Made by a program: the position numbers and the translations under genes | NCBI GenBank assembly: GCA_001299455.1 | Contig: CYUK01000003.1 | Span: 1,116,001-1,180,000, forward strand | Direction: 5' to 3' | Source of the DNA: Clostridiales bacterium SIT11 | GTDB lineage: Bacteria > Bacillota > Clostridia > Tissierellales > Peptoniphilaceae | DNA length: 64,000 nt | The notes under the pieces: generated by a model | Databases searched by the model: none | Told to the model about the DNA's origin: nothing | Seen by the model: the letters and a program-made list of their open reading frames with translations, nothing else | Shown here: one piece after another, positions 1-64,000 of the stretch | Numbering within the stretch: position 1 is the first letter of the stretch | How the letters are laid out: every line of letters begins with the position of its first letter

Positions 1-1103
1 TGTAAAATGTCTAAAAGACGTTTTTCCCGGATATTTGAGTCGGAATAGTGGATGAAGACGCAGGGGTCCACATCGCCATTGGCATTGATATGGAGATAGT
101 AGCGGCCTCCGGCAATACAACCTCCTACATATTCAGCATCATTTTGGAAGTCCATGGCAAAGAGGGGCTTACTGGACCGGAGCTTCCGAATTTTATGGTA
201 GACGTAGGTCCTTTCTTCAGGACTGGGTAGAAGGTCCAGGCTGGCGTCATTGCCAACGGGCATATAGTGGAAGTACCAAACAAAGTAAGCACCATGCTCA
301 ATCATCATATCCCAGTAGTCGTCTGAAGTGAGGGACTCATAATTGACGCTGGTATAGCAGCAGGAAATCCCATAGAATAGTTTCCGGTCGTGGAGAAGTT
401 TCATAGCCCTTAAGGCCTTGTCATAGACTCCTTCTCCCCGGCGGGAGTCTGTAGCTTCACCAAAGCCTTCTAGGGAAATGGCCGGGACAAAGTTTTTTAC
501 CCGGAGCATTTCATCGGCAAAGTCTTCGTCAATAAGGGTTCCGTTGGTAAAGCTTAAAAAGACACAATCATTGTGTTTTTCACAAAGGCGGATGAGGTCG
601 TCTTTCCGGACCAGGGGTTCCCCGCCGGTATAGATGTAGACATAGATGCCTAATTCCTTGCCTTGGAGAATAATATCGTCAATTTCCTCGTAAGTGAGAT
701 TTAATTTATTTCCATATTCAGCGGCCCAGCACCCTGTGCAATGGAGGTTACAGGCAGAGGTGGGGTCCAGTAAAATAGCCCAAGGAATATTACAATTATA
801 TTTTTTACGAAGCTTTTCTCTCCGTGGTCCGCTGACCAAGTTTCCTTGAATAAAGAAGTTTGTGGATACAGTCTTCATAACTTCTGGGTCAATGTCCCGG
901 ATAATGTGACGGACAAAGGGATAGTAAGGATCATTGGGGTCTTCGATGGCCCTTCGAATGGCCTTACGTTGACCTGGATAGAGGCCCTTGGAAAATTTAT
1001 CGGCCCAGTCCATGAGGGAAGCAAGGTTTTTTTCTGGATCAGTGTATAGACGGTCAAAAGCTTTTGTTAAGCCATATTTAGTAAGTGTGGATGAAACAGT
1101 CAT
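1..1103 (-). CDS. Radical SAM protein, C-terminus cut by window edge
   Basis: The reading frame opens at an ATG on the minus strand at 1103 behind a good ribosome site (GAAGGAGG) and stays open to the window edge, so the C-terminus is missing. The canonical radical-SAM cysteine motif CNLHCTGC (CxxxCxxC) lies about 130 residues in, after the phrase ILLDPTSA. Downstream come the GGEP motif and a later cysteine stretch (GGCIAGG, then DPCVF) that looks like the beginning of an auxiliary cluster region. The family reductively cleaves S-adenosylmethionine with a [4Fe-4S] cluster; the substrate cannot be told here. It follows the tetR gene on the same strand, but a terminator lies between them, so it probably has its own promoter in 1104-1167. 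Confidence 0.85.
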   Translation of the reverse strand, partial: MTVSSTLTKYGLTKAFDRLYTDPEKNLASLMDWADKFSKGLYPGQRKAIRRAIEDPNDPYYPFVRHIIRDIDPEVMKTVSTNFFIQGNLVSGPRREKLRKKYNCNIPWAILLDPTSACNLHCTGCWAAEYGNKLNLTYEEIDDIILQGKELGIYVYIYTGGEPLVRKDDLIRLCEKHNDCVFLSFTNGTLIDEDFADEMLRVKNFVPAISLEGFGEATDSRRGEGVYDKALRAMKLLHDRKLFYGISCCYTSVNYESLTSDDYWDMMIEHGAYFVWYFHYMPVGNDASLDLLPSPEERTYVYHKIRKLRSSKPLFAMDFQNDAEYVGGCIAGGRYYLHINANGDVDPCVFIHYSDSNIREKRLLDIL

Positions 1104-1167
1104 TAGAAAACCTCCTTCATTGGTTATACTTCTAGAATAGCCCTTTTTCGGGAAGATTCCAAGGGAC

Positions 1168-1205
1168 AAAAAAGGGGGACTGTCCTATTCTGGACAAATC
1201 CCCCA
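1168..1205 (-). terminator. Rho-independent terminator of the tetR gene
   Basis: On the minus strand an imperfect hairpin (GGGGGATTTGTCC pairing with GGACAGTCCCCC) is followed directly by a T run. It sits between the tetR stop and the radical-SAM ribosome site. Confidence 0.75.
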
Positions 1206-1215
1206 ATGTGCACAA

Positions 1216-1758
1216 CTATTTTTGAACAAGACTCTCTAAAAGGTCATCAAAAATAACCTTTAGTTTGTCAATACTTTCGTCAATATCATCTTCCATGCCA
1301 TTCCATAAAAACCGCATAAAGTAGCCATAGACAGAATAGCAAATCACATCCCCGATGGCCTTGGCCCGGTCCATGTTTCCTTCCTGCTTTTCCGCAAAGT
1401 TTTCTACAGACAGAGAAATGGAAGCATCAATCCGGTCAAAAATATAGTGGGCCAGCTGGTCCCGGGAAAGGGAATTGAAGATATGGTAGATTTTTTTCTT
1501 GTGGTCTTGGCAAAAGTGCAAAACCGTCTTTAAAACATCTTGCCAGTTTTCCTCTTGACTGGCCTCAAGATAGGGGCCCAGCCACTGTTGAAGGGCATCA
1601 TCTAAGAGGGCGTAAATATCTTCATAGTGGTAGTAAAAGGTATTCCTTCCAATATTACATTCCTTAATAAGAGCCGTTACCGTAATTTTATCAAAGGGCA
1701 TCCGCTCTAACATATGATTAAATTTTTCAATGATGAGGTCTTGTGTATAGTTTGCCAT
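1216..1758 (-). CDS. TetR/AcrR-family transcriptional regulator
   Basis: A 180-residue protein with an N-terminal TetR helix-turn-helix (about residues 8-52; FDKITVTALIKECNIGRNTFYYHY is the diagnostic recognition region, given here only as a landmark at residues 22-45). The C-terminal part is helical and hydrophobic, as expected of a ligand/dimerisation domain of the DhaS-like/TetR_C_7 type. TetR proteins are usually repressors released by a small ligand; target and ligand are unknown. It has a good promoter (1821-1850) and its own terminator, so it is probably transcribed alone. The radical-SAM gene just downstream is one candidate target. Confidence 0.88.
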   Translation of the reverse strand: MANYTQDLIIEKFNHMLERMPFDKITVTALIKECNIGRNTFYYHYEDIYALLDDALQQWLGPYLEASQEENWQDVLKTVLHFCQDHKKKIYHIFNSLSRDQLAHYIFDRIDASISLSVENFAEKQEGNMDRAKAIGDVICYSVYGYFMRFLWNGMEDDIDESIDKLKVIFDDLLESLVQK

Positions 1759-1820
1759 AGGTTCACCTAGCCTCTACAAATTTCTAAGGTTTATCGTCTT
1801 TATTTTTCCAATATACTTTT

Positions 1821-1850
1821 ATTATAGCATTTTTTGGAAAAAATTTTCAA
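1821..1850 (-). promoter_or_regulatory. Promoter of tetR
   Basis: Read on the minus strand: -35 TTGAAA at 1850-1845, an 18-bp spacer, and a perfect -10 TATAAT at 1826-1821. The spacer is made of T and A runs (TTTTTTCCAAAAAA). Confidence 0.7.
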
Positions 1851-1967
1851 GGCTGAGAAGGCGTAAAGATAGGAAAGAAGGCATTTTTAAAGAAGTTCCC
1901 CATAAAAATAGGAGGAAGGGGAGTCAAAATAAAAAAAGAATGGATATGGGAAATTAAAAGAAACAAA

Positions 1968-2081
1968 ATGGACGAGGAACTACATCTAGATGATATTTTT
2001 AAGAAGATTCCAATGAATCTTCAAACATGCTATGATAGACGTAAGATCACTGAGAAGGATGTAGATGGAGGAAGAGGATGA
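1968..2081 (+). CDS. Possible small protein (37 aa) coupled to the response regulator
   Basis: ATG at 1968 opens a 37-codon frame whose TGA overlaps the ATG of the response regulator (ATGA), the usual sign of translational coupling. The product is charged and helix-like (starts MDEELHLDDIFKK). The frame is also open for some 35 codons upstream without a start codon, and the ribosome site before 1968 is weak. It could be a real small protein, an old gene remnant, or chance. I do not recognise it. Confidence 0.25.
   Translation: MDEELHLDDIFKKIPMNLQTCYDRRKITEKDVDGGRG
2003..2036 (+). promoter_or_regulatory. Candidate promoter with hairpin/operator for the two-component operon
   Basis: A perfect 8-bp inverted repeat (GAAGATTC, 4-nt centre, GAATCTTC; 2003-2022) lies just upstream of a -10-like TATGAT at 2031-2036. 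No good -35 hexamer is visible, so the repeat could be an operator for an activator. Transcription from here would remove the start of the 37-codon frame. Confidence 0.35.
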
Positions 2082-2746
2082 AGACCAAAATCTTACTATT
2101 AGAAGATAACAAGACGATTCGGGAGGGAATAAAGACATATTTAGAAAAATTTTCCTACCAAGTTGAAACAGCTGGAAAAATAAAAGATGTAGAGGAGACT
2201 TTTTTAAGAGCCTATGACCTCTTTATTTTAGACATTAATCTTCCAGACGGTCTAGCCTACAGGCTAGTTAAAAATATAAAAGAGGTAGATAAACCGCTTA
2301 TTTTTTTAACTGTCCGCGATGGGGATGAGGATATGATACAAGGATTAAGAATGGGAGGGGATGACTACATTACCAAACCCTTTAAACTACCCATTTTAAA
2401 GGCTAGGGTAGAAAGTGTTTTACGAAGGTATGCAGGGCAAGAAGAAAGCTGCATGATTTTTGAAACCATGCTTTTGGATCAGGAAGCAACCTGCCTATAC
2501 ATAGAGGGACAAAAACTGGATTTAAGCTATAAGGAATATCAGCTTATAGAGGCTTTTTTAAAAAACATTGGTCGAACCTTAACTCGGGACTATTTAATGG
2601 AAAATTTTTGGGAAAATTTTGGGGACGATGTCAGTGACAACACCCTTTCTGTGACAATAAATAGACTTAGGGGGAAGTTAGGAGACTATAGTCGAAACTT
2701 AAAAACAGTACGGGGCTTAGGCTATAGGTTTGATTATGAAAAATAA
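2078..2746 (+). CDS. OmpR-family response regulator
   Basis: A 222-residue two-domain regulator. The receiver domain (1-~120) has the acidic pair E9/D10, phospho-acceptor D52 (in LFILDINLPDG), T78 and K100. The C-terminal winged-helix DNA-binding domain (~125-222) ends in the typical VRGLGYRFDYE. It is expected to be phosphorylated by the histidine kinase encoded immediately downstream, whose start lies inside the last codons of this gene, and to control the ABC exporter that follows. In overall plan it resembles BceR/VanR-like regulators of envelope-acting compounds. Confidence 0.93.
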   Translation: MKTKILLLEDNKTIREGIKTYLEKFSYQVETAGKIKDVEETFLRAYDLFILDINLPDGLAYRLVKNIKEVDKPLIFLTVRDGDEDMIQGLRMGGDDYITKPFKLPILKARVESVLRRYAGQEESCMIFETMLLDQEATCLYIEGQKLDLSYKEYQLIEAFLKNIGRTLTRDYLMENFWENFGDDVSDNTLSVTINRLRGKLGDYSRNLKTVRGLGYRFDYEK

Positions 2747-3779
2747 AAAAGACTTTCTCCTCCTCTTTATTTTGTCCCTTATTGTTGCTTTTTGCATATT
2801 TAAATTAGTGGAGACCTTTTATTTTCTAGAATATTCAAAGATTGTCGACGTAAAAACCCTGGGCTACAAACAATCTCTTATTGTATTTAAAAACAAACAA
2901 AAACTCCTCCTATTTTTAACACTCTTAAGTTTTGGATTTGCCGGCATAATCTACACTATTCTTCAAAAAAGACAAGATGTCTTTGATCAATATTTAAGAC
3001 AAGTAAAAGACCGATTAGAAAAAATTTCCAGGGGAGATTATTCTATGGATATTGGTGAAATGGAGAAGCTAGGCGACTTATATGATGACCTTTACAAGCT
3101 TGTTTTAGAGCTTAAGGAAAAGGCAGACCAAAATTACCAAGACAAGTTAGAAATTAAAAAATCTCTGGAAGATATAGCCCATCAACTCAAGACTCCCTTG
3201 GCTTCCATGGAAATCATGCTGGACCTAGAAAAAATGGAAGGGGATGAGTCTTATTTAAAAAAGCTGGAAGAAGAAGTAGAAAAGATGACTTATTTGATTT
3301 CTTCCCTCCTTGCATTGGCAAGATTTGATGTGAATGAAGTCAGGCTACACTATAGGGAGGTCCATATCCGAGATCTTTTACTATCTAGTTTGGAAAGCTT
3401 GGATAGTATTTTAGAGAAAAAGAAGATCGAAGTGGACGTGAATGGCCCAGATTTTTCCATTCAAGGAGATTTTTCCTGGCTTGTGGAAGCCTTTATTAAT
3501 ATTCTCCAGAACTCTTTAAATTATGGAGAAAGGAAAATTCAAATTCACCTTGCAAGAAACCAGACCTATAAGGAAGTCCGGATTCAAGACGATGGACCAG
3601 GATTTCAAGAAGGAGACCTGCAAAAAATCTTTCACCGCTTTTATAAGGCAGATGAAGATTCTACAGGGGTGGGGATTGGTTTAAACTTAGCCAAGACGAT
3701 TTTGGAAAAACACAATGCAAGTATCGTTGCGGAAAACAGAGAAGGTGGACTTTTCATCATTAAATTTTATGAAGATTAA
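2736..3779 (+). CDS. Membrane sensor histidine kinase
   Basis: About 347 residues. Two membrane segments (~residues 7-28 and ~57-77) enclose only about 28 extracellular residues, so sensing is probably within or next to the membrane or through the ABC transporter, as known for BceS-type kinases. A HAMP-like linker follows, then the H-box (DIAHQLKTPL, H149), the N-box (INILQNSLNYGE) and G-boxes (DDGPGF, GVGIGLNLAK). I chose ATG 2736, which overlaps the regulator's end; an in-frame TTG at 2730 would add two residues. It is cotranscribed with the regulator. Confidence 0.93.
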   Translation: MKNKKDFLLLFILSLIVAFCIFKLVETFYFLEYSKIVDVKTLGYKQSLIVFKNKQKLLLFLTLLSFGFAGIIYTILQKRQDVFDQYLRQVKDRLEKISRGDYSMDIGEMEKLGDLYDDLYKLVLELKEKADQNYQDKLEIKKSLEDIAHQLKTPLASMEIMLDLEKMEGDESYLKKLEEEVEKMTYLISSLLALARFDVNEVRLHYREVHIRDLLLSSLESLDSILEKKKIEVDVNGPDFSIQGDFSWLVEAFINILQNSLNYGERKIQIHLARNQTYKEVRIQDDGPGFQEGDLQKIFHRFYKADEDSTGVGIGLNLAKTILEKHNASIVAENREGGLFIIKFYED

Positions 3780-3785
3780 GATAGG

Positions 3786-3835
3786 GGGTAAATATTTACC
3801 CTTGTAAGGAAAATGTAAGATTCCTCCCTTATACT
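3786..3835 (+). promoter_or_regulatory. Candidate response-regulator box ahead of the ABC exporter
   Basis: The 73-bp gap before the ATPase gene holds a perfect palindrome GGGTAAATATTTACCC (3786-3801), then a direct repeat TGTAAG-N5-TGTAAG (3803-3808 and 3814-3819, 11-bp period), then TATACT (3830-3835) as a possible -10. Two half-sites one helical turn apart, about 10 bp before a -10 with no -35, is the usual layout for OmpR/PhoB-family activation. A caveat is that transcription from this -10 would begin very close to the ribosome site at 3838-3848. Confidence 0.4.
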
Positions 3836-3852
3836 GGAAGGGAGGTGAGGAA

Positions 3853-4533
3853 ATGGAAATTTTAAAAACAATCAACTTAACAAAGACTTACCAAGATGGA
3901 CAAGAGAAAAAAACGGTATTAAAAGAAATAAACCTAAGGGTTAACCGTGGGGAGTTTATTGGTATTTTTGGTCCCAGTGGTTCTGGAAAATCCACTCTTT
4001 TAAATCTTTTGGGAGGGCTGGACCGGCCCAGCAGTGGCCAAGTATATATTGAAGGGGAGCGGATAGATAACTTACGTCCCTCGGACTTAGCTCTCTATCG
4101 CAGGAGGAGGGTAGGCATTGTCTACCAATTTTATAATTTAGTTTCCAGGCTTACAGTAGAGCAAAATATTAAACTTCCTTTACTTATGGATGGAAAAGAA
4201 GGGGATCCCAAGTTTTATGGGAAAATTATGGACATGATTGGGATGAAAAAGCGAGAACAATCCTTTCCAGAAGAACTGTCTGGGGGAGAACAGCAGAGGG
4301 TAGCCATAGCCCGGGCCTTATTGAATAAGCCTTCGATTCTTCTTTTAGATGAACCTACGGGGAATTTGGACCGAAAAAACAGGGATAAGATTTTAGAACT
4401 TTTACAATATTCAAATCAAGCCTTTAAACAGACTATGCTGATTGTAAGTCATGATGAAGAGCTGGTGAATGCAACAAAAAGGGTTCTCCACATGGGCGAT
4501 GGAGAGATTCTAAAGGATGTGACCCTGGCATGA
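3853..4533 (+). CDS. ABC transporter ATP-binding protein, MacB/LolD/BceA type
   Basis: A 226-residue nucleotide-binding subunit. Walker A GPSGSGKST at 40-48, Q-loop in YQFYNL, signature LSGGEQQRVA, Walker B ILLLDEPT followed by GNLD, and the switch histidine in VSHD. The GNLD after Walker B and the size are typical of the MacB/BceA group that drives FtsX-type permeases. A strong ribosome site (GGGAGGTGAGG) precedes ATG 3853. Its stop overlaps the start of the permease by 4 bp. Confidence 0.93.
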   Translation: MEILKTINLTKTYQDGQEKKTVLKEINLRVNRGEFIGIFGPSGSGKSTLLNLLGGLDRPSSGQVYIEGERIDNLRPSDLALYRRRRVGIVYQFYNLVSRLTVEQNIKLPLLMDGKEGDPKFYGKIMDMIGMKKREQSFPEELSGGEQQRVAIARALLNKPSILLLDEPTGNLDRKNRDKILELLQYSNQAFKQTMLIVSHDEELVNATKRVLHMGDGEILKDVTLA

Positions 4534-7067
4534 AAATTTATGATCGGTACATCGAAAATTCGTTAAAAAAATCCAAGGCTTCTTTGCGCCCCTTAAAAGT
4601 AACTATTTTTATTGCCGTTTTGACCCTATCTATTTTTGCCTTTATCTCCTCCTCTATTATCAAAAATGGCCAAGAAGCGGCCAAAAAGAATTATGGAGAT
4701 TTTCACGTCCTCATATCCACTCAGCTTAATCAACAAAAACTTTCCATTCTGGAAAAAAATGTCAATATAGACAAGCTGGCCTTTGCGAGGGAGGAGGGAC
4801 TTGAAAAAGTAAAAGGAAAGGATTTGACCTTTGCTGTTACAGCTATTGACCGGAACTATGAACAAGTAATTGATCGAAGCCTAACCTATGGTCGGATGCC
4901 AAAGACTCCTAAGGAAATCATCTTACCTGTAGATAGGGCAAGTGACTTGAAGCTTAAACTAGGAGATTCTCTTGTGACAAAAGATGAAAATGGAGAAGAA
5001 AAGACCTATACCCTTGTAGGCTTCATAGACTATGATGTAAACACTTGGGAAAAAGAAGCACCTGCTTTTATCCATAGAGGAAAAGGACAAATAGAATCAG
5101 AGGCAAGTCAAGTGGCTATTTGGTATAAAAACATAAGGGATAGCTATGACCTGACCCCGGAGCTTGCCCAGGCTCTAGGACTAGACTATGCCAAGGCCAT
5201 AGAAGGAGGATTACTTCGGTATAATTCCCTCTATCTTTCCAGTCACTTTGTAAATTCGAAAGACTGGTTGACGGGCTCCATATCTGAAAAATATCCAAAA
5301 ATAATGGGGACAGGCCTTCTCCTCATTGCCCTATTTTTTGTGGTAGTCATCAAAAGTATATTTACAGTTTGGGAATCCAGTCAAATACGGGAGTACGGCT
5401 TGTTGCTTTCTATTGGAGCAAAGAAGAGAGACTTAAAAAATCTAGTCTTAAAAAGATTATATAAGCTGGCTCTGAGACCTGTACTTTTGGGTCTTGTTTT
5501 TGCAACGATTTTAAGTATTCTCATTTTAAAAATCATGACTTATTATTATTTCTTAGCTAGTGAAAATCTCGTGCGGTCCCTGGATAATGGCTTTTACTTT
5601 ACCCCAAACCCTCTTATCTATTTAGGGATCCTTCTTGTGACAGTCGTAGTTTTAAGTCTTGCGGCTTTAGGACCTGTGTGGAAGCTAGAGAAAATAAACG
5701 TTGTGGATTCTATGAAGTTATACAGGATTGGCAAGGGAAAAAAGAAAAAAAGAGACCTCAAAGCCAAAAGTTTTTTAAAAGATATTTCAAAAATAAACCG
5801 GGGAGACCAGAGAGGAAGGGTGCTCTTTTCTTCTTTATCTGTTTCCTTGGGAGTCTTTTTCTTGGCCTTAATGCTTTCTCTTTTAACAGGCCTCAACTTA
5901 TCTACTGAGTATGATAGTTTTGATACCATGAAGAATTACGATTATTGTATTTCCTATATCCATCCCAAGGCCTTTCCAAAAGACTTGCTGGGAAAATTGA
6001 CAGACAACTTTAATAATGACTATAGGAACTTTCGGTCCTGTGACTTTTACATTTTAAAAGAAAACTCTTATGCGGAAATTCTAGATCCTGGGTATCGGAA
6101 AAATTTTTATGACCACTACCAAGACTTTTACGGAGCGGAAGAAATTCAAATCAAGGTTATTGGTTTAGGAGAAGAAAAGTACCAGGAATTTTTAAGGGAA
6201 GAAAACATAAGTCCAGAAGAAGGAAAAAAAGAAAATGCAGGCATTTTAATCAACCGAATCAGCACCGATTTCACCAAGGCAAAAAAACTACAGACAAGCA
6301 CCAAGGCATTAAAAGAGACAACTGAGAACCTAGTCCTTGGAGATTATCCTACAGAATATACTAAGGAAGCTGGGGAGAAAAATGGAAAAGTAACCATTCA
6401 TATCTTGAAATACCTAGAAAAGGAGAAATTTTTAAAGGTTCCTCAAGAAAAGAATACCCTGCTCTTTGTAACGTCCATGGACCAGTATTTTTCCATCATT
6501 CGTAAGTCTATACAGGCACATACGGGAATGGTTACAGAAGAAATTTATTTTAACAATCCTAAGATGGGTGTGACACAAATAAAAGACCTCTTAAGCAAGC
6601 AAATTTCTTCTAGAGATTTAGAAATCGCCAGCAAGGAATCTGTGAATAATTTTGAGTATTACTCAAACCGGATGGTCTATTCCTTATTCATTGCAGCAGC
6701 CCTTATTGCTGGAGGATTGGGCTTAACTCAAGCCTATTCTGCATCGTCTAGTATGAAGGAAGCCCGGAAACAAGAATATACCCTACTCATGGTTGTAGGC
6801 ATGGATAAAAAGATGCTGATAAAACTTAGCCTAAAAGAATTGAATGAAAATATGAAATTCATCTTAGCCTTCAGTCTTTTATTTTTAGGAGCTGCTCTTT
6901 TTCTGGCTCACAAGGCCTATCCCGTTTTTTCTCCCATTCAAATTTTTCGGAAAATCAACTACCTTCCTCTAATCCTCTACCTAGGTCTTATTTATCTAAT
7001 TTTAAGGACCTACTATCTTAAAATCTTAGAAGGTCTAGAATTAACAAGAAACTCTAGGATTATTTAA
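4530..7067 (+). CDS. FtsX-family ABC permease, large (845 aa)
   Basis: One N-terminal membrane segment (~24-45) is followed by a ~200-residue extracellular domain, three membrane segments (~258-380), a cytoplasmic linker rich in K/R, another membrane segment (~437-458), a second long extracellular domain (~460-715), and three C-terminal segments (~725-835). Two FtsX units in one chain suit exporters of the MacB/BceB/YtrF type. It starts within the ATPase gene (ATGA overlap). With the two-component genes upstream it most likely senses or removes an envelope-active peptide or lipid; substrate is unknown. Confidence 0.88.
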   Translation: MKIYDRYIENSLKKSKASLRPLKVTIFIAVLTLSIFAFISSSIIKNGQEAAKKNYGDFHVLISTQLNQQKLSILEKNVNIDKLAFAREEGLEKVKGKDLTFAVTAIDRNYEQVIDRSLTYGRMPKTPKEIILPVDRASDLKLKLGDSLVTKDENGEEKTYTLVGFIDYDVNTWEKEAPAFIHRGKGQIESEASQVAIWYKNIRDSYDLTPELAQALGLDYAKAIEGGLLRYNSLYLSSHFVNSKDWLTGSISEKYPKIMGTGLLLIALFFVVVIKSIFTVWESSQIREYGLLLSIGAKKRDLKNLVLKRLYKLALRPVLLGLVFATILSILILKIMTYYYFLASENLVRSLDNGFYFTPNPLIYLGILLVTVVVLSLAALGPVWKLEKINVVDSMKLYRIGKGKKKKRDLKAKSFLKDISKINRGDQRGRVLFSSLSVSLGVFFLALMLSLLTGLNLSTEYDSFDTMKNYDYCISYIHPKAFPKDLLGKLTDNFNNDYRNFRSCDFYILKENSYAEILDPGYRKNFYDHYQDFYGAEEIQIKVIGLGEEKYQEFLREENISPEEGKKENAGILINRISTDFTKAKKLQTSTKALKETTENLVLGDYPTEYTKEAGEKNGKVTIHILKYLEKEKFLKVPQEKNTLLFVTSMDQYFSIIRKSIQAHTGMVTEEIYFNNPKMGVTQIKDLLSKQISSRDLEIASKESVNNFEYYSNRMVYSLFIAAALIAGGLGLTQAYSASSSMKEARKQEYTLLMVVGMDKKMLIKLSLKELNENMKFILAFSLLFLGAALFLAHKAYPVFSPIQIFRKINYLPLILYLGLIYLILRTYYLKILEGLELTRNSRII

Positions 7068-7117
7068 ATAGATTATTTACTTTAAGGAAGTCCGTGTAGG
7101 ACAGGAAGGAGATGTTT

Positions 7118-7651
7118 ATGAGAAGGGAAAGGAGAAAGTTAGGATTTTTTCTAAAGTGCTTCATCATTTTTCTTTTACTCTTTAAAGTCTTTCCAAGTAT
7201 GGGCCTGTATACCTTTTTGTTTGATAGGGGGACCTACAGGGAGATAAACTTGCCAGAAGACCAAGCTGTTGCCGACCTAGATCAATTGACACCGAAAACG
7301 AGACGGTTAGCCTTGGAGTTTTTAGCAGCTTGTCAAAGGCAGGGCTTAAATGTAAAAATTACAGAAACCTATAGATCTCAAAGAAGACAAGAAGCTCTTT
7401 ATGCTCAAGGAAGAACAAAGCCAGGTTCTATCGTTACCTGGACAAAAAAATCTAGACACAGTCAAAGATATGCCTTTGATATTTGCAAAAACGGGCCTCG
7501 TCCCTATGAAGATGACAACTTTTTTAAACAGTGTGCCGACATAGGGAAAAACCTTGGACTAACCCCTGGTTATTATTGGACTTCTAATCCGGATCCAGGC
7601 CACTTTCAGTATGATTGTTGGTGGAATCATTCATCTTTCATACCTTTTTAG
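7118..7651 (+). CDS. M15-family peptidoglycan peptidase (VanY/L-Ala-D-Glu type)
   Basis: About 177 residues. An N-terminal signal/anchor (~10-32) is followed by an M15 zinc peptidase domain: the SRHSQRYAFDI motif carries the SxHxxxxxxD zinc ligands, and DPGHFQYD carries the second histidine. The substrate should be peptidoglycan stem peptide (D-Ala-D-Ala or L-Ala-D-Glu bonds). Start: the ribosome site GGAAGGAG abuts the ATG at 7112, so the in-frame ATG at 7118, 6 nt downstream of it, is more likely. Its place right behind the exporter suggests wall remodelling as part of the same response, as with vanY in glycopeptide resistance clusters. Confidence 0.82.
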   Translation: MRRERRKLGFFLKCFIIFLLLFKVFPSMGLYTFLFDRGTYREINLPEDQAVADLDQLTPKTRRLALEFLAACQRQGLNVKITETYRSQRRQEALYAQGRTKPGSIVTWTKKSRHSQRYAFDICKNGPRPYEDDNFFKQCADIGKNLGLTPGYYWTSNPDPGHFQYDCWWNHSSFIPF

Positions 7652-7665
7652 GACTCTTTATATAA

Positions 7666-7827
7666 AAAAAGGTCTCCCACTACTATATCCATTCAGCCAT
7701 AGAAAATGGCCTGTCTATTGAATCCCCCTATAAGATGATTAAGGAACGGAACCGGGTCTTTAATAAAAACTTTATCCGCTATAATACAGCGGCTAATCCA
7801 GGAAATGGAAAAATTCCTAAGAAGTAA
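7666..7827 (+). pseudogene. 3' remnant of an unidentified gene
   Basis: After the stop at 7663-7665 a frame of 53 codons runs to TAA at 7825-7827 and reads like protein (begins KVSHYYIHSAIENGL, ends NGKIPKK) but has no plausible start or ribosome site. It is followed by a terminator. I read it as the C-terminal tail of a gene whose front was deleted. Family not recognised. Confidence 0.4.
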
Positions 7828-7835
7828 AGGGAATC

Positions 7836-7868
7836 AAAGGTCTTAACCAAGAGGTTAGGGCCTTTTTT
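7836..7868 (+). terminator. Rho-independent terminator
   Basis: Stem AAGGTCTTAACC / GGTTAGGGCCTT followed by a T run. It ends the exporter/peptidase operon and the gene remnant. Confidence 0.75.
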
Positions 7869-7885
7869 CATGGGAATAGAAAGGG

Positions 7886-7923
7886 AAACTAGAGAAGGAC
7901 TAAGACTCCTCTCTAGTTTTTTT
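7886..7923 (+). terminator. Second rho-independent terminator
   Basis: Near-perfect stem AAACTAGAGA-AGGA / CTCCT-CTCTAGTTT followed by seven T. It lies just 18 bp after the preceding terminator, a tandem terminator before the ClC gene. Confidence 0.75.
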
Positions 7924-7998
7924 ATATGTCTCTATTTTTCATCTGGGAAAAACTTTGTTATACTAAGAGTAGACTATATATAAGGAGATGGATGGATT

Positions 7999-9297
7999 TT
8001 GGCAAAAAAAAGAAACAGGCAAATTCGAAATCGCTGGAGACTCTTAAACCTCTCGGCCCTAGGTTTATTTTTAATAACAGGAGTGGTGTGTGGAGTCGTC
8101 ATTACGGCTTTTAAAGAAGGAATCAACTTTGTTGCAAGGCTCATGCAGGCCTTCCTAGCCCAGGCTTCCGGGACTTGGACAGGTCGGGCTCTGTTTCTGG
8201 GAGCCTTTCTTGTCTTTGCCAGTATTATTTACCTCTGCAACCAAAAAGATGAACATATTAAGGGGTCTGGAATTCCGGTCATTTACGGACTCCTAGATAA
8301 AAAATTTAAGGTCAACTGGAAGAAGACCCTTCCCTTAAAATTTTTCACCAGTATGGCCACTGTAGGGTCCGGGCTCACCCTGGGCCGGGAGGGCCCTTCT
8401 GTTCAAATTGGAGGCCTGGTGGGGCAAATGGTCCACCACCTTTCCGGGACCAAGGAAAATATCCGCTACTTTGTCGGGTCCTCGGCCGGGGCTGGCCTGG
8501 CCGTAGCCTTTAATGCCCCCATGGCCGGTGTCCTATTTACAGTAGAAGAAATTTATAAAAAAACAGACCGGAAGGTTTTTCTAAGTACCGCTGTGACCGT
8601 TTTTTCAGCCATTATGGTATCCAATCTTTTAGTGGGAAATAGTCCAGCCCTTGAAAAAATTCCCCTCCTCAAGGCAGAAGGCCCGTCCATGTATGGCTAC
8701 TATGCCCTTTTAGGGATTTTAACAGGCCTTTCCGGCGTCCTCTTTAACGGAATGGTTATTGGAGGCAAACGCCGAGCCCCCTCCATCCCCTTGCCGGACT
8801 ACCTGAAATTTATCCTCCCCTTTCTTGCCACAGCCCTGGTCCTTTTAATGGATTCCCGTCTCTTTGGATCCGGAGAACCCTTTATCCTCCTTCCCCTAGG
8901 AGACAATGTATCCATTGGAACCCTGGCCTACTTTTATGTAGCCAAGCTCTTTCTGTTGACCATAATTTTTGCCGTGGGAACACCAGGAGGCAGCCTGGTT
9001 CCCCTCCTGGTCCTGGGGTCCTTACTTGGAAACCTCTACGCCTCTATCCTGGCCTCTCTAGGACTTATTTCTCCCGACCTCATCCTGGTCTTTTCCATGC
9101 TGGCCATGTGCGGCCACTTTTCCGCTATTGTCCGGACTCCTATTACAGCCATCCTCTTAATTTTGGAAATGACAGGCGGAGCCTTTGAATACCTCCTGGC
9201 TCTAGCCGTGGTCAGCCTTCTATCCTATACTGTGGCCGAACTTTTACGGTCCAAGCCATTTTACGACCACTTGTATGAATATATGGTGGAAGAATAA
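7999..9297 (+). CDS. ClC-family chloride channel/antiporter
   Basis: A 432-residue membrane protein with the ClC signature segments GSGIP (selectivity filter, ~93), GREGPSVQIG (~142) and GTPGGSLVP (GxFxP-like, ~330), and about ten or more hydrophobic helices. No CBS domains follow. The family moves Cl- (or F-) across the membrane, with or without proton exchange. Start: TTG at 7999, 11 nt after GGAG; the nearby ATGs at 7989 and 7993 are in other frames. Codon use here is rich in GCC/CTG/CGG, like most of the window. Confidence 0.9.
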   Translation: MAKKRNRQIRNRWRLLNLSALGLFLITGVVCGVVITAFKEGINFVARLMQAFLAQASGTWTGRALFLGAFLVFASIIYLCNQKDEHIKGSGIPVIYGLLDKKFKVNWKKTLPLKFFTSMATVGSGLTLGREGPSVQIGGLVGQMVHHLSGTKENIRYFVGSSAGAGLAVAFNAPMAGVLFTVEEIYKKTDRKVFLSTAVTVFSAIMVSNLLVGNSPALEKIPLLKAEGPSMYGYYALLGILTGLSGVLFNGMVIGGKRRAPSIPLPDYLKFILPFLATALVLLMDSRLFGSGEPFILLPLGDNVSIGTLAYFYVAKLFLLTIIFAVGTPGGSLVPLLVLGSLLGNLYASILASLGLISPDLILVFSMLAMCGHFSAIVRTPITAILLILEMTGGAFEYLLALAVVSLLSYTVAELLRSKPFYDHLYEYMVEE

Positions 9298-9326
9298 ATG
9301 CCAACTTTATTGATTAAGAAAGAAAA

Positions 9327-9366
9327 AGAAAGTAGACTCAAGATATTTGAATCTACTTTCTTTTTT
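9327..9366. terminator. Bidirectional terminator between convergent genes
   Basis: Stem GAAAGTAGA...TCTACTTTC with T runs on both sides; serves the ClC gene on the plus strand and the APC permease operon on the minus strand. Confidence 0.8.
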
Positions 9367-9420
9367 CCTAACAAAAAACTCTTTAAGGTATGTTAGGTAT
9401 ATTGAACTTTAGGAGAAAAC

Positions 9421-10776
9421 TTAATCAATCGGGGTATTATCTGGATTGACGATTTCAATAGGCCAGTTTTCTGGGTCTGATTTTTGTTTGCTCTTTACTA
9501 AAAGCCATAATAAAAGACCTGCAGCAAAATACCCCACAAGTGTAATCCAAGATCCTTTATCCATAGCCAGAACAGCAGATACAAGAACCCAGATACAGAA
9601 GAATGTAGCGACAACAGCTACGAACTTATCATTTTTAACTTTAAAAGGACGTTCCCATTCTGGATGGAGTTTGCGTAGGCGGACGAAGCTTACGACAACT
9701 AGGAAGTAAACAACGCCGGCAGCAATTCCATAGATGGCATAGATATAATTTAACCAAGTTTCTGGTGCGAATATTGTAAAATAAGCACAGGCAAAGAAAA
9801 CTAAAATATTTGCATTACTTGGTTGACCATGTTTATTTAACTTTCCAAACCATTGGGGAACTTGGTATTGTCTGGCAGCGCCAAATAATGTTCTGGAAGC
9901 GGCTAGATAAAAACCTGAAAGAGTGGTAATACAAGCTCCTAAACCAGCGATAACAATAATTAAAGCAAGCCAATGCTTTCCTATGAGGTCAGCAACTCTA
10001 GGGTCAACAACATCTACTTGTGTAACCCATTCTGAAGATACAATTCCACCGATACCAATAACAGCTAAAACATATACTAGTAAAGTGACACCCAGGGAAG
10101 CAATAAATGCTAAAATCAGCTTGTTCCGTGGCATATTGGATTCTTCAGAAAGTTGAGGAATTAAGTCAAAACCAATAAATTTCATAATTAAAAGTCCAAC
10201 AGCAGCTGAATAACCTTCTACACCCTTTGGAAATAAGGGTAAAAGAGTGTCCAGTGACCAGTTATGACTTGTTAAGAAAGTAATGGAAGCGAAGATAGAA
10301 CATACTAGCATAATCCAAAATAATAAATTTTGTAGTTTGGCTAATACTTTGATTTCAAAGTTAGATAATATATACCAGATGATTAAAATAATAGCGGCTA
10401 CAATCTTTGTTTGGATGAATGTAATGGGATATAGGTAACTTAACATTGTCGCAATACCGTAAGTAACGGTGGGTACACCCATTACATAGAGTAGCATGAC
10501 AAACCAGAAAGAAAACCATCCGATATCCCAGTTTACAGAGTTTGAGATCCAAACATTTTCACCACCGGCATAAGGCAACATAGCTGTCATTTCACCATAA
10601 ATGAAACAAAGTGAAAGGACTAATATCGCACATGTGATAAGGGAAATTGCGGATCCGGGACCACTTAAATCAAACCATAATTTGATTTCTACCATCCAGC
10701 CACCGATCATACCACCAGCAGCCATGGCTACGATTTGTGAAAATCCTAATTCTTTTTTTAAACCGTTGTTACTCAT
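9421..10776 (-). CDS. APC-superfamily amino-acid permease
   Basis: A 451-residue protein with about twelve hydrophobic segments. The N-terminal segment has GFSQIVAMAAGGMIGG, the substrate-binding glycine motif of APC transporters. Substrate is probably an amino acid or amine. Ribosome site TTTAGGAGGCAATT precedes ATG 10776. It is second gene of an operon with the isochorismatase-fold hydrolase (16 bp apart), so the permease may import the hydrolase's substrate or the pair may handle one compound. The operon lies next to an apparent invertible promoter. Codon use is more A/T-ending than in the neighbouring ClC and P-ATPase genes. Confidence 0.88.
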   Translation of the reverse strand: MSNNGLKKELGFSQIVAMAAGGMIGGWMVEIKLWFDLSGPGSAISLITCAILVLSLCFIYGEMTAMLPYAGGENVWISNSVNWDIGWFSFWFVMLLYVMGVPTVTYGIATMLSYLYPITFIQTKIVAAIILIIWYILSNFEIKVLAKLQNLLFWIMLVCSIFASITFLTSHNWSLDTLLPLFPKGVEGYSAAVGLLIMKFIGFDLIPQLSEESNMPRNKLILAFIASLGVTLLVYVLAVIGIGGIVSSEWVTQVDVVDPRVADLIGKHWLALIIVIAGLGACITTLSGFYLAASRTLFGAARQYQVPQWFGKLNKHGQPSNANILVFFACAYFTIFAPETWLNYIYAIYGIAAGVVYFLVVVSFVRLRKLHPEWERPFKVKNDKFVAVVATFFCIWVLVSAVLAMDKGSWITLVGYFAAGLLLWLLVKSKQKSDPENWPIEIVNPDNTPID

Positions 10777-10792
10777 AATTGCCTCCTAAACA

Positions 10793-11491
10793 CTACTTAG
10801 CCTTGGATAGCAAATCTAAAGTATCTTCTGTACTTAATACATAAGTATAGATGACATTCATTATTTTCAATTCGGCTTCATGTAATTCTTGGGATGCAGC
10901 TACACAAGCATCGTGAACAGTAATAACTTGGTATCCAGCATCAGCTAGTCCACGAACAGTAGATGCAACACATTGGTCTGTAACCATACCACAAACAACA
11001 ACTGTTTCAATGTCCATATTATCTAGTAGATGGAGATAGTTAGTACCTGTGGTAACGCTATCTGTAGTCTTATAAACTACAATTTCATCTTTAATAGGTT
11101 CCAAGGGGCTAATGACTTCAGCTGCATAGGAATTGACAGGCATAAGCATATTGTTCCAGCCTTCTGATTTTTGTACAGGAGAGCGGTCAATGCCGTCTGA
11201 ACGTTGGCAGGCGATTAATCCGTAGCTAACAATTAAATTATTTTCGCGGAAATAATCTAATATTTTTTTGGTATTAGGCAAAGCTACATTATGCATCCGA
11301 TCAAAGTAAGGTTTCCAAGAGTCCCAAAGACCGGCGTCTTTAAATTCTTTTGCTTCTCCCATATCTAGCTTACAAAATTCATTTTGAAAGTCGATAATGA
11401 GTAATATAGTTTTATCTAGATTGATATCTAAATCTGGAAACTCATCCACGTGATCATAGTAAATTGAAACAAAATTACGATCTAACTTCAC
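10793..11491 (-). CDS. Isochorismatase-fold cysteine hydrolase
   Basis: About 232 residues. The catalytic triad of the family is visible: D in LLIIDFQNEF, K in EIVVYKTTDS, and the nucleophile C in GMVTDQCVASTVRGLADAG, which is preceded by the usual cis-peptide VTD. Members hydrolyse nicotinamide, ureido or N-carbamoyl compounds, or isochorismate; substrate is not predictable here. Start: an upstream in-frame ATG at 11509 lies before the ribosome site AAGGAGG, so GTG at 11491, 6 nt after it, is the better start. First gene of the operon with the APC permease. Confidence 0.85.
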   Translation of the reverse strand: MKLDRNFVSIYYDHVDEFPDLDINLDKTILLIIDFQNEFCKLDMGEAKEFKDAGLWDSWKPYFDRMHNVALPNTKKILDYFRENNLIVSYGLIACQRSDGIDRSPVQKSEGWNNMLMPVNSYAAEVISPLEPIKDEIVVYKTTDSVTTGTNYLHLLDNMDIETVVVCGMVTDQCVASTVRGLADAGYQVITVHDACVAASQELHEAELKIMNVIYTYVLSTEDTLDLLSKAK

Positions 11492-11541
11492 GGTTTTCCT
11501 CCTTTTCATTGGTAAAATGAAAGTATTGAATAAATGGGCCT

Positions 11542-11567
11542 GTAAAGAAAAGCAGACTTTAATTTAC
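11542..11567. repeat. Left 26-bp recombination site (inverted copy)
   Basis: The site is a quasi-palindrome: half-site GTAAAGAAAAGC, central AG, half-site ACTTTAATTTAC. The left half matches the reverse complement of the right half (GTAAATTAAAGT) at 9 of 12 positions. The 12-2-12 layout is that of serine-invertase crossover sites such as hix and gix. The second copy at 11680-11705 is in opposite orientation. Over the two sites 22 of 26 bases agree. Confidence 0.75.
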
Positions 11568-11572
11568 TAGTG

Positions 11573-11581
11573 TGATATAAT
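11573..11581 (+). promoter_or_regulatory. Extended -10 promoter inside the invertible segment
   Basis: TGATATAAT fits the extended -10 consensus TGnTATAAT exactly. The -35 position (11553-11558) falls inside the left recombination site, and because the site is repeated at the other end, the same -35 sequence apart from one base would be present after inversion. Confidence 0.55.
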
Positions 11582-11584
11582 TCA

Positions 11585-11604
11585 TTATGAAAATATTTTC
11601 ATAA
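11585..11604. promoter_or_regulatory. 20-bp perfect palindrome, probable operator
   Basis: TTATGAAAATATTTTCATAA is a perfect inverted repeat lying 3 bp downstream of the -10 inside the invertible segment, i.e. over the expected start of transcription. It moves with the promoter on inversion, so a repressor bound here would act in either orientation. Confidence 0.5.
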
Positions 11605-11679
11605 CTTTAGTAGGCTGTTTAAGGAGGAAAAGTAAAATAAATAGGGCTGATGAGTTCATGTCGACAACTCTTATATTAT

Positions 11680-11705
11680 GTAAATTAAAGTCTACTTAAT
11701 TTTAC
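11680..11705. repeat. Right 26-bp recombination site (inverted copy)
   Basis: Read on the minus strand: GTAAAATTAAGT, central AG, ACTTTAATTTAC. The half-sites agree at 10 of 12 positions as an inverted repeat. Inner 14 bases are identical to the left site. It ends 6 bp before the recombinase stop codon. Confidence 0.75.
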
Positions 11706-11711
11706 AAAATT

Positions 11712-12314
11712 TCACTTAACTTTTTCCTGGCACTCCTTAATCCAATTGGAAAAGGTCGTATGGCTGACATTAAGTTGCTGAGCACCTTGGCGGAGGGAAA
11801 TGTCCCCATCTAAATAGCGGAGATAAATTGCATGAAAGTTGGCGGGTTTTTTGTATTTCGGTCGGCCAAATTTTGTTCCCTTCACTTTGGCAATACGTAT
11901 TCCTTCCTTTTGTCGCTGTTTAATATTCTCCCGCTCTATTTGGGCAACATAGGATAGGACTTGAAGGAACAAATTAGATATAAAGCGTCCGGTTAAAGTT
12001 CCATCTTCCCTACTTGTATCTAGCAAGGGACAGTCAAGGACAGTAATATGAACCAGAAGAGTTTCTGTTAAGTAGGTCCATTCCTTGATAATTTCTTCAT
12101 AATTTCTCCCTAGACGATCAATGGACTTTATAAAGACCTGGTCGTCTTTTTTTAAGGTTTTCACAAGACGCTGATAATTCGGTCGTTTGAAATCTTTACC
12201 AGAGCATTTGTCGATAAAAATTTTGTCTAAAGGGGAGTCCAATTGATTAAAGGCCTCTATTTGACGATTAATATTTTGGTACTTCGTGGACACACGGATA
12301 TAGCCGTAATTCAT
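11712..12314 (-). CDS. Serine recombinase, DNA-invertase/resolvase family
   Basis: A 200-residue protein. The resolvase catalytic domain holds the nucleophile S9 in YIRVSTKYQN, further the DQVFIKSIDRLGRN motif with its arginines (~66-72), and the long E-helix region around SYVAQIERENIKQRQKEGI. A short C-terminal helix-turn-helix (SLRQGAQQLNVSHTTFSNW, ~172-190) binds DNA, as in Hin and Gin. Its length is that of invertases, not of the large integrases. The paired inverted sites directly behind the gene fit a local inversion switch. No TnpB-like partner is present, which argues against IS607. Confidence 0.88.
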   Translation of the reverse strand: MNYGYIRVSTKYQNINRQIEAFNQLDSPLDKIFIDKCSGKDFKRPNYQRLVKTLKKDDQVFIKSIDRLGRNYEEIIKEWTYLTETLLVHITVLDCPLLDTSREDGTLTGRFISNLFLQVLSYVAQIERENIKQRQKEGIRIAKVKGTKFGRPKYKKPANFHAIYLRYLDGDISLRQGAQQLNVSHTTFSNWIKECQEKVK

Positions 12315-12322
12315 TGTAATAA

Positions 12323-12371
12323 CCTCCTAGAATAAAATAAAAATAATGTCACTTCTATAATAACTAGGAGG
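12323..12371 (-). promoter_or_regulatory. Inverted repeat covering the recombinase ribosome site
   Basis: On the minus strand the recombinase Shine-Dalgarno lies in CTAGGAGG (12330-12323). An exact complement, CCTCCTAG, lies 33 nt upstream (12371-12364). If the transcript begins upstream, the arms would pair and hide the ribosome site. If it begins between them (TTATTATAG resembles a -10), the repeat would act as DNA operator instead. TATAAT on the plus strand at 12356-12361 also allows a divergent transcript. Confidence 0.4.
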
Positions 12372-12443
12372 AAGATATTGGTCCGAACTCTTTTTACCTT
12401 TGGGTTAAGGGATGAATAGGTGGAAATAAGGGAAAAAGAGAAA

Positions 12444-12479
12444 GAAAAAATGAACCAGTCGAAAAAGATACTGGTTCAT
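12444..12479 (-). terminator. Terminator of the arsR gene
   Basis: Perfect 9-bp stem TGAACCAGT / ACTGGTTCA followed on the minus strand by a T run (A run at 12444-12450). Confidence 0.8.
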
Positions 12480-12508
12480 TTCATGGAATTAAATGTAGAA
12501 AACGGAAG

Positions 12509-12850
12509 TTATAAATTTTTCCCCTCGTCAATAATTCGGATTAAAAAGTCCACCAACTTAGTCTTCCGGGCGCTATAAATCATTTCCTTGCCTTCCCGTC
12601 GGCTCTGAATAAGGCCGGCTAATTTCAGGCTCCGGAGGTGGTGGCTTACAGCTGGGGAAGACATGTCCATCAAGGAGGCCAGGTTGGTGACGCATTCTTC
12701 CCTATGGCAGAGAATCCAAAAAATTTCCAGCCGGGTGGGGTCATCCAGCTGTTTTAGGGAGGAAGCTAGTCTTTGGGCCTGGTCAGGGCCTAATAAAAAA
12801 TCTAGGTTGACCGCTTCTTCCTGGTGGTGGTGGGGTAATTTTTTCTTCAT
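12509..12850 (-). CDS. ArsR/SmtB-family metal-sensing repressor
   Basis: A 113-residue winged-helix protein. The core (DPTRLEIFWILCHREECVTNLASLM) matches the ArsR alpha-3 metal region with cysteines in CHREEC, and the recognition helix is SSPAVSHHLRSLKLAGLI. An N-terminal HHHQEE cluster and C-terminal DFLIRIIDEG add likely Zn/Cd/Pb ligands. Start ATG 12850 sits behind AAGGAGG. It is divergent from the HMA protein and P-ATPase genes and has a matching operator there, so it probably represses that operon until metal binds. Confidence 0.88.
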   Translation of the reverse strand: MKKKLPHHHQEEAVNLDFLLGPDQAQRLASSLKQLDDPTRLEIFWILCHREECVTNLASLMDMSSPAVSHHLRSLKLAGLIQSRREGKEMIYSARKTKLVDFLIRIIDEGKNL

Positions 12851-12911
12851 GGTCTCGGCCTCCTTGGTTCATATTTCTAGTTCAAGTATAGCAGAAAGTT
12901 GAGAAAACGTC

Positions 12912-12971
12912 TTGACCTAAGGGGAAAAATAGAGTATATTATAGACAGAAACAATTAAGTATATGTTTAAT
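12912..12971 (+). promoter_or_regulatory. Promoter and ArsR-type operator of the metal-efflux operon
   Basis: -35 TTGACC at 12912-12917, 17-bp spacer, -10 TATATT at 12935-12940. Downstream, over the likely transcription start, lies ATTAAGTATATGTTTAAT (12954-12971), an imperfect palindrome of the AT-rich ArsR/SmtB operator kind. Confidence 0.65.
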
Positions 12972-12998
12972 CGTTCATGAAAGAAAAGGAGAAAGACA

Positions 12999-13217
12999 AT
13001 GAAAAAAACCTATAAGATTGAAGTGGATTGCCCGGCCTGTGCCAATAAAATGGAAGATGCAGCCAAAAACACCCAAGGGGTCAAGGACTGCAAGATTAAC
13101 TTTATGGCCCTAAAAATGAAGGTGGACTTTGAAGATGGGGCCGACAAGGACACTGTCATGGAAGAGGTTTTGAAAGAGTGCAAAAAAGTGGAAAGAGACT
13201 GTGAAATTTACTTCTAA
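12999..13217 (+). CDS. Free-standing heavy-metal-associated (HMA) protein
   Basis: A 72-residue ferredoxin-like metal-binding domain with the DCPACA motif (CxxC at ~11-14) after the first strand, as in CopZ and in the N-terminal domains of P1B ATPases. Here CPxC is flanked by acidic residues (VDCPAC), which in ZntA-type domains favours Zn/Cd/Pb over Cu. It lies 26 bp ahead of an ATPase that has no such domain, so it probably delivers metal to, or regulates, that pump. Confidence 0.88.
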   Translation: MKKTYKIEVDCPACANKMEDAAKNTQGVKDCKINFMALKMKVDFEDGADKDTVMEEVLKECKKVERDCEIYF

Positions 13218-13243
13218 AAAGTCTGAATTCTAAGGGAGGTCCT

Positions 13244-15151
13244 ATGAATAAAAAGCAAAAGAAAAATTTAAGCCGGATTCTCTTGGCGGGCCTTTTGATG
13301 ATTGTCCTTCATTTTCTTCCCAGCCAGGGCCTGGTCCGCCTTGGTCTCTACCTGGTGCCCTATCTTTTGGTAGGCTATGATGTCTTAATTAAGGCCTTTT
13401 ATGGGATTAAAAATAAGCAGGCCTTTGATGAATCCCTCCTCATGACCATCGCCACCCTAGGGGCCATTGCCCTGGCCCTCTATACAGGAAGTGGGAGTTA
13501 TGAGGAAGCCATTGCCGTCATGCTCTTCTACCAAGTGGGGGAATTTTTCCAATCCTATGCTGTAGGGAAGAGCCGAAAGTCTATTGCAGACTTAATGGAT
13601 ATTGCCCCGGACTATGCCAATATAGAAGACGAGGAAGGAAATTTAATCCAGGTGGACCCTGAAGAGGTGGAAATCGGACAAATTATCTATGTCAAGCCGG
13701 GAGAAAAAATTCCCCTGGATGGACAGGTGGTGGAAGGAAACTCCGCCCTGGATACAGCCGCCCTTACAGGGGAAAGTCTTCCCCGAGATGTGACGGTTGG
13801 AAGTCCTGTTTTTTCTGGAGCCATTAATTTAAGCGGCCTCTTAAAAATTGAAACTAGCAAGGAATTTGGGGAGTCCACAGCCTCTAAGGTTATGGAACTC
13901 ATTGAAGATGCTTCCTCTAGAAAGGCGCCTTCAGAAAACTTTATTTCCAAGTTTGCCCGGGTCTACACGCCCATTGTGGTTTTTGCCGCCCTGGCCCTGG
14001 CCCTCCTTCCGCCCATAGTTTTAAGTTTGCTGTCTCGACCCCCTCTCTGGTCCACCTGGATTTACAGGGCCCTGACCTTTCTCATTATTTCCTGTCCCTG
14101 TGCCCTGGTGATTTCCATTCCCCTGTCCTTTTTTGCAGGTCTTGGAGGAGCCAGCAAGGAAGGGATTTTAATCAAGGGGTCCAATTTTCTGGAGACCTTC
14201 TCCCAGCTGGATCAGGTGGTTTTTGACAAGACAGGAACCCTGACCAAGGGATCTTTTGATGTGACGGCCATCCATCCCAAGGAAAAATCTCCGGAAGACC
14301 TCCTCCATATTGCGGCCCATGTGGAACGCTATTCCACCCATCCCATTGCCGATTCCCTGAGGAAGGCCTATCCCCAGGAAGCGGACGATTGTCAGGTGGA
14401 AGATATTGAAGAACTGGCCGGCTATGGAATCAAGGCCCAGGTCAATGGAGATGAAGTTTATGTAGGAAATACCAAGCTTATGGACAAGCTGGGAATTGCC
14501 TGGACTCCCTGCGACCATATCGGGACCACCCTCCATATGGCCATTAATGGCCACTATGAAGGGCACATTGTCATTGCCGATACGATTAAGCCTCATTCTA
14601 AAGAAGCCATAAGGGCCCTTAAGAAAAATGGCATTCGAAAGACAATCATGCTGACAGGAGACAGCCAAGAAGTGGCCCAATCTGTGGCAGAAGATCTGGG
14701 ACTGGATGATTACTATAGTGAGCTCTTGCCCCAGGACAAGGTGGACAAGTTGGAAGAATTTTTAGGGAAAAAATCCTCTCCAAAAAACCGTCTGGCCTTT
14801 GTAGGAGATGGAATTAACGATGCCCCGGTCCTCACCAGGGCTGATTTAGGGATTGCCATGGGAGCCATGGGGTCCGATGCCGCTATTGAAGCCGCCGACG
14901 TGGTCCTCATGGACGATAATCCCTTTAAAATTGCCCGAGGCCTTAAGCTGGCCAAGAAGTGTATGACCATTGTAAGGGAAAATATTTATTTTTCCATTGG
15001 CGTAAAAGTCTTGGTCTTAATTTTAGGGGCCCTAGGCTATGCCTCCATGTGGGCAGCCATCTTTGCCGACGTGGGTGTTACTGTCCTGGCCGTCTTAAAT
15101 GCCATGCGGTGTATGTATTTGGGCAAAGACCAGCCGGAAAACTATGCCTAA
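13244..15151 (+). CDS. P1B-type ATPase, Zn2+/Cd2+/Pb2+ exporter
   Basis: 635 residues, lacking an N-terminal metal-binding domain. Features in order: membrane helices (~10-110), actuator loop with TGES, the transmembrane metal motif SCPCALV (~283), phosphorylation motif DKTGTLTKG (D~328), HP dipeptide in STHPIADS, ATP-binding GDSQEVAQ and GDGINDAP, and the last helices with FADVGVTVLAVLNAMR. The CPC motif together with the Asp in the final helix (ADVG) marks the ZntA/CadA group rather than copper pumps. Works with the adjoining HMA protein under ArsR control. Confidence 0.93.
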   Translation: MNKKQKKNLSRILLAGLLMIVLHFLPSQGLVRLGLYLVPYLLVGYDVLIKAFYGIKNKQAFDESLLMTIATLGAIALALYTGSGSYEEAIAVMLFYQVGEFFQSYAVGKSRKSIADLMDIAPDYANIEDEEGNLIQVDPEEVEIGQIIYVKPGEKIPLDGQVVEGNSALDTAALTGESLPRDVTVGSPVFSGAINLSGLLKIETSKEFGESTASKVMELIEDASSRKAPSENFISKFARVYTPIVVFAALALALLPPIVLSLLSRPPLWSTWIYRALTFLIISCPCALVISIPLSFFAGLGGASKEGILIKGSNFLETFSQLDQVVFDKTGTLTKGSFDVTAIHPKEKSPEDLLHIAAHVERYSTHPIADSLRKAYPQEADDCQVEDIEELAGYGIKAQVNGDEVYVGNTKLMDKLGIAWTPCDHIGTTLHMAINGHYEGHIVIADTIKPHSKEAIRALKKNGIRKTIMLTGDSQEVAQSVAEDLGLDDYYSELLPQDKVDKLEEFLGKKSSPKNRLAFVGDGINDAPVLTRADLGIAMGAMGSDAAIEAADVVLMDDNPFKIARGLKLAKKCMTIVRENIYFSIGVKVLVLILGALGYASMWAAIFADVGVTVLAVLNAMRCMYLGKDQPENYA

Positions 15152-15152
15152 G

Positions 15153-15193
15153 AAAAAGCCCAGGAAAGGGAAATACCTTCACCTGGGCTTTTT
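15153..15193 (+). terminator. Terminator of the metal-efflux operon
   Basis: Stem AAAAAGCCCAGG / CCTGGGCTTTTT immediately after the ATPase stop. Confidence 0.85.
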
Positions 15194-15197
15194 GAAT

Positions 15198-15242
15198 AAA
15201 AAATCGTGCTAGACTTTGAAAAATCAAGGCCGAGCACGATTT
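15198..15242 (-). terminator. Terminator of the tRNA gene
   Basis: On the minus strand AAATCGTGCT pairs with AGCACGATTT, then a T run. It lies 7 bp after the tRNA 3' end. Confidence 0.8.
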
Positions 15243-15249
15243 AAAATTT

Positions 15250-15325
15250 TGGTGGAGAATAGGGGACTTGAACCCCTGACCTTTCGGCTGCCAGCCGAAC
15301 GCTCTCCCAACTGAGCTAATTCCCC
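15250..15325 (-). tRNA. tRNA-Ala, anticodon GGC
   Basis: Full 76-nt cloverleaf on the minus strand: acceptor GGGGAAT / ATTCTCC with one G-U pair, D arm GCTC...GAGC, anticodon stem TTCGG/CCGAA with loop CTGGCAG (anticodon GGC, reads GCC/GCU), T arm AGGGG TTCAAGT CCCCT, discriminator A, and encoded CCA. It reads the GCC codons common in this region. Own promoter and terminator. Confidence 0.95.
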
Positions 15326-15337
15326 AAGGACTTATTC

Positions 15338-15346
15338 ATTATAACA
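15338..15346 (-). promoter_or_regulatory. Extended -10 promoter of tRNA-Ala
   Basis: TGTTATAAT on the minus strand, 12 bp before the mature tRNA 5' end. Confidence 0.6.
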
Positions 15347-15482
15347 AATAAAATAGGACTTGGCTAGAGGAATTTAACTTTTTGTAAAAGATTTCTAAAG
15401 AAAGGACCAGAAAGCGGAGGGTTTTGTTTAAAAAAGACGAATTTTGGTATCTATTCTATAGAAGAAAGATGAGGAGGAAAAG

Positions 15483-15833
15483 ATGAAACTAATTGGCTAT
15501 AAAAAGTGCAGCACTTGTAAAAACATTGAAAAACTCTTGGAAGAAAAGGGCCTGGACTATGATTATCGGGAAATTGACAAGGAAAATCCCTCGGCAAAGG
15601 AAATTAAGGCCTGGCATGAGGAGTCTGGCCTAGATATACAAAAGTTTTTTAATTCTTCCGGCCTAGTCTACCGGAGGTTGGGTTTAAAGGACAAGCTCAA
15701 GATTATGGACCTGGAAGAAAAATACCGGCTCCTATCTCAAGACGGAATGCTAGTAAAAAGGCCTATCTTGCTGACTGGGGACCAAGTCCTGGTAGGGCCC
15801 CAGGTGAAAAAGTATTTAGAAAATTTAGACTAA
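15483..15833 (+). CDS. ArsC/Spx-family thioredoxin-fold protein
   Basis: A 116-residue protein beginning with the redox motif CSTCKN (C11xxC14, counted from the start) and ending with the family's cis-proline/Arg motif VKRPILLTGDQVLVG. Length and motif suit YffB/ArsC-like arsenate reductase relatives or an Spx-like regulator. Real arsenate reduction cannot be inferred: no ars genes adjoin it. Good ribosome site GAGGAGG. Single-gene unit with its own terminator. Confidence 0.82.
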   Translation: MKLIGYKKCSTCKNIEKLLEEKGLDYDYREIDKENPSAKEIKAWHEESGLDIQKFFNSSGLVYRRLGLKDKLKIMDLEEKYRLLSQDGMLVKRPILLTGDQVLVGPQVKKYLENLD

Positions 15834-15838
15834 GTGTT

Positions 15839-15868
15839 AATCTAGGAAGGTTTCTTCCTAGATTTTTT
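15839..15868 (+). terminator. Terminator of the ArsC-like gene
   Basis: Perfect stem AATCTAGGAAG / CTTCCTAGATT, then a T run. Confidence 0.85.
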
Positions 15869-15884
15869 CTACATATTTTAAGGC

Positions 15885-16427
15885 CTAGGAAGCAGTTTGA
15901 AAGAAGATGTCCAGGGTGTGTTGGGGACTTTTTTCCTTTATAGGCCCTGGTTGCTTTAGGATGGGAACCAGTTTCAAGCGGATGAAGACATGGGCAGGCC
16001 CTCCTTGTTCGTAGACAAATTGAGGAGACTTGTCAATGGAAAAGTCCAAGGAAAAGTCTTGGCCAAAAGTCCCGGAAGGATCCAAGGACACATAGAGGGA
16101 TTGGTTCTTGGCGGATTCCTTAAAGACTTGGTCTAAAAGGCTTTTCTTTAAGTAGACTTGGTAGTGGAGGGTGGCTTCAGGAACTTCCTTGAGGCCGGGT
16201 TTGTTTTCATAGGAGGATCCTGGAGGATAGGCCAGGGCCAGGCCTTGGTCTTCTAAAACTTGGCTTAAGTTGACATGAACTTTCCTGGAATCATGATAAT
16301 TGATGGTTAAGACTCGGTTTTTAGCCTGGCGGTTAAATTTTACCTGGCGGTAGAGGAGGCCAAGGGACAAGAGGAGGACGATGAACAAAAATAAGGAAAG
16401 GCGGCGGTGGGTTTTTATTAATTTCAT
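15885..16427 (-). CDS. Hypothetical membrane-anchored protein
   Basis: About 180 residues. A basic N-terminus (MKLIKTHRRLS) leads into one membrane anchor (~10-28); the remaining ~150 residues are predicted extracellular, strand-rich and soluble (segments such as EATLHYQVYLKK and FSLDFSIDKSP). I chose ATG 16427, which follows AAGAAGGGA; an upstream in-frame ATG at 16454 lies before that site. I do not recognise the family. It stands alone, convergent with the ArsC-like gene and divergent from the osmolyte transporter. Confidence 0.65.
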   Translation of the reverse strand: MKLIKTHRRLSLFLFIVLLLSLGLLYRQVKFNRQAKNRVLTINYHDSRKVHVNLSQVLEDQGLALAYPPGSSYENKPGLKEVPEATLHYQVYLKKSLLDQVFKESAKNQSLYVSLDPSGTFGQDFSLDFSIDKSPQFVYEQGGPAHVFIRLKLVPILKQPGPIKEKSPQHTLDIFFQTAS

Positions 16428-16614
16428 AGAATCCCTTCTTTCTTGTAGCTCCATTATACCAAAGAAAGGCAGAAAAAAGTGGCGTTCAGGAAAAACTTCC
16501 CGGAAATTAGATAAATTTTAAACAAAAATGGGTATATGTTAAAGGAATAGAGTACCCAGCCCTATGAAAAATCTAGTAAATCCCTAAAACCGTAAATGTA
16601 GAATGGAGTTATAG

Positions 16615-17772
16615 ATGATTGAATTTAAAGATATTGCCAAAATCTATCCTGGCAACCAGGTGGCTGTGGAAGATGTGAATTTAACTTTTGAAGAAGGGGA
16701 ATTCATTTGTTTCATCGGGACATCTGGATCTGGAAAAACAACCTGTATGCGGATGATTAACCGGATGAATGAACCCAGCAAGGGGCAAATTCTCATTAAT
16801 GGACAAGATATCCAATCCATGAACCCTGTAGAATTAAGGCGGAAGATTGGCTATGTAATCCAACAAATTGGTCTTTTACCCCATATGACCATCTATGAAA
16901 ATGTGGTCATGGTCCCCAGACTTTTAAAGTGGAATGAAGAGAAAATGCGGGCTACGGCTGAAGATTTAATTCAGAGGGTGGATTTACCCTTATCCTACTT
17001 AGACAAGTATCCATCGGAACTTTCCGGTGGCCAACAACAGAGAATTGGTGTCATCCGGGCCCTGGCAGCAGACCAAAAAATTATCCTCATGGACGAGCCC
17101 TTTGGGGCCCTGGACCCGATTACCCGGGACTCCCTCCAAAAATTAATTAAGCGCCTCCAAAAGGAACTGGGAAAAACCATTGTCTTTGTGTCCCACGACA
17201 TGGACGAGGCCCTGACTCTGGCAGACAAAATTGTCATTATGGACAAGGGCCATGTCATCCAATTTGACAGTCCGGAAAATATTTTAAAAAACCCCAAGAG
17301 CAAGTATGTCCGGGATTTGATTGGGGAAGAAAAAATTAATGAGGCCAAGACTTCCTTTAACACAGTGGAAACAATTATGCTGAAAAATCCTGTGTCCATT
17401 AACCAGGACAAGACGACTTATGAAGCCATTAAGCTCATGAGGGAAAAACGTGTAGATACCCTCTTTATTACAGACCAAGACCAAAAATTGGTCGGGGTTG
17501 TAGGAATGTTTGACCTGAGTAAAATGGGACGGCAGGTGAAACCTGTAAGAGAAATCATGGTTAAGCCGGAATACATTCACAGGGAAACAAAAATTAAGGA
17601 TGCCGTCCGGGCCATTTGGCAGCTGGATATCCGGAATATGCCTGTTGTAGACGATGAAAACAAGCTGGTGGGAATCGTCACCCGGGCTTCTGTAGTGGAC
17701 ACGATTTATACCAACCTTTGGGGAGAAGAGGAAGATTCCCAAGATAATCCAGAAGGTGAAGACCATGCTTGA
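16615..17772 (+). CDS. opuCA: Osmolyte (glycine betaine/carnitine/choline) ABC ATPase
   Basis: 385 residues. ATPase domain with Walker A GTSGSGKTT (~36-44), signature LSGGQQQRIG, Walker B IILMDEPFGALD, and switch VSHDMDEA. Two C-terminal CBS domains (~255-370) match OpuCA/OpuA-type regulation by ionic strength or c-di-AMP. First gene of a four-gene operon; the next start overlaps its end. An own promoter is likely in 16500-16600 but the hexamers there are weak. Confidence 0.9.
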   Translation: MIEFKDIAKIYPGNQVAVEDVNLTFEEGEFICFIGTSGSGKTTCMRMINRMNEPSKGQILINGQDIQSMNPVELRRKIGYVIQQIGLLPHMTIYENVVMVPRLLKWNEEKMRATAEDLIQRVDLPLSYLDKYPSELSGGQQQRIGVIRALAADQKIILMDEPFGALDPITRDSLQKLIKRLQKELGKTIVFVSHDMDEALTLADKIVIMDKGHVIQFDSPENILKNPKSKYVRDLIGEEKINEAKTSFNTVETIMLKNPVSINQDKTTYEAIKLMREKRVDTLFITDQDQKLVGVVGMFDLSKMGRQVKPVREIMVKPEYIHRETKIKDAVRAIWQLDIRNMPVVDDENKLVGIVTRASVVDTIYTNLWGEEEDSQDNPEGEDHA

Positions 17773-18403
17773 TTATTTTCATGAAAATGCAGGTTTGATT
17801 TTAGAAAAATCTCTGGAGCATTTATCCATTGCAGGGATTTCCCTTCTCTTAGGAATCCTGGTGGCCGTGCCCCTTGGAATCCTCCTTATCCGGTCGGAGG
17901 TCCTGGCAAAAATTGTCATGGCTGTGGCCTCTGTCCTCCAGACCATTCCTTCTTTTGCCCTCTTGGCCATAATGATTCCTATTTTTGGTGTAGGGAAGAA
18001 GCCGGCCATTGTGGCCCTCTTTATTTACTCCCTCCTGCCGATTATGCGGAACACCTACCTAGGCATCCGAGGAGTGGATGAAAACCTCCTAGATGCCGCC
18101 AAGGGCATGGGAATGACGGGAAGGCAACGATTATTTAAGGTCCAAATTCCCATGGCTATGCCGGTGATTATGTCCGGTATCCGCCTATCGGCCATTTATG
18201 TTTTGGCCTGGACCACCATCGCCTCCTATATTGGAGCCGGAGGTTTAGGAGATTTTATCTTTAACGGCATGGAAAATGCCCTCTTGGCCATGGTGGTTTG
18301 GGGAACCATTCCTGTCACCCTGATGGCCGTGATTATGGACTTTATCCTGGGACAGGTGGAAAAGAAACTGTCCCCTGTAAAAAAGAGTGGAGGGAAGGCA
18401 TGA
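17765..18403 (+). CDS. opuCB: Osmolyte ABC permease subunit
   Basis: About 212 residues, five to six membrane helices, with the binding-protein-dependent permease loop (LLDAAKGMGMTGRQRLFKVQIP, i.e. the EAA motif). ATG 17765 lies about 6 nt after AAGGTG; GTG 17756 is an alternative. Overlaps opuCA by 8 bp. Pairs with the second permease at 19326 to form the OpuC channel. Confidence 0.9.
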   Translation: MLDYFHENAGLILEKSLEHLSIAGISLLLGILVAVPLGILLIRSEVLAKIVMAVASVLQTIPSFALLAIMIPIFGVGKKPAIVALFIYSLLPIMRNTYLGIRGVDENLLDAAKGMGMTGRQRLFKVQIPMAMPVIMSGIRLSAIYVLAWTTIASYIGAGGLGDFIFNGMENALLAMVVWGTIPVTLMAVIMDFILGQVEKKLSPVKKSGGKA

Positions 18404-19329
18404 AAAAAGTAAGAAAATACCTAAGTCTTGCCTGTATCCTTTTGCTCTTGACTTCCTGTAGCCTGCCGGGCCTGGGTGGAAATACGGAGAAAGAAGTGGT
18501 CATTGCCACAGGATCCACCTCTGAACGGCAAATTTTAGGCTATATGGTAGAGGAAATGATCAAGCATTACACAGACTTAAAGGTGGATACAGTAACCAAC
18601 TTAAACTCCACCACCCTGATCAATGTGGCCATGACCAAGGGAGACGTCAATGTCTCCGGAGGGATGTATACAGGAACTTCCTTAACAGGGGAACTGGGCA
18701 TGGAACCCATTAAGGACCCAGACAAGGCCCTGAAGGTCGTCCAGGAAGAATATTTAAAACGCTACAACCGAATTTGGTATCCTTCCTTCGGTTTTGCCAA
18801 TACCTATGCCTTTATGGTCCGGGAGGACTATGCCAAGGAACACAAGCTAGAAAAGGTGTCTGACCTGGCCAAGCTAAAAGGAGACATTAAGGTCGGTGTG
18901 GATACATCTTGGATTGACCGGCCAGGAGATGGTTACCAAGGCTTCCAAGAAACCTATGGCTTTGCCTTTGACCATATTTATCCCATGCAAATCGGCCTGG
19001 TTTATTCAGCCCTTTCGTCCAACAACATGGATGTGGTCCTAGGTTATTCCACAGACGGCCGGGTGGCTTCCTATAATCTCAAACTTTTAGAGGATGACCT
19101 CCGTCTTTTCCCACCCTATGACTGCTCGCCAGTGGCCCAAAAGGAAATTATAGACAAGTATCCGGAATTAAATACCATCTTTTTAAAACTGGCTGGAACC
19201 ATTGATTCCAAGACCATGCAAGAACTCAACCGGAAGAGTGACGAGGACTTAATTGAGCCCCAGGTCATTGCTCAGGAATTTTTAAAAGACCATAACTATT
19301 TTGAAGACAAGGAGGTGGAAAGCAAGTGA
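18400..19329 (+). CDS. opuCC: Osmolyte-binding lipoprotein
   Basis: About 309 residues. Lipoprotein signal with lipobox LTSC (Cys near residue 18) after a basic, hydrophobic leader, then the glycine-betaine-binding (OpuAC) domain, which includes the PSFGFANTYAFMVRE strand and the Tyr/Trp-rich loops used to cage quaternary amines. It starts on the last codons of opuCB. A frame-open extension to 18298 exists but lies inside opuCB and lacks a ribosome site. Confidence 0.9.
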   Translation: MKKVRKYLSLACILLLLTSCSLPGLGGNTEKEVVIATGSTSERQILGYMVEEMIKHYTDLKVDTVTNLNSTTLINVAMTKGDVNVSGGMYTGTSLTGELGMEPIKDPDKALKVVQEEYLKRYNRIWYPSFGFANTYAFMVREDYAKEHKLEKVSDLAKLKGDIKVGVDTSWIDRPGDGYQGFQETYGFAFDHIYPMQIGLVYSALSSNNMDVVLGYSTDGRVASYNLKLLEDDLRLFPPYDCSPVAQKEIIDKYPELNTIFLKLAGTIDSKTMQELNRKSDEDLIEPQVIAQEFLKDHNYFEDKEVESK

Positions 19330-19973
19330 AAGATTTAATCCTATATTATAGCCAAAACAGTTCCTATGTTTTTAGCCAATTTATCCGCCACTTTTTAATT
19401 TCCATCTATGGCGTCTTCTTTGCTGCCCTGGTGGCCATTCCCCTAGGATTTTTAGTGGCCAGGAATAAAAGACTCAGCGACCTATTGGTGGGCCTGGCCA
19501 ATATTCTTCAAACAGTGCCCTCCCTGGCCATGCTGGCGATTTTAATGTTTATCCTAGGAATTGGCGCCGATACAGTGGTTTTTGTCGTCTTTCTCTACTC
19601 CATTCTGCCCATCTTAAAAAATACCATTGCCGGCATCCTGGCCATTCCAGAGGACTTAATGGACGCAGCCAAGGGAATGGGCATGACCCAGGGACAAATC
19701 ATGGTGAAAATTGAACTACCCCTGGCCCTGTCGGTGATTATGGGGGGCATCCGGAATGCCCTAGTTGTAGGTATTGGAGTAACCGCCGTAGGGACCTTTA
19801 TTGGAGCCGGCGGCCTGGGATCCATTATTACCCGGGGGATTAATGTGGCCAAGGGAGGCCCCATTATCCTGGCAGGAGCCATTCCTACAGCCCTCATGGC
19901 GGTGATTACAGACTTTATCCTATCGGGCCTTGAAAGTAAACTGGCCCCTAGAACCTTAAAACGAGTGGAATAA
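19326..19973 (+). CDS. opuCD: Osmolyte ABC permease subunit
   Basis: 215 residues, about six helices, with the EAA loop (LMDAAKGMGMTQGQIMVKIELP). GTG start at 19326 overlaps the opuCC stop. Second permease half of the OpuC transporter. Confidence 0.9.
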   Translation: MKDLILYYSQNSSYVFSQFIRHFLISIYGVFFAALVAIPLGFLVARNKRLSDLLVGLANILQTVPSLAMLAILMFILGIGADTVVFVVFLYSILPILKNTIAGILAIPEDLMDAAKGMGMTQGQIMVKIELPLALSVIMGGIRNALVVGIGVTAVGTFIGAGGLGSIITRGINVAKGGPIILAGAIPTALMAVITDFILSGLESKLAPRTLKRVE

Positions 19974-19975
19974 AG

Positions 19976-20008
19976 AAAAGAGTCCAGGGAAATCCTTGGA
20001 CTCTTTTT
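19976..20008 (+). terminator. Terminator of the opuC operon
   Basis: Stem AAAAGAGTCCAGG / CCTTGGACTCTTTT, then T. Confidence 0.85.
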
Positions 20009-20094
20009 TGAAAGCTGAAAACCAAGGCCTCATTTTTTAATAAGACTAGGAACTTTCGAAAAAATCACTTATACTAAAGGAAAAGGAGGGGATT

Positions 20095-20751
20095 ATGGAC
20101 CTATATAAATTGAATCATGTGTCCTATAACCAGGGAGGCAAAGAAATTTTAAACGACATCCATTTTTCCTTAGCGGAGGGAGAAGTTTTAACCATTATGG
20201 GCCCTAGCGGATCAGGAAAGTCAAGCCTACTCCGGCTCCTTAGTAGCCTGGAAAGCCCCAGTGAAGGGCAAATTTTTTACCAGGGAAAAAACCTTCAAGA
20301 CCTGGATCCTGGAGCCTATCGCCAAGAAGTGGCCTACCTAAGGCAAAGACCCATACTATTTAAGGGAACTGTAGAAGACAACCTGTCCTTTGCCTTTAAA
20401 ATGAAGAAAAAAGACTATAAGAAGGAAAAAGTCCTGGCCTTTATGGAAGGCTTAAAATTAAAATCGGATCTTTTAGGGGAAAACGTAGAAAACTTGTCAG
20501 GAGGAGAGGCCAGCCGGCTGGCCTTTATCCGGTCCTTGATTCTAGACCCCCAGGTTTTTCTCTTAGATGAACCAACCTCGGCCTTGGACCTGGAAAACAC
20601 CCGGATTTTGGAAGACTCTTTAAGGGACCTCCACCAGGAAGGGAGGACCCTAATTTGGGTGACCCATGACCTGGACCAAAGTCTCCGCCAGGGGACCTGC
20701 CGGATGACCATAAAAAATGGACGTATTTTTGAAATGGAGAGACTAGCATGA
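20095..20751 (+). CDS. ABC ATPase, FetA/YbbL-like
   Basis: 218 residues with Walker A GPSGSGKSS (~35-43), signature LSGGEASRLA, Walker B VFLLDEPTSALD and VTHD. The permease coupled to it (4-bp overlap) is a UPF0014/FetB family protein; the FetAB pair is known as an iron exporter in E. coli. Metal specificity here is inference. Confidence 0.88.
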   Translation: MDLYKLNHVSYNQGGKEILNDIHFSLAEGEVLTIMGPSGSGKSSLLRLLSSLESPSEGQIFYQGKNLQDLDPGAYRQEVAYLRQRPILFKGTVEDNLSFAFKMKKKDYKKEKVLAFMEGLKLKSDLLGENVENLSGGEASRLAFIRSLILDPQVFLLDEPTSALDLENTRILEDSLRDLHQEGRTLIWVTHDLDQSLRQGTCRMTIKNGRIFEMERLA

Positions 20752-21518
20752 ACATGGCAAATTTATCCAACACCAGCCTGGCCCTGACTTCAATCCTGGT
20801 CTTCCTAGTAGTGGCCTTATCCTACAGCCAAAGATTGGGCCTGGAAAAAGATATTCTTCTTTCAGCCAGCCGGGCCTTTATCCAGCTTTTAATCATCGGC
20901 TATGTTTTAAAAGAAGTCTTTCAATCGGAGAGTCTCTTTTTTACCCTCCTTTTGCTCCTCTTTATGCTGACCAATGCGGCCTACCATGGGTCCAAAAGGG
21001 GAAAGGGAATTGACCATAGCTTTGGCATTTCCTTTTTTTCCATGTTCTTGGCCACCAGCCTAACCCTGGGAGTCTTGCTGGGAACCGGGGCCCTGGACTT
21101 TGTTCCCAACCAGGTGATTCCTGTAGGTGGCATGCTCTTATCCAATTCCATGGTGGCCCTGGGACTGGTTTACCGGAGCCTCTACCAGGCCTTTGAAAAT
21201 CAACGAGGGGAAGTGGAAAGTAAACTTTCTCTGGGAGCCTCTCCCCGGGAGGCCTTCCTGGTTTTTATCCAAGAGGCGGTAAAAACAGGCATGCTCCCCA
21301 GTATTGATTCCGCCAAGACCCTAGGTCTGGTTTCTCTGCCAGGCATGATGACAGGGCTAATTTTAGCCGGCATGAACCCGGTAGTTGCCATTAAGTACCA
21401 GGTGGTGGTGACCTTTATGCTCCTGGCTACAACCTCTATTTCATCCATTATTGCTGCAAATATTGCCTATAAGACCTTTTTTAATGACAGCTGGCAGCTG
21501 GTAAAAAAAGAAAGTTAA
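20748..21518 (+). CDS. FetB/YbbM-family (UPF0014) ABC permease
   Basis: 256 residues, about seven membrane helices, with the family core SRAFIQLLIIGYVLKEVF near the N-terminus and SLPGMMTGLILAGMNPVVAIKYQ in the C-terminal half. Starts in the ATPase stop (ATGA). Probable inner-membrane channel of an iron (or other metal) exporter. Confidence 0.88.
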   Translation: MNMANLSNTSLALTSILVFLVVALSYSQRLGLEKDILLSASRAFIQLLIIGYVLKEVFQSESLFFTLLLLLFMLTNAAYHGSKRGKGIDHSFGISFFSMFLATSLTLGVLLGTGALDFVPNQVIPVGGMLLSNSMVALGLVYRSLYQAFENQRGEVESKLSLGASPREAFLVFIQEAVKTGMLPSIDSAKTLGLVSLPGMMTGLILAGMNPVVAIKYQVVVTFMLLATTSISSIIAANIAYKTFFNDSWQLVKKES

Positions 21519-21577
21519 AAGAAGAAAATCTGGGTATAAAAAAAGAAAGTTAAACTAGAAAGAAAAGAGGAAAACAC

Positions 21578-21817
21578 ATGAAAAACGGAAAAAAATTGTA
21601 CAAGGTGCGGGAGGGGAAGGTCTTGGCCGGCGTATGCCAAGGTCTGGCAGAATACCTGGATATAGATGTCTCCATTGTCCGGATTTTAACAGTGGTCTTG
21701 GCTTTGTGTTATTCTGTGGGTTTGGTGGCCTATATTGCAGCGGCCCTTATTCTCCCCTGGAAGGAAGACTTGTACCCAAGAGACGATTTTGATTTTCAAG
21801 ACCCTAGAGACCTATGA
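21578..21817 (+). CDS. PspC-domain small membrane protein
   Basis: 79 residues; PspC core KKLYKVREGKVLAGVCQGLAEYL (residues ~5-27 as a landmark) and one hydrophobic helix (~38-62). PspC proteins link to envelope stress in other bacteria. No pspA or liaF partner is present. The stop overlaps the next start by 4 bp. Confidence 0.85.
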   Translation: MKNGKKLYKVREGKVLAGVCQGLAEYLDIDVSIVRILTVVLALCYSVGLVAYIAAALILPWKEDLYPRDDFDFQDPRDL

Positions 21818-22527
21818 TCCGGTCTAGAAAGAAAAGTTCCCAAGTCCTGGAAAAGTCCTTGAAAATCCAGGGGCTGGACCTGGATTTGAAACTGACTCCG
21901 GGCCAGAAAAATCTTTACTTACGGGTCCGGCCGGGGAAGAAGATCCTCCTGTCGGGGCCCCTGGGCCTGTCCCAGGAGACCTTAGAAAATTTTGTCTTAA
22001 GTCACAGGGAAGATCTTTTAAAAAACCAGGAGGCCCTGGAGAGGTCCAGGCTCCACCAGGAAAAAACCTATGAAAAAGGAGAAGTCCACCAGCTCTGGGG
22101 GAGGACTTATTTTTTAGAACCCAAGCTTGCGGCCAAGGAAGGGGCCTATGTTTTTCGGGACAAGCTCTATCTTTACCACAAGTCCAGGGACAGGGAGGGA
22201 AGGGAAAAAATCCTCCTGGACTTTTACCGGGAGGAAATGAAGAAAATCCTCCAGGACCTTTTGAAGAAGGCGGAAGAAACCACAGGCCTAAAGGCTAAGG
22301 AATGCCGGATAAAGAAAATGAAGACCCGGTGGGGGTCTTGTAATATCAGGTACCGGCGGATTTGGGTCAACCTCCACCTGGTCAAGTATCCTGAAATCTG
22401 CCTTTACAGTGTCCTCATTCATGAGTTGGCCCATTTTTTGGAAGTTGGCCACAATAAGAGGTTTTACGGGTTAGTAGAGGGATTTTTTTCAGACTATGAA
22501 AAAGCCCAGGCCCTTTTAAAGGACTAA
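21814..22527 (+). CDS. YgjP-like zinc metallopeptidase (DUF45)
   Basis: 237 residues with the conserved KTRWGSCN motif and HELAHFLEVGHNKRFY (HExxH plus a third histidine in GHNKRF), the mark of the YgjP/WLM metallopeptidase-like group. No signal peptide, so cytosolic. Coupled to the PspC gene by overlap. Cellular substrate unknown. Confidence 0.85.
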   Translation: MIRSRKKSSQVLEKSLKIQGLDLDLKLTPGQKNLYLRVRPGKKILLSGPLGLSQETLENFVLSHREDLLKNQEALERSRLHQEKTYEKGEVHQLWGRTYFLEPKLAAKEGAYVFRDKLYLYHKSRDREGREKILLDFYREEMKKILQDLLKKAEETTGLKAKECRIKKMKTRWGSCNIRYRRIWVNLHLVKYPEICLYSVLIHELAHFLEVGHNKRFYGLVEGFFSDYEKAQALLKD

Positions 22528-22531
22528 ATAT

Positions 22532-22560
22532 TTGCAGCAGTCAAGAGAAAGCTATATAAT
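22532..22560 (+). promoter_or_regulatory. Promoter of the Mn efflux gene
   Basis: -35 TTGCAG at 22532-22537, exactly 17 bp, -10 TATAAT at 22555-22560. The leader that follows (about 26 nt) is too short for a yybP-ykoY manganese riboswitch. Confidence 0.75.
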
Positions 22561-22592
22561 AGGGAAGTATGTCGGAAACTTTAGGGGGAAGT

Positions 22593-23171
22593 ATGAATCA
22601 TATTACTTTATTTTTGATTGCTGTAAGTTTATCCATGGATGCTTTTTCTGTAGCTATTTGCAAGGGCTTGGGCTTAAGGGAAGTCAAGCTGGACAAGGCC
22701 CTTCTTGTGGGCCTCTACTTTGGGGCCTTCCAGGGGATGATGCCGGTCCTTGGCTACTTTGTCGGGTCCAGCTTTGCCAAGACCATCCAGGCCTGGGACC
22801 ATTGGATTGCCTTTGGCCTTTTATCTATTTTAGGCTGCAATATGATTAAGGAAGCCAGAGAAAAGAATTCTTGTCCAGTAGCAGACTTTAGCCCCAGGGA
22901 AATGATTCCCCTGGCCATAGCCACCTCCATTGACGCCCTAATTATTGGCGTGTCCTTTGCCATGCTCCAGGTGAATATCTATGAGTCCGCCTCCTTTATT
23001 GCCCTCTGTACCTTTCTTTTTTCCTTTGCCGGGGTCTATATTGGCCACCGCTTTGGGCAAAAATTTGAAGACAAGGCCCAGATTTTGGGAGGAATCATGC
23101 TTATAGGGATTGGGGTCAAGGTCCTGGTGGACCACTTAAATTTACTGTCCTACCTCCCCTTTTTTAGCTAG
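22593..23171 (+). CDS. mntP: Manganese efflux pump MntP
   Basis: About 192 residues in six hydrophobic helices. SMDAFSVA near the N-terminus and its repeat TSIDALIIGVSF in the second half are the paired Asp motifs of MntP. Start: ATG 22593 follows AGGGGGAAGT; an in-frame ATG at 22569 precedes that site. Exports Mn2+. Confidence 0.9.
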   Translation: MNHITLFLIAVSLSMDAFSVAICKGLGLREVKLDKALLVGLYFGAFQGMMPVLGYFVGSSFAKTIQAWDHWIAFGLLSILGCNMIKEAREKNSCPVADFSPREMIPLAIATSIDALIIGVSFAMLQVNIYESASFIALCTFLFSFAGVYIGHRFGQKFEDKAQILGGIMLIGIGVKVLVDHLNLLSYLPFFS

Positions 23172-23219
23172 GGACGGGGATTTTAAGATAAGAAAATGAG
23201 AATATCCGAAGGAGGACCC

Positions 23220-23615
23220 ATGGTCAAAACTTTTACCATCCAAACCAAGAAGGAAGAACTACACAAAATTACCGGGGAAGTGGAAAAAATTGTCCGGGAG
23301 ACAGGCGTCCAAGAGGGCTATTGCCTGGTCTACTGTCCCCACACCACCGGGGCCATTACCATCAACGAAAACACCGACCCCCATGTAGAGGAGGACATTC
23401 TCCTAGGCCTCGGGAATATTGTAGAGGAAAATCCGGACTTTAAACATGCTGAGGGCAATTCCACAGCCCATATCAAGTCCAGCCTGGTAGGGGCCAGTGA
23501 GGTCCTTTTCATTGACCAGGGAAGGCTGGTTCTGGGGACCTGGCAGGGAATTTACTTTTGCGAATTTGACGGACCCAGGACTCGGAGGGTCTATGTAAAA
23601 GTAGTTCAAGGTTAG
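23220..23615 (+). CDS. YjbQ/UPF0047 family protein
   Basis: About 131 residues. Diagnostic stretch YCPHTTGAITINEN, then HAEGNSTAHIKSSLVG and GTWQGIYFCEFDGPR. Family members show weak thiamine-phosphate synthase activity, real role uncertain. ATG 23220 lies behind AAGGAGG; the upstream ATG at 23196 lies before it. 48 bp after mntP, so probably cotranscribed. Confidence 0.88.
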   Translation: MVKTFTIQTKKEELHKITGEVEKIVRETGVQEGYCLVYCPHTTGAITINENTDPHVEEDILLGLGNIVEENPDFKHAEGNSTAHIKSSLVGASEVLFIDQGRLVLGTWQGIYFCEFDGPRTRRVYVKVVQG

Positions 23616-23629
23616 AATTTTATAGGAAT

Positions 23630-23672
23630 AAAAAAGTGGTGGCCTAGAAGGAAATCTAGACCACCATTTTTA
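23630..23672. terminator. Bidirectional terminator
   Basis: Stem AGTGGTGG-CTAGA / TCTAG-CCACCA with A/T runs on both sides; separates YjbQ (+) from the SDR gene (-). Confidence 0.8.
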
Positions 23673-23681
23673 GTTGAAGAT

Positions 23682-24422
23682 TTAAACTAACATGGCGCCG
23701 TCCATTTGGAGGATTTCTCCACTAATATAGGAAGCCTCGTCGCTGGCCAAGAAGGCATAGGCCTTGGCAATGTCTTCCGGTTCCCCAATCCGCCGGAGGG
23801 GAATCTTTTGAATAATAGGCTCCATCATTTCCTTGGGGACTTGCTTCATCATGTCCGTATTGGTGACGCCAGGAGCCACAGCATTGACCCGGATGTGGTC
23901 AGGGCCTAGTTCCCGGGCCAGGGAAATGGTGAGGCCGTTGACAGCAAACTTGGATGTGGGATAGGCCACGCCTGCAGGTTGGCCGTACTTGGAGACCATG
24001 GAAGAGGTGGAAATAATGGCTCCGCCGCCTTGTTTTTTCATGTGAGGAACCACAGCCAGAATGGGGTTAAAGACTCCCTTGACATTGAGGTCCAAGATTT
24101 TGGAGAATTTTTCCCCGTCATAGTCATAGATGGAAGTGTCATCGGCAACGCCGGCATTGTTGGCCAAAACGTCAATCCGCCCATATTTTTCCGCAATCCG
24201 GTCCATTTCTGCTTGAACAGAAGCTGGGTCCATTAAGTTGGGATAGGCACCTTCCACCTGGTCATACTTTTCTTGGAAGTCCTTGAGGGCCTTGTCTACC
24301 GTTTCCTTCCGAGATCCAAAGAAGATGACCTGGGCCCCTTCTTCTAGGAATTTTTCTACAATTGCGTGGCCGATTCCCCGGGTTCCACCAGTAACAACAC
24401 AAACTTTATCTTTTAATCGCAT
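23682..24422 (-). CDS. Short-chain dehydrogenase/reductase, FabG-like
   Basis: 246 residues with TGGTRGIG (NAD(P) binding), NNAG, and the catalytic Ser-Tyr-Lys (STSSMVS, YPTSK). Close in plan to 3-oxoacyl-ACP reductase, but no fab genes adjoin, so it may act on another keto substrate. Ribosome site AAGGAGG before ATG 24422. Confidence 0.88.
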   Translation of the reverse strand: MRLKDKVCVVTGGTRGIGHAIVEKFLEEGAQVIFFGSRKETVDKALKDFQEKYDQVEGAYPNLMDPASVQAEMDRIAEKYGRIDVLANNAGVADDTSIYDYDGEKFSKILDLNVKGVFNPILAVVPHMKKQGGGAIISTSSMVSKYGQPAGVAYPTSKFAVNGLTISLARELGPDHIRVNAVAPGVTNTDMMKQVPKEMMEPIIQKIPLRRIGEPEDIAKAYAFLASDEASYISGEILQMDGAMLV

Positions 24423-24471
24423 TATTTTCCTCCTTGTTTAATAGGGTTCACATTTATATTCTATAGATACC

Positions 24472-25023
24472 TTAAAGAAAAGTTTTTAAACAAGAATTCT
24501 TTCTTGGCAAGACTCGATTTTCAAAAATTTCATGGCCCTCCAGGGTCAGGAGGTATTTTTTCATGGATAGGCCATAGGCATAGCCTCTAAGGTCGTGATT
24601 TTTGCCAATGATCCGGTGGCAGGGAATTAAAAGAGGAAGAGGATTTTTCCCCAGAGCCGTCCCTACGGCTTGAGCCGACATGGAGGGCTTTCTTAATTTT
24701 TCCCCTAGGATTTTGGCCAAGTCCCCGTAGGTCGTAAGGGCTCCGTAGGGGATATTTTTTGTTAAATCCCAGACAGCTTTTTGGAAGGGAGTCCCCTGGA
24801 GGTCCAGGGGAAGAGGTGGAAGGTCCGGACAAAGACCCTTAAAATAGGCAGAAAAATATTGGGACAGGGCTTTTTCCAGACCAGGGTCCAGGTCTTTTAA
24901 GTCTTGGAAACCAGGATTTTTTTCATGAAAATCTAGGGAAGAAAGGCCCCTGGGACTGGCCAGGACTTGGATAGGGCCTAGGGGCGAGGGATAGACGGCC
25001 TGAAAGAGGACGGGATTGGACAT
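24472..25023 (-). CDS. ogt: Methylated-DNA-protein cysteine methyltransferase
   Basis: 183 residues. The C-terminal domain has GTPFQKAVWD, YGDLAKILG and the acceptor motif LIPCHRIIG, where Cys takes the alkyl group from O6-methylguanine. Repairs alkylation damage. No AdaA-like domain. Single gene with its own extended -10 promoter. Confidence 0.92.
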   Translation of the reverse strand: MSNPVLFQAVYPSPLGPIQVLASPRGLSSLDFHEKNPGFQDLKDLDPGLEKALSQYFSAYFKGLCPDLPPLPLDLQGTPFQKAVWDLTKNIPYGALTTYGDLAKILGEKLRKPSMSAQAVGTALGKNPLPLLIPCHRIIGKNHDLRGYAYGLSMKKYLLTLEGHEIFENRVLPRKNSCLKTFL

Positions 25024-25053
25024 GGAAAAAACCTCCTTAAAATTCTTCCTTTT

Positions 25054-25062
25054 ATTATATCA
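25054..25062 (-). promoter_or_regulatory. Extended -10 promoter of ogt
   Basis: TGATATAAT on the minus strand about 30 bp before the ATG; -35 weak. Confidence 0.55.
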
Positions 25063-25136
25063 CTTTATTGAGGAAAAGATGGAAAAGCCTTTTAGGACCA
25101 GGGAAAGAGGGGTAGATAAAGATTAAAGGAGGAGTT

Positions 25137-25838
25137 ATGGAAATTTATGGAATCAAAGCCTATGAGGATAATTATATTTGGTGGATTGAAGAAGATAAAG
25201 AGCGAATCTTAGTGGACCCGGGAGAGCCTGGCCCCGTCCTTAAGGCTTTAAGGGACCGGGAAGACAAGGAGACAAAAATTTTATTGACCCACAGCCACCA
25301 GGACCATGTCGGAGGTGTACTGGACTTGAAAAAGGCCCTGGCAAGGGTCCGGGTCTATGGTCCGGAAGAAACGGCAGCTTACGCAGATGAGATTGTCAAA
25401 GAAGGGGACAGGATTCAAGCCCTGGACCGGGAAATATCCATCCTTTCCTGCCCAGGTCATACCAGGGGCCACCTAGTTTACCAGTTAGGAAGCCACCTTT
25501 TTGTAGGAGACGTCCTCTTTATGGCTGGTTGCGGCCGGGTCTTTACAGGAGATTATAGGGCCCAGTACCAGAGCCTGGAAAAATTAAAGAATCTGGCAGA
25601 TGAAACTTTGGTCTACCCAGGCCATGAATACTCCCTGTCTAACTTGGTTTTTGCCCAGGAGCTGTTTCCGGAAAACCAAGACATTGCAGAAGCCTTGACA
25701 AGAGTTCGAAGCCAGAGAAAAGGGGGAGAAGGAACCCTGCCCACAAGTATTAGCCAGGAAAAGAAGATTAACCCCTTTTTCCTGGCCAGGACCTTGGAAG
25801 AGTTTACAGACTACCGGAAGTTAAAGGACCGGTCTTAA
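25137..25838 (+). CDS. Metallo-beta-lactamase-fold hydrolase, GloB-like
   Basis: 233 residues with HSHQDHVGG (HxHxDH), CPGHTRGH, GDVLFMAGCGR and YPGHEYS, all ligands for a binuclear metal site. Length and the GDxLF...GCGR motif are those of hydroxyacylglutathione hydrolases (glyoxalase II). An organism without glutathione may use a different thioester. ATG after AAAGGAGGAGTT. Confidence 0.88.
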   Translation: MEIYGIKAYEDNYIWWIEEDKERILVDPGEPGPVLKALRDREDKETKILLTHSHQDHVGGVLDLKKALARVRVYGPEETAAYADEIVKEGDRIQALDREISILSCPGHTRGHLVYQLGSHLFVGDVLFMAGCGRVFTGDYRAQYQSLEKLKNLADETLVYPGHEYSLSNLVFAQELFPENQDIAEALTRVRSQRKGGEGTLPTSISQEKKINPFFLARTLEEFTDYRKLKDRS

Positions 25839-25905
25839 GGAAGTACTCTAGTCCTTTAGCAGGATTAAAATTTTAGATAAAAAATAAAAAGAAAAAGAGG
25901 GAGAG

Positions 25906-25938
25906 ACAAGGGCATTTTATAAAAAGCCCTTGTTTTTT
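25906..25938 (+). terminator. Terminator of the hydrolase gene
   Basis: Stem ACAAGGGC / GCCCTTGT, then six T. Confidence 0.85.
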
Positions 25939-25959
25939 ATAAAAAATGAAAAAGTTTTC

Positions 25960-25987
25960 TTGATTTTAAGTCGTTCTGGGGTATAAT
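25960..25987 (+). promoter_or_regulatory. Promoter of the alanine-symporter gene
   Basis: -35 TTGATT (25960-25965), 16-bp spacer, -10 TATAAT (25982-25987). Gives a leader of about 180 nt before the gene. Confidence 0.65.
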
Positions 25988-25997
25988 AAAGTTATAA

Positions 25998-26094
25998 GAT
26001 CCTCTAGAATAAGATAGGAATGTAAACCTGGAGTAAAATAATTGAAAACGTTTGGTATTTTTAGTAATCTTTATCCTATCTGCTTTACAGGATC
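25998..26094 (+). ncRNA. Candidate structured leader of the symporter mRNA
   Basis: Within the long leader, GATCCT (25998-26003) pairs with AGGATC (26089-26094), enclosing an 8-bp perfect pair AGATAGGA (26012-26019) with TCCTATCT (26074-26081). TGTAAA (26021-26026), inside the inner helix, can pair with TTTACA (26084-26089), outside it, which would make a pseudoknot competing at one base with the outer stem. Nested long-range pairs upstream of a transporter suggest a cis-regulatory RNA. It does not match the riboswitch cores I know, and no clear intrinsic terminator follows, so control would be at translation or RNA stability. About 80 nt between 26095 and the ATG shows only purine-rich sequence and the ribosome site AAGGAGGG. 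Confidence 0.35.
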
Positions 26095-26174
26095 AAAAAA
26101 GAAGGGAGGTTCGATTTAAAAGACTTTTGGAAACAAGAGGAAGGTAAAATTTTCCTATGTAAGGAGGGAAAAAA

Positions 26175-27542
26175 ATGAAATTAATTGATTTTTTAGTAAA
26201 AATATCTGACTGGTTCTGGGGACCACCACTATTAATTATCCTCGTTGGAGGAGGTCTCTACTTAAGTGCACGTTTAGGATTTTTCCAATTCCGTTATCTT
26301 GGATTTATTTTAAAACAAACTTTTGGGAACATGTTTAAAAAATCCGAAGGGGAAGGTACTGTATCCGCCTTCCAAGCAGCCACAGCGGCCCTGGCTTCCT
26401 CCATTGGGGGATCCAACATTGTAGGGGTTCCTGTAGCCATTGCCACAGGTGGTCCAGGTGCTGTATTCTGGATGTGGATTACAGCTCTTGTCGGTTGTGC
26501 CACCAAGTTTACAGAAATTTGTCTGGGGATTAAATACCGGGAAAAGAATGAAAAAGGAGAATATGTCGGCGGTGCTATGTACTACTTAAAACACTCTCCC
26601 CTTCCCTGGTTGGGCTCTCTATTCGCCTTTATGTTAATGGTTGAAATTGCTCCCTCTATCTCCACCCAATCTCTAACCTTTATCCAAAACTGTGAAAACT
26701 TAGGGATTAACAAGTATGTTGCCGTTATCGTATTTTTGGCTATTGTATCCCTAGTTGTATTTGGTGGGATTAAGAGAATTGCTTCCTTTACAGAAAAGCT
26801 CGTTCCCTTTATGGCCCTGGCCTATATTGTTGGTGGTCTTATTGTTATTATTGCCAACGCACAACATATTCCAGCCGCCTTTGGATCAATCTTTAAAAAT
26901 GCCTTTACACCAACAGCTGCCATGGGTGGATTTGCTGGAGCTGGCGTTGCCGCTGGTATCCGGAATGGGATTGCCCGTGGATGTTATTCCAACGAAGCTG
27001 GGATGGGTACAGCAACCATTGCCCACTCCACAGCTACTGTAGAAATCCCAGCACAACAAGGGATTTGGGCTATTTTTGAAATTTTCTGTGATACAATTAT
27101 CGTTTGTACAATTACAGCTCTTGTTGTTCTAGTATCTGAAGCATGGATTAAGATTCCAGCAGACCAATCAGCGATTATGCCGGCCGTGGCCTTTGAACAC
27201 ACCTTTGGTAAGGCCCTAGGAGGTGGGATTGTATCCATTGCCCTACTCCTCTTCGTTCTATCTACGGTTATTGTTATCATCTTCTTTGGTGAAAAACAAG
27301 CTGAATTCTTATTCGGCCACACTGCGTCCATTATCGTTCGTTGCATCTATATTGGTTTCATCGTTTTAGGCGTTGTATTAAACCTAGAAGTTCTTTACAA
27401 ATTACTAGACTTCATGCTGGCCCTGGTTGTTATCCCCAATATGATCGGGATTATCCTGATGGCCAAGGAAGTTGTTGTTATGAAGAACGACCTCTTTACC
27501 AATCCAAAATACTATCCAAAAGCAAAAGCAAGAATCGAATAA
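26175..27542 (+). CDS. Sodium:alanine/glycine symporter (AgcS family), copy 1
   Basis: 455 residues, about ten or eleven helices. Family motifs include TVSAFQAATAALASSIGGSN (one stretch near 62-81), GPGAVFWMW, and GIARGCYSNEAGMGTA. Couples uptake of alanine or glycine to Na+. A second copy at 40615-41985 aligns along nearly the whole length. Own promoter, leader and terminator. Confidence 0.92.
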   Translation: MKLIDFLVKISDWFWGPPLLIILVGGGLYLSARLGFFQFRYLGFILKQTFGNMFKKSEGEGTVSAFQAATAALASSIGGSNIVGVPVAIATGGPGAVFWMWITALVGCATKFTEICLGIKYREKNEKGEYVGGAMYYLKHSPLPWLGSLFAFMLMVEIAPSISTQSLTFIQNCENLGINKYVAVIVFLAIVSLVVFGGIKRIASFTEKLVPFMALAYIVGGLIVIIANAQHIPAAFGSIFKNAFTPTAAMGGFAGAGVAAGIRNGIARGCYSNEAGMGTATIAHSTATVEIPAQQGIWAIFEIFCDTIIVCTITALVVLVSEAWIKIPADQSAIMPAVAFEHTFGKALGGGIVSIALLLFVLSTVIVIIFFGEKQAEFLFGHTASIIVRCIYIGFIVLGVVLNLEVLYKLLDFMLALVVIPNMIGIILMAKEVVVMKNDLFTNPKYYPKAKARIE

Positions 27543-27561
27543 AGATAAAACCCTTAAAGAC

Positions 27562-27594
27562 AAGGCTGGAGACTCCTCCGGCCTTTCTTTTTTT
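27562..27594 (+). terminator. Terminator of the symporter gene
   Basis: Stem AAGGCTGGAG / CTCCGGCCTT, then a T-rich tract. Confidence 0.85.
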
Positions 27595-27621
27595 GGAAAG
27601 ATAAAAGAAAAAGCCATTCTA

Positions 27622-27630
27622 TGGTATAAT
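27622..27630 (+). promoter_or_regulatory. Extended -10 promoter of the dicarboxylate symporter
   Basis: TGGTATAAT matches TGnTATAAT; no clear -35. About 30 bp before the start codon. Confidence 0.55.
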
Positions 27631-27660
27631 AGGTACATTCTTTTAGAAAGAGGTGACCTA

Positions 27661-28866
27661 ATGGAAAAAAAGAAAAGTGGATTTTTCCATTCCCTATTAT
27701 TTAAATTACTCCTAAGTATTGGCCTAGGAATTTTCCTAGGGCAATTTTTAAGTGCAGGCCTAGTTCAGGTGGTGGACGCCCTGAAAAAGATTATCGGGGA
27801 CTTTATTGGCTACATGGTTCCCTTGATTATTCTGGGCTTTATTACCCCAGCCATTGTATCTCTCAAGGAATCGGCCGGGAAGATTCTCTCTGTGACCCTG
27901 GTTATTTGCTACCTGTCCTCCGTAGGAGCCGCCCTTTTTAGCTATTTTACAGGAAGAGCCATTATCCCCCAACTCCACATTCAATCGGCTGTGGCTGGAG
28001 GAAATACAATTCCAGAAGGGATCTTTAAACTAGAAATTGCCCCGATTATGCCTGTTATGACCGCCTTAATTACAGCCATCCTCTTTGGTGTGGCTGTCAT
28101 TATGACCGAGTCCAAAACTTGGGAAAATTTGTTGAAAGAATTAAACAATATCGTCCTGGTCATTGTAGAAAAAGTAGTCATTAGCATTCTTCCCTTCTAC
28201 ATTGCCCTGACCTTTGCAGAACTTGCCTATGAAGGAGTTATTTTAAGCCAGTTCCCTGTCTTTATTAAGGTCATCGGCCTGGTCCTTGTGGGCCACTTTA
28301 TTTGGATGACCCTTCTCTACAGTTTAGGGGGGCTTTTTGCCAAGGTTTCACCTAAGGAAGTCTTTAGATACTATCCTCCTGCCTATATGACCGCTGTAGG
28401 GACCATGTCTTCTGCCGCCACCATGCCTGTGGCCCTCCGGTGTGCTTCCAAGTCTAAGGTCCTAGACCCGAAAATTCGGGATTTTGTCATCCCCCTTTGC
28501 TCCAACACCCACCTTTGTGGGTCCGTTTTAACAGAAACTTTTTTCGTTCTTGTTGTGTCAAAAATACTCTATGGCGATTTCCCTCCTGCCCAGGCCATGA
28601 TTCTTTTTATCTTTTTACTGGGAATTTTTGCCATTGCCGCTCCCGGCGTACCTGGAGGGACTGTAGTGGCCAGCCTCGGCTTAATCACTTCGGTCCTCCA
28701 CTTTGACAACACCGGAACCGCCTTAATGTTGTCCATTTTTGCCCTCCAAGATAGCTTTGGAACCGCCTGCAATGTCACAGGAGACGGGGCCATTGCCCTC
28801 ATGGTGACAGGAATCTTTAAGCGAGTTCCTGGACGAGATGGAAATCCGCCCTTAGATGAAGAATAA
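27661..28866 (+). CDS. Dicarboxylate/amino acid:cation symporter (DAACS)
   Basis: 401 residues with about eight helices and two hairpins. The region AVGTMSSAATMPVALRCA is the serine-rich HP1 motif, PLCSNTHLCGSV the TM7 NMDGT-equivalent zone, and GVPGGTVVASLGL HP2. Substrate could be glutamate, aspartate, serine/threonine or a dicarboxylate, taken up with Na+ or H+. ATG after AAAGAGGTGACCTA. Confidence 0.88.
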   Translation: MEKKKSGFFHSLLFKLLLSIGLGIFLGQFLSAGLVQVVDALKKIIGDFIGYMVPLIILGFITPAIVSLKESAGKILSVTLVICYLSSVGAALFSYFTGRAIIPQLHIQSAVAGGNTIPEGIFKLEIAPIMPVMTALITAILFGVAVIMTESKTWENLLKELNNIVLVIVEKVVISILPFYIALTFAELAYEGVILSQFPVFIKVIGLVLVGHFIWMTLLYSLGGLFAKVSPKEVFRYYPPAYMTAVGTMSSAATMPVALRCASKSKVLDPKIRDFVIPLCSNTHLCGSVLTETFFVLVVSKILYGDFPPAQAMILFIFLLGIFAIAAPGVPGGTVVASLGLITSVLHFDNTGTALMLSIFALQDSFGTACNVTGDGAIALMVTGIFKRVPGRDGNPPLDEE

Positions 28867-28991
28867 GACCGCCTATTCCTACGAAAATTAAGCTTCCTTC
28901 CCAAGGGTAGATTAAAAAATAGGAGGCCTTCAAGGGCAAATTGAAACTTCTAGGAATTTTGGTCAGTCTGTAAATTTCAATCCTATGCTGA

Positions 28992-29023
28992 AAAGATACG
29001 ACTCGATGATCGTATCTTTTTTT
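28992..29023 (+). terminator. Rho-independent terminator
   Basis: Perfect 10-bp stem AAAGATACGA / TCGTATCTTT, then T. It lies 125 bp after the DAACS stop; the DNA between (28867-28991) shows no gene. Confidence 0.8.
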
Positions 29024-29108
29024 CTACAAACTAGAAAATGTAAGGGCCTTGTCCTCTATGCTATAATTGAAGAACAAGAAACTGGCAAATTTTTCGAAAG
29101 GTGGACTT

Positions 29109-30137
29109 ATGAAAAAGTTAAAATACATCCCGCTCCTTCTTTTTCTCTTGATTTTCCTACCCTTGGTCTACAACAAAGTCTTCCATACAAGTTACCAGGA
29201 CCTATCTCCGAAAAACCAGGAACTTTTAAGAGATTACGATTATTTTTACAAGAAAAATCCTCACTTGTGGGAAGGCTATGCCTTACATGATAAAACCATT
29301 CTTTTAGTCGATGAAAATGCCTTCGGTCCCCTCTATATATTAAACCCTAAGGGAGATTTCAAGAGCCCTTGGGTCCGGGAGATTTTCCTTCCTAAGACCT
29401 TTCAAAGTAAAGTCTTTCGTCTAGCCTTGAGTCATCCGAAAAGGATTCAATATATTATTGGAAACTTTAACAGCAAGGATAAGACCTACCAGCTCCTAGG
29501 CCAGGACAATCTTTTTTATGTGAAAACCCATAAGGATTCTCTGGCACCTAGATACAAGTCCAGTCGTTTTATCCCCTTTCTTGCCCATGAAGCCTTTCAC
29601 TACTATGTCCAAAAAGACTGGAAAGATGAAACTTTCCGGGGCCTTTCCTATTCCTGGAAAGAGTTACAACTTTTGGACAAGGAATACCAAATTTTAGATA
29701 AAATCAAGGAAGAAGTGGACAAGGAGGCAACAGACAAGATAATCTTAAAGACCCTTTTAAAAGACTACCTTGCCGTCATGGAAGAACGAAACAAAAAGAC
29801 CGACCCGGAAAAATTACAGGCAGAACTCATAGAAGAAACCATTGAGGGCACAGCCCAGTATGTAGGAATCAAAGCCGCCAAAGCTACGGGCTATGACTTA
29901 GGCGTCCTCTACTTTGACAATACAAAAGACGTCCGCTTTTCAGATATCCTTCCCGCCCTGGAAGAAGGGAAAATTGACCAGTCCCTCCTTGGGTCCCATA
30001 TAGTCTATGCCTCTGGCGCCCTTCTCTGCTTCGCGCTAGATCAGATGGAGATTCCCCATTGGCAACAGACCTTGATGGAAAAGAATAAAACAAAAAGCTA
30101 CACCCTCTATGACTTGGTGAAAGACCAGGTCCAGTAA
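29109..30137 (+). CDS. Secreted/anchored putative zinc metallopeptidase
   Basis: About 342 residues. An N-terminal membrane segment (~5-22, LLLFLLIFLPLVY) acts as signal or anchor. In the middle lies FLAHEAFHYYVQ, an HExxH zinc motif, and about 100 residues later EETIEGTAQYVG, where a Glu in a helix could be the third ligand as in gluzincins. The rest is unrecognised. ATG 29109 follows AAAGGTGGACTT; an upstream in-frame ATG at 29067 precedes it. Stands alone ahead of the adhesin genes. Confidence 0.7.
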   Translation: MKKLKYIPLLLFLLIFLPLVYNKVFHTSYQDLSPKNQELLRDYDYFYKKNPHLWEGYALHDKTILLVDENAFGPLYILNPKGDFKSPWVREIFLPKTFQSKVFRLALSHPKRIQYIIGNFNSKDKTYQLLGQDNLFYVKTHKDSLAPRYKSSRFIPFLAHEAFHYYVQKDWKDETFRGLSYSWKELQLLDKEYQILDKIKEEVDKEATDKIILKTLLKDYLAVMEERNKKTDPEKLQAELIEETIEGTAQYVGIKAAKATGYDLGVLYFDNTKDVRFSDILPALEEGKIDQSLLGSHIVYASGALLCFALDQMEIPHWQQTLMEKNKTKSYTLYDLVKDQVQ

Positions 30138-30153
30138 AATTGAATAGAGTCGT

Positions 30154-30183
30154 AAAAAGCCTCCCTTTCGGGGGCTTTTCATT
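30154..30183 (+). terminator. Terminator before the adhesin locus
   Basis: Stem AAAAGCCTCCC / GGGGGCTTTT, then a T-rich end. Confidence 0.8.
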
Positions 30184-30204
30184 TTGGGAAAACCCTTAAA
30201 TCCA

Positions 30205-30233
30205 TTGACGAAAAGAAAGTATAGGAATACAAT
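30205..30233 (+). promoter_or_regulatory. Promoter of adhesin gene 1
   Basis: -35 TTGACG, 17-bp spacer, -10 TACAAT. The block GAAAGTATAGGAATACAATA is repeated before adhesin 2, so both genes share the promoter. Leader of about 65 nt ends in AAAGGAGAGAGGA. Confidence 0.75.
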
Positions 30234-30303
30234 AGATAATGAGAGATAGTATATTTTTTTGATTGTTTGTACGATGATGTTAAGGTCATGAAAGGAGAGA
30301 GGA

Positions 30304-33300
30304 ATGAAGCGAGTACGCATTCTACTACTCTTTATCTTGTTTTTCCTGGTGGGGGGGGGTACTGCCTACGCCCAATCTGTAGAAGATAAGGCACCGGCAG
30401 ACCAGCCTAAAATACAGCAAGAAGCGGTATCCACGCCTAGAGAAAATAAGATAGAGACCAGCCAGGCAAGGGATACGGCCACGAAGAAAGAAAGTGCAGA
30501 ACCGGTCCAAGAAAAGTCTGGCCAGGAAGGTTTAGACTCAGAAAAAGGGATACCGGTTGCAGAAAAATCTGAAAAAGATAGTCTAAAAGAAAACGCGGCT
30601 GAAGTACCAGCTGAAAAAGATAGTCTGAAAGAGGAAACGACAGAACCAGCGGAAGCGAAAGAAGATGGTCCAAAAGAAGAAGCAGCTCAAGCACCAGCTG
30701 AAGAAGAGGCAATCCAAAAGAAAGATGGGGAAAATTCAACTTCAGAAGAAGTGAAGGATTCATCTGAAAAAGCTGACAAAGAAGATAAAGCTTCGAAAAG
30801 TGATGCTCAAGAAGCAGAAGAATTACAAACTAAGAAAGAAGCTCGTGAAGTCCTGGAAAAGGGGACCGTACTTAATCCACAAGCCTTAAAAGCTAGTGAA
30901 AGTGCAGATGGAACTGAGATAAACTATACTGAAGTGACAGTAAGCTCTTTTGAGGAATTAAAACAGAAGCTTGAAGATGCGAAAGACACGCCGACAAAAA
31001 TTATTATAACAAAAAGCTTTGAGATCACTGAAACTTTAACCATCGAAAAGGATCAAAATATTATTTTGACTTCAAATGATGGTAAGAAAATGGATGACGA
31101 TTGGGAGAAAATCAAACAACCCAAAGATTATGCAGATCAAGGTGAAGAAAAGCAAAGAGAAGTCATTGAGGAAGCCAGAAAACGTGGTAAAGAAGCTGAA
31201 ACAAAGGCTGAAGAAAATATTAAGAAGACAGGTGCTGCAGACAGCTCAAAATGGAACTACATCTTTGAGGATAGCGATATCGTCCTTAAAAGAGCAGAGC
31301 ATGATGAAAAGGGTAATCAATTCACAGGCAGCTTGTTTAACGTCTATGGGACCTTGACCCTTGGCGATAAAGACAACTCCATTAATTTTGACGGAAACAA
31401 AGAAGAAGTCACATCAAATCAAAAGGGATCCTTTTTTCACGTTTATGATGGAGGTAAGCTTACTCTAAACAATGGCGTTATTGCCAATGGAAAAAGTAAG
31501 GTAGATGGAACCGGTTCCGTATACCTCCAAAAAGGTGCCGAATTTACTATGAACGGCGGTCGTATTTCCTCCAATGAAGTGGAAAGTGCCCCGAAAGAGA
31601 TTCCATTTACCACCGGAGGCGTATACGTAAATGGTGGTTCAAAATTTATTTTTAATAATGGGATGATTGACCATAACATAGGAACGTCCGCAGCTCTTTT
31701 TGTTGGCGATTTTTCTACCCAAGAAAAGGATAATTTATTTGAACATCCTGAGAGTGCCGCAATTGCAGAGATGAATGGCGGATACATCATAGGGAACCAG
31801 ACGAATGGTTCTTTGAAATTTTCAGGAGGAGTAACTGTATTTAGTGGCGGTACATTTACTTTAAAGGACGGTATTATTGCCGACAACTCAAATTACGGAG
31901 GGCCTAATGATGGCGGCGCCGGTGCTGTGTATATCAGCGATGGATTTATATATGCTAATTCGAATGCAATAAGAGGTGAGTGGTCAAAAACCTATTCCAA
32001 CTATAAGGATTACGTAGCAAAAAACAAAGCAGAAGCTAAGTTTAACGGCGGCTTGATTTACGATAACTATTCTTCATGGGCAGCCGGCGGTCTATTTATC
32101 GATTCCGAGTATGTTGGCTTAAATCGCGTGATGATCTTAGACAATCGTGCGACCAAATGGGGTGGAGGAATTTATTATTCTTTCCCGCCCAGAGTAAACA
32201 AGTTAGAACATTTGCTGGTAACCGAAAATGAGGTGAGTGCAGGCGCTGTTTCTCCTCAAGACGAATACTGGGGCGGTCCGTCGGCAGGAGGCGGATTATG
32301 GAATTGTCCTACAGGTTATGTCCATATCGGTGACGGTCATTCTCTCTATATTTACAACAATAAGGCGGCGCAGAAAGGTACCGATATCAGTTTTGCTAAA
32401 AGAGCAGAAAAATTTCTCCTTAATGGAGAAGACATCCACGATGATTTTTATGTTCATGTATCGCCTATTACGGAAAAAGGTAATATCATCAAATTTTTAA
32501 ACGATGACGTGGAGAATAAAAAGTCTTTCCCCGGAGACATGTCTTATACGGACGAAGTAATGTATCTTCGTGCGATCTATTCCGATGAACTCATTAAAGA
32601 AGCCTGGTCAAATTCCAATGCTTTTATCTTGGGTAATCACGCATCATATGGTGGTGGAATCGGGTCCAATGCTAATGTCACGACGGGAGATAAGGGAAAT
32701 ATTGACTTTACCTTTAAGAAGAAATGGCACGAAGATATCGATAAAAAAGAATACGAAGATAGAGATCTTCATATAGATATTTTTATCGTTCCGAAGAATG
32801 TAGACGAGGTCTACGTTCGCAGCCAATATGGATATGATGAAGATTTGTTTAAGTATGGAGAAGTCATCTTAAATAAATACAATAACTGGCAAGCTCGTTT
32901 CTCCGAATGGAATAAGAGTGAAAATAAGAACTTGCCGGTTGCTGAAGATCACGGCCTGCCCTTTACCAACGAAGACCTTGCCAAGCGTGGACTGAAATAT
33001 TTGATAATCGAGAGAGAAACAGGTTACGCAACGAATGTAGAGCAGAAAGAAAAAGGATCCTCTACGCAATATGGTAAGTTAACTATTACAAGAGAAAAAA
33101 GTAAAGATCTACCTGACTTTGACTATCGTGGTGAGTATGGAGCAGACTTTTACTTTTACGAACTTCATCCGGACGGAACGGCAACTTATATTGGAAAAAG
33201 CACAAGAATGGGGGACGATAAGTCCATCAACTCGGAATTTGTACATCCAATATTAAACAATGAATTTAAAAGTGCTGAATATTACGGAATAAATGGAGAA

Positions 33301-34716
33301 AAGCATAGATACCTCATTGAAAGAGGTGTTGAAGATTGGATAGATGATGCTTATCAGGGCTACCCAGAAAACTACAGTAAGTATGCAATCTTTATCGAAA
33401 GAGTAGATGGTGGAATCAAGTTTCATGTTCCCTATCTTTGGATACAAGCTTGGGATAATGTAGGTTACAGTGGACTAAATTTGGACCATAAAGAAAAAGG
33501 CGGGCCTCTTGTTGTCGAACCCTATGGCTATGAATTTACTATTAACAACAGTCCTTTTACCGAAGCTAAAATTAAAAAAACTTGGAAGATGCTGACTGAA
33601 GAAGAAATCCGACAAGCTCTTGGAGAATATGCAGATGAATTTGAAGTAAAGAACAGAGAAATTCCAGATTCTGTTACCTTCTATGTCTTAAAGAATGGTA
33701 AACGAATAGCTGTCGACTATAAGAGGGATAAAAATGGGAAAGTCTATCCTATCTATAAGACAGTTACTCTAACTAAGAAAGATGGCTGGAAAGGTGTCAT
33801 CACAGAACTCGATCCCATTTTACTTGCCAAGGGTGCCTACGGAATTGAAGAAGAATTCTTGGAAGGTTTTAAATCATCCTATGAATTCAAGAAAATTTTA
33901 ATGAATCCAGAGGATTTCAAGGATAATAATAAAAAAACACTTTCCAAGATCCAATTTAAGCTGGATTTGTTAACTGGCTATTATGATGAAGATGGAAATT
34001 ACTTTGCACCTACACCTCTTGAAGGATTTATGGGGGATATTACTGTTAACTTTATCGTCGACGGTAAGTTGGTTGAAACAAAAATAATTGAGTACGACAA
34101 CGATGAAGGCGACTGGTCCGACGGTGATGGTGTACGATTTGGCTATGATAAAGACAAGCAAATTATCATCGACGGAAAGGGACATCCGATTAAAGTTAAA
34201 TACTATAACCTTATGAAGAACGACATCGGCTATAAAAATTTAAGTCTGGACCTATATTTAAGGAAGGATGAAAATGACATATACTCCCTGTATGTACCGA
34301 ATGTTTTAGGTGAAGGAAGTTTTATTCGGATTTTTGATATCCTAGATGAAAATGATAAAATCATTCGAGATTTTAATCCTATAAATCAAACTGAACCTAT
34401 TTACGAATATATCTTCGAAGTAACTAATGAAGAGTTGCCACCGGAAAAGCCTAAAGAACCACCAAAAAATCCACCCCATGAACCACCAGAAGAACCAGAG
34501 GAACCACCGGTTATTCCACCGGAAGAGCCGGAAGAACCTCCAGTGATTCCACCGGAAGTACCGGAAGAACCACCTGTGATACCAGAAAAACCACCAGTAA
34601 CACCAAAGAAACCAGGTGGTGCACCTCAAACAGGCGTGGAATCTGTAGGGTCTTATATCCTATTAGCGATGACTTCTACCTTAGGTTTAGGCTATATGCG
34701 GAGGAAAAAACATTAA
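30304..34716 (+). CDS. Large wall-anchored adhesin 1 (1470 aa), phase-variable candidate
   Basis: Signal peptide (MKRVRILLLFILFFLVGGG, cut after TAYA), then an acidic, low-complexity E/K/A-rich stretch (~25-190). Residues ~210-760 hold repeating strands with NGG/NNG turns (GGKLTLNNGVIANG, FTMNGGRISSN, FIFNNGMIDHN), the look of a right-handed beta-helix. Two CnaB-like domains follow (KFKKxW-type starts near 798 and TEAKIKKTW near 1087), then a proline-rich wall-spanning tail with EEPPVIPPE repeats, a sorting motif APQTG, a hydrophobic helix and RRKKH. Compared with adhesin 2 it has an insert of about 130 residues between the CnaB domains. A run of nine G lies in the signal-peptide codons. Likely covalently fixed to peptidoglycan by a sortase not in this window. 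Confidence 0.88.
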   Translation: MKRVRILLLFILFFLVGGGTAYAQSVEDKAPADQPKIQQEAVSTPRENKIETSQARDTATKKESAEPVQEKSGQEGLDSEKGIPVAEKSEKDSLKENAAEVPAEKDSLKEETTEPAEAKEDGPKEEAAQAPAEEEAIQKKDGENSTSEEVKDSSEKADKEDKASKSDAQEAEELQTKKEAREVLEKGTVLNPQALKASESADGTEINYTEVTVSSFEELKQKLEDAKDTPTKIIITKSFEITETLTIEKDQNIILTSNDGKKMDDDWEKIKQPKDYADQGEEKQREVIEEARKRGKEAETKAEENIKKTGAADSSKWNYIFEDSDIVLKRAEHDEKGNQFTGSLFNVYGTLTLGDKDNSINFDGNKEEVTSNQKGSFFHVYDGGKLTLNNGVIANGKSKVDGTGSVYLQKGAEFTMNGGRISSNEVESAPKEIPFTTGGVYVNGGSKFIFNNGMIDHNIGTSAALFVGDFSTQEKDNLFEHPESAAIAEMNGGYIIGNQTNGSLKFSGGVTVFSGGTFTLKDGIIADNSNYGGPNDGGAGAVYISDGFIYANSNAIRGEWSKTYSNYKDYVAKNKAEAKFNGGLIYDNYSSWAAGGLFIDSEYVGLNRVMILDNRATKWGGGIYYSFPPRVNKLEHLLVTENEVSAGAVSPQDEYWGGPSAGGGLWNCPTGYVHIGDGHSLYIYNNKAAQKGTDISFAKRAEKFLLNGEDIHDDFYVHVSPITEKGNIIKFLNDDVENKKSFPGDMSYTDEVMYLRAIYSDELIKEAWSNSNAFILGNHASYGGGIGSNANVTTGDKGNIDFTFKKKWHEDIDKKEYEDRDLHIDIFIVPKNVDEVYVRSQYGYDEDLFKYGEVILNKYNNWQARFSEWNKSENKNLPVAEDHGLPFTNEDLAKRGLKYLIIERETGYATNVEQKEKGSSTQYGKLTITREKSKDLPDFDYRGEYGADFYFYELHPDGTATYIGKSTRMGDDKSINSEFVHPILNNEFKSAEYYGINGEKHRYLIERGVEDWIDDAYQGYPENYSKYAIFIERVDGGIKFHVPYLWIQAWDNVGYSGLNLDHKEKGGPLVVEPYGYEFTINNSPFTEAKIKKTWKMLTEEEIRQALGEYADEFEVKNREIPDSVTFYVLKNGKRIAVDYKRDKNGKVYPIYKTVTLTKKDGWKGVITELDPILLAKGAYGIEEEFLEGFKSSYEFKKILMNPEDFKDNNKKTLSKIQFKLDLLTGYYDEDGNYFAPTPLEGFMGDITVNFIVDGKLVETKIIEYDNDEGDWSDGDGVRFGYDKDKQIIIDGKGHPIKVKYYNLMKNDIGYKNLSLDLYLRKDENDIYSLYVPNVLGEGSFIRIFDILDENDKIIRDFNPINQTEPIYEYIFEVTNEELPPEKPKEPPKNPPHEPPEEPEEPPVIPPEEPEEPPVIPPEVPEEPPVIPEKPPVTPKKPGGAPQTGVESVGSYILLAMTSTLGLGYMRRKKH
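30351..30359 (+). repeat. Poly-G(9) tract in adhesin 1 signal peptide
   Basis: Nine G (GTG GGG GGG GGT in frame). The gene is in frame as shown. Loss of one G leads to TAG, and gain of one G to TAA, within about ten codons downstream, so slippage would switch the protein off. Confidence 0.85.
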
Positions 34717-34723
34717 TGGACGC

Positions 34724-34758
34724 AAAAGACTGCTGAGATTATCTCGGTAGTCTTTTTT
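34724..34758 (+). terminator. Terminator of adhesin 1
   Basis: Stem AAAAGACTGCTGAGAT / ATCTCGGTAGTCTTTT, then T. The same hairpin, slightly changed, follows adhesin 2. Confidence 0.85.
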
Positions 34759-34811
34759 GGAAAAATGGGAAAAGGAAAGCTTGTTTTTCTTGAACAAATT
34801 CTGTGAAGATG

Positions 34812-34840
34812 TTGACGAAAGGAAAGTATAGGAATACAAT
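34812..34840 (+). promoter_or_regulatory. Promoter of adhesin gene 2
   Basis: -35 TTGACG, 17 bp, -10 TACAAT, nearly identical to adhesin 1's. In its leader ATAAGAGA (about 34846-34853) can pair with TCTCTTAT about 16 nt later, a hairpin not conserved before adhesin 1. Confidence 0.75.
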
Positions 34841-34909
34841 AGACAATAAGAGATAGTATACTTTTATGGTCTCTTATACGATATTGCAAAAAGGAAGAAA
34901 GGAGAGGAC

Positions 34910-35124
34910 ATGAAGCGAGTACGCGTCCTACTACTCTTTATCTTGTTTTTTCTGGTGGGGGGGGGTACAGCCTACGCCCAGTCTGTAGAAGATAAGGCAC
35001 CGGCAGACCAGCCTAAAATACAGCAAGAAGCTGTATCCACGCCTAGAGAAAATAAGATAGAGACCAGCCAGGCAAGGGATACGGCTACGAAGAAAGAAAG
35101 TGCAGAACCGGTCCAAGAAAAGCC
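34910..35124 (+). repeat. Direct repeat of the adhesin 1 5' end
   Basis: About 215 bp here match 30304-30518 with only scattered base changes, from the ATG through the EPVQEK codons. The two copies are 4606 bp apart in direct orientation, so recombination between them would delete or fuse the genes. Confidence 0.8.
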
Positions 35125-38100
35125 TGCCCTGGAAACAAAAGAACCAGGAGAAGACAAAGAGCAAGGAGAAGCTGCAGAAGTAAAAGAAGCAACGGGAGAA
35201 GAAGTCAAAACCCCAGAAGCAGAAAAAACAGAAGCAGAAAAAGAACCATCTCCTGAAGAACAACAAGCCCTTGATGAAGAAAAGCCCAAGGCAGAGCCAT
35301 CAAAGGAGACTGTGAATCCTGAAGAAATAGAAAACCAGGACAAGGCCAAAGGAGAACCTAAAGAAGAAGCGAAAAAAGACGAAGTAAAAGTAGAAGAAGA
35401 TGCAAAGGAAGCATCTCAAGAAGGAGAGGTTCTGGAAAAAGGAACCACTCTGGACCCCAAATCTTTAATGGCAAAGGCACCGGGGGTTGAAGGAACAGAT
35501 CCCAATCGTGTAGAAGTAGATTCTTTTGAAAAATTAAGAGATGCCATTGCAAATGCAGAAGATGGCGTGGAAACGACAATTGTCGTAACTCAAGGCTTTG
35601 AAATTAGTGAAACCTTGACTATAGGTAAAGATAAAATAATCATCTTGACTTCAAATGATGGCAAGGAAATGGACAAAAAATGGGAGCCCATTGAACAACC
35701 AAAAGATTTTGCTGATGATGGCGAAGATAAACAAAGAGAGATTATTAAAGAAGGCAGACGTCGTGGTGACAAGGCTATAGATGACGCCAATAAGAAAATC
35801 ACTGAAAAAGAAGGTGAATATTATTACACCTTTGAAGAAGGTGAAATTGTCCTCAAGAGGTTTGAATCATTTGCCGGCAGCCTATTTGAAGTAAAGGGAT
35901 CTTTGACCCTTGGCGATGCAAATAACTCCATTAACTTTGACGGAAATAAGAAAAAAGTCAAAGCGGACAAAGCACATAACGGTTCTTTCTTTAATATAAA
36001 TGGAGGAACATTGGTACTCAACAATGGGGTTATTGCCAATGGGGAAACTGGTGGAAATTATTACGATAGCCCGATAAGGGTTAGAGAAAACGGTACATTT
36101 ATTATGAATGGCGGTCGGATAACTGCCAATAAAACAAAAGCAAACACTACCGTTCCATACAATGCCGGTGCTGTAGATGTTAGCCAAGGCGGTCACTTTA
36201 TCATGAACAATGGTATGATTGACCACAACATCAGTGCGTCAGGTGCTGTATTTGTGGGAAACGACGGCTTGAATAATACAAAGATTCTGAATGAAGATGA
36301 AGATTTTGCTCTCTTTGATTTCAAGGGCGGCAGCATCGTAAGTAACAAGTCAAATGGTTATAATTTAGCCGGCGGTATTACTATATTCCCAACGGGTAAA
36401 TTAAATATTACACACGGTATTGTTGCCAACAACTACGCTGGAAACAAGGCCGGGGGAATAATGGTTTCCGACCAATACGTTAATGGCTTTAGTAATAGCA
36501 TTAATAACAGCTATTCAAATACGGTTGATAAACCTTATGAAGAATATGTTAAAATTAATAAGGCAGAAGCCAACTTTGACGGCGGTCTAATCTATAAAAA
36601 TGAAACTGGTTATGCCGGAGGCGGAGTCTTTGTCGACAGCAACCATGTTCATTTTAACAAGACCATGATCTTGGACAACAAGGCAGCAAAATTCGGCGGC
36701 GGCGTTTATGTTGGATTCCCACCAAGAGTTCAAGAATTAGAAAATGTTTTAATTACTGAAAATGAAACTTATAAAAGTGGAATGATTAACACAAATGACG
36801 ATGCTTGGGGCGGCCCCTTAGTTGGCGGCGGCATCTGGAACTGCCCGGACGGATATATTCACCTAGGCGACGGACATAGCGTTTATGTATTTAACAATAA
36901 GGGCGCTATGGGAGGCGCAGATTATGTGTTTGCCAAGAAAACATATAATTTTGAATTAAATGGTACAGATATTAGTGGTCAATTCTATACCTTTATTTCT
37001 CCTGTTACCAAAGATAAAAACATTATTAAATTCTTAAACGATAGCCGTAAGGGCACACTTTTACCCAACGGTATGTCTTACACGGATGGTTTCGTCTATC
37101 TAAAAGCTATCTATGACAAAGCGTTACAAGAAGAAGCCTGGGAAAATTCAGGAACATTTATCTTAGGTAACCAAGCTTCCTATGGTGCCGGTCTCGGTTC
37201 CGATGCTCCAATGAAGAGTACACAAGACATTGGCGACCTTGAATTTAAATTCAAAAAACAATGGGATGAAGAGATCAGTGAAGATGATTACCGTTGGAAA
37301 AATATCCACGCCGATATCTATATCGTTCCAAAAGATGTAGACGAAATCTATGTCAGAAGTCAATATGGATATGACAACCGCTTATTGAAGTATGGTGAAG
37401 TAATCTTAAACCATGATAACAATTGGGAAGCTACTTTTGGAAAATTCAAAAATGACAAGTATCCAAATTTACCAGCCTCTACTATGGATAAGGGACTTCC
37501 CTTTACAAAGGAAGAACTTGCAAAACGTGGTCTAAAATATCTGGTCATCGAAAGAGAAACTGGATATATTTCAGAAGTTGAGCAAGTAGAAAGCGGATCA
37601 AATAGCTTTTCATTTACTCTTAAGAACAGACCTTATACAGAAGCCAAGATTGAAAAGAAATGGAAGATGCTGACTGAAGAAGAAATCAGACAAGCTCTTG
37701 GCGAGTATGGGGAAGATGTAGAAGTGAAGAATAGAGAACTTCCAGACCAAGTGACCTTCTATGTCTTAAATGACGGAAAGAAAATTATCGTTGATTATAA
37801 GAGAGATAAGAATGGAAAAGTTTATCCCGTCTATAAGACTGTTACAGTTACCAAGAAAAACAACTGGAAGGGTGTTATTACAGAGCTGGATCCAAAATTG
37901 CTGGCTAAGGGAGCCTATGGCATTGAAGAAAAAGACCTTGATGGCTTTGAAATGACTTATGAAATCAAGAAAGTTCTTGTGAATGAAGATGAAATTAAAG
38001 CTTATGAAGAAAAACTTAAAGAAGGTAATCCAGTTCAGATTGAATTCTATTTCAGAAGGTTTTGGACGCATTATGCTGTAGATGATGTAAAGAGAGAAAA

Positions 38101-38842
38101 CTCTATTTCAAATAATCCCTTTAAAGCTGAAAATGGGGATGTCACTTATAATTTGTATGTTGATGGTAAAAAGGTAGAATCAAAAACAGCAACTTGGCAA
38201 CCCAAAGCAAACGGTAGTGGATTTTGGCTGGATGATGAAAATATTGTATTTGGTCAAGACCTGGACAACAAAATCGTCATTGATGGGAAGTGGAAACCGG
38301 TTAAGGTAGTCCATTATAATTTTGAAGGTGATGTATCCACTATAAAAAATCCTGAAATAAATATGTATTTAAAGAAGGATGAAAATGGCGTTTATTCCCT
38401 ATATCTCCCATATATTCTCGAAAATGGGAAATATGTAGATCTCTTCTATTTGGAAGAAACAGTAGGAAATGGAAATGGAAGCTATGAGACAATTTATAAT
38501 TTAAATCCAAATACGTTAGAGGAAGTACAACCAATTTACGAATATGTCTTCGTAGCGACCAATAAGGAACTTCCACCAGAAAAGCCGAAAGAACCACCCC
38601 ACAATCCACCCCATGAACCACCAGAAGAACCTCCAGTGATTCCACCAGAAGAACCGGAAGAACCTCCAGTGATTCCACCGGAAGTACCGGAAGAACCACC
38701 TGTGATTCCAGAAAAACCACCAGTAACACCAAAGAAACCAGGCGGAGCACCTCAAACAGGTGTGGAATCTGTAGGGTCTTATATCCTATTAGCGATGACT
38801 TCTACTTTAGGTTTAGGCTATATGCGGAGGAAAAAACATTAA
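34910..38842 (+). CDS. Large wall-anchored adhesin 2 (1310 aa), phase-variable candidate
   Basis: Paralogue of adhesin 1 in the same order: near-identical signal peptide and first ~70 residues, a different acidic stretch (~75-185), beta-helix-like repeats (LTLGDANNSINFDGN, FIMNGGRITANKT, FIMNNGMIDHN), two CnaB-like domains (second begins TEAKIEKKW), an extra ~120-residue strand-rich region, PPVIPPE tail, APQTG sorting motif, helix and RRKKH. The middle has diverged while both ends are nearly identical at DNA level, which suggests duplication followed by gene conversion. It also has nine G in the signal-peptide codons and its own promoter and terminator, so the two genes can switch separately. 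Confidence 0.88.
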   Translation: MKRVRVLLLFILFFLVGGGTAYAQSVEDKAPADQPKIQQEAVSTPRENKIETSQARDTATKKESAEPVQEKPALETKEPGEDKEQGEAAEVKEATGEEVKTPEAEKTEAEKEPSPEEQQALDEEKPKAEPSKETVNPEEIENQDKAKGEPKEEAKKDEVKVEEDAKEASQEGEVLEKGTTLDPKSLMAKAPGVEGTDPNRVEVDSFEKLRDAIANAEDGVETTIVVTQGFEISETLTIGKDKIIILTSNDGKEMDKKWEPIEQPKDFADDGEDKQREIIKEGRRRGDKAIDDANKKITEKEGEYYYTFEEGEIVLKRFESFAGSLFEVKGSLTLGDANNSINFDGNKKKVKADKAHNGSFFNINGGTLVLNNGVIANGETGGNYYDSPIRVRENGTFIMNGGRITANKTKANTTVPYNAGAVDVSQGGHFIMNNGMIDHNISASGAVFVGNDGLNNTKILNEDEDFALFDFKGGSIVSNKSNGYNLAGGITIFPTGKLNITHGIVANNYAGNKAGGIMVSDQYVNGFSNSINNSYSNTVDKPYEEYVKINKAEANFDGGLIYKNETGYAGGGVFVDSNHVHFNKTMILDNKAAKFGGGVYVGFPPRVQELENVLITENETYKSGMINTNDDAWGGPLVGGGIWNCPDGYIHLGDGHSVYVFNNKGAMGGADYVFAKKTYNFELNGTDISGQFYTFISPVTKDKNIIKFLNDSRKGTLLPNGMSYTDGFVYLKAIYDKALQEEAWENSGTFILGNQASYGAGLGSDAPMKSTQDIGDLEFKFKKQWDEEISEDDYRWKNIHADIYIVPKDVDEIYVRSQYGYDNRLLKYGEVILNHDNNWEATFGKFKNDKYPNLPASTMDKGLPFTKEELAKRGLKYLVIERETGYISEVEQVESGSNSFSFTLKNRPYTEAKIEKKWKMLTEEEIRQALGEYGEDVEVKNRELPDQVTFYVLNDGKKIIVDYKRDKNGKVYPVYKTVTVTKKNNWKGVITELDPKLLAKGAYGIEEKDLDGFEMTYEIKKVLVNEDEIKAYEEKLKEGNPVQIEFYFRRFWTHYAVDDVKRENSISNNPFKAENGDVTYNLYVDGKKVESKTATWQPKANGSGFWLDDENIVFGQDLDNKIVIDGKWKPVKVVHYNFEGDVSTIKNPEINMYLKKDENGVYSLYLPYILENGKYVDLFYLEETVGNGNGSYETIYNLNPNTLEEVQPIYEYVFVATNKELPPEKPKEPPHNPPHEPPEEPPVIPPEEPEEPPVIPPEVPEEPPVIPEKPPVTPKKPGGAPQTGVESVGSYILLAMTSTLGLGYMRRKKH
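34957..34965 (+). repeat. Poly-G(9) tract in adhesin 2 signal peptide
   Basis: Nine G at the same codons as in adhesin 1. The shown length is in frame; one G fewer gives TAG and one more gives TAA shortly downstream. Confidence 0.85.
38630..38842 (+). repeat. Direct repeat of the adhesin 1 3' end
   Basis: The codons for the proline-rich tail, APQTG motif, anchor helix and stop match 34504-34716 almost base for base (offset 4126 bp). Within it, units coding PEEPPVIPP are tandemly repeated. Confidence 0.75.
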
Positions 38843-38854
38843 TTTCCTTGATAT

Positions 38855-38889
38855 AAAAGACTGCTGAGAAATTCTCAGTGGTCTTTTTT
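38855..38889 (+). terminator. Terminator of adhesin 2
   Basis: Stem AAAAGACTGCTGAGAA / TTCTCAGTGGTCTTTT, then T. Confidence 0.85.
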
Positions 38890-38898
38890 AGAGATAGG

Positions 38899-38928
38899 AA
38901 AAGCCCAGGAATATTCCTGGGCTTTTTT
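38899..38928. terminator. Bidirectional terminator
   Basis: Perfect palindrome built on AAGCCCAGG / CCTGGGCTT with T runs both ways; ends the membrane-protein gene on the minus strand as well. Confidence 0.85.
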
Positions 38929-38969
38929 CTAATCTGGGTTTCAAGGCTAGATTTTGTTAAATGAACTTT

Positions 38970-40007
38970 TTATGCTTCTCTCTTTACTTCTGGATCAGAG
39001 CCTAGGCGGCTACCTACAAGTCCGAAGTAGGAGGAAAGAACCATAGCTAGAACAAGGCCGACAAAGGTCCATACAGAGGCTTTAGCTGTGGTTGTAGTGA
39101 CTTCTTTTGCTCCTTCTCGCGTGTCTTCAATAGTTTCTTCAGCTTGGGCTTGGAGTTCTGTAAGTTTATCGGATGCTTGATTGATTTTTTCTTCAGCTTC
39201 CTTGGAGCTCTTTTCCAGGCCTGTGTAGATATTGTCTACTGCCTTGTCCGCTTCTTCTGGAGTCAGGTCAGAATTTTTTGCCAGGGCATTTTTAATGGCA
39301 TCCCGGTCAGCGGCATTAGCAATGGTTTCTGCCCGTTTTTGTAGAGAATCTGTAGTATTTTGAATGATTTGTTCAGATTGGTCTGGGTTGACAGCAATAT
39401 CTTTTGCAGCTTCCTTAATTTCATCTCCAGCAGCTTCTAATTGACCTTGGAGGTAGTTGGGTTGCAGTTCTTTTACGTCGGTGTCTTTTAATACTTCTTT
39501 AACATTTCCATCTAATTCTTCAGTATCAATATTTAAGTCTCCGACAATGGCATCGACACCAGATTTTGCAGCAGAACCTGCAGATTCAGCAACAGAACCT
39601 GCTCCACTAGCTACAGTTGAAGTGACGTTACCTACAGCTTTTCCTACACCAGAAATAGCAGAAATGCTGGCATAGGTTACTAAAACAAAGACTAAAAGAA
39701 CAGAAGTAGCCCAAGTCACAAAACCGTGGAGTAGGCCAATTCTTTGGGAAGCAAGCCCAGAGACGAAGCCTCCGCAGATAGCAGAAAGAGCGAGAGTAAT
39801 AACAGTCCAAATGGCAAGGCCTGTACCGACACCGGATAAGGGTGTTCTAGAAGTTGGGTCTAAAAGCCCAAAGCCTAGGGCAGATCCAATAAAAGATAGG
39901 GTAATAAAGACAGCCATAAAGGCGGCCAGGCCGGCGAAAATAGATCCCCAAGAAATATTTACTCCGGCATCTTCACTTTTTACGTAAGATACAAATCGTT
40001 TTTTCAT
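38970..40007 (-). CDS. Membrane protein with central coiled-coil region
   Basis: 345 residues. Helices at ~20-48, ~62-85 and ~92-118 with small residues and glycine, a Gly/Ser/Ala-rich linker (~120-150), a long polar helical domain (~155-305, with AEEKINQASDKLTELQAQAEE), and a last helix (~315-335). The N-terminal three-helix part resembles PhnA-like/TIGR04086-like membrane proteins, but I am not sure of the family. No catalytic motif seen. ATG after TTAAGGAGGAAACA. Confidence 0.6.
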   Translation of the reverse strand: MKKRFVSYVKSEDAGVNISWGSIFAGLAAFMAVFITLSFIGSALGFGLLDPTSRTPLSGVGTGLAIWTVITLALSAICGGFVSGLASQRIGLLHGFVTWATSVLLVFVLVTYASISAISGVGKAVGNVTSTVASGAGSVAESAGSAAKSGVDAIVGDLNIDTEELDGNVKEVLKDTDVKELQPNYLQGQLEAAGDEIKEAAKDIAVNPDQSEQIIQNTTDSLQKRAETIANAADRDAIKNALAKNSDLTPEEADKAVDNIYTGLEKSSKEAEEKINQASDKLTELQAQAEETIEDTREGAKEVTTTTAKASVWTFVGLVLAMVLSSYFGLVGSRLGSDPEVKREA

Positions 40008-40029
40008 TGTTTCCTCCTTAATTTGTTTT

Positions 40030-40048
40030 CATAACAAGAATTGTTATG
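40030..40048. promoter_or_regulatory. Inverted repeat upstream of the membrane-protein gene
   Basis: CATAACAA-gaa-TTGTTATG, 8-bp arms with 3-bp centre, 23 bp before the ATG; could be an operator. The rest of 40049-40218 is AT-rich. A weak plus-strand promoter (TAGACT, 17 bp, TAATAT at 40118-40146) is the only other feature I see. Confidence 0.4.
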
Positions 40049-40218
40049 TGAAATAATGTATAAATAAATCCTTCTTTTATTATCTACCCAGTTAAGGGGG
40101 AAAGTATTCAAAAAGAATAGACTTTTTTCTTCAGTATAGATAATATAAAAAATTTTATAGGGAAATATGAGGAGATTTCAAATTTTCTCTAAAAGTGGAG
40201 TTTATTAGGAGGGAGAGC

Positions 40219-40257
40219 ATGAAAAAATTTAAAAAATTTTCAAAAGGTCTTGCATAA
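40219..40257 (+). pseudogene. 12-codon ORF resembling a truncated signal-peptide start
   Basis: A strong ribosome site (TTAGGAGGGAGAGC) precedes ATG and MKKFKKFSKGLA, then TAA. The peptide looks like the basic front of an exported protein cut off by a deletion. A leader peptide is the other reading. Its end overlaps the -35 of the next promoter. Confidence 0.35.
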
Positions 40258-40278
40258 ATATACCCATAGGGGTATAAT
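40250..40278 (+). promoter_or_regulatory. Promoter with CsoR-type operator
   Basis: -35 TTGCAT (40250-40255), 17 bp, -10 TATAAT (40273-40278). TATACCCATAGGGGTATA (40259-40276) has perfect 7-bp arms and lies over the spacer and -10. TACCC...GGGTA palindromes are the operators of CsoR/CstR/FrmR-family repressors, which sense copper, persulfide or aldehyde. No csoR gene is in this window. Confidence 0.65.
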
Positions 40279-40295
40279 AGACTTGTAAGTGATGA

Positions 40296-40307
40296 ATGAA
40301 CGTTCAT
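40296..40307. promoter_or_regulatory. Perfect 12-bp palindrome in the leader
   Basis: ATGAACGTTCAT lies about 18 bp after the -10, in the transcribed leader. TGAACGTTCA-type palindromes are often TetR-family operators, which would make a second control point. Confidence 0.4.
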
Positions 40308-40341
40308 ATGAATAAAAAGGAATATTTAAGGAGGAAGAAAA

Positions 40342-40515
40342 ATGGCAGTATCTTGTGGAGAAATGAAAAAAGGCGACGTATACAAGTGTCAAGATTGTGG
40401 TTTTGAAATTGAAGTGATTGCAGAATGTGACTGTGACAAGGACGAAGCTTGTCAACCAGGTCAAGACCATTGCTGCGAATTTACCTGCTGTGGTAAAGAA
40501 ATGGTTCGTAAGTAA
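40342..40515 (+). CDS. Desulforedoxin-like protein with a Cys-rich insert
   Basis: 57 residues. The frame MKKGDVYKCQDCGFEIEVI...FTCCGKEMVRK matches desulforedoxin, whose iron site is CxxC plus CC: here C16, C19, C49 and C50. Between them, where desulforedoxin has a short glycine loop, about 20 residues carry further cysteines (C29, C31, C37, C44, C45) and acidic residues. C5 adds one more, ten in all. Strong ribosome site AAGGAGG. The extra cysteines and a CsoR-type operator suggest a metal- or sulfur-related job, for example oxidative or metal stress; this is inference. Single-gene unit. Confidence 0.8.
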   Translation: MAVSCGEMKKGDVYKCQDCGFEIEVIAECDCDKDEACQPGQDHCCEFTCCGKEMVRK

Positions 40516-40525
40516 GTTTTCAATC

Positions 40526-40553
40526 AAAAGAGGGGCCTCCGGGCCTCTTTTTT
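40526..40553 (+). terminator. Terminator of the desulforedoxin-like gene
   Basis: Hairpin AAAAGAGGGGCC / GGGCCTCTTTT (arms partly alternative) and a T run. Confidence 0.75.
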
Positions 40554-40561
40554 GTTATAAG

Positions 40562-40590
40562 AAAATCCCCAGTTTTTGGACTGGGGATTT
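40562..40590 (-). terminator. Terminator of symporter copy 2
   Basis: On the minus strand AAATCCCCAG pairs with CTGGGGATTT, then TTCTT. Confidence 0.75.
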
Positions 40591-40614
40591 GTTCTAGTTT
40601 GGAAAAAAGTTTGT

Positions 40615-41985
40615 TTAAGCCTGGATTTTTTTCTTAGCACCAGGATAGTATTTTGGATTGGAAAAGTATTCATCTTTTAAGTCGACGGCTTCCTTACTCA
40701 TCATTAAAATTCCAATCATATTGGGGATGACTACAAAGGCCAGCATCAGGTCTAGGAGGGAGTAAAGTTGTTCTAGGTTTAAAAGAACGCCTAGGATGAT
40801 AAAGCCAATATAGACAAAGCGCATAATAATGGAGAAGGTGTGGCCGAAGAGGAATTCGGCTTGTTTTTCTCCAAAGAAGATGATGACAATAATGGTGGAT
40901 AAAACAAACATCAAGAGGGCCAGGGAAACAAAGCCTCCACCAATGGTTTTGCCTAAAACTGTTTCAAAGGCATAGGCTGGCATAGTGGCGGCAAGTTTTG
41001 GATCAATATGGGTCCAGGCGCCAGATACTAAGACCACAAGGGCTGTGACGGTACAGACGATAATGGTATTGGCAAAAATTTCAAAGATGGCCCAAATCCC
41101 TTGTTGGGCAGGAATTTCTACAGAGGCGGAGGCGTGGGCTGTGGTTGCTGTCCCCATACCGGCTTCGTTGGAATAGCATCCCCGAGCAATCCCATTCCGG
41201 ATGCCTTCGGCTAGGGTGGCGCCTAAAAATCCACCTGTAGCTGCAGTGGCGCTAAAGGCATTTTTAAAGATGGCTCCAAAGGCGGCGGGAACTTCACTGG
41301 CATGGGCAAAGATAACGATGAAGCCTCCAATAATATAGAGGGCTGCCATAAGGGGGACGAGTTTTTCTGTAAAAGAGGCAATTTTTTTAATGCCGCCAAA
41401 GACTACTAGGCAGACGACGACTAAAAGAGCCCCCAGGGAAATATATTTATTCAGGCCTAGGTTTTCACAGTTTTGGATAAAGGTAAGGGTTTGGGTGGAA
41501 ATGGAGGGAGCGACTTCCACCATGAGCATAAAGGCAAAGAAGGTGCCTAGCCAGGGTAGGGGGGAATTTTTTAAGTAGTACATGGCCCCGCCAACATAGT
41601 CTCCGTCCTTATTCTTTTGCCGGTACTTAATTCCTAAAACAATTTCTGTAAACTTGGTGGCACAGCCGACAAGGGCGGTAATCCACATCCAAAAAATAGC
41701 TCCAGGTCCTCCTAGGGCAATGGCCACAGGAACCCCGACAATGGAAGAGCCTCCAATAGAGGAAGCTAGGGCTGTGGTGGCTGCCTGGAAGGCGGATACG
41801 GTTCCGTCTCCTTCAGCCTTTTGAAACATTTTTCCAAAGGTATTTTTTAAAATATGACCAAGATAGCGGAATTGGAAAAAGCCCAAACGGACGGTGAGGA
41901 AAAGTCCTCCTCCGACCAGGATGATTAAAAGGGGGTAGCCCCAGAGCCATTCGGAAATCGAAACAAGTGCGTTAATAAAATTCAT
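40615..41985 (-). CDS. Sodium:alanine/glycine symporter (AgcS family), copy 2
   Basis: 456 residues, alignable over its full length with the protein at 26175, including FQAATTALASSIGGSS, GPGAIFWMW and GIARGCYSNEAGMGTA. Its leader is short (no room for the paired structure found before copy 1), so the two copies are likely controlled differently. Ribosome site AAAGGAGAAGAC. Confidence 0.92.
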   Translation of the reverse strand: MNFINALVSISEWLWGYPLLIILVGGGLFLTVRLGFFQFRYLGHILKNTFGKMFQKAEGDGTVSAFQAATTALASSIGGSSIVGVPVAIALGGPGAIFWMWITALVGCATKFTEIVLGIKYRQKNKDGDYVGGAMYYLKNSPLPWLGTFFAFMLMVEVAPSISTQTLTFIQNCENLGLNKYISLGALLVVVCLVVFGGIKKIASFTEKLVPLMAALYIIGGFIVIFAHASEVPAAFGAIFKNAFSATAATGGFLGATLAEGIRNGIARGCYSNEAGMGTATTAHASASVEIPAQQGIWAIFEIFANTIIVCTVTALVVLVSGAWTHIDPKLAATMPAYAFETVLGKTIGGGFVSLALLMFVLSTIIVIIFFGEKQAEFLFGHTFSIIMRFVYIGFIILGVLLNLEQLYSLLDLMLAFVVIPNMIGILMMSKEAVDLKDEYFSNPKYYPGAKKKIQA

Positions 41986-42035
41986 GTCTTCTCCTTTAAT
42001 GATATCAATCGGCGTCTACTCAGTGTCTATAAATA

Positions 42036-42062
42036 GGAAAATCCACCGCCGAAGCGGTGGAC
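42036..42062 (-). terminator. Terminator of the CtlX-like gene
   Basis: TCCACCGC-ttcg-GCGGTGGA on the minus strand, a stable tetraloop hairpin, then TTTTCC. Confidence 0.8.
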
Positions 42063-42073
42063 ATTCATAGTTT

Positions 42074-43000
42074 TTAACCAAAAACTTCTGCAATCATGCA
42101 GCGGATGGAGCCCCCACCATAGTATTCAATGGTGTCAATGTTGACACAGACGATTTCTGTTGTTTCTTCAATTTTCTTGATTTGTTCGTCTGTTAGAGAT
42201 TTGTAGGCTCTTTCGGAAATAGCAATAAAGTTCTTTCCATCGGATCCTCTTAATTCTAAGGTGTTTCCAGCACAGGCAGTGACTTGGTCAAAGTTTAATT
42301 CAATGATGTCATTGCCGCCTTCTTCTAATTTTTTACGAACTTTTTCCTTGTCGTCTCCTTGGATGGAGTCTAGGCAAATAATGGCTTTCTTTTCGCCAAT
42401 GCCCATAAGGATGTTGGTGTGGTAGATTACGCCACCATCTTGTTTTGCAACAAAGGAAACAGGTTCGTGGCCAGTCGCCTTACAGAATTCTTCGAAAAGT
42501 TCCTTGTCAGCTCTTGGAGAAAGGGCACAGTAGGCAACCTTATTTTTCCGGTCAATAACCATGGCGCCTGTACCTTCTAAGATTTGATCTCTTTCCCGGT
42601 TGTGGGAGTAGTCAATCACCTTGAAGATTTTTTCATCCTTAGCAGCCTTGGAAGCAATTTCTTCTACAGTTTCACGGAATTTTACAATTTCTTCTTGACG
42701 GTTTTCAGCAAACATGGGATAAACAACCATGATGCCACCCTCATGGGTGGAAAACCAGTTGTTAGGGAAGATAGAGTCTGGTGTTGCTGGATCTGGTGTA
42801 TCATCTAGGACGTTGACCTTTACTCCCTTAGCTTCTAGAGCTTTTACAACATTATTAAATTCTTCTAGGGCTTTTTCTTGAACTTGCTTAATGTCTGCGT
42901 CGTCGTTATTTTGGTAGGCGTTGTTTACAGCAGTTTCTGCGTTAAACATAAATTGGGCAGGCTTAATCATAACAACTTCGCTGGTGGTGTGCTTATACAT
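42074..43000 (-). CDS. ctlX: Amidinotransferase-superfamily hydrolase, CtlX-like
   Basis: 308 residues of the guanidine-modifying fold. Motifs: TPDSIFPNNWFSTH (substrate carboxylate and Asp site), GTGAMV, YHTNILMGIG with the catalytic His, and the nucleophile Cys near the end in GGGSIRCMIAEVF. The arrangement matches the citrulline-utilisation hydrolase family CtlX rather than arginine deiminase (about 400 residues). Would hydrolyse an arginine/citrulline-type compound. Single gene with own promoter region (TATAAT at 43049-43044) and terminator. Confidence 0.82.
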   Translation of the reverse strand: MYKHTTSEVVMIKPAQFMFNAETAVNNAYQNNDDADIKQVQEKALEEFNNVVKALEAKGVKVNVLDDTPDPATPDSIFPNNWFSTHEGGIMVVYPMFAENRQEEIVKFRETVEEIASKAAKDEKIFKVIDYSHNRERDQILEGTGAMVIDRKNKVAYCALSPRADKELFEEFCKATGHEPVSFVAKQDGGVIYHTNILMGIGEKKAIICLDSIQGDDKEKVRKKLEEGGNDIIELNFDQVTACAGNTLELRGSDGKNFIAISERAYKSLTDEQIKKIEETTEIVCVNIDTIEYYGGGSIRCMIAEVFG

Positions 43001-43121
43001 GATTACTTTCCTCCTTGTTTTTATTTCAGTCTTCTACAAGTCTATTATACTATATTCTAAAAGAAATAGCTAGGGGAAAGTTAAAAATTTATCATATTAA
43101 ATGAAAAATGTTCTCCCCATG

Positions 43122-43146
43122 AAAAAACCTCCGGAAAACCGGAGGT
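43122..43146 (-). terminator. Terminator of the aldolase gene
   Basis: Perfect stem ACCTCCGG / CCGGAGGT followed by six T on the minus strand. Confidence 0.85.
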
Positions 43147-43151
43147 CAGTC

Positions 43152-44039
43152 TTAATTTATAGAAGCTTGGTAGATGTCTTCAATGGATTGACTCAAGGTT
43201 TTGGTAAATTCTTGGTCACTTTGGTCATTGGAGAGGCCTTCTGTCAGTCCCCTGGAGAAGGAGGCAATCATGCCTTGGTTCTTGGCCAGGAGGTCATTGG
43301 CTTCTTTTCTGGAGTAGCCACCAGAAAGGGCCACTAGGCGGAGGACTCTGGGATGGTCGCTTAAGTCCTTGTAGAGGTTGGCTTTACTGGGGATGGTGAG
43401 TTTTAACATGACTTCTTGGCCTTCTTCCAATTGGTCTAGGTGGGATTTAAGCTCATCATGTAAAAGGGCTTCACATTTTTCCTTGTCTGGAGAATCAATG
43501 GCCACTTCCGGTTCAACAATAGGAACTAGGTCCTTGGTCAGGATTTCTTTGGCCCAGGCAAATTGTTGGTTCACAACAGCTTGAATGCCTTCTTCATTGT
43601 AGGAATGGATGAGGCTCCGCATTTTGGTCCCGAAAATGTGATTTGCAAGGGCCTTGTCTAAAAGGTCGGAAAGGCCGGGGAAGGGTTTCATTTTTTGGAC
43701 CCCATTTTCTTCTGTATCCAGGCCCTTGTCCACCTTTAAAATGGGGACAATGTGTTTTTCTTCCCAGAGGAAGGTTCCAGTCTTTTTTCCTTCAATAGAG
43801 GAATCCATGGTTTTTTCAAAGAGGATGGCAGCAAGGATCCGGTCCGATGTAAAGGCGGGATCTGTAATAATCCGGGCCCGCATTTGGTGGACCAGGTCAA
43901 ACATTTCTTCTTCTGTCTTGTAGGCATCTTTTCCAATTCCATAGCGTTCCAAGGCCTTGGGCGTGGATCCACCACTTTGGTCCAGGGCGGCAACAAAGCC
44001 CTTGCCATGTTGGAGTTGTTCTTTCATTTCTTGGTTCAT
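43152..44039 (-). CDS. fda: Class I fructose-bisphosphate aldolase
   Basis: About 295 residues. [13 protein letters not shown] near the N-terminus and [15 protein letters not shown], whose Lys forms the Schiff base, fit class I aldolases. Cleaves fructose 1,6-bisphosphate in glycolysis/gluconeogenesis. Start: of two ATGs, 44045 sits 2 nt from the ribosome site GAAAGG, so 44039 (MNQEMKEQ) is preferred. It lies 71 bp after ggt on the same strand and may be cotranscribed. Confidence 0.9.
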
Positions 44040-44110
44040 TGTCATATCCTTTCTTTTCTCTTTCTATCTACCTATATTTTACCCGAGATTGGGAAAAAAA
44101 TCTAAAAATT

Positions 44111-45706
44111 TTAATAAGTGGAGATGTGGCCGTCGGTTCTTTTTTCTGTTCCCCCACAATAAATCCCCTGGTCATCCCGGAGGATGATTTGCCCCCGGCC
44201 CATGGCATAGGAATTTTCTGGATAAGAAACCTGGTGGTCTCTTTTCATTAAACCTTGGACAAGGACAGGATCAAAATCTTTTTCCACTTCCAAGTTTTTC
44301 CCGCCAATCCACTGCCAACGAGGCTTGTCCAAGGCGGCCTGGGGATTTAGGCCCTGGTCTAGGAGGTTGCTAATAACCTGGATATGGCCCTGGGGCTGCA
44401 TAAAAGCTCCCATGACACCAAAAGTGCCCAAGGCCTTGCCTTCTTTCATAATAAAACCTGGAATAATGGTGTGGTAGGACCGCTTACAGGGGCCGATACA
44501 GTTGGGATGACCCTCAACTAAAGAAAAATTGGCCCCTCGGTTGTTATAGCTAATGGCATAGTCCGGGTGGACCAGGCCGGACCCAAAGCCGTCGTAGTTG
44601 GACTGGATAAGGGAGACCATATTTCCTTCCTGGTCAGCTGTGGTCAAGTAGACTGTGGAGGGTTCACTTTTGTAGGAAGAAAAGTCCCGGGCCTGGGATC
44701 CCAGGTTTTTTTCCTGGAGGCCTAGGAAGTGATCAGATAAAAGCTCTTCCATAGGCCAGCGCAGAAATCTGGGGTCACAGACATAGTCCCGGGCCAGGGT
44801 CATAGAAAGTTTTGTGGCTTCAATTTGCCTGTGGAGGAAATCTTCCCCATGACTGGGCGTGGAGGGACTTCTTTTCATAAGCCCTAAGGCCATGAGGACG
44901 GAAATTCCCTGGCCGTTAGGGGGCATTTCATAAATTTCATGGCCCCGGTAGGAAATGGAAATAGGGTCCACCCAGGAGGCTCGGTAGGAGGCAAAATCTT
45001 CAAAGTCTAAAAGCCCTCCCTGGGACTGGATGTAGGCAGCAGAGGCCCTGGCCCCTTCGCCCTCATAGAAAAAGCTCCGGCCGTCTTGGGCAATTTTTTC
45101 CAGGGTCTTAGCAAGGTTTGGGTTTTTAAAGACCTGGCCTGGCTTCGGCGCCTGTCCGTCTAGGCCAAAGGCCTGGTAGAGGGTATCAAAATTTTCGTCT
45201 AATTTTTGATATTTTTCAAATTCCAGGGCCCAGAGCTTGGCTACCACAGGAGAGACGGGATAGCCCTCCCTGGCATAGGCAATGGGGCCTTCAAATAAGG
45301 CTTCCCAGGGAAGACGGCCAAAGCGGTTTGCAAGTTGGATCCAACCATCCACGGCTCCGGGAACAGTGGTGGTCAAGGGGCCGAAGCTGGGCATTTCTTG
45401 GCCGAACCGGTCCCTGTAAAAGGCATAGGTGGCCTTTTTAGGCGAGGGGCCGGAAGCATTGATGCCAAAAAGCCTTCCCTGGTAGTAGACTATGGCAAAG
45501 AGGTCCGAACCCAAACCATTACAGGTGGGTTCCAGGACCGTCATGGCAATGGCCATGGAAACGGCGGCATCAATGGCGTTGCCTCCAGACCGTAAAATAT
45601 CCAGGCCGATACTGGAGGTCAAGGGGTTGGAAGAGGCTGTCATGGCCTGGCCGTAAACAGGGGACCGGCGAGAGGGGTAGGGAAGCTTCAGGGAATCAAA
45701 AGTCAT
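44111..45706 (-). CDS. ggt: Gamma-glutamyltransferase/hydrolase
   Basis: 531 residues of the Ntn-hydrolase GGT family. SGGNAIDAAVSMAIAM is near the front, the nucleophilic Thr in STVYLTTADQEGNMVSLI opens the small subunit after autocleavage, and SNYDGFGSG and YHTIIPGFI follow. No signal peptide, unlike the exported E. coli enzyme, so it should act inside the cell on gamma-glutamyl compounds. Begins 3 bp after glycerol kinase, an unusual partner. Confidence 0.9.
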   Translation of the reverse strand: MTFDSLKLPYPSRRSPVYGQAMTASSNPLTSSIGLDILRSGGNAIDAAVSMAIAMTVLEPTCNGLGSDLFAIVYYQGRLFGINASGPSPKKATYAFYRDRFGQEMPSFGPLTTTVPGAVDGWIQLANRFGRLPWEALFEGPIAYAREGYPVSPVVAKLWALEFEKYQKLDENFDTLYQAFGLDGQAPKPGQVFKNPNLAKTLEKIAQDGRSFFYEGEGARASAAYIQSQGGLLDFEDFASYRASWVDPISISYRGHEIYEMPPNGQGISVLMALGLMKRSPSTPSHGEDFLHRQIEATKLSMTLARDYVCDPRFLRWPMEELLSDHFLGLQEKNLGSQARDFSSYKSEPSTVYLTTADQEGNMVSLIQSNYDGFGSGLVHPDYAISYNNRGANFSLVEGHPNCIGPCKRSYHTIIPGFIMKEGKALGTFGVMGAFMQPQGHIQVISNLLDQGLNPQAALDKPRWQWIGGKNLEVEKDFDPVLVQGLMKRDHQVSYPENSYAMGRGQIILRDDQGIYCGGTEKRTDGHISTY

Positions 45707-45709
45707 GAT

Positions 45710-47209
45710 TTATTCTCCGCCCTTGGGATAAATAGACAGGCAGTGGTCCACAGCCTTGTGCCAGCGGCCTAGATAATCTTGGCGGCGGTTTTCTTCCATG
45801 GAAGGGGTAAACATCCGGTCTTCTTGCCAAATTGTCTTCACATGGTCCAAGTCTTTAAAGTAATGGAACCCCATGCCGGCAATGAGGAAGGCTCCGAGAG
45901 CGGTGGTTTCCGTACACTTGGGCCGGAGGACAGGAATATTTAAGAGGTCCGCTTGGACCTGCATGAGGAAGTTATTCCGGGAGGCTCCTCCGTCGACCTT
46001 TAAGACCTTTCTCTTGAGCCCGGAGTCCTTTTGCATGCTTTTGACCACGTCATAGGTTAAGGAGGCAATGGATTCCAAAGAGGCCCGGACTAGGTGGTTT
46101 TTATTGGCTCCCCGGCTTAAGCCTGTAATGGTCCCTTGGGCATAGGAATTCCAGTAGGGGGCGCCCAGGCCCGTAAAGGCAGGGACAATCATGACGCCGT
46201 TGGAATCTTCCACAGCCAGGGCCATTGCTTCTGTGTCGCTGGCTTTTTCAATAATCCCCAGCTGGTCTCGGAGCCACTGGATTAGAGATCCGGCGACGAA
46301 AATAGACCCTTCCAGGGCATAGGTCACCTGGTCGCCAATTTGCCAGGCCACAGAGGACAGGAGGCCGTTTTTACTTTGGATAGGGGTGTCTCCTGTATTC
46401 ATAAGGACAAAGGCCCCGGTTCCATAGGTATTTTTGGCTTCTCCAGGGGCAAAGCAAGCTTGGCCAAAGAGGGCGGCTTGCTGGTCTCCCAGGACGCCTG
46501 TAATGGGAATGGACTGGCCTAGAAAGTTGGAGGAAGTTTCTCCGAAAAAGGAGGCCGAGGCTTGGACTTCAGGCAAAATTTCCCGGGGAATTTTTAAAAG
46601 GTCCAGGATTTCTTGGTCCCAATCCATGGTGTGGATGTTAAAGAGCATGGTCCGGCAGGCATTGGAGACGTCGGTTTTGTGGATTTTCCCGTCCGATAGT
46701 CGGTACATTAAATAGGAGTCCACTGTTCCAAAGGCCACCTGGCCTTTTTCTGCCTTGGCTCGGAGGCCAGGGACCGTGTCCAGGAGGTATTGGATTTTTG
46801 TGGCAGAAAAATAGGCATCCACAATGAGGCCGGTTTTTTCATGAAAAAAGTCCACATAGCCATCCTTTTTTAATTGATCGGCCAGGGGAGCCGTCCGCCG
46901 ACACTGCCAGACTAGGGCATTGGCCAGGGGTTCCCCGGTCTTTCGGTCCCAGAGGATGGTGGTCTCCCTTTGGTTGGTAATCCCTAGACAGTGGATGTCC
47001 TTGGCTGTAATGGAAGACTGGGCCAGGGCTTCGGCTGCTACACCGGACATGGTGGAGTAAATATCAATGGGATTTTGTTCCACCCAACCTGGTTTTGGAA
47101 AGTATTGGGGAAATTCTCTCTGGGCCAGGGAGACAATTTCTCCCTTTTCATTGAAGATAAGGGCCCGGTTACTTGTAGTTCCTGCATCAAGGGCTAAAAA
47201 ATAAGGCAA
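45710..47209 (-). CDS. glpK: Glycerol kinase
   Basis: About 499 residues. FGGY-kinase motifs: N-terminal FLALDAGTTSNRALIF, GVLGDQQAALFGQ, SNACRTMLFNIHTMDWD (glycerol kinase signature region), and C-terminal VDGGASRNNFLMQ. Phosphorylates glycerol with ATP. Start: TTG at 47218 abuts the ribosome site AAAGGA, while TTG 47209 lies 9 nt after it and gives the usual MPYFLALD front, so 47209 is preferred; the difference is three residues. No glpF or glpD adjoins. Confidence 0.92.
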   Translation of the reverse strand: MPYFLALDAGTTSNRALIFNEKGEIVSLAQREFPQYFPKPGWVEQNPIDIYSTMSGVAAEALAQSSITAKDIHCLGITNQRETTILWDRKTGEPLANALVWQCRRTAPLADQLKKDGYVDFFHEKTGLIVDAYFSATKIQYLLDTVPGLRAKAEKGQVAFGTVDSYLMYRLSDGKIHKTDVSNACRTMLFNIHTMDWDQEILDLLKIPREILPEVQASASFFGETSSNFLGQSIPITGVLGDQQAALFGQACFAPGEAKNTYGTGAFVLMNTGDTPIQSKNGLLSSVAWQIGDQVTYALEGSIFVAGSLIQWLRDQLGIIEKASDTEAMALAVEDSNGVMIVPAFTGLGAPYWNSYAQGTITGLSRGANKNHLVRASLESIASLTYDVVKSMQKDSGLKRKVLKVDGGASRNNFLMQVQADLLNIPVLRPKCTETTALGAFLIAGMGFHYFKDLDHVKTIWQEDRMFTPSMEENRRQDYLGRWHKAVDHCLSIYPKGGE

Positions 47210-47438
47210 AGCAATCAATCCTTTCTTTAAGCTATTGTACCACAGACCTCAGCAAGAGGCAGAAGAAAATAAATACAGGATGGGGTATAGGTATAGATAG
47301 GTGTGGTTATCAATTAACTTAAAAGATTAAGTGAGGCAAAATACAAGATAAACGTTGAAAAATAGGCAAATAAATTTTAAATAAAAAATCTGTTTTTTTC
47401 TTTAAATAAAAATGATATATATTTATAAAATCTTCAGG

Positions 47439-47444
47439 TATAAT
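47439..47444 (+). promoter_or_regulatory. Probable -10 of the peptide-transport operon
   Basis: TATAAT, 29 bp before the first start codon; -35 (TATATA) is poor. The divergent gap 47219-47438 is AT-rich with no other recognised feature. Confidence 0.45.
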
Positions 47445-47472
47445 AAGAGTTAGGTAAGAAAGGAGGCTAAAC

Positions 47473-48411
47473 TTGCAAAATTTTGTACATAAAGGCTTAG
47501 AAATTTTGGTTGTCTTAATAGGAATTTCCATCATCAGCTTTGCCTTAGTTTATCTATCGCCAGGAGATCCGGCAGAAGTGATGTTGACCCAGTGTGGTGT
47601 CACCCCAACAGAGGAGCTTTTAGAAAAAACAAGGGCTGACTTGGGAGTTGACCGTCCTTTTGGAGAACAGTACCTGACTTGGTTGGGTAAAGTAGTAAAG
47701 GGAGATATGGGGGAATCCTATTCCACAAAAGTCCCTGTGGTGGATAAGTTAAAGACAAGCTTTGTTCCAACCTTAAAGCTTGCCCTAACCTCCCTGGTCA
47801 TTATGATTCTTGTGTCAGTTCCCTTGGGAATTTTAGCTGCCATCTACCATGATTCTTGGCTAGACTTTTTAATTCGGGCGGGGTGTTTTCTAGGAAACTC
47901 GATTCCCAACTTTTGGATTGGGTTGGTATTTTTAAGTATTTTTGGAGTCCAGCTCCACTGGGTTCCTGTGGCAGGCGGGCAAGCCAACTTTAGGACAATG
48001 CTGCTTCCAGCCATTACCCTGGCCATTGCCATGGCATCAAAGTATACGCGACAAGTCCGATTGGCTTTTTTAAATGAAATGAATCAAGACTACGTTCAAG
48101 GGGCTAGGGTCCGTGGAATCGAAAAGAAGGATATCTTATTCCGCCATATTCTACCTAATGTCTTGGTCCCCCTGTTAACACTTTTAGGTCTATCTCTAGG
48201 GAGTTTACTTGGAGGGACAGCGGTTGTTGAAATTATTTACAACTATCCTGGCATGGGGCTGATGGCGGTTAAGGCCATTAGTGCTCAAGATTTCCCCTTG
48301 ATTCAAGGATATGTCTTGTGGATTGCCCTCCTTTATATGGTGATTAACCTTTTAGTGGACCTATCTTATAGCTATCTTGATCCTAGAATATCCAAGGAGA
48401 CAGACCAATGA
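47473..48411 (+). CDS. Peptide/nickel-type ABC permease (DppB/OppB)
   Basis: 312 residues, six helices, with LSPGDPAEVML near the front and the EAA loop DYVQGARVRGIEKKDILFRHILPN. TTG start, 6 nt after AGGAGG. First gene of a six-gene operon; overlaps the next by 4 bp. Imports peptides or similar solutes. Confidence 0.9.
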   Translation: MQNFVHKGLEILVVLIGISIISFALVYLSPGDPAEVMLTQCGVTPTEELLEKTRADLGVDRPFGEQYLTWLGKVVKGDMGESYSTKVPVVDKLKTSFVPTLKLALTSLVIMILVSVPLGILAAIYHDSWLDFLIRAGCFLGNSIPNFWIGLVFLSIFGVQLHWVPVAGGQANFRTMLLPAITLAIAMASKYTRQVRLAFLNEMNQDYVQGARVRGIEKKDILFRHILPNVLVPLLTLLGLSLGSLLGGTAVVEIIYNYPGMGLMAVKAISAQDFPLIQGYVLWIALLYMVINLLVDLSYSYLDPRISKETDQ

Positions 48412-49262
48412 AGATAAAAGTTTTTTTAAAAAACCACTGGCAAGTGGTCTTGTTTTCTAGCCTGGCCCTGGTCATTATTCTTGTAGGGATTTTTGCGCCC
48501 CAATTGGCCCCTAAGGATCCTTTTGCGGCCAATATGGTGGACAGTCTACACCCTCCGTCTGATACCTATCCCCTGGGCACAGATAAACTAGGAAGAGACC
48601 TTTTATCTAGGATTATTTATGCAACCCGGCTTTCCTTATTTATGGCCCTACTTTTAGTGGCCCTCATCTTTTTTATTGGAACGAGCTTGGGTGTTCTTGC
48701 AGGCTATTTTGGTGGCCTCTTGGATAAAGTTATTATGCGGCTTGCCGACATGATGATTTCTTTTCCAGGTTTGATCTTGGCCATTGCTATTGCAGGAATT
48801 CTAGGACCTAGCCATAAGAATGCAGTCTTGGCCATTACAGCCGTTTCTTGGCCCAAGTACGCTCGTTTTTCCCGGGCCTTGGTTTTGCAACTGAAAGACA
48901 GGGTTTTTGTTGAGGCCGCCCGGTTAAATGGGGGGAGTCCCCTACATATTCTCTGGGTCCATATCCTGCCGAATATGATTGAGGCCATGATTGTTACGGC
49001 GGCTACAGATATTGGAGCCATGATTTTAGAACTGTCTGCCCTGTCTTTTCTTGGTTTTGGTGCCCAGGCACCAAGGCCGGAATGGGGCGTTATGTTAAAT
49101 GAAGGACGTCAATACTTAGCCAAGGCACCTTGGCTGATGTTGTACCCAGGAATAGCCATCCTGGTGGTCGTTGTTGTTTTTAACCTGTTAGGGGATGCCA
49201 TTCGAGATGAATTGGACCCCTATCAAGAAAAGAATGGAGGAAGAGAAGGATATGATTTGTAA
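48408..49262 (+). CDS. Peptide/nickel-type ABC permease (DppC/OppC)
   Basis: 284 residues. PLGTDKLGRDLLSRIIYATR after the first helix is typical of DppC, and the EAA loop is FVEAARLNGGSPLHILWVHILPN. Overlaps the binding-protein gene at its end. Confidence 0.9.
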   Translation: MKIKVFLKNHWQVVLFSSLALVIILVGIFAPQLAPKDPFAANMVDSLHPPSDTYPLGTDKLGRDLLSRIIYATRLSLFMALLLVALIFFIGTSLGVLAGYFGGLLDKVIMRLADMMISFPGLILAIAIAGILGPSHKNAVLAITAVSWPKYARFSRALVLQLKDRVFVEAARLNGGSPLHILWVHILPNMIEAMIVTAATDIGAMILELSALSFLGFGAQAPRPEWGVMLNEGRQYLAKAPWLMLYPGIAILVVVVVFNLLGDAIRDELDPYQEKNGGREGYDL

Positions 49263-50832
49263 ATTGAAAAGAAAAACGTTGTTAGGAATTTTTAGTCTGG
49301 CCCTTGTTTTGTGCCTAACAGCCTGTGGAGGAAGTGGAGACCAAGCTCCGGCTAATGGAGAATCAAAGGATAAGGCGGGCGACCTCACTGTAGGGGTCAC
49401 TTCTTTTGCAGATACCTTAGAGCCCACAGAACAATATTTTTCCTGGGTAATCACCCGCTATGGAGTGGGAGAAACTTTAGTGAAATTTAGCGAAGAAGGG
49501 GAAGTCATTCCGGGTCTTGCCAAGTCTTGGTCTGTATCTGACGACCAAAAAACCTGGACTTTTGATTTAGAAGAGGGAGTGAAATTTTCCAATGGAAAGG
49601 CCATGGACGGCCAAGCTGTTAAGGCATCCATAGAAAGAACCTTCGAGCTTTCAGACCGGGCTAAGGAATTTTTTGACTATGAAAAAATTGAGGCAGATGG
49701 AAATAAGCTCATGATTACGACAAAAGAGCCTGTAGCGATGCTGCCGGGATCTTTAGCAGACCCCCTCTTTTTAATTGTAGATGCCAGCGCCAATACAGAA
49801 GAATTTGCCAGCAAGGGCCCCATCTGTACAGGTCCCTATAAGGTAGAATCCTTCTCTCCAGCCCAAGAAACCGTTGTGGTAGCCAATGAAAACTACCGGG
49901 GACAAGTTCCCTTGAATAAGGTAACCTTCCGTTGTATTGAAGACCAAGCGACTCGGTCTATGGCCCTTCAATCTGGGGAAATCCAAGTGGCCTACAACTT
50001 AAAGACAGAAAATCTGGCAGACTTCCAAGGGCATGAAAACATTGAAATACAAGAGTTAGATTCTTTAAGAACAACCATGGCCTTTATGAATGAAAACGGC
50101 CCACTAAAAGATAAGGCTCTACGCCAGGCTTTTATTCGCGGTCTTGACCGAAAGACTTACACAGAAAGTCTATTGGGAGGCGGAGCTTCACCAGGAAAAA
50201 CGGTTATTCCACCAACACTAGACTTTGGATTTGATGAAATTAAAGACGAAAATGCCTATAATCCAGAAAGTGCAAAGGAAATTTTAAAACAAGCAGGCTA
50301 TGTAGACAAGGATGGAGACGGTTTTGTTGAAAACAAAGACGGATCGAAATTGGAATTAAACTTTGTTATCTATACTTCCAGGGAAGAATTAGGAATCTAT
50401 GCCCAAGCAGCCCAAACCAGTTTGAAAGAAATTGGATTAAAGGTCAACCTTGAAACAGTATCCTATGAAACCCTTCTAGACCGCCGAGATGCTGGTCAAT
50501 ATGACCTATTAATTTGGAATGTTCTTGTAGCCAATACAGGAGACCCAGAAAAATATTTACGGGAAAACTTCTATTCCAGTTCAAAATCCAACACCATGGC
50601 CTACAAAAATGAAAAAGTAGACCAAGACCTAGATGAGCTGGCAAAAACTTTTGATGAAGAAAAGAGAAAAGACCTGGTTATGGAAATACAAGATGAGATT
50701 ATGAAAGATGCCGGCGTGGCTGTCTTCGGCTACGAAAAGACTCTCTTGTTCTACGACAAGTCTGTCCAAGGCCTGGAACTTTTCCCCATGGACTACTATT
50801 GGTTAACAGATCAAGTAAGCCTGGAAAAATAA
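49252..50832 (+). CDS. Peptide-binding lipoprotein (family 5 solute-binding)
   Basis: About 526 residues. Lipobox LTAC (Cys ~24) after KRKTLLGIFSLALVL, then the family-5 core with LAKSWSVSDDQKTWTFDLEEGVKFSNGK (spanning ~85-112, landmark only) and ALRQAFIRGLDRK. Starts at ATG 49252, inside the permease end; the frame is open upstream but within dppC. Captures the peptide outside the cell. Confidence 0.9.
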   Translation: MICKLKRKTLLGIFSLALVLCLTACGGSGDQAPANGESKDKAGDLTVGVTSFADTLEPTEQYFSWVITRYGVGETLVKFSEEGEVIPGLAKSWSVSDDQKTWTFDLEEGVKFSNGKAMDGQAVKASIERTFELSDRAKEFFDYEKIEADGNKLMITTKEPVAMLPGSLADPLFLIVDASANTEEFASKGPICTGPYKVESFSPAQETVVVANENYRGQVPLNKVTFRCIEDQATRSMALQSGEIQVAYNLKTENLADFQGHENIEIQELDSLRTTMAFMNENGPLKDKALRQAFIRGLDRKTYTESLLGGGASPGKTVIPPTLDFGFDEIKDENAYNPESAKEILKQAGYVDKDGDGFVENKDGSKLELNFVIYTSREELGIYAQAAQTSLKEIGLKVNLETVSYETLLDRRDAGQYDLLIWNVLVANTGDPEKYLRENFYSSSKSNTMAYKNEKVDQDLDELAKTFDEEKRKDLVMEIQDEIMKDAGVAVFGYEKTLLFYDKSVQGLELFPMDYYWLTDQVSLEK

Positions 50833-50833
50833 A

Positions 50834-51607
50834 ATGCTAGATGTAAAAGATATCACCATATCCTACCAAAAAAGACCTGTGGTCCAGAGCCTTAATTTTC
50901 ACCTGGACCAAGGTCAGGTTTTAGGCCTGGTGGGAGAGTCTGGGTCTGGAAAATCCACAATAATCAAGGCAATTCTAGGTATTTTAGGGAGGTCTGGTCA
51001 GGTAGATAAGGGACAAATCCTCTACCAAGGAACCAATCTAACAACCCTATCTGAAAGGGACTATCGGAAAATTTATGGGAAAGAGATTGCTATGGTCTTT
51101 CAAGATGCCAAGGCCTCATTAAACCCTATTCGGACCATAGGCAGCCAGTTTATTGAATACCTCAAGAGCCATGAAAAGATTTCAGACCAGGAGGCTAGGA
51201 GCCAAGGAATCCAAGCTTTAAAGATGGTAGAATTAAAAGATCCGGAAGAAATTATGGATCAGTATCCATCCAGCCTGTCAGGAGGAATGGCCCAAAGGGT
51301 GGGGATAGCTTTAGCTCTGGCCCTGAAGCCAAAGCTGATTTTAGCAGACGAACCCACTTCAGCCCTAGATGTGACCAACCAGGCACAAATTGTCTTTGAA
51401 CTGGAAAGGTTAAAGAAAAAAGAAAAATTAACCATGATTTTGGTCACCCACAACCTGGCTGTAGCCAGCTACCTATCAGACCAACTTCTGGTTCTTGAAA
51501 AGGGGAAGGTTGTAGACTATGGCCCTTGCCAGGAGGTTCTTAAAAACCCAAAGTCTAGCTATACCAAGGGTTTAATTCAAAACATTCCAAGCTTAGGAGA
51601 AGGCTAA
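50834..51607 (+). CDS. Peptide ABC ATPase 1 (DppD-like)
   Basis: 257 residues: Walker A GESGSGKST (~36-44), LSGGMAQRVG signature, LILADEPTSALD Walker B, VTHN. Shorter than usual DppD (about 320) and without the C-terminal Cys-rich zone; ends with the family's KNPKSSYTKGLIQNIPSL. One base separates it from the binding-protein stop. Confidence 0.88.
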   Translation: MLDVKDITISYQKRPVVQSLNFHLDQGQVLGLVGESGSGKSTIIKAILGILGRSGQVDKGQILYQGTNLTTLSERDYRKIYGKEIAMVFQDAKASLNPIRTIGSQFIEYLKSHEKISDQEARSQGIQALKMVELKDPEEIMDQYPSSLSGGMAQRVGIALALALKPKLILADEPTSALDVTNQAQIVFELERLKKKEKLTMILVTHNLAVASYLSDQLLVLEKGKVVDYGPCQEVLKNPKSSYTKGLIQNIPSLGEG

Positions 51608-51608
51608 T

Positions 51609-52529
51609 ATGGCTAAAATACTTTTAGAAACGAACGAGCTCCAAAAAGAATATCGGAAGAAAAGGCGGTCCTTATTAGCTGTGAACCATGTGGACCTGAA
51701 GGTGGAAGAAGGAAGGACCTTAGGGATTGTAGGAGAATCAGGGTCTGGAAAGTCCACCTTGGTCCGGATGATGGCTCAGTTGGAAAAGCCGACAAGTGGA
51801 GAAATCTACCTAGAGGGCAGGGCCTATAGCAGCTTGACCAAAAAGGACCAGTGGGAGAGCCGCCAAAAACTCCAAATGGTCTTCCAAAATCCTTCAGAAT
51901 CTTTTAACCCCAAGATGCGGGTGAGGGACATAGTGACAGAAGTCTTGTCAAATTATGGGAAAATACGACGGGAAGAAAAGGAAACTAAGGCCAGAAGCTT
52001 ACTGGAAATGGTGGAGCTGGACCCCAACTTCACCTCCCGCTACCCCCACCAACTCAGTGGAGGGCAAAGACAAAGGCTGTCCATAGCCCGGGCCCTATCC
52101 ATTGAACCGAAAATATTACTCTGTGATGAGGCAACCTCTGCCCTGGATGTATCCAGTCAAGCAGCCATTATAGACCTTTTAAAGAAACTTCAAAAGAGAA
52201 CAGGCGTAGCCATTGTCTTTATTTGCCACGACATGGCCCTGGTAGGGAATTTTGCCAATGACCTTGCAGTGATGTACCGGGGAAATCTTGTTGAGTATAT
52301 GGAAGCCAGTAAACTAAAACAAGAGGCCATCCACCCATACACAAGAAAGCTCCTTGCCTCTATTTTTAGCCTGGACAAGGCTCCAGACGCAGACCAAGTG
52401 GAAGCTCCAATAAAAAATCCCCCTAGAGAGCTTGTGGAGAAAATTATTCAGGAAAACCAAATGGATTCAATTGATTCTCAGGCCTTTTTACAAAAAATAG
52501 GGCCCAAGCACTGGATAGCTTGTTCATAA
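51609..52529 (+). CDS. Peptide ABC ATPase 2 (DppF/OppF-like)
   Basis: 306 residues: GESGSGKST, NPSESFNPKMRV (OppF Q-loop zone), LSGGQRQRLS, LLCDEATSALDVSSQ, and C-terminal HPYTRKLLASIFSLD oligopeptide domain. Pairs with ATPase 1. Confidence 0.9.
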   Translation: MAKILLETNELQKEYRKKRRSLLAVNHVDLKVEEGRTLGIVGESGSGKSTLVRMMAQLEKPTSGEIYLEGRAYSSLTKKDQWESRQKLQMVFQNPSESFNPKMRVRDIVTEVLSNYGKIRREEKETKARSLLEMVELDPNFTSRYPHQLSGGQRQRLSIARALSIEPKILLCDEATSALDVSSQAAIIDLLKKLQKRTGVAIVFICHDMALVGNFANDLAVMYRGNLVEYMEASKLKQEAIHPYTRKLLASIFSLDKAPDADQVEAPIKNPPRELVEKIIQENQMDSIDSQAFLQKIGPKHWIACS

Positions 52530-52552
52530 AGAATGCTAAGAAAGTAGGAAAG

Positions 52553-53476
52553 ATGAAGTATTTTGAGAAAAATAAGGGAAGCATAACAACAACAAGTTTA
52601 AAATACCCGGAATTAGACCCGGTGGACGCTGTTTTTTTTCAGGGGCAGGAGGATGGAAAAACCCTCTTGGTGTCTACAGGAGTCCATGGAGGAGAATATG
52701 TAGGCCCCCAGGCAGTGCGAGAAATTATTCAAGAATTGGACCCCAAGAAGATGAAGGGGAATGTTCTTTTTCTACCGCTGATAAACCGCTATGGTTTTTA
52801 CCATGGCCTAAAAAGAATCTTTCCCCATGATAAAAAAAATTTAAATAATGCCTTTCCAGGCCATGAAGATGGAAGCTATACAGAAAGGCTGGCCCATAAC
52901 CTAGCAGACCTCTACCAGGGGGCCGACTTTTTTATTGACCTCCACGGGGGAGACATTAACGAGTCCATGACCCCCCTGTGCTTCTATCCAAAGAACCCCA
53001 GCCAGGGCAATGAAGAAATAATAGCTCACGTTATAGGGTACCTTACCACAGGGTATGCCGTGGCTTCTCAAGCCAAGGACGGGTTTTACTCTTATGCCAA
53101 CTTATGCGGACTGCCCTCCCTCCTCTTAGAAAGAGGTGGGGGAGGACGCTGGTCCAGGGAAGAAGTGGACGGCGTCAAGAAAAATATTCGGGAAGTCATG
53201 GATGCCTTAGAGATTTTACCCTATGAAAAAACTATCCACCCTCCAACCCGGATTCAAGAAGCCGTCTATGAGGTGTCCCCAGCCCATGGCTTTTGGTATG
53301 CTTATGTAAGGCCGGGAGAATTTATTCGTGAGGGCCAGACCTTGGGAAGGGTGGAGACCATGGGAGGTCACCTAGTGAAAAATTTTAAGGCAAAATTTGA
53401 TGGGGTTTGCCTCTATCATACCCATGCGTTGGGAGTTCATACAGATGATGCCTTAATTGCTTATGGCAGACCATAA
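52553..53476 (+). CDS. AstE/AspA-family zinc deacylase (M14-like)
   Basis: About 307 residues. VHGGEYVGPQ gives the H..E zinc pair, DLHGGDINESM the later His-containing loop, and LLLERGGGGRW the C-terminal Glu/Arg zone of succinylglutamate desuccinylase/aspartoacylase proteins. These hydrolyse an amide between an acyl group and an amino acid. ATG 52553 preferred; TTG 52520 overlaps the ATPase gene and lacks a ribosome site. Last gene of the peptide-transport operon, so it may process the imported compound, perhaps an N-acyl amino acid or peptide. Confidence 0.82.
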   Translation: MKYFEKNKGSITTTSLKYPELDPVDAVFFQGQEDGKTLLVSTGVHGGEYVGPQAVREIIQELDPKKMKGNVLFLPLINRYGFYHGLKRIFPHDKKNLNNAFPGHEDGSYTERLAHNLADLYQGADFFIDLHGGDINESMTPLCFYPKNPSQGNEEIIAHVIGYLTTGYAVASQAKDGFYSYANLCGLPSLLLERGGGGRWSREEVDGVKKNIREVMDALEILPYEKTIHPPTRIQEAVYEVSPAHGFWYAYVRPGEFIREGQTLGRVETMGGHLVKNFKAKFDGVCLYHTHALGVHTDDALIAYGRP

Positions 53477-53488
53477 AAATAAAGAAGA

Positions 53489-53524
53489 GATCCAAGCACA
53501 AAGTGGCTTGGGTCTTTTTCTTTT
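53489..53524 (+). terminator. Terminator of the peptide-transport operon
   Basis: Stem AGATCCAAGC / GCTTGGGTCT, then TTTTTCTTTT. Confidence 0.85.
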
Positions 53525-53558
53525 ATCCTGACAAGGGCTAACGGCGAGAGGGCACCTA

Positions 53559-53567
53559 TGGTATAAT
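53559..53567 (+). promoter_or_regulatory. Extended -10 promoter of nifS-mnmA
   Basis: TGGTATAAT, 16 bp before the start codon; no clear -35. Confidence 0.55.
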
Positions 53568-53583
53568 ACAAAAAGGTGATAAA

Positions 53584-55802
<2,219 letters not shown>

Positions 55803-55830
55803 AAAAGGCGGCCCGGGAGGTCGCCTTTTC
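55803..55830 (+). terminator. Terminator of nifS-mnmA
   Basis: Stem AAAAGGCGGCC / GGTCGCCTTTT immediately after the stop. Confidence 0.8.
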
Positions 55831-55927
55831 TGGAATATGGACTTTAAGATTTAAAAATAAAATTTCCTGGCCTTAATAAAATCCTAAAAATTGGGTAAAT
55901 ATAGGGAAAAGTCTGGAGGAAGTGACC

Positions 55928-56383
55928 ATGAAAGTTAGAAAAAAGAATCCCCAAGTACAAAAAGTAATGCGCCGGAGAAGGTGGGCCCTTTTTCTAGTTT
56001 TTGTCCTCTTTTCTGCCTTCCTCATCCACGGCCTCTGGCTGGCAAAAAACCGCCTTTTACATATTAAGCCCGACCAGGTGGAAAGTGTGGATCTCATGAT
56101 TTTGCCAGATTCTCAAGTAGTGAACCTGGACAGGAAGGAGGACCTGGCCTGGATTATGAAAAAACTTCGGCCCATGACCGGCCAGCCCAAACCCCTTCAG
56201 GGGGCCGTCCAAAATAAGGTCTACTTTATTCATATGAACTTAAAGGGCCAGGACCCCATAGACTTGAGTAAAAGTGGAGACCAGGTGGCCATTGACGGCA
56301 CCTGGTACAGGGTCAAAAGAGGAGATTTAAACCGGATTGATAAGATTTTTTCCGCCTATTTTGAAGACACAGATTCTTGGTAG
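55928..56383 (+). CDS. Hypothetical single-pass membrane protein
   Basis: About 151 residues. Very basic N-terminus (VRKKNPQVQKVMRRRR), one helix (~20-38), and a ~110-residue outer domain of mixed strands and helices. ATG 55928 lies 8 nt after GGAGG; GTG 55922 is too close. Its last 28 bp overlap the convergent ECF gene. Family not recognised. Confidence 0.65.
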   Translation: MKVRKKNPQVQKVMRRRRWALFLVFVLFSAFLIHGLWLAKNRLLHIKPDQVESVDLMILPDSQVVNLDRKEDLAWIMKKLRPMTGQPKPLQGAVQNKVYFIHMNLKGQDPIDLSKSGDQVAIDGTWYRVKRGDLNRIDKIFSAYFEDTDSW

Positions 56384-56877
56384 AATTCATCAAAGATAGG
56401 GGCCTTTTTCAGGGCAGGATAGAGGAGAGAGGCCAAGACCGCACCGGCAACCCCTTGGATGATATTAGGAATAAAGCTTAAAATAGCTGTTGGGAAGTTG
56501 TAGAGGATGAGACCTTCTGCCAAGAGATAACCCAGGGCCATAATAAAACCACCAATTAGGGCACAAAGGCCAAAGTGGAGCTTGGTATTTCTCTTTAAGT
56601 AACCGCAGATAAAACCTTCCAGCCCCTTGACAACTAGGGTAATGGGGGCATAAAAGGTATAGCCTGTTAAAAGGTCAGCCAGGGCAGATCCCAAGCCCCC
56701 TACAAGACCTCCGGCCATCTTTCCCATTAAAAGACCGGCACACATTAAAACCGTGTCACCAATATTTAAGTAGCCCTTGGTGGCGGGAATGGGAATTTGA
56801 ATTAACATGGTCGCAACCGTAGTCAGGGCAATGAACATGGCAAAAACAGTTACTTGCTTGGTTGATAACTTTTTCAT
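56356..56877 (-). CDS. ECF transporter S component
   Basis: About 173 residues, five to six helices. ATKGYLNIGDTVLMCAGLLMG and GGLGSALADLLTGY match the ECF-type riboflavin-transporter S family (PF07155-like). It binds a vitamin or cofactor and shares an energising module encoded elsewhere. ATG 56877 follows AGGTGATTTT. The upstream in-frame ATG at 56946 lies before the promoter-like TATAAT (56917-56912). Confidence 0.82.
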   Translation of the reverse strand: MKKLSTKQVTVFAMFIALTTVATMLIQIPIPATKGYLNIGDTVLMCAGLLMGKMAGGLVGGLGSALADLLTGYTFYAPITLVVKGLEGFICGYLKRNTKLHFGLCALIGGFIMALGYLLAEGLILYNFPTAILSFIPNIIQGVAGAVLASLLYPALKKAPIFDEFYQESVSSK

Positions 56878-56981
56878 AAAATCACCTATAGTCCTTTCTA
56901 TTATCTTACCTATTATACAGGAATCTGGCCCCAATACCAGAGCCAACTTAGGACAATAATTTAGGACCAGTTTCTAAAGTC

Positions 56982-57010
56982 TTGTCCTCCCAGAGGGAAC
57001 AGGCTATAAT
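56982..57010 (+). promoter_or_regulatory. Promoter of the arginase gene
   Basis: -35 TTGTCC (56982-56987), 17 bp, -10 TATAAT (57005-57010). Confidence 0.7.
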
Positions 57011-57041
57011 AGGAAAAGATAGAAAACACAAGGAGGAGACA

Positions 57042-57953
57042 ATGAACCCGGAAAAAAATCCAGAATTGGCCATTATTGGCTGCCCCCTAGACATGGGGGC
57101 AAGTTTACGTGGAAGTCGCTTGGGACCGGAAGCCATTCGCTTGGCTGGACTGGAAAAGAGGCTTCGAAATATTGGTTACAAGGTCACCGACTATGGAGAT
57201 GTCGAAGTGAAAAACACCTACATCCATGAGCGGGGAAAAAACAACCTAAACCACCTGGACTTGGTCAAGGAAGCCAATGAAAACTTATACGATAAGGTAG
57301 ACCAGGCCTTGGACAAGAACCAATTTCCCCTAGTCCTGGGAGGAGACCACTCCATAGCCATTGGGTCCATTAAGGCCCTCTTAAACCACTATGAAGACCT
57401 GGGTGTCCTCTGGTTTGATGCTCACGGAGATATTAATACAGAAATGACCTCTCCTTCAGGGAATATCCATGGCATGCCTGTAGCCTCTCTCATGGGAGAA
57501 GGCTCTCCTATTTTACGGGGGATTGGCCAGGAAAAAAGATTTTTAAATAAGGGACAGATTGTCTACATCGGGTCCAGGGACTTGGACCTAGGAGAGAGAA
57601 AGATTATGAAGGACCTGGGAGTCAAGGTATTTACCATGCATGAAGTGGATGCCATGGGAATTCGGGGAGTCATGGAAGAAGCCTTAAACTACCTGGGACA
57701 AACTTGTAGTCATATCCACGTTTCCTTTGATATGGATGTTCTAGATCCGGAAGTGGCTCCGGGCACAGGGACCAAGGTTCCTGGCGGCATGGACTACAGG
57801 GAAGGCCATCTTTGCCTAGAATCTGTAGCCCAAACTGGCAAGCTGGTCTCCTGTGAATTTGTGGAAGTCAATCCCATCTTAGACCATGAAAATAAGACGG
57901 CCAAGGCGGCAGTGGCCCTGGCAGGGTCTCTTTTAGGGGAATGGTTAATTTAA
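57042..57953 (+). CDS. rocF: Arginase
   Basis: About 303 residues. Binuclear Mn motifs: GGDHSIAIG, WFDAHGDINT and SFDMDVLDPEVAPGTGT. The short front IIGCPLDMGASLRGSRLGPEAIR is typical of bacterial arginases. Splits arginine to ornithine and urea. ATG 57042 after AAGGAGGAGACA. Single gene. Confidence 0.92.
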   Translation: MNPEKNPELAIIGCPLDMGASLRGSRLGPEAIRLAGLEKRLRNIGYKVTDYGDVEVKNTYIHERGKNNLNHLDLVKEANENLYDKVDQALDKNQFPLVLGGDHSIAIGSIKALLNHYEDLGVLWFDAHGDINTEMTSPSGNIHGMPVASLMGEGSPILRGIGQEKRFLNKGQIVYIGSRDLDLGERKIMKDLGVKVFTMHEVDAMGIRGVMEEALNYLGQTCSHIHVSFDMDVLDPEVAPGTGTKVPGGMDYREGHLCLESVAQTGKLVSCEFVEVNPILDHENKTAKAAVALAGSLLGEWLI

Positions 57954-57962
57954 AAAACTTGT

Positions 57963-57991
57963 AAGGTCTAGCTCTTAGCTAGGCCTTTTTT
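57963..57991 (+). terminator. Terminator of the arginase gene
   Basis: Stem AAGGTCTAGC / GCTAGGCCTT, then T. Confidence 0.85.
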
Positions 57992-58046
57992 ATGGAGAAA
58001 ATAAGAAAATTTTAGTAAAATTAACAATTTCCTTCATATTAAACAG

Positions 58047-58066
58047 AGATATTTTGTAAAATATCT
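58047..58066. promoter_or_regulatory. 20-bp inverted repeat, candidate operator
   Basis: AGATATTTTGTAAAATATCT has perfect 9-bp arms around GT. It lies about 86 bp before the activase-type gene and just upstream of promoter-like TATAGA/TATGAT sequences (58079-58095). Confidence 0.5.
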
Positions 58067-58151
58067 AGACCAAACTGGTATAGATGTGCTATGATAAGAA
58101 TACTATAAAAAGCTATTAATAAATTGAAGCGTTATTGGAGAGGAGACTTTC

Positions 58152-61100
58152 GTGGTTCACATTGGGTTAGACGTTGGATCAACTACAGTAAAACTAGTTG
58201 CTCTGGATGAAGAAAAAAATACAATCTATGAAAGTTATCAAAGACACTATTCAGACATTCATAAAACAATGCGTGAAATTTTTGAAGACTGCAGGGAAAT
58301 TTTACCTCCAGGAGATGTCACCGTTGCTGCCACAGGAAGTGGAGGCTTGTCTGTCCACAAGGACTTAGGCATTGCCTTTGTTCAAGAGGTCATGGCTGGA
58401 AAGGTGGCCATTGACGCCTTGATTCCAGAGACGGATGTGGCCATTGAACTGGGGGGAGAAGATTCCAAAATCACCTATCTAAAGGGCAGTATAGAGCAGA
58501 GGATGAATTCGATTTGTGCCGGAGGAACGGGGGCCTTTATTGACCAAATGGCCTCTCTTTTACAAACGGATGCAGGAGGGCTCAACACCTGGGCCCGGGA
58601 CTATCAAAAGATTTATCCCATTGCCTCTCGCTGTGGCGTCTTTGCCAAGACAGACATTCAGGCCCTGGTCAACCAGGGCGCTTCCAAGGAGGATATTGCG
58701 GCTTCGGTCTTTCAATCTGTAGTCAACCAAACTATTTCCAACCTGGCCTGTGGCCGGCCCATCCGAGGAAAAATTGCCTTTCTTGGTGGTCCCTTAACCT
58801 TCCTAGACCAACTCCGCCAACGCTTTATTGAAAGCTTAAAGCTGACAGAAGAGGAAGTCATTGTCCCGGAAAGGGGAGAACTTTTTGTAGCCCGAGGAGC
58901 TGCCCTGGCCTCGATTAAAGAAGAGCCGATTTCTCTAGAGGACCTCTACTACCGGGTCCACCATCCTAGAAAGTCAGAAGACAGGGAAAAAGAAAGTCTG
59001 CCCCCCCTCTTTAAGTCCAGGGAAGAACTGGAAGCCTTCCGGGAAGACCACAAGTCGCGAGACTTAAAGGTCCGCCCCCTCAAGGGCTACCATGGAAAAA
59101 TTTACCTGGGAATTGATTCCGGGTCCACCACCTCCAAGGTTCTGGCCCTCAGTGAAGACGGAGAAATTCTCTACCAGTTTTATGGGTCCAATGAAGGCCA
59201 GCCCTTGGAAATCGTAAGGGAAGAACTTTTAAAATTATACCGGGAAAAAGAAGACGACGCCCAGATTGCCGCCGCCGGTGTCACAGGCTATGGGGAGGAC
59301 TTTTTAAAGGCCGCCTTTAACCTGGACCTAGGGGAAGTTGAAACCATTGCCCACTACCGGGCCGCCCAGTACTATGACCCGGAAGTGGACTTTATCCTGG
59401 ACATTGGTGGCCAGGATATGAAGTCCATGAAAATTGAAAATGGGACAATTTCTTCCATCCTCTTAAATGAAGCCTGCTCTTCCGGCTGTGGGTCCTTTTT
59501 AGAGGCCTTTGCCCACACAGTTCAAATGACCCCCCAAGAGTTTGCAGAAAAAGCCCTCTTAGCCGACAATCCTGTAGACTTAGGGAGCCGGTGTACCGTC
59601 TTTATGAATTCCAATGTCAAGCAGGCCCAAAAGGAAGGGGCTGAAGTGGGGGATATTGCCGCCGGCCTTTCCTATTCCGTCATCCGGAATGCCATCCAAA
59701 AGGTCATTAAAATCCGAGACCCCAAAGATTTGGGCCAACATATTGTCGTCCAAGGGGGAACTTTTTATTCCGATGCTGTCCTCCGGGCCTTTGAAAGAAT
59801 TTCTGGCGCCCAAGTGACAAGACCCTCCCTAAGTGGCCTAATGGGAGCCCTAGGCATGGCTTTAATTGCCCAAAGGTCGGGACTGGAAAAGTCAAAAATC
59901 TTAGATGAAGAGGCCTTGGAAAACTTTTCTTATACCTCCAAGACAGCCCACTGCGGCATGTGCTCAAACCAATGTAGCCTGTCTATTAATATTTTTAACA
60001 ACGGCAAGCGGTATATTTCCGGCAACCGCTGTGAACGGGGAGCAGGAATTAAAACAGAAAAATCAACCCTTCCCAACCTCTATAGCTACAAGATGGACCG
60101 GCTCTTTGCCTATGAACCCCTAGAGGAAGACAAGGCCAGTCGAGGAAGCATGGGGATTCCCCGGGTTTTAAATATGTATGAAAACTATCCCTTCTGGTTT
60201 ACCTTCTTTACAAATTTAGGCTACCGGGTGGTTCTCTCTCCCCGGACCAGTCGGAGCCTCTATGAAAAAGGGATTGAAACCATTCCGTCAGAAACGGCCT
60301 GCTATCCGGCAAAGCTGGTCCATGGCCATATTGAAGCCTTGATTGACCAAGGGGTAGACCAAATTTTTTATCCCAGTGTCCTCTATGAAGAACGGGAACA
60401 CAAGGACGCCAGCAACCATTTAAATTGTCCTGTTGTGGCCGGCTATCCGGAAGTCATTAAAAACAATGTAGAAAATTTAAAGGAAAAGGGTCTGAAATTT
60501 TACCATCCCTTTGTCAGCCTGGACAATAAAAGGAGCCTGGAGAAGGTCTTGAAGGAAACTTTTCCGGACATTCCAGGCAAGGAGGTGGAAGAGGCTGTAA
60601 ATAGGGCCTATGAAGAAAGAGACCATTATCATTTAGATGTCCGCCATGAAGCCCAAAAGGCCCTGGAAGAAATTGAAGAAAAGGGCCTCCAAGGGGTCGT
60701 CCTGGCTGGCCGGCCCTACCATGTGGATTCGGAAATTAACCATGGCATTGACCGGCTTTTGACCTCCCTGGGCCTAGCTGTCCTATCTGAAGACTCTGTG
60801 GCCCATAATGTGGAATTAGATGGCCCCCTCCGGGTCCTGGACCAATGGACCTACCACGGTCGCCTTTACCGGGCCGCCAAGTTTGTTGGAGAACACGACA
60901 ACTTTCAAATGGTCCAATTAAATTCCTTTGGCTGCGGCCTGGATGCTGTGACTACAGACCAGGTCCAAGAATTTTTGGCTGACTACAAAAAAATTCACAC
61001 CGTCATTAAAATTGATGAAGTCAACAACCTGGGGGCCATTAAAATTCGCCTCCGGTCCCTGATTGAGGCTGTGAAGGACCAAGAGGAAGCTATGGAGGGT

Positions 61101-62384
61101 GGAAAAGAGGAAGAAGACCAAAAATCCTATTCCTTTGAGCCCCTTCAATTTACCAAGGAGGATGCCAAAACCCATACCATCCTGGTTCCTCAAATGGCCC
61201 CCCTCCACTTTGCTATTTTAGAACCTAGCCTAAAGTCTCTGGGTTACAAGATTGAAGTCCTGGACCAGGTAAGTCCTCAAGCGGTCCAAGAAGGGCTTAA
61301 ATATGTGAATAATGACGCCTGTTATCCTTCCATGTTTGTTGTAGGGCAATTTATGGAGGCTGTCAAGAGTGGCCGCTATGATCCGGATAAGTTAACCCTT
61401 CTCATGAGCCAAACAGGCGGGGTCTGCCGGGCTTCCAATTATGTAGGCTTTATCCGGAAGGCCTTAAAGGAAGCAGGCTACGGTCAAGTTCCTGTCTTGG
61501 CTGTGAGCTTTCAAGGGATTGAAAAACATCCTGGTTTTCACTTAAATTCAAAGACCCTCTTAAAAATTTTACCTGGAGCCCTAAAAGGAATGCTCTATGG
61601 AGATCTTTTAATGCGCCTATCCAATGCCACCAGACCCTATGAAGTGGAAAAGGGGAAGACAGACCAAGTCAAGGACGCCTGGGTCAAAAAATTACAGGCT
61701 GGAGGCCAGGGAGAAAGCAAGAAGGCCTTTAGGAAAACTGTCCGGGAAATGATTCAAGACTTTTCAGCCATTGAAACCCTGGACTTGGAAAAACCCAAGG
61801 TAGGGATTGTAGGGGAAATCCTGGTGAAATTCTTACCCCAGGCCAATAATTTTTTACAAGAAAAGTTGGAAAAGGAAGGGGCTGAAGTGGTGGTCCCGGA
61901 CTTAATGGACTTTTTCCTCTACAGTTTTAAAAATACCAAGATTAAGGGAGACCAGCTGGGGAAAAGTAAAATTATCCCCATCTTCTCCGAATACACCATC
62001 CATAAAATTGAAGACTTGCGGGATATTATCCGGGAAGAGCTCAAGGGAACCCGGTATAATCCTCCCGTAAATATTGATGACCTGGTGGCCTATGCCCAAG
62101 ATTTTGTCAGCCTCGGCCACCAATATGGGGAAGGCTGGCTCTTAACAGCGGAAATGGTGGAACTTATCCACGGGGGCGTGGAAAATATTGTCTGCGTCCA
62201 GCCCTTTGGGTGTTTGCCCAACCACATTACGGGCAAGGGGGTCATCAAGGCCATCCGGGAAAGCTACCCCCGGGCCAATATTATTCCCCTGGACTATGAC
62301 GCCTCGGCATCTACAGTCAACCAGTTTAACCGAATCCAGCTTATGCTGGCCCAAGCAGAGAAAAATTTAAAGAGAGAAGCATAA
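58152..62384 (+). CDS. 2-Hydroxyacyl-CoA-dehydratase-activase-type fusion protein (1410 aa)
   Basis: Two ASKHA ATPase units in tandem: IGLDVGSTTVKLVA (~4) and LGIDSGSTTSKVLA (~322), each with the conserved Cys of the HgdC/BadF activases that hold a shared [4Fe-4S] cluster (NSICAGGTGAF, SRCGVF; NEACSSGCGSF, SRCTVF). A Cys-rich DUF2229 zone follows (HCGMCSNQC...NRC, ~600-625) and then HgdB-like dehydratase-related sequence. Activases use ATP to push an electron into a radical dehydratase. The long fused form is widespread in anaerobes but its substrate is unknown. GTG start after TTGGAGAGGAGAC. Confidence 0.85.
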   Translation: MVHIGLDVGSTTVKLVALDEEKNTIYESYQRHYSDIHKTMREIFEDCREILPPGDVTVAATGSGGLSVHKDLGIAFVQEVMAGKVAIDALIPETDVAIELGGEDSKITYLKGSIEQRMNSICAGGTGAFIDQMASLLQTDAGGLNTWARDYQKIYPIASRCGVFAKTDIQALVNQGASKEDIAASVFQSVVNQTISNLACGRPIRGKIAFLGGPLTFLDQLRQRFIESLKLTEEEVIVPERGELFVARGAALASIKEEPISLEDLYYRVHHPRKSEDREKESLPPLFKSREELEAFREDHKSRDLKVRPLKGYHGKIYLGIDSGSTTSKVLALSEDGEILYQFYGSNEGQPLEIVREELLKLYREKEDDAQIAAAGVTGYGEDFLKAAFNLDLGEVETIAHYRAAQYYDPEVDFILDIGGQDMKSMKIENGTISSILLNEACSSGCGSFLEAFAHTVQMTPQEFAEKALLADNPVDLGSRCTVFMNSNVKQAQKEGAEVGDIAAGLSYSVIRNAIQKVIKIRDPKDLGQHIVVQGGTFYSDAVLRAFERISGAQVTRPSLSGLMGALGMALIAQRSGLEKSKILDEEALENFSYTSKTAHCGMCSNQCSLSINIFNNGKRYISGNRCERGAGIKTEKSTLPNLYSYKMDRLFAYEPLEEDKASRGSMGIPRVLNMYENYPFWFTFFTNLGYRVVLSPRTSRSLYEKGIETIPSETACYPAKLVHGHIEALIDQGVDQIFYPSVLYEEREHKDASNHLNCPVVAGYPEVIKNNVENLKEKGLKFYHPFVSLDNKRSLEKVLKETFPDIPGKEVEEAVNRAYEERDHYHLDVRHEAQKALEEIEEKGLQGVVLAGRPYHVDSEINHGIDRLLTSLGLAVLSEDSVAHNVELDGPLRVLDQWTYHGRLYRAAKFVGEHDNFQMVQLNSFGCGLDAVTTDQVQEFLADYKKIHTVIKIDEVNNLGAIKIRLRSLIEAVKDQEEAMEGGKEEEDQKSYSFEPLQFTKEDAKTHTILVPQMAPLHFAILEPSLKSLGYKIEVLDQVSPQAVQEGLKYVNNDACYPSMFVVGQFMEAVKSGRYDPDKLTLLMSQTGGVCRASNYVGFIRKALKEAGYGQVPVLAVSFQGIEKHPGFHLNSKTLLKILPGALKGMLYGDLLMRLSNATRPYEVEKGKTDQVKDAWVKKLQAGGQGESKKAFRKTVREMIQDFSAIETLDLEKPKVGIVGEILVKFLPQANNFLQEKLEKEGAEVVVPDLMDFFLYSFKNTKIKGDQLGKSKIIPIFSEYTIHKIEDLRDIIREELKGTRYNPPVNIDDLVAYAQDFVSLGHQYGEGWLLTAEMVELIHGGVENIVCVQPFGCLPNHITGKGVIKAIRESYPRANIIPLDYDASASTVNQFNRIQLMLAQAEKNLKREA

Positions 62385-62387
62385 AAA

Positions 62388-62413
62388 AAGACGGGGAATT
62401 TCCTCGTCTTTTT
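62388..62413. terminator. Bidirectional terminator
   Basis: Stem AAAGACG-GGAA / TTCC-CGTCTTT with T runs on both strands. Confidence 0.85.
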
Positions 62414-62418
62414 CTAGT

Positions 62419-63420
62419 CTATAAATCTTTTTTCAGAAAGACCTGGGCCAGCTCTCCCCGGGTCAAGGGGTCCTTGGGACGGAAGTGGTTGTCCAAGTCG
62501 CCCTTGAGGTAGCCCTCCAGGGTCATGACCCGGACGGCTTTTTCAGCCCAGGGGGAAATTTCTTTTTGGTCCTCGTAGGACTTGGCTTCCTTATCTTGGT
62601 GGATATTTCCCAAGTAATCGGTATAGCGGTAGAGGATAAGGGCAAATTCTTCCCGGCTGACGGTTTTATCAGGTTGAAAGTTTCCTTCCTCATCACCGGA
62701 GATAATATCTCCCTCATAGGCCCAGGTTAGAGCCTTTTCATACCAAGGATTCTTGGGAAGGTCTTTAAAGGGAAGGGGGTCTGTAGACTGGACTTGGCCC
62801 TTATTTTTTTGGAAGAGGGCCTGGACCAGCATGGCCCGGGATAGGCCTAAGTCCGGACCGAATTCCTTGGCGTTTAAGCCCTTGAGGCTACCCTCGTCAT
62901 AGGCCTTGGCAATGGCCTTTTCCGCCCAGTGGCCCTTGGTATCCTGGAAAGGAGAGGAAATTTTTTCTTCTTGGCCAATGAGTTTTTTTAAGGAAGGAAT
63001 CAAATTTTCCTTAGACCGGAGGACCCGGGTCTTGGGCCCTGACAGGGTATAGTAGTAGAAGCCGTCGGCCATGGGTTCTTCATCATAGAGGTAGAGGGTT
63101 TGGTCATCTTGGGCCGTCTTAAAGGTTAAAAGTAAAGATTCAGAAGAAGGAATGGAAGCTAGGGCTTCTCCAGGGTCTCTTTCCTCTAGGTTTTTCATAA
63201 GACCGGGAAGTTTAGATAATTCTTCAGGACTTGCCTGGTGAAATTTTTCGGTCTCACCAAAGTCGTCGGCCTTGTAAAAGTCCAGGCTGGAAAAGTTTAG
63301 GGCTTCTCCGCCCTTGATTTTAATGGAAAAGGTCTTGTCTTCCTTGGGCTTGGCACAGGCTGTCAGGGCCAGGGAAAAACAGAGGACAAGGGAGAGGAAA
63401 ACAGGTAAAAATTTTTTCAT
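62419..63420 (-). CDS. Lipoprotein with three SLH domains
   Basis: About 333 residues. Signal MKKFLPVFLSLVLCFSL with lipobox LTAC, a ~130-residue strand-rich unknown domain, then three SLH repeats (FQDTKGHWAEKAIAKAYDEG; FKDLPKNPWYEKALTWAYEG; ISPWAEKAVRVMTLEG). SLH domains bind pyruvylated wall polymers. A protein held by both lipid and SLH is unusual and might tie membrane to wall. ATG 63420 after AAAGGAGGCTCTC. Confidence 0.85.
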   Translation of the reverse strand: MKKFLPVFLSLVLCFSLALTACAKPKEDKTFSIKIKGGEALNFSSLDFYKADDFGETEKFHQASPEELSKLPGLMKNLEERDPGEALASIPSSESLLLTFKTAQDDQTLYLYDEEPMADGFYYYTLSGPKTRVLRSKENLIPSLKKLIGQEEKISSPFQDTKGHWAEKAIAKAYDEGSLKGLNAKEFGPDLGLSRAMLVQALFQKNKGQVQSTDPLPFKDLPKNPWYEKALTWAYEGDIISGDEEGNFQPDKTVSREEFALILYRYTDYLGNIHQDKEAKSYEDQKEISPWAEKAVRVMTLEGYLKGDLDNHFRPKDPLTRGELAQVFLKKDL

Positions 63421-63546
63421 GAGAGCCTCCTTTAAACAAAAGTTCAAATCTTAAGTTTATTATAGACCATGGAGGGGAAAATACAAGAAAAATAGAGACA
63501 AGTCCTCTTCAAATGGATAGGGAAGATTTTCCAAGGGCCGGTCTTC

Positions 63547-63575
63547 TTGTTGTCCCTCCTAATTCTTGCTATAAT
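63547..63575 (+). promoter_or_regulatory. Promoter of the Sua5/TsaC gene
   Basis: -35 TTGTTG, 17 bp, -10 TATAAT, 33 bp before the ATG. Confidence 0.75.
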
Positions 63576-63608
63576 AGTAGTGTATACTCGTGGAAGGAGT
63601 GATTCAAC

Positions 63609-64000
63609 ATGGATACAGAGGTTCTTGTCTTAAAAGATCCGGAAGATCCAGAAATTATAGATAAGGCGGCTAAGGTCATTGCAAGGGGAGGTCTCGTTGC
63701 CTTTCCTACAGAGACGGTCTATGGCCTGGGAGCCAATGGCTTGGACGAAAGGGCCGTTGCTAAAATTTATGAGGCCAAGGGACGGCCCAACGACAATCCC
63801 ATGATCCTCCATGTTTCCAGCCTGGAAATGTGTGAGCGACTGGTGAAAAATATTCCCAAGGAAGCCAAGGATTGTATGGATATGTTTTGGCCGGGACCCT
63901 TGACCATGATTTTTGAAAAAAAAGATTTGATTCCAGACCGGGTATCCGCTGGTCTTCCTACAGTGGCCATCCGGATGCCTTCAGACCGCTTTGCCCGGGG
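63609..64000 (+). CDS. Sua5/YciO/YrdC threonylcarbamoyl-AMP synthase, cut by window edge
   Basis: First 130 residues. GGLVAFPTETVYGLGANG, IYEAKGRPNDNPMILHV and FWPGPLTMIF are the ligand-binding motifs of the YrdC domain, which makes threonylcarbamoyl-AMP for t6A37 on tRNA. Whether the C-terminal Sua5 domain follows is beyond the window. Confidence 0.92.
   Translation, partial: MDTEVLVLKDPEDPEIIDKAAKVIARGGLVAFPTETVYGLGANGLDERAVAKIYEAKGRPNDNPMILHVSSLEMCERLVKNIPKEAKDCMDMFWPGPLTMIFEKKDLIPDRVSAGLPTVAIRMPSDRFAR

Follow-up and report, generated by a model that had tools for sequence, protein, structure and literature searches.

The window analysed here, a 64,000-nucleotide stretch of contig CYUK01000003.1 of Clostridiales bacterium SIT11, contains a gene for a small serine recombinase, followed by two inverted 26-bp sites with a predicted promoter between them and, beyond these, by genes for an isochorismatase-fold hydrolase and an APC-superfamily amino acid permease (Table 1). 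A sequence-only reading of this DNA had described the sites and the recombinase gene, and these observations are correct: the recombinase open reading frame ends next to one site, the two sites are identical in 22 of 26 positions in opposite orientation, with an AG core in each and 136 bp between the cores, and each site is a 12-2-12 quasi-palindrome, with 9/12 and 10/12 matches in the halves. The 22/26 level was not reached in any of 1500 Markov shuffles of the surrounding 560 bp (shuffle maximum, 21), and no second inverted pair at this level, with a gap of 40-450 bp, was found across the 64-kb window, where two registers of one pair were recovered. The segment-facing 12-bp half-sites are identical in all 12 positions, and the outer halves differ; the proximal site contains the exact GTAGACTTTA, and the distal site has GCAGACTTTA, with one change.

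Table 1 Features of the locus, in window coordinates
Feature	Position	Strand	Details
Intrinsic terminator-like hairpin, likely operon end	9323-9365	-	located 3' of permease
APC-superfamily amino acid permease, target gene 2	9421-10776	-	451 aa, PF13520; 16 bp after hydrolase
Isochorismatase-fold hydrolase, target gene 1	10793-11491	-	232 aa from GTG 11491; Pfam PF00857
Distal (operon-side) recombination site	11542-11567	+	26 bp, GTAAAGAAAAGCAGACTTTAATTTAC; core AG 11554-11555; 22/26 inverted match, fits site model
Predicted promoter, pointing away from operon	11553-11581	+	-35 CAGACT 11553-11558 in site core, 17 bp, extended -10 TG-A-TATAAT 11573-11581
Putative invertible segment between core dinucleotides	11556-11691	.	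136 bp; from site geometry
Perfect 20-bp palindrome	11585-11604	.	TTATGAAAATATTTTCATAA; spans predicted transcription start; 1/5000 shuffles has one as long
Proximal (recombinase-side) recombination site	11680-11705	-	26 bp, GTAAAATTAAGTAGACTTTAATTTAC; core AG (CT 11692-11693 on +)
Small serine recombinase	11712-12314	-	200 aa, Pfam Resolvase; ends 6 bp from proximal site

Besides the two window sites, no copy of the site pattern with up to 2 mismatches was found in the genome of this organism, which argues for local rather than global control; a genome-wide set of sites was rejected on the same count. At 3 mismatches, there are two further genomic copies, against one for a control pattern. 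Elsewhere in the window (38899-38926), AAAAGCCCAGGAATATTCCTGGGCTTTT forms a perfect palindrome of 28 bp that probably terminates transcription in both directions.

At E 0.001, the 1.76-Mb, three-contig genome contains no match other than this recombinase. Residues S9, R44, D66, R67, and R70, which we take to be catalytic, are invariant across 47 aligned recombinase proteins. In a ranking of PDB sequences, which is not a tree, the recombinase scores 90.8 bits against Sin/Bin3 and 67.1 against gamma-delta, versus 54-55 for the two chains named DNA-invertase, presumably Gin; on these scores, a plain Hin-type assignment was rejected. Among the NCBIfam models, the best is Mpi (NF009949), at 63.6 bits, far below the cut-off of 272. 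Thus, of the comparison with Hin/Gin/Cin drawn in the sequence-only reading, the inverted 26-bp 12-2-12 sites stand and the recombinase, closer in sequence to Sin/Bin3 than to the solved DNA-invertases, does not.

The hydrolase probably starts at GTG 11491, preceded by the Shine-Dalgarno sequence AAGGAGG (11504-11498), and not at ATG 11509, because five relatives begin at the same residue; this start lies 50 bp beyond the distal site. The upstream regions of the hydrolase genes in five relatives contain no recombinase, and four of these five have a fixed -10 box (TATGTTATAAT or TATGTTATACT). Across 14 other hydrolase loci, there is no recombinase match near the hydrolase and no site-like match within the 1.5-kb flanks (the upstream flank of L049 is shorter), with two stray site-like matches farther out, in L062 and L066; a relative of the permease adjoins the hydrolase in seven. 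Capture of the same operon by the cassette elsewhere was accordingly rejected. With no recombinase near the hydrolase in these 14 relatives, it seems that a common, ordinary hydrolase/permease operon has acquired a switch in the window, through placement of the cassette in front of it. The hairpin at the likely operon end is not significant by itself (3 terminator-like sites found vs 2.6 expected from shuffles). Its stem holds AAAGTAGA, which resembles the site core, probably by chance.

The extended -10 element of the predicted promoter, TGATATAAT at 11573-11581 on the plus strand, is separated by 17 bp from a -35 box that lies within the distal site. With a hand-set sigma-A matrix, the combination scores 8.7, against 10.1 for the 95% shuffle maximum, and is not significant alone; a simple promoter scan did not list it. 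By consensus, the putative promoter is weak, and the case for it comes from conservation across relatives. Its present direction, away from the hydrolase and permease genes (OFF), is supported by the sequence, as first proposed. Inversion would turn the promoter toward the operon and would change the -35 box from CAGACT to TAGACT, because the base before the core belongs to the outer half-site. The 20-bp palindrome behind the -10 box is a possible operator that would move together with the promoter when the segment inverts. In the other 14 loci with an AG core, the 40 bp behind the -10 box contain no perfect palindrome of more than 10 bp, and a regulon of the window palindrome was rejected (the central 16 bp, with 2 mismatches allowed, occur at 8 places in the genome vs 5 for a control). 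An orphan Shine-Dalgarno-like AAGGAGG (11621-11627), with no start codon close behind, lies inside the invertible leader; it might stabilise the mRNA or be a relic.

We searched for relatives of the recombinase in named genomes and in samples of the family, order, class, and phylum; later additions came from records of phages and plasmids and from one further family. The first set comprises 110 recombinase loci including the window, reduced to 107 by removal of L091 and L145 (no ORF match) and L141 (duplicate); of the 107, three (L095, L097, L151) have flanks too short to score. An inverted pair had been seen in the first scans at L002, with a protein containing surface Ig-like domains downstream. 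The module, in which the recombinase stop codon is followed by a site, usually 70-180 bp of intervening sequence, and an inverted site, is present in 43 of the 107 recombinase 3' flanks, window included, and each of these 43 pairs scores above all 1070 shuffles under a site model derived from 15 seed sites, among them both window sites, that come from 8 of the 43 loci. The same line is exceeded by five of the nine later loci L165-L173 (L165, L166, L167, L168, L171). The other 64 of the 107 flanks, including the three short ones, show no pair above the threshold, which counts against the switch reading. Among viral contigs, the search turned up two distant recombinase relatives and no others.

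The general site consensus is approximately nnnnCAAAAAGT-NN-ACTTTTTGnnnn, and the core dinucleotides of the relatives are AG, AT, GT, or AC, with TT and TC once each. The nearest recombinase relative has the same core in 32 of 47 cases (four of the 47 cores assigned by eye), compared with a mean of 11.9 and a maximum of 26 under label shuffles; because the core follows recombinase relatedness, each site pair is tied to the neighbouring recombinase. The inner half-sites are more alike than the outer ones in 30 pairs, versus 4 with the opposite bias and 8 equal (42 of the 43 pairs; L117 was dropped), an asymmetry that is perhaps partly due to the site model. All-against-all alignment gave no convincing case of a segment inverted from one relative to another. 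The six top-scoring pairs share one orientation, and the lower-scoring pairs whose alignment improves on reversal (L082/L148, L120/L099, L146/L147, L146/L134, and some others) are too weak to count.

The arrangement varies within the family. In several relatives that lack a downstream pair, one site with the same consensus precedes the recombinase gene and starts about 56-184 bp from it (L136, L114, L144, L113, L032, L083, and L035 are among the upstream single-site loci), and it seems, from the site positions, that one recombinase family holds both resolvases and switches. Site-like sequences also flank the recombinase gene in L099 and its 3' end in L130, where the gene itself or its tail, respectively, might be invertible. 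Similar uncharacterised proteins of the RFGKL/RFGRL..CRCDCG type, grouped by eye, follow the recombinase in L036 (G109), L068, and L166 and are perhaps a mobile passenger.

The position of the promoter relative to the sites also recurs. In each of the 12 loci with a [TC]AGAC core among the 43, window included, exactly one site is followed inward, at 17 or 18 bp, by a -10-like hexamer, whereas such a hexamer at 16-18 bp occurs in 5 of the 31 loci with other cores (Fisher 4e-7, with a -10 threshold of 4 and an AG grouping both chosen after the data were seen, and with one of the 5, L109, at the borderline); the partner site of G069 was corrected by eye before promoter scoring. Over all 86 sites, good -10 hexamers cluster at spacings of 17 bp (8 cases) and 18 bp (3 cases), with 0 or 1 at any other spacing. 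The three [TC]AGAC pairs found later (L165, L167, L168) all have a -10 box at the expected spacing. The layout is less clean in L165 and L167, which contain three [TC]AGAC-type sites each and extra weak promoter matches (in the ON direction in L165), so that promoter arrangements beyond the usual two may occur there. A -10 box at 17-18 bp is absent in G043 and L089, each of which has a single clear [TC]AGAC site that lacks a good partner. Of the 15 AG-core loci, 13 have the promoter directed at the recombinase (OFF) and two have it directed at the target (ON): L003 and L168, the latter located on an Enterococcus faecalis plasmid. With OFF in 13 of 15 assembled genomes, many copies could be locked.

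Invertible-promoter switches are known mainly for surface proteins, and the sequence-only reading had called a metabolic target unusual. This holds for the 8 of the 14 other AG-core targets that were scanned against Pfam (L102, L100, L067, L008, G109, and L165 lie outside the scan): none matches a metabolic family, and six are surface-like. Four of the six, in L002, G101, G069, and L167, have surface or pilus-like domains; in L003 and L168, such domains lie in the second gene, behind an uncharacterised first gene in L003 and one annotated as an Rrf2 regulator in L168. No such domains were found in the targets of L004 and L084. G043, with its one clear site, precedes a pilin-like protein; an MBOAT acyltransferase lies downstream in L094, which belongs to another core group, and the remaining targets of such groups, inspected by eye, look varied. 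Inversion targets other than surface proteins do exist, as described for pdcB/pdcC in the relevant part of a C. difficile study (PMC11868660).

Taken together, these features very probably represent a self-contained phase switch, in which the adjacent recombinase inverts a promoter segment before the hydrolase/permease operon and would so turn these genes on or off at random. The first interpretation is partly upheld: for a promoter inverted by the serine recombinase next to it speak the modules of the relatives and a published system of the same repeat core, found in two orientations (the portion of PMC2654543 devoted to it), and the likeness to Hin/Gin/Cin does not carry over. The window displays the OFF orientation alone, in the one assembled genome of the species; flipping in this organism and the dependence of the operon on it are what we infer. 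The recombinase would bind both 26-bp sites, cut at the AG core, and invert the 136 bp between them; because the AG core is asymmetric and the repeats are inverted, the productive outcome is expected to be inversion and not deletion. The segment would carry a single promoter -10 box, 17 bp inside one site, and the core of each site would provide a -35 box, [TC]AGACT, so that a promoter would form at whichever site the -10 box adjoins. With the -10 box at the operon-side site, transcription would run toward the 3' end of the recombinase gene, in antisense, and leave the operon OFF; with the box at the recombinase-side site, transcription would proceed via the leader into the hydrolase and permease genes, the ON state, in which the predicted -35 box TAGACT is slightly nearer the consensus than CAGACT.

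A joint reading, which we offer tentatively, as possible rather than probable, is that the crossover core doubles as the -35 box, so that recombinase and RNA polymerase compete for it and the state of the switch is coupled to its flipping rate, and that this cassette was captured by a catabolic and uptake operon for nutrient bet-hedging. If the competition is real, an active promoter would shield its own site. The locus would add to Bacillota a recurrent, self-contained cassette of recombinase plus promoter, here before a metabolic operon; placing the -35 box in the crossover site is a simple, testable design that would link gene switching to transcription, and the cassette could serve as a compact genetic switch.

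Several other explanations overlap with one another, and the odds assigned to them need not total one. The cassette might be a decayed or locked one, a former switch that no longer flips; the operon would then be silent for good, or transcribed solely by read-through from the recombinase gene. Such a state would fit the single orientation in the window, the prevalence of OFF among the relatives (13/15), and the outer half-sites that differ more than the inner ones, but we regard it as unlikely given that the recombinase ORF is open with all invariant residues kept, the inner half-sites are identical at 12/12 positions, the -10 box is intact, and the frames of the hydrolase and the permease are open. 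Alternatively, the promoter might serve chiefly to restrain the recombinase by antisense transcription, with control of the hydrolase operon as a side effect; its direction in 13 of the 15 AG-core loci, into the 3' end of the recombinase gene, agrees with such a role. We hold this role to be very improbable: the 50 bp between the distal site and the hydrolase start include a good ribosome-binding site but are too short for a full promoter of the operon's own, and, in the SZO08550/SZO08560 system of S. zooepidemicus, forward RNA is direction-dependent and 44-fold above reverse according to the section of PMC2654543 on this locus.

Slighter still is the chance that the recombinase is a resolvase with its binding sites, engaged in dimer or cointegrate resolution, the two sites being res-like parts and not inversion substrates. 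The closest solved proteins, Sin/Bin3, would agree with this, as would the adjacency of one relative (L173) to transposase genes. A single upstream site is the usual layout of resolvases, and several pairless relatives have it, at the distances given above. The sites of the window, however, are located downstream of the gene, inverted, with a non-palindromic core, around a promoter before a target gene. Moreover, the published system with the same repeat core does invert, as far as its description in PMC2654543 goes.

In print, we found the cassette only for one streptococcal surface protein, and an earlier description of the class may exist; a site core forming the -35 box appears to be a newly found detail of this class. 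Hin, Gin, and Cin are serine recombinases by chemistry and act on inverted 26-bp 12-2-12 sites; the window has such sites flanking its segment, but its recombinase, judged against PDB sequences, is nearer to Sin/Bin3. With the Sin/Bin3 resolvases, the window shares the closest solved sequences and, in some relatives, single upstream sites of the same consensus; unlike these resolvases, with their upstream res site, it has two inverted downstream sites around a promoter. Mpi of Bacteroides fragilis, a global invertase of capsule promoters, is likewise a small serine recombinase that inverts promoters and is the best NCBIfam match, but the score falls far short of the model's cut-off and the control predicted for the window is local, not global.

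Among the literature matches listed for the repeat letters are PMC2654543 and a fungal paper, PMC4978913. The former, Holden et al. 2009, describes, in the section on this locus, an invertible promoter of the neighbouring S. zooepidemicus genes SZO08550, for a recombinase, and SZO08560, for an LPXTG surface protein; the promoter is bordered by GTAGACTTTA and TAAAGTCTAC, with a segment of about 115 bp between the repeats, and sequencing reads occur in both orientations, five of them in reverse. By repeats and layout, this is the nearest known system that we found, as far as that section describes it. Both loci have the inverted GTAGACTTTA/TAAAGTCTAC repeat core around a promoter (in the window, exact in the proximal site and with one change in the distal site) and an adjacent recombinase, and in both the promoter reads either the target or the reverse strand of the recombinase gene, in the window as predicted from the sequence. 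Unlike the surface-protein target of the streptococcal system, the target in the window, as assigned by Pfam, is a hydrolase and an amino acid permease.
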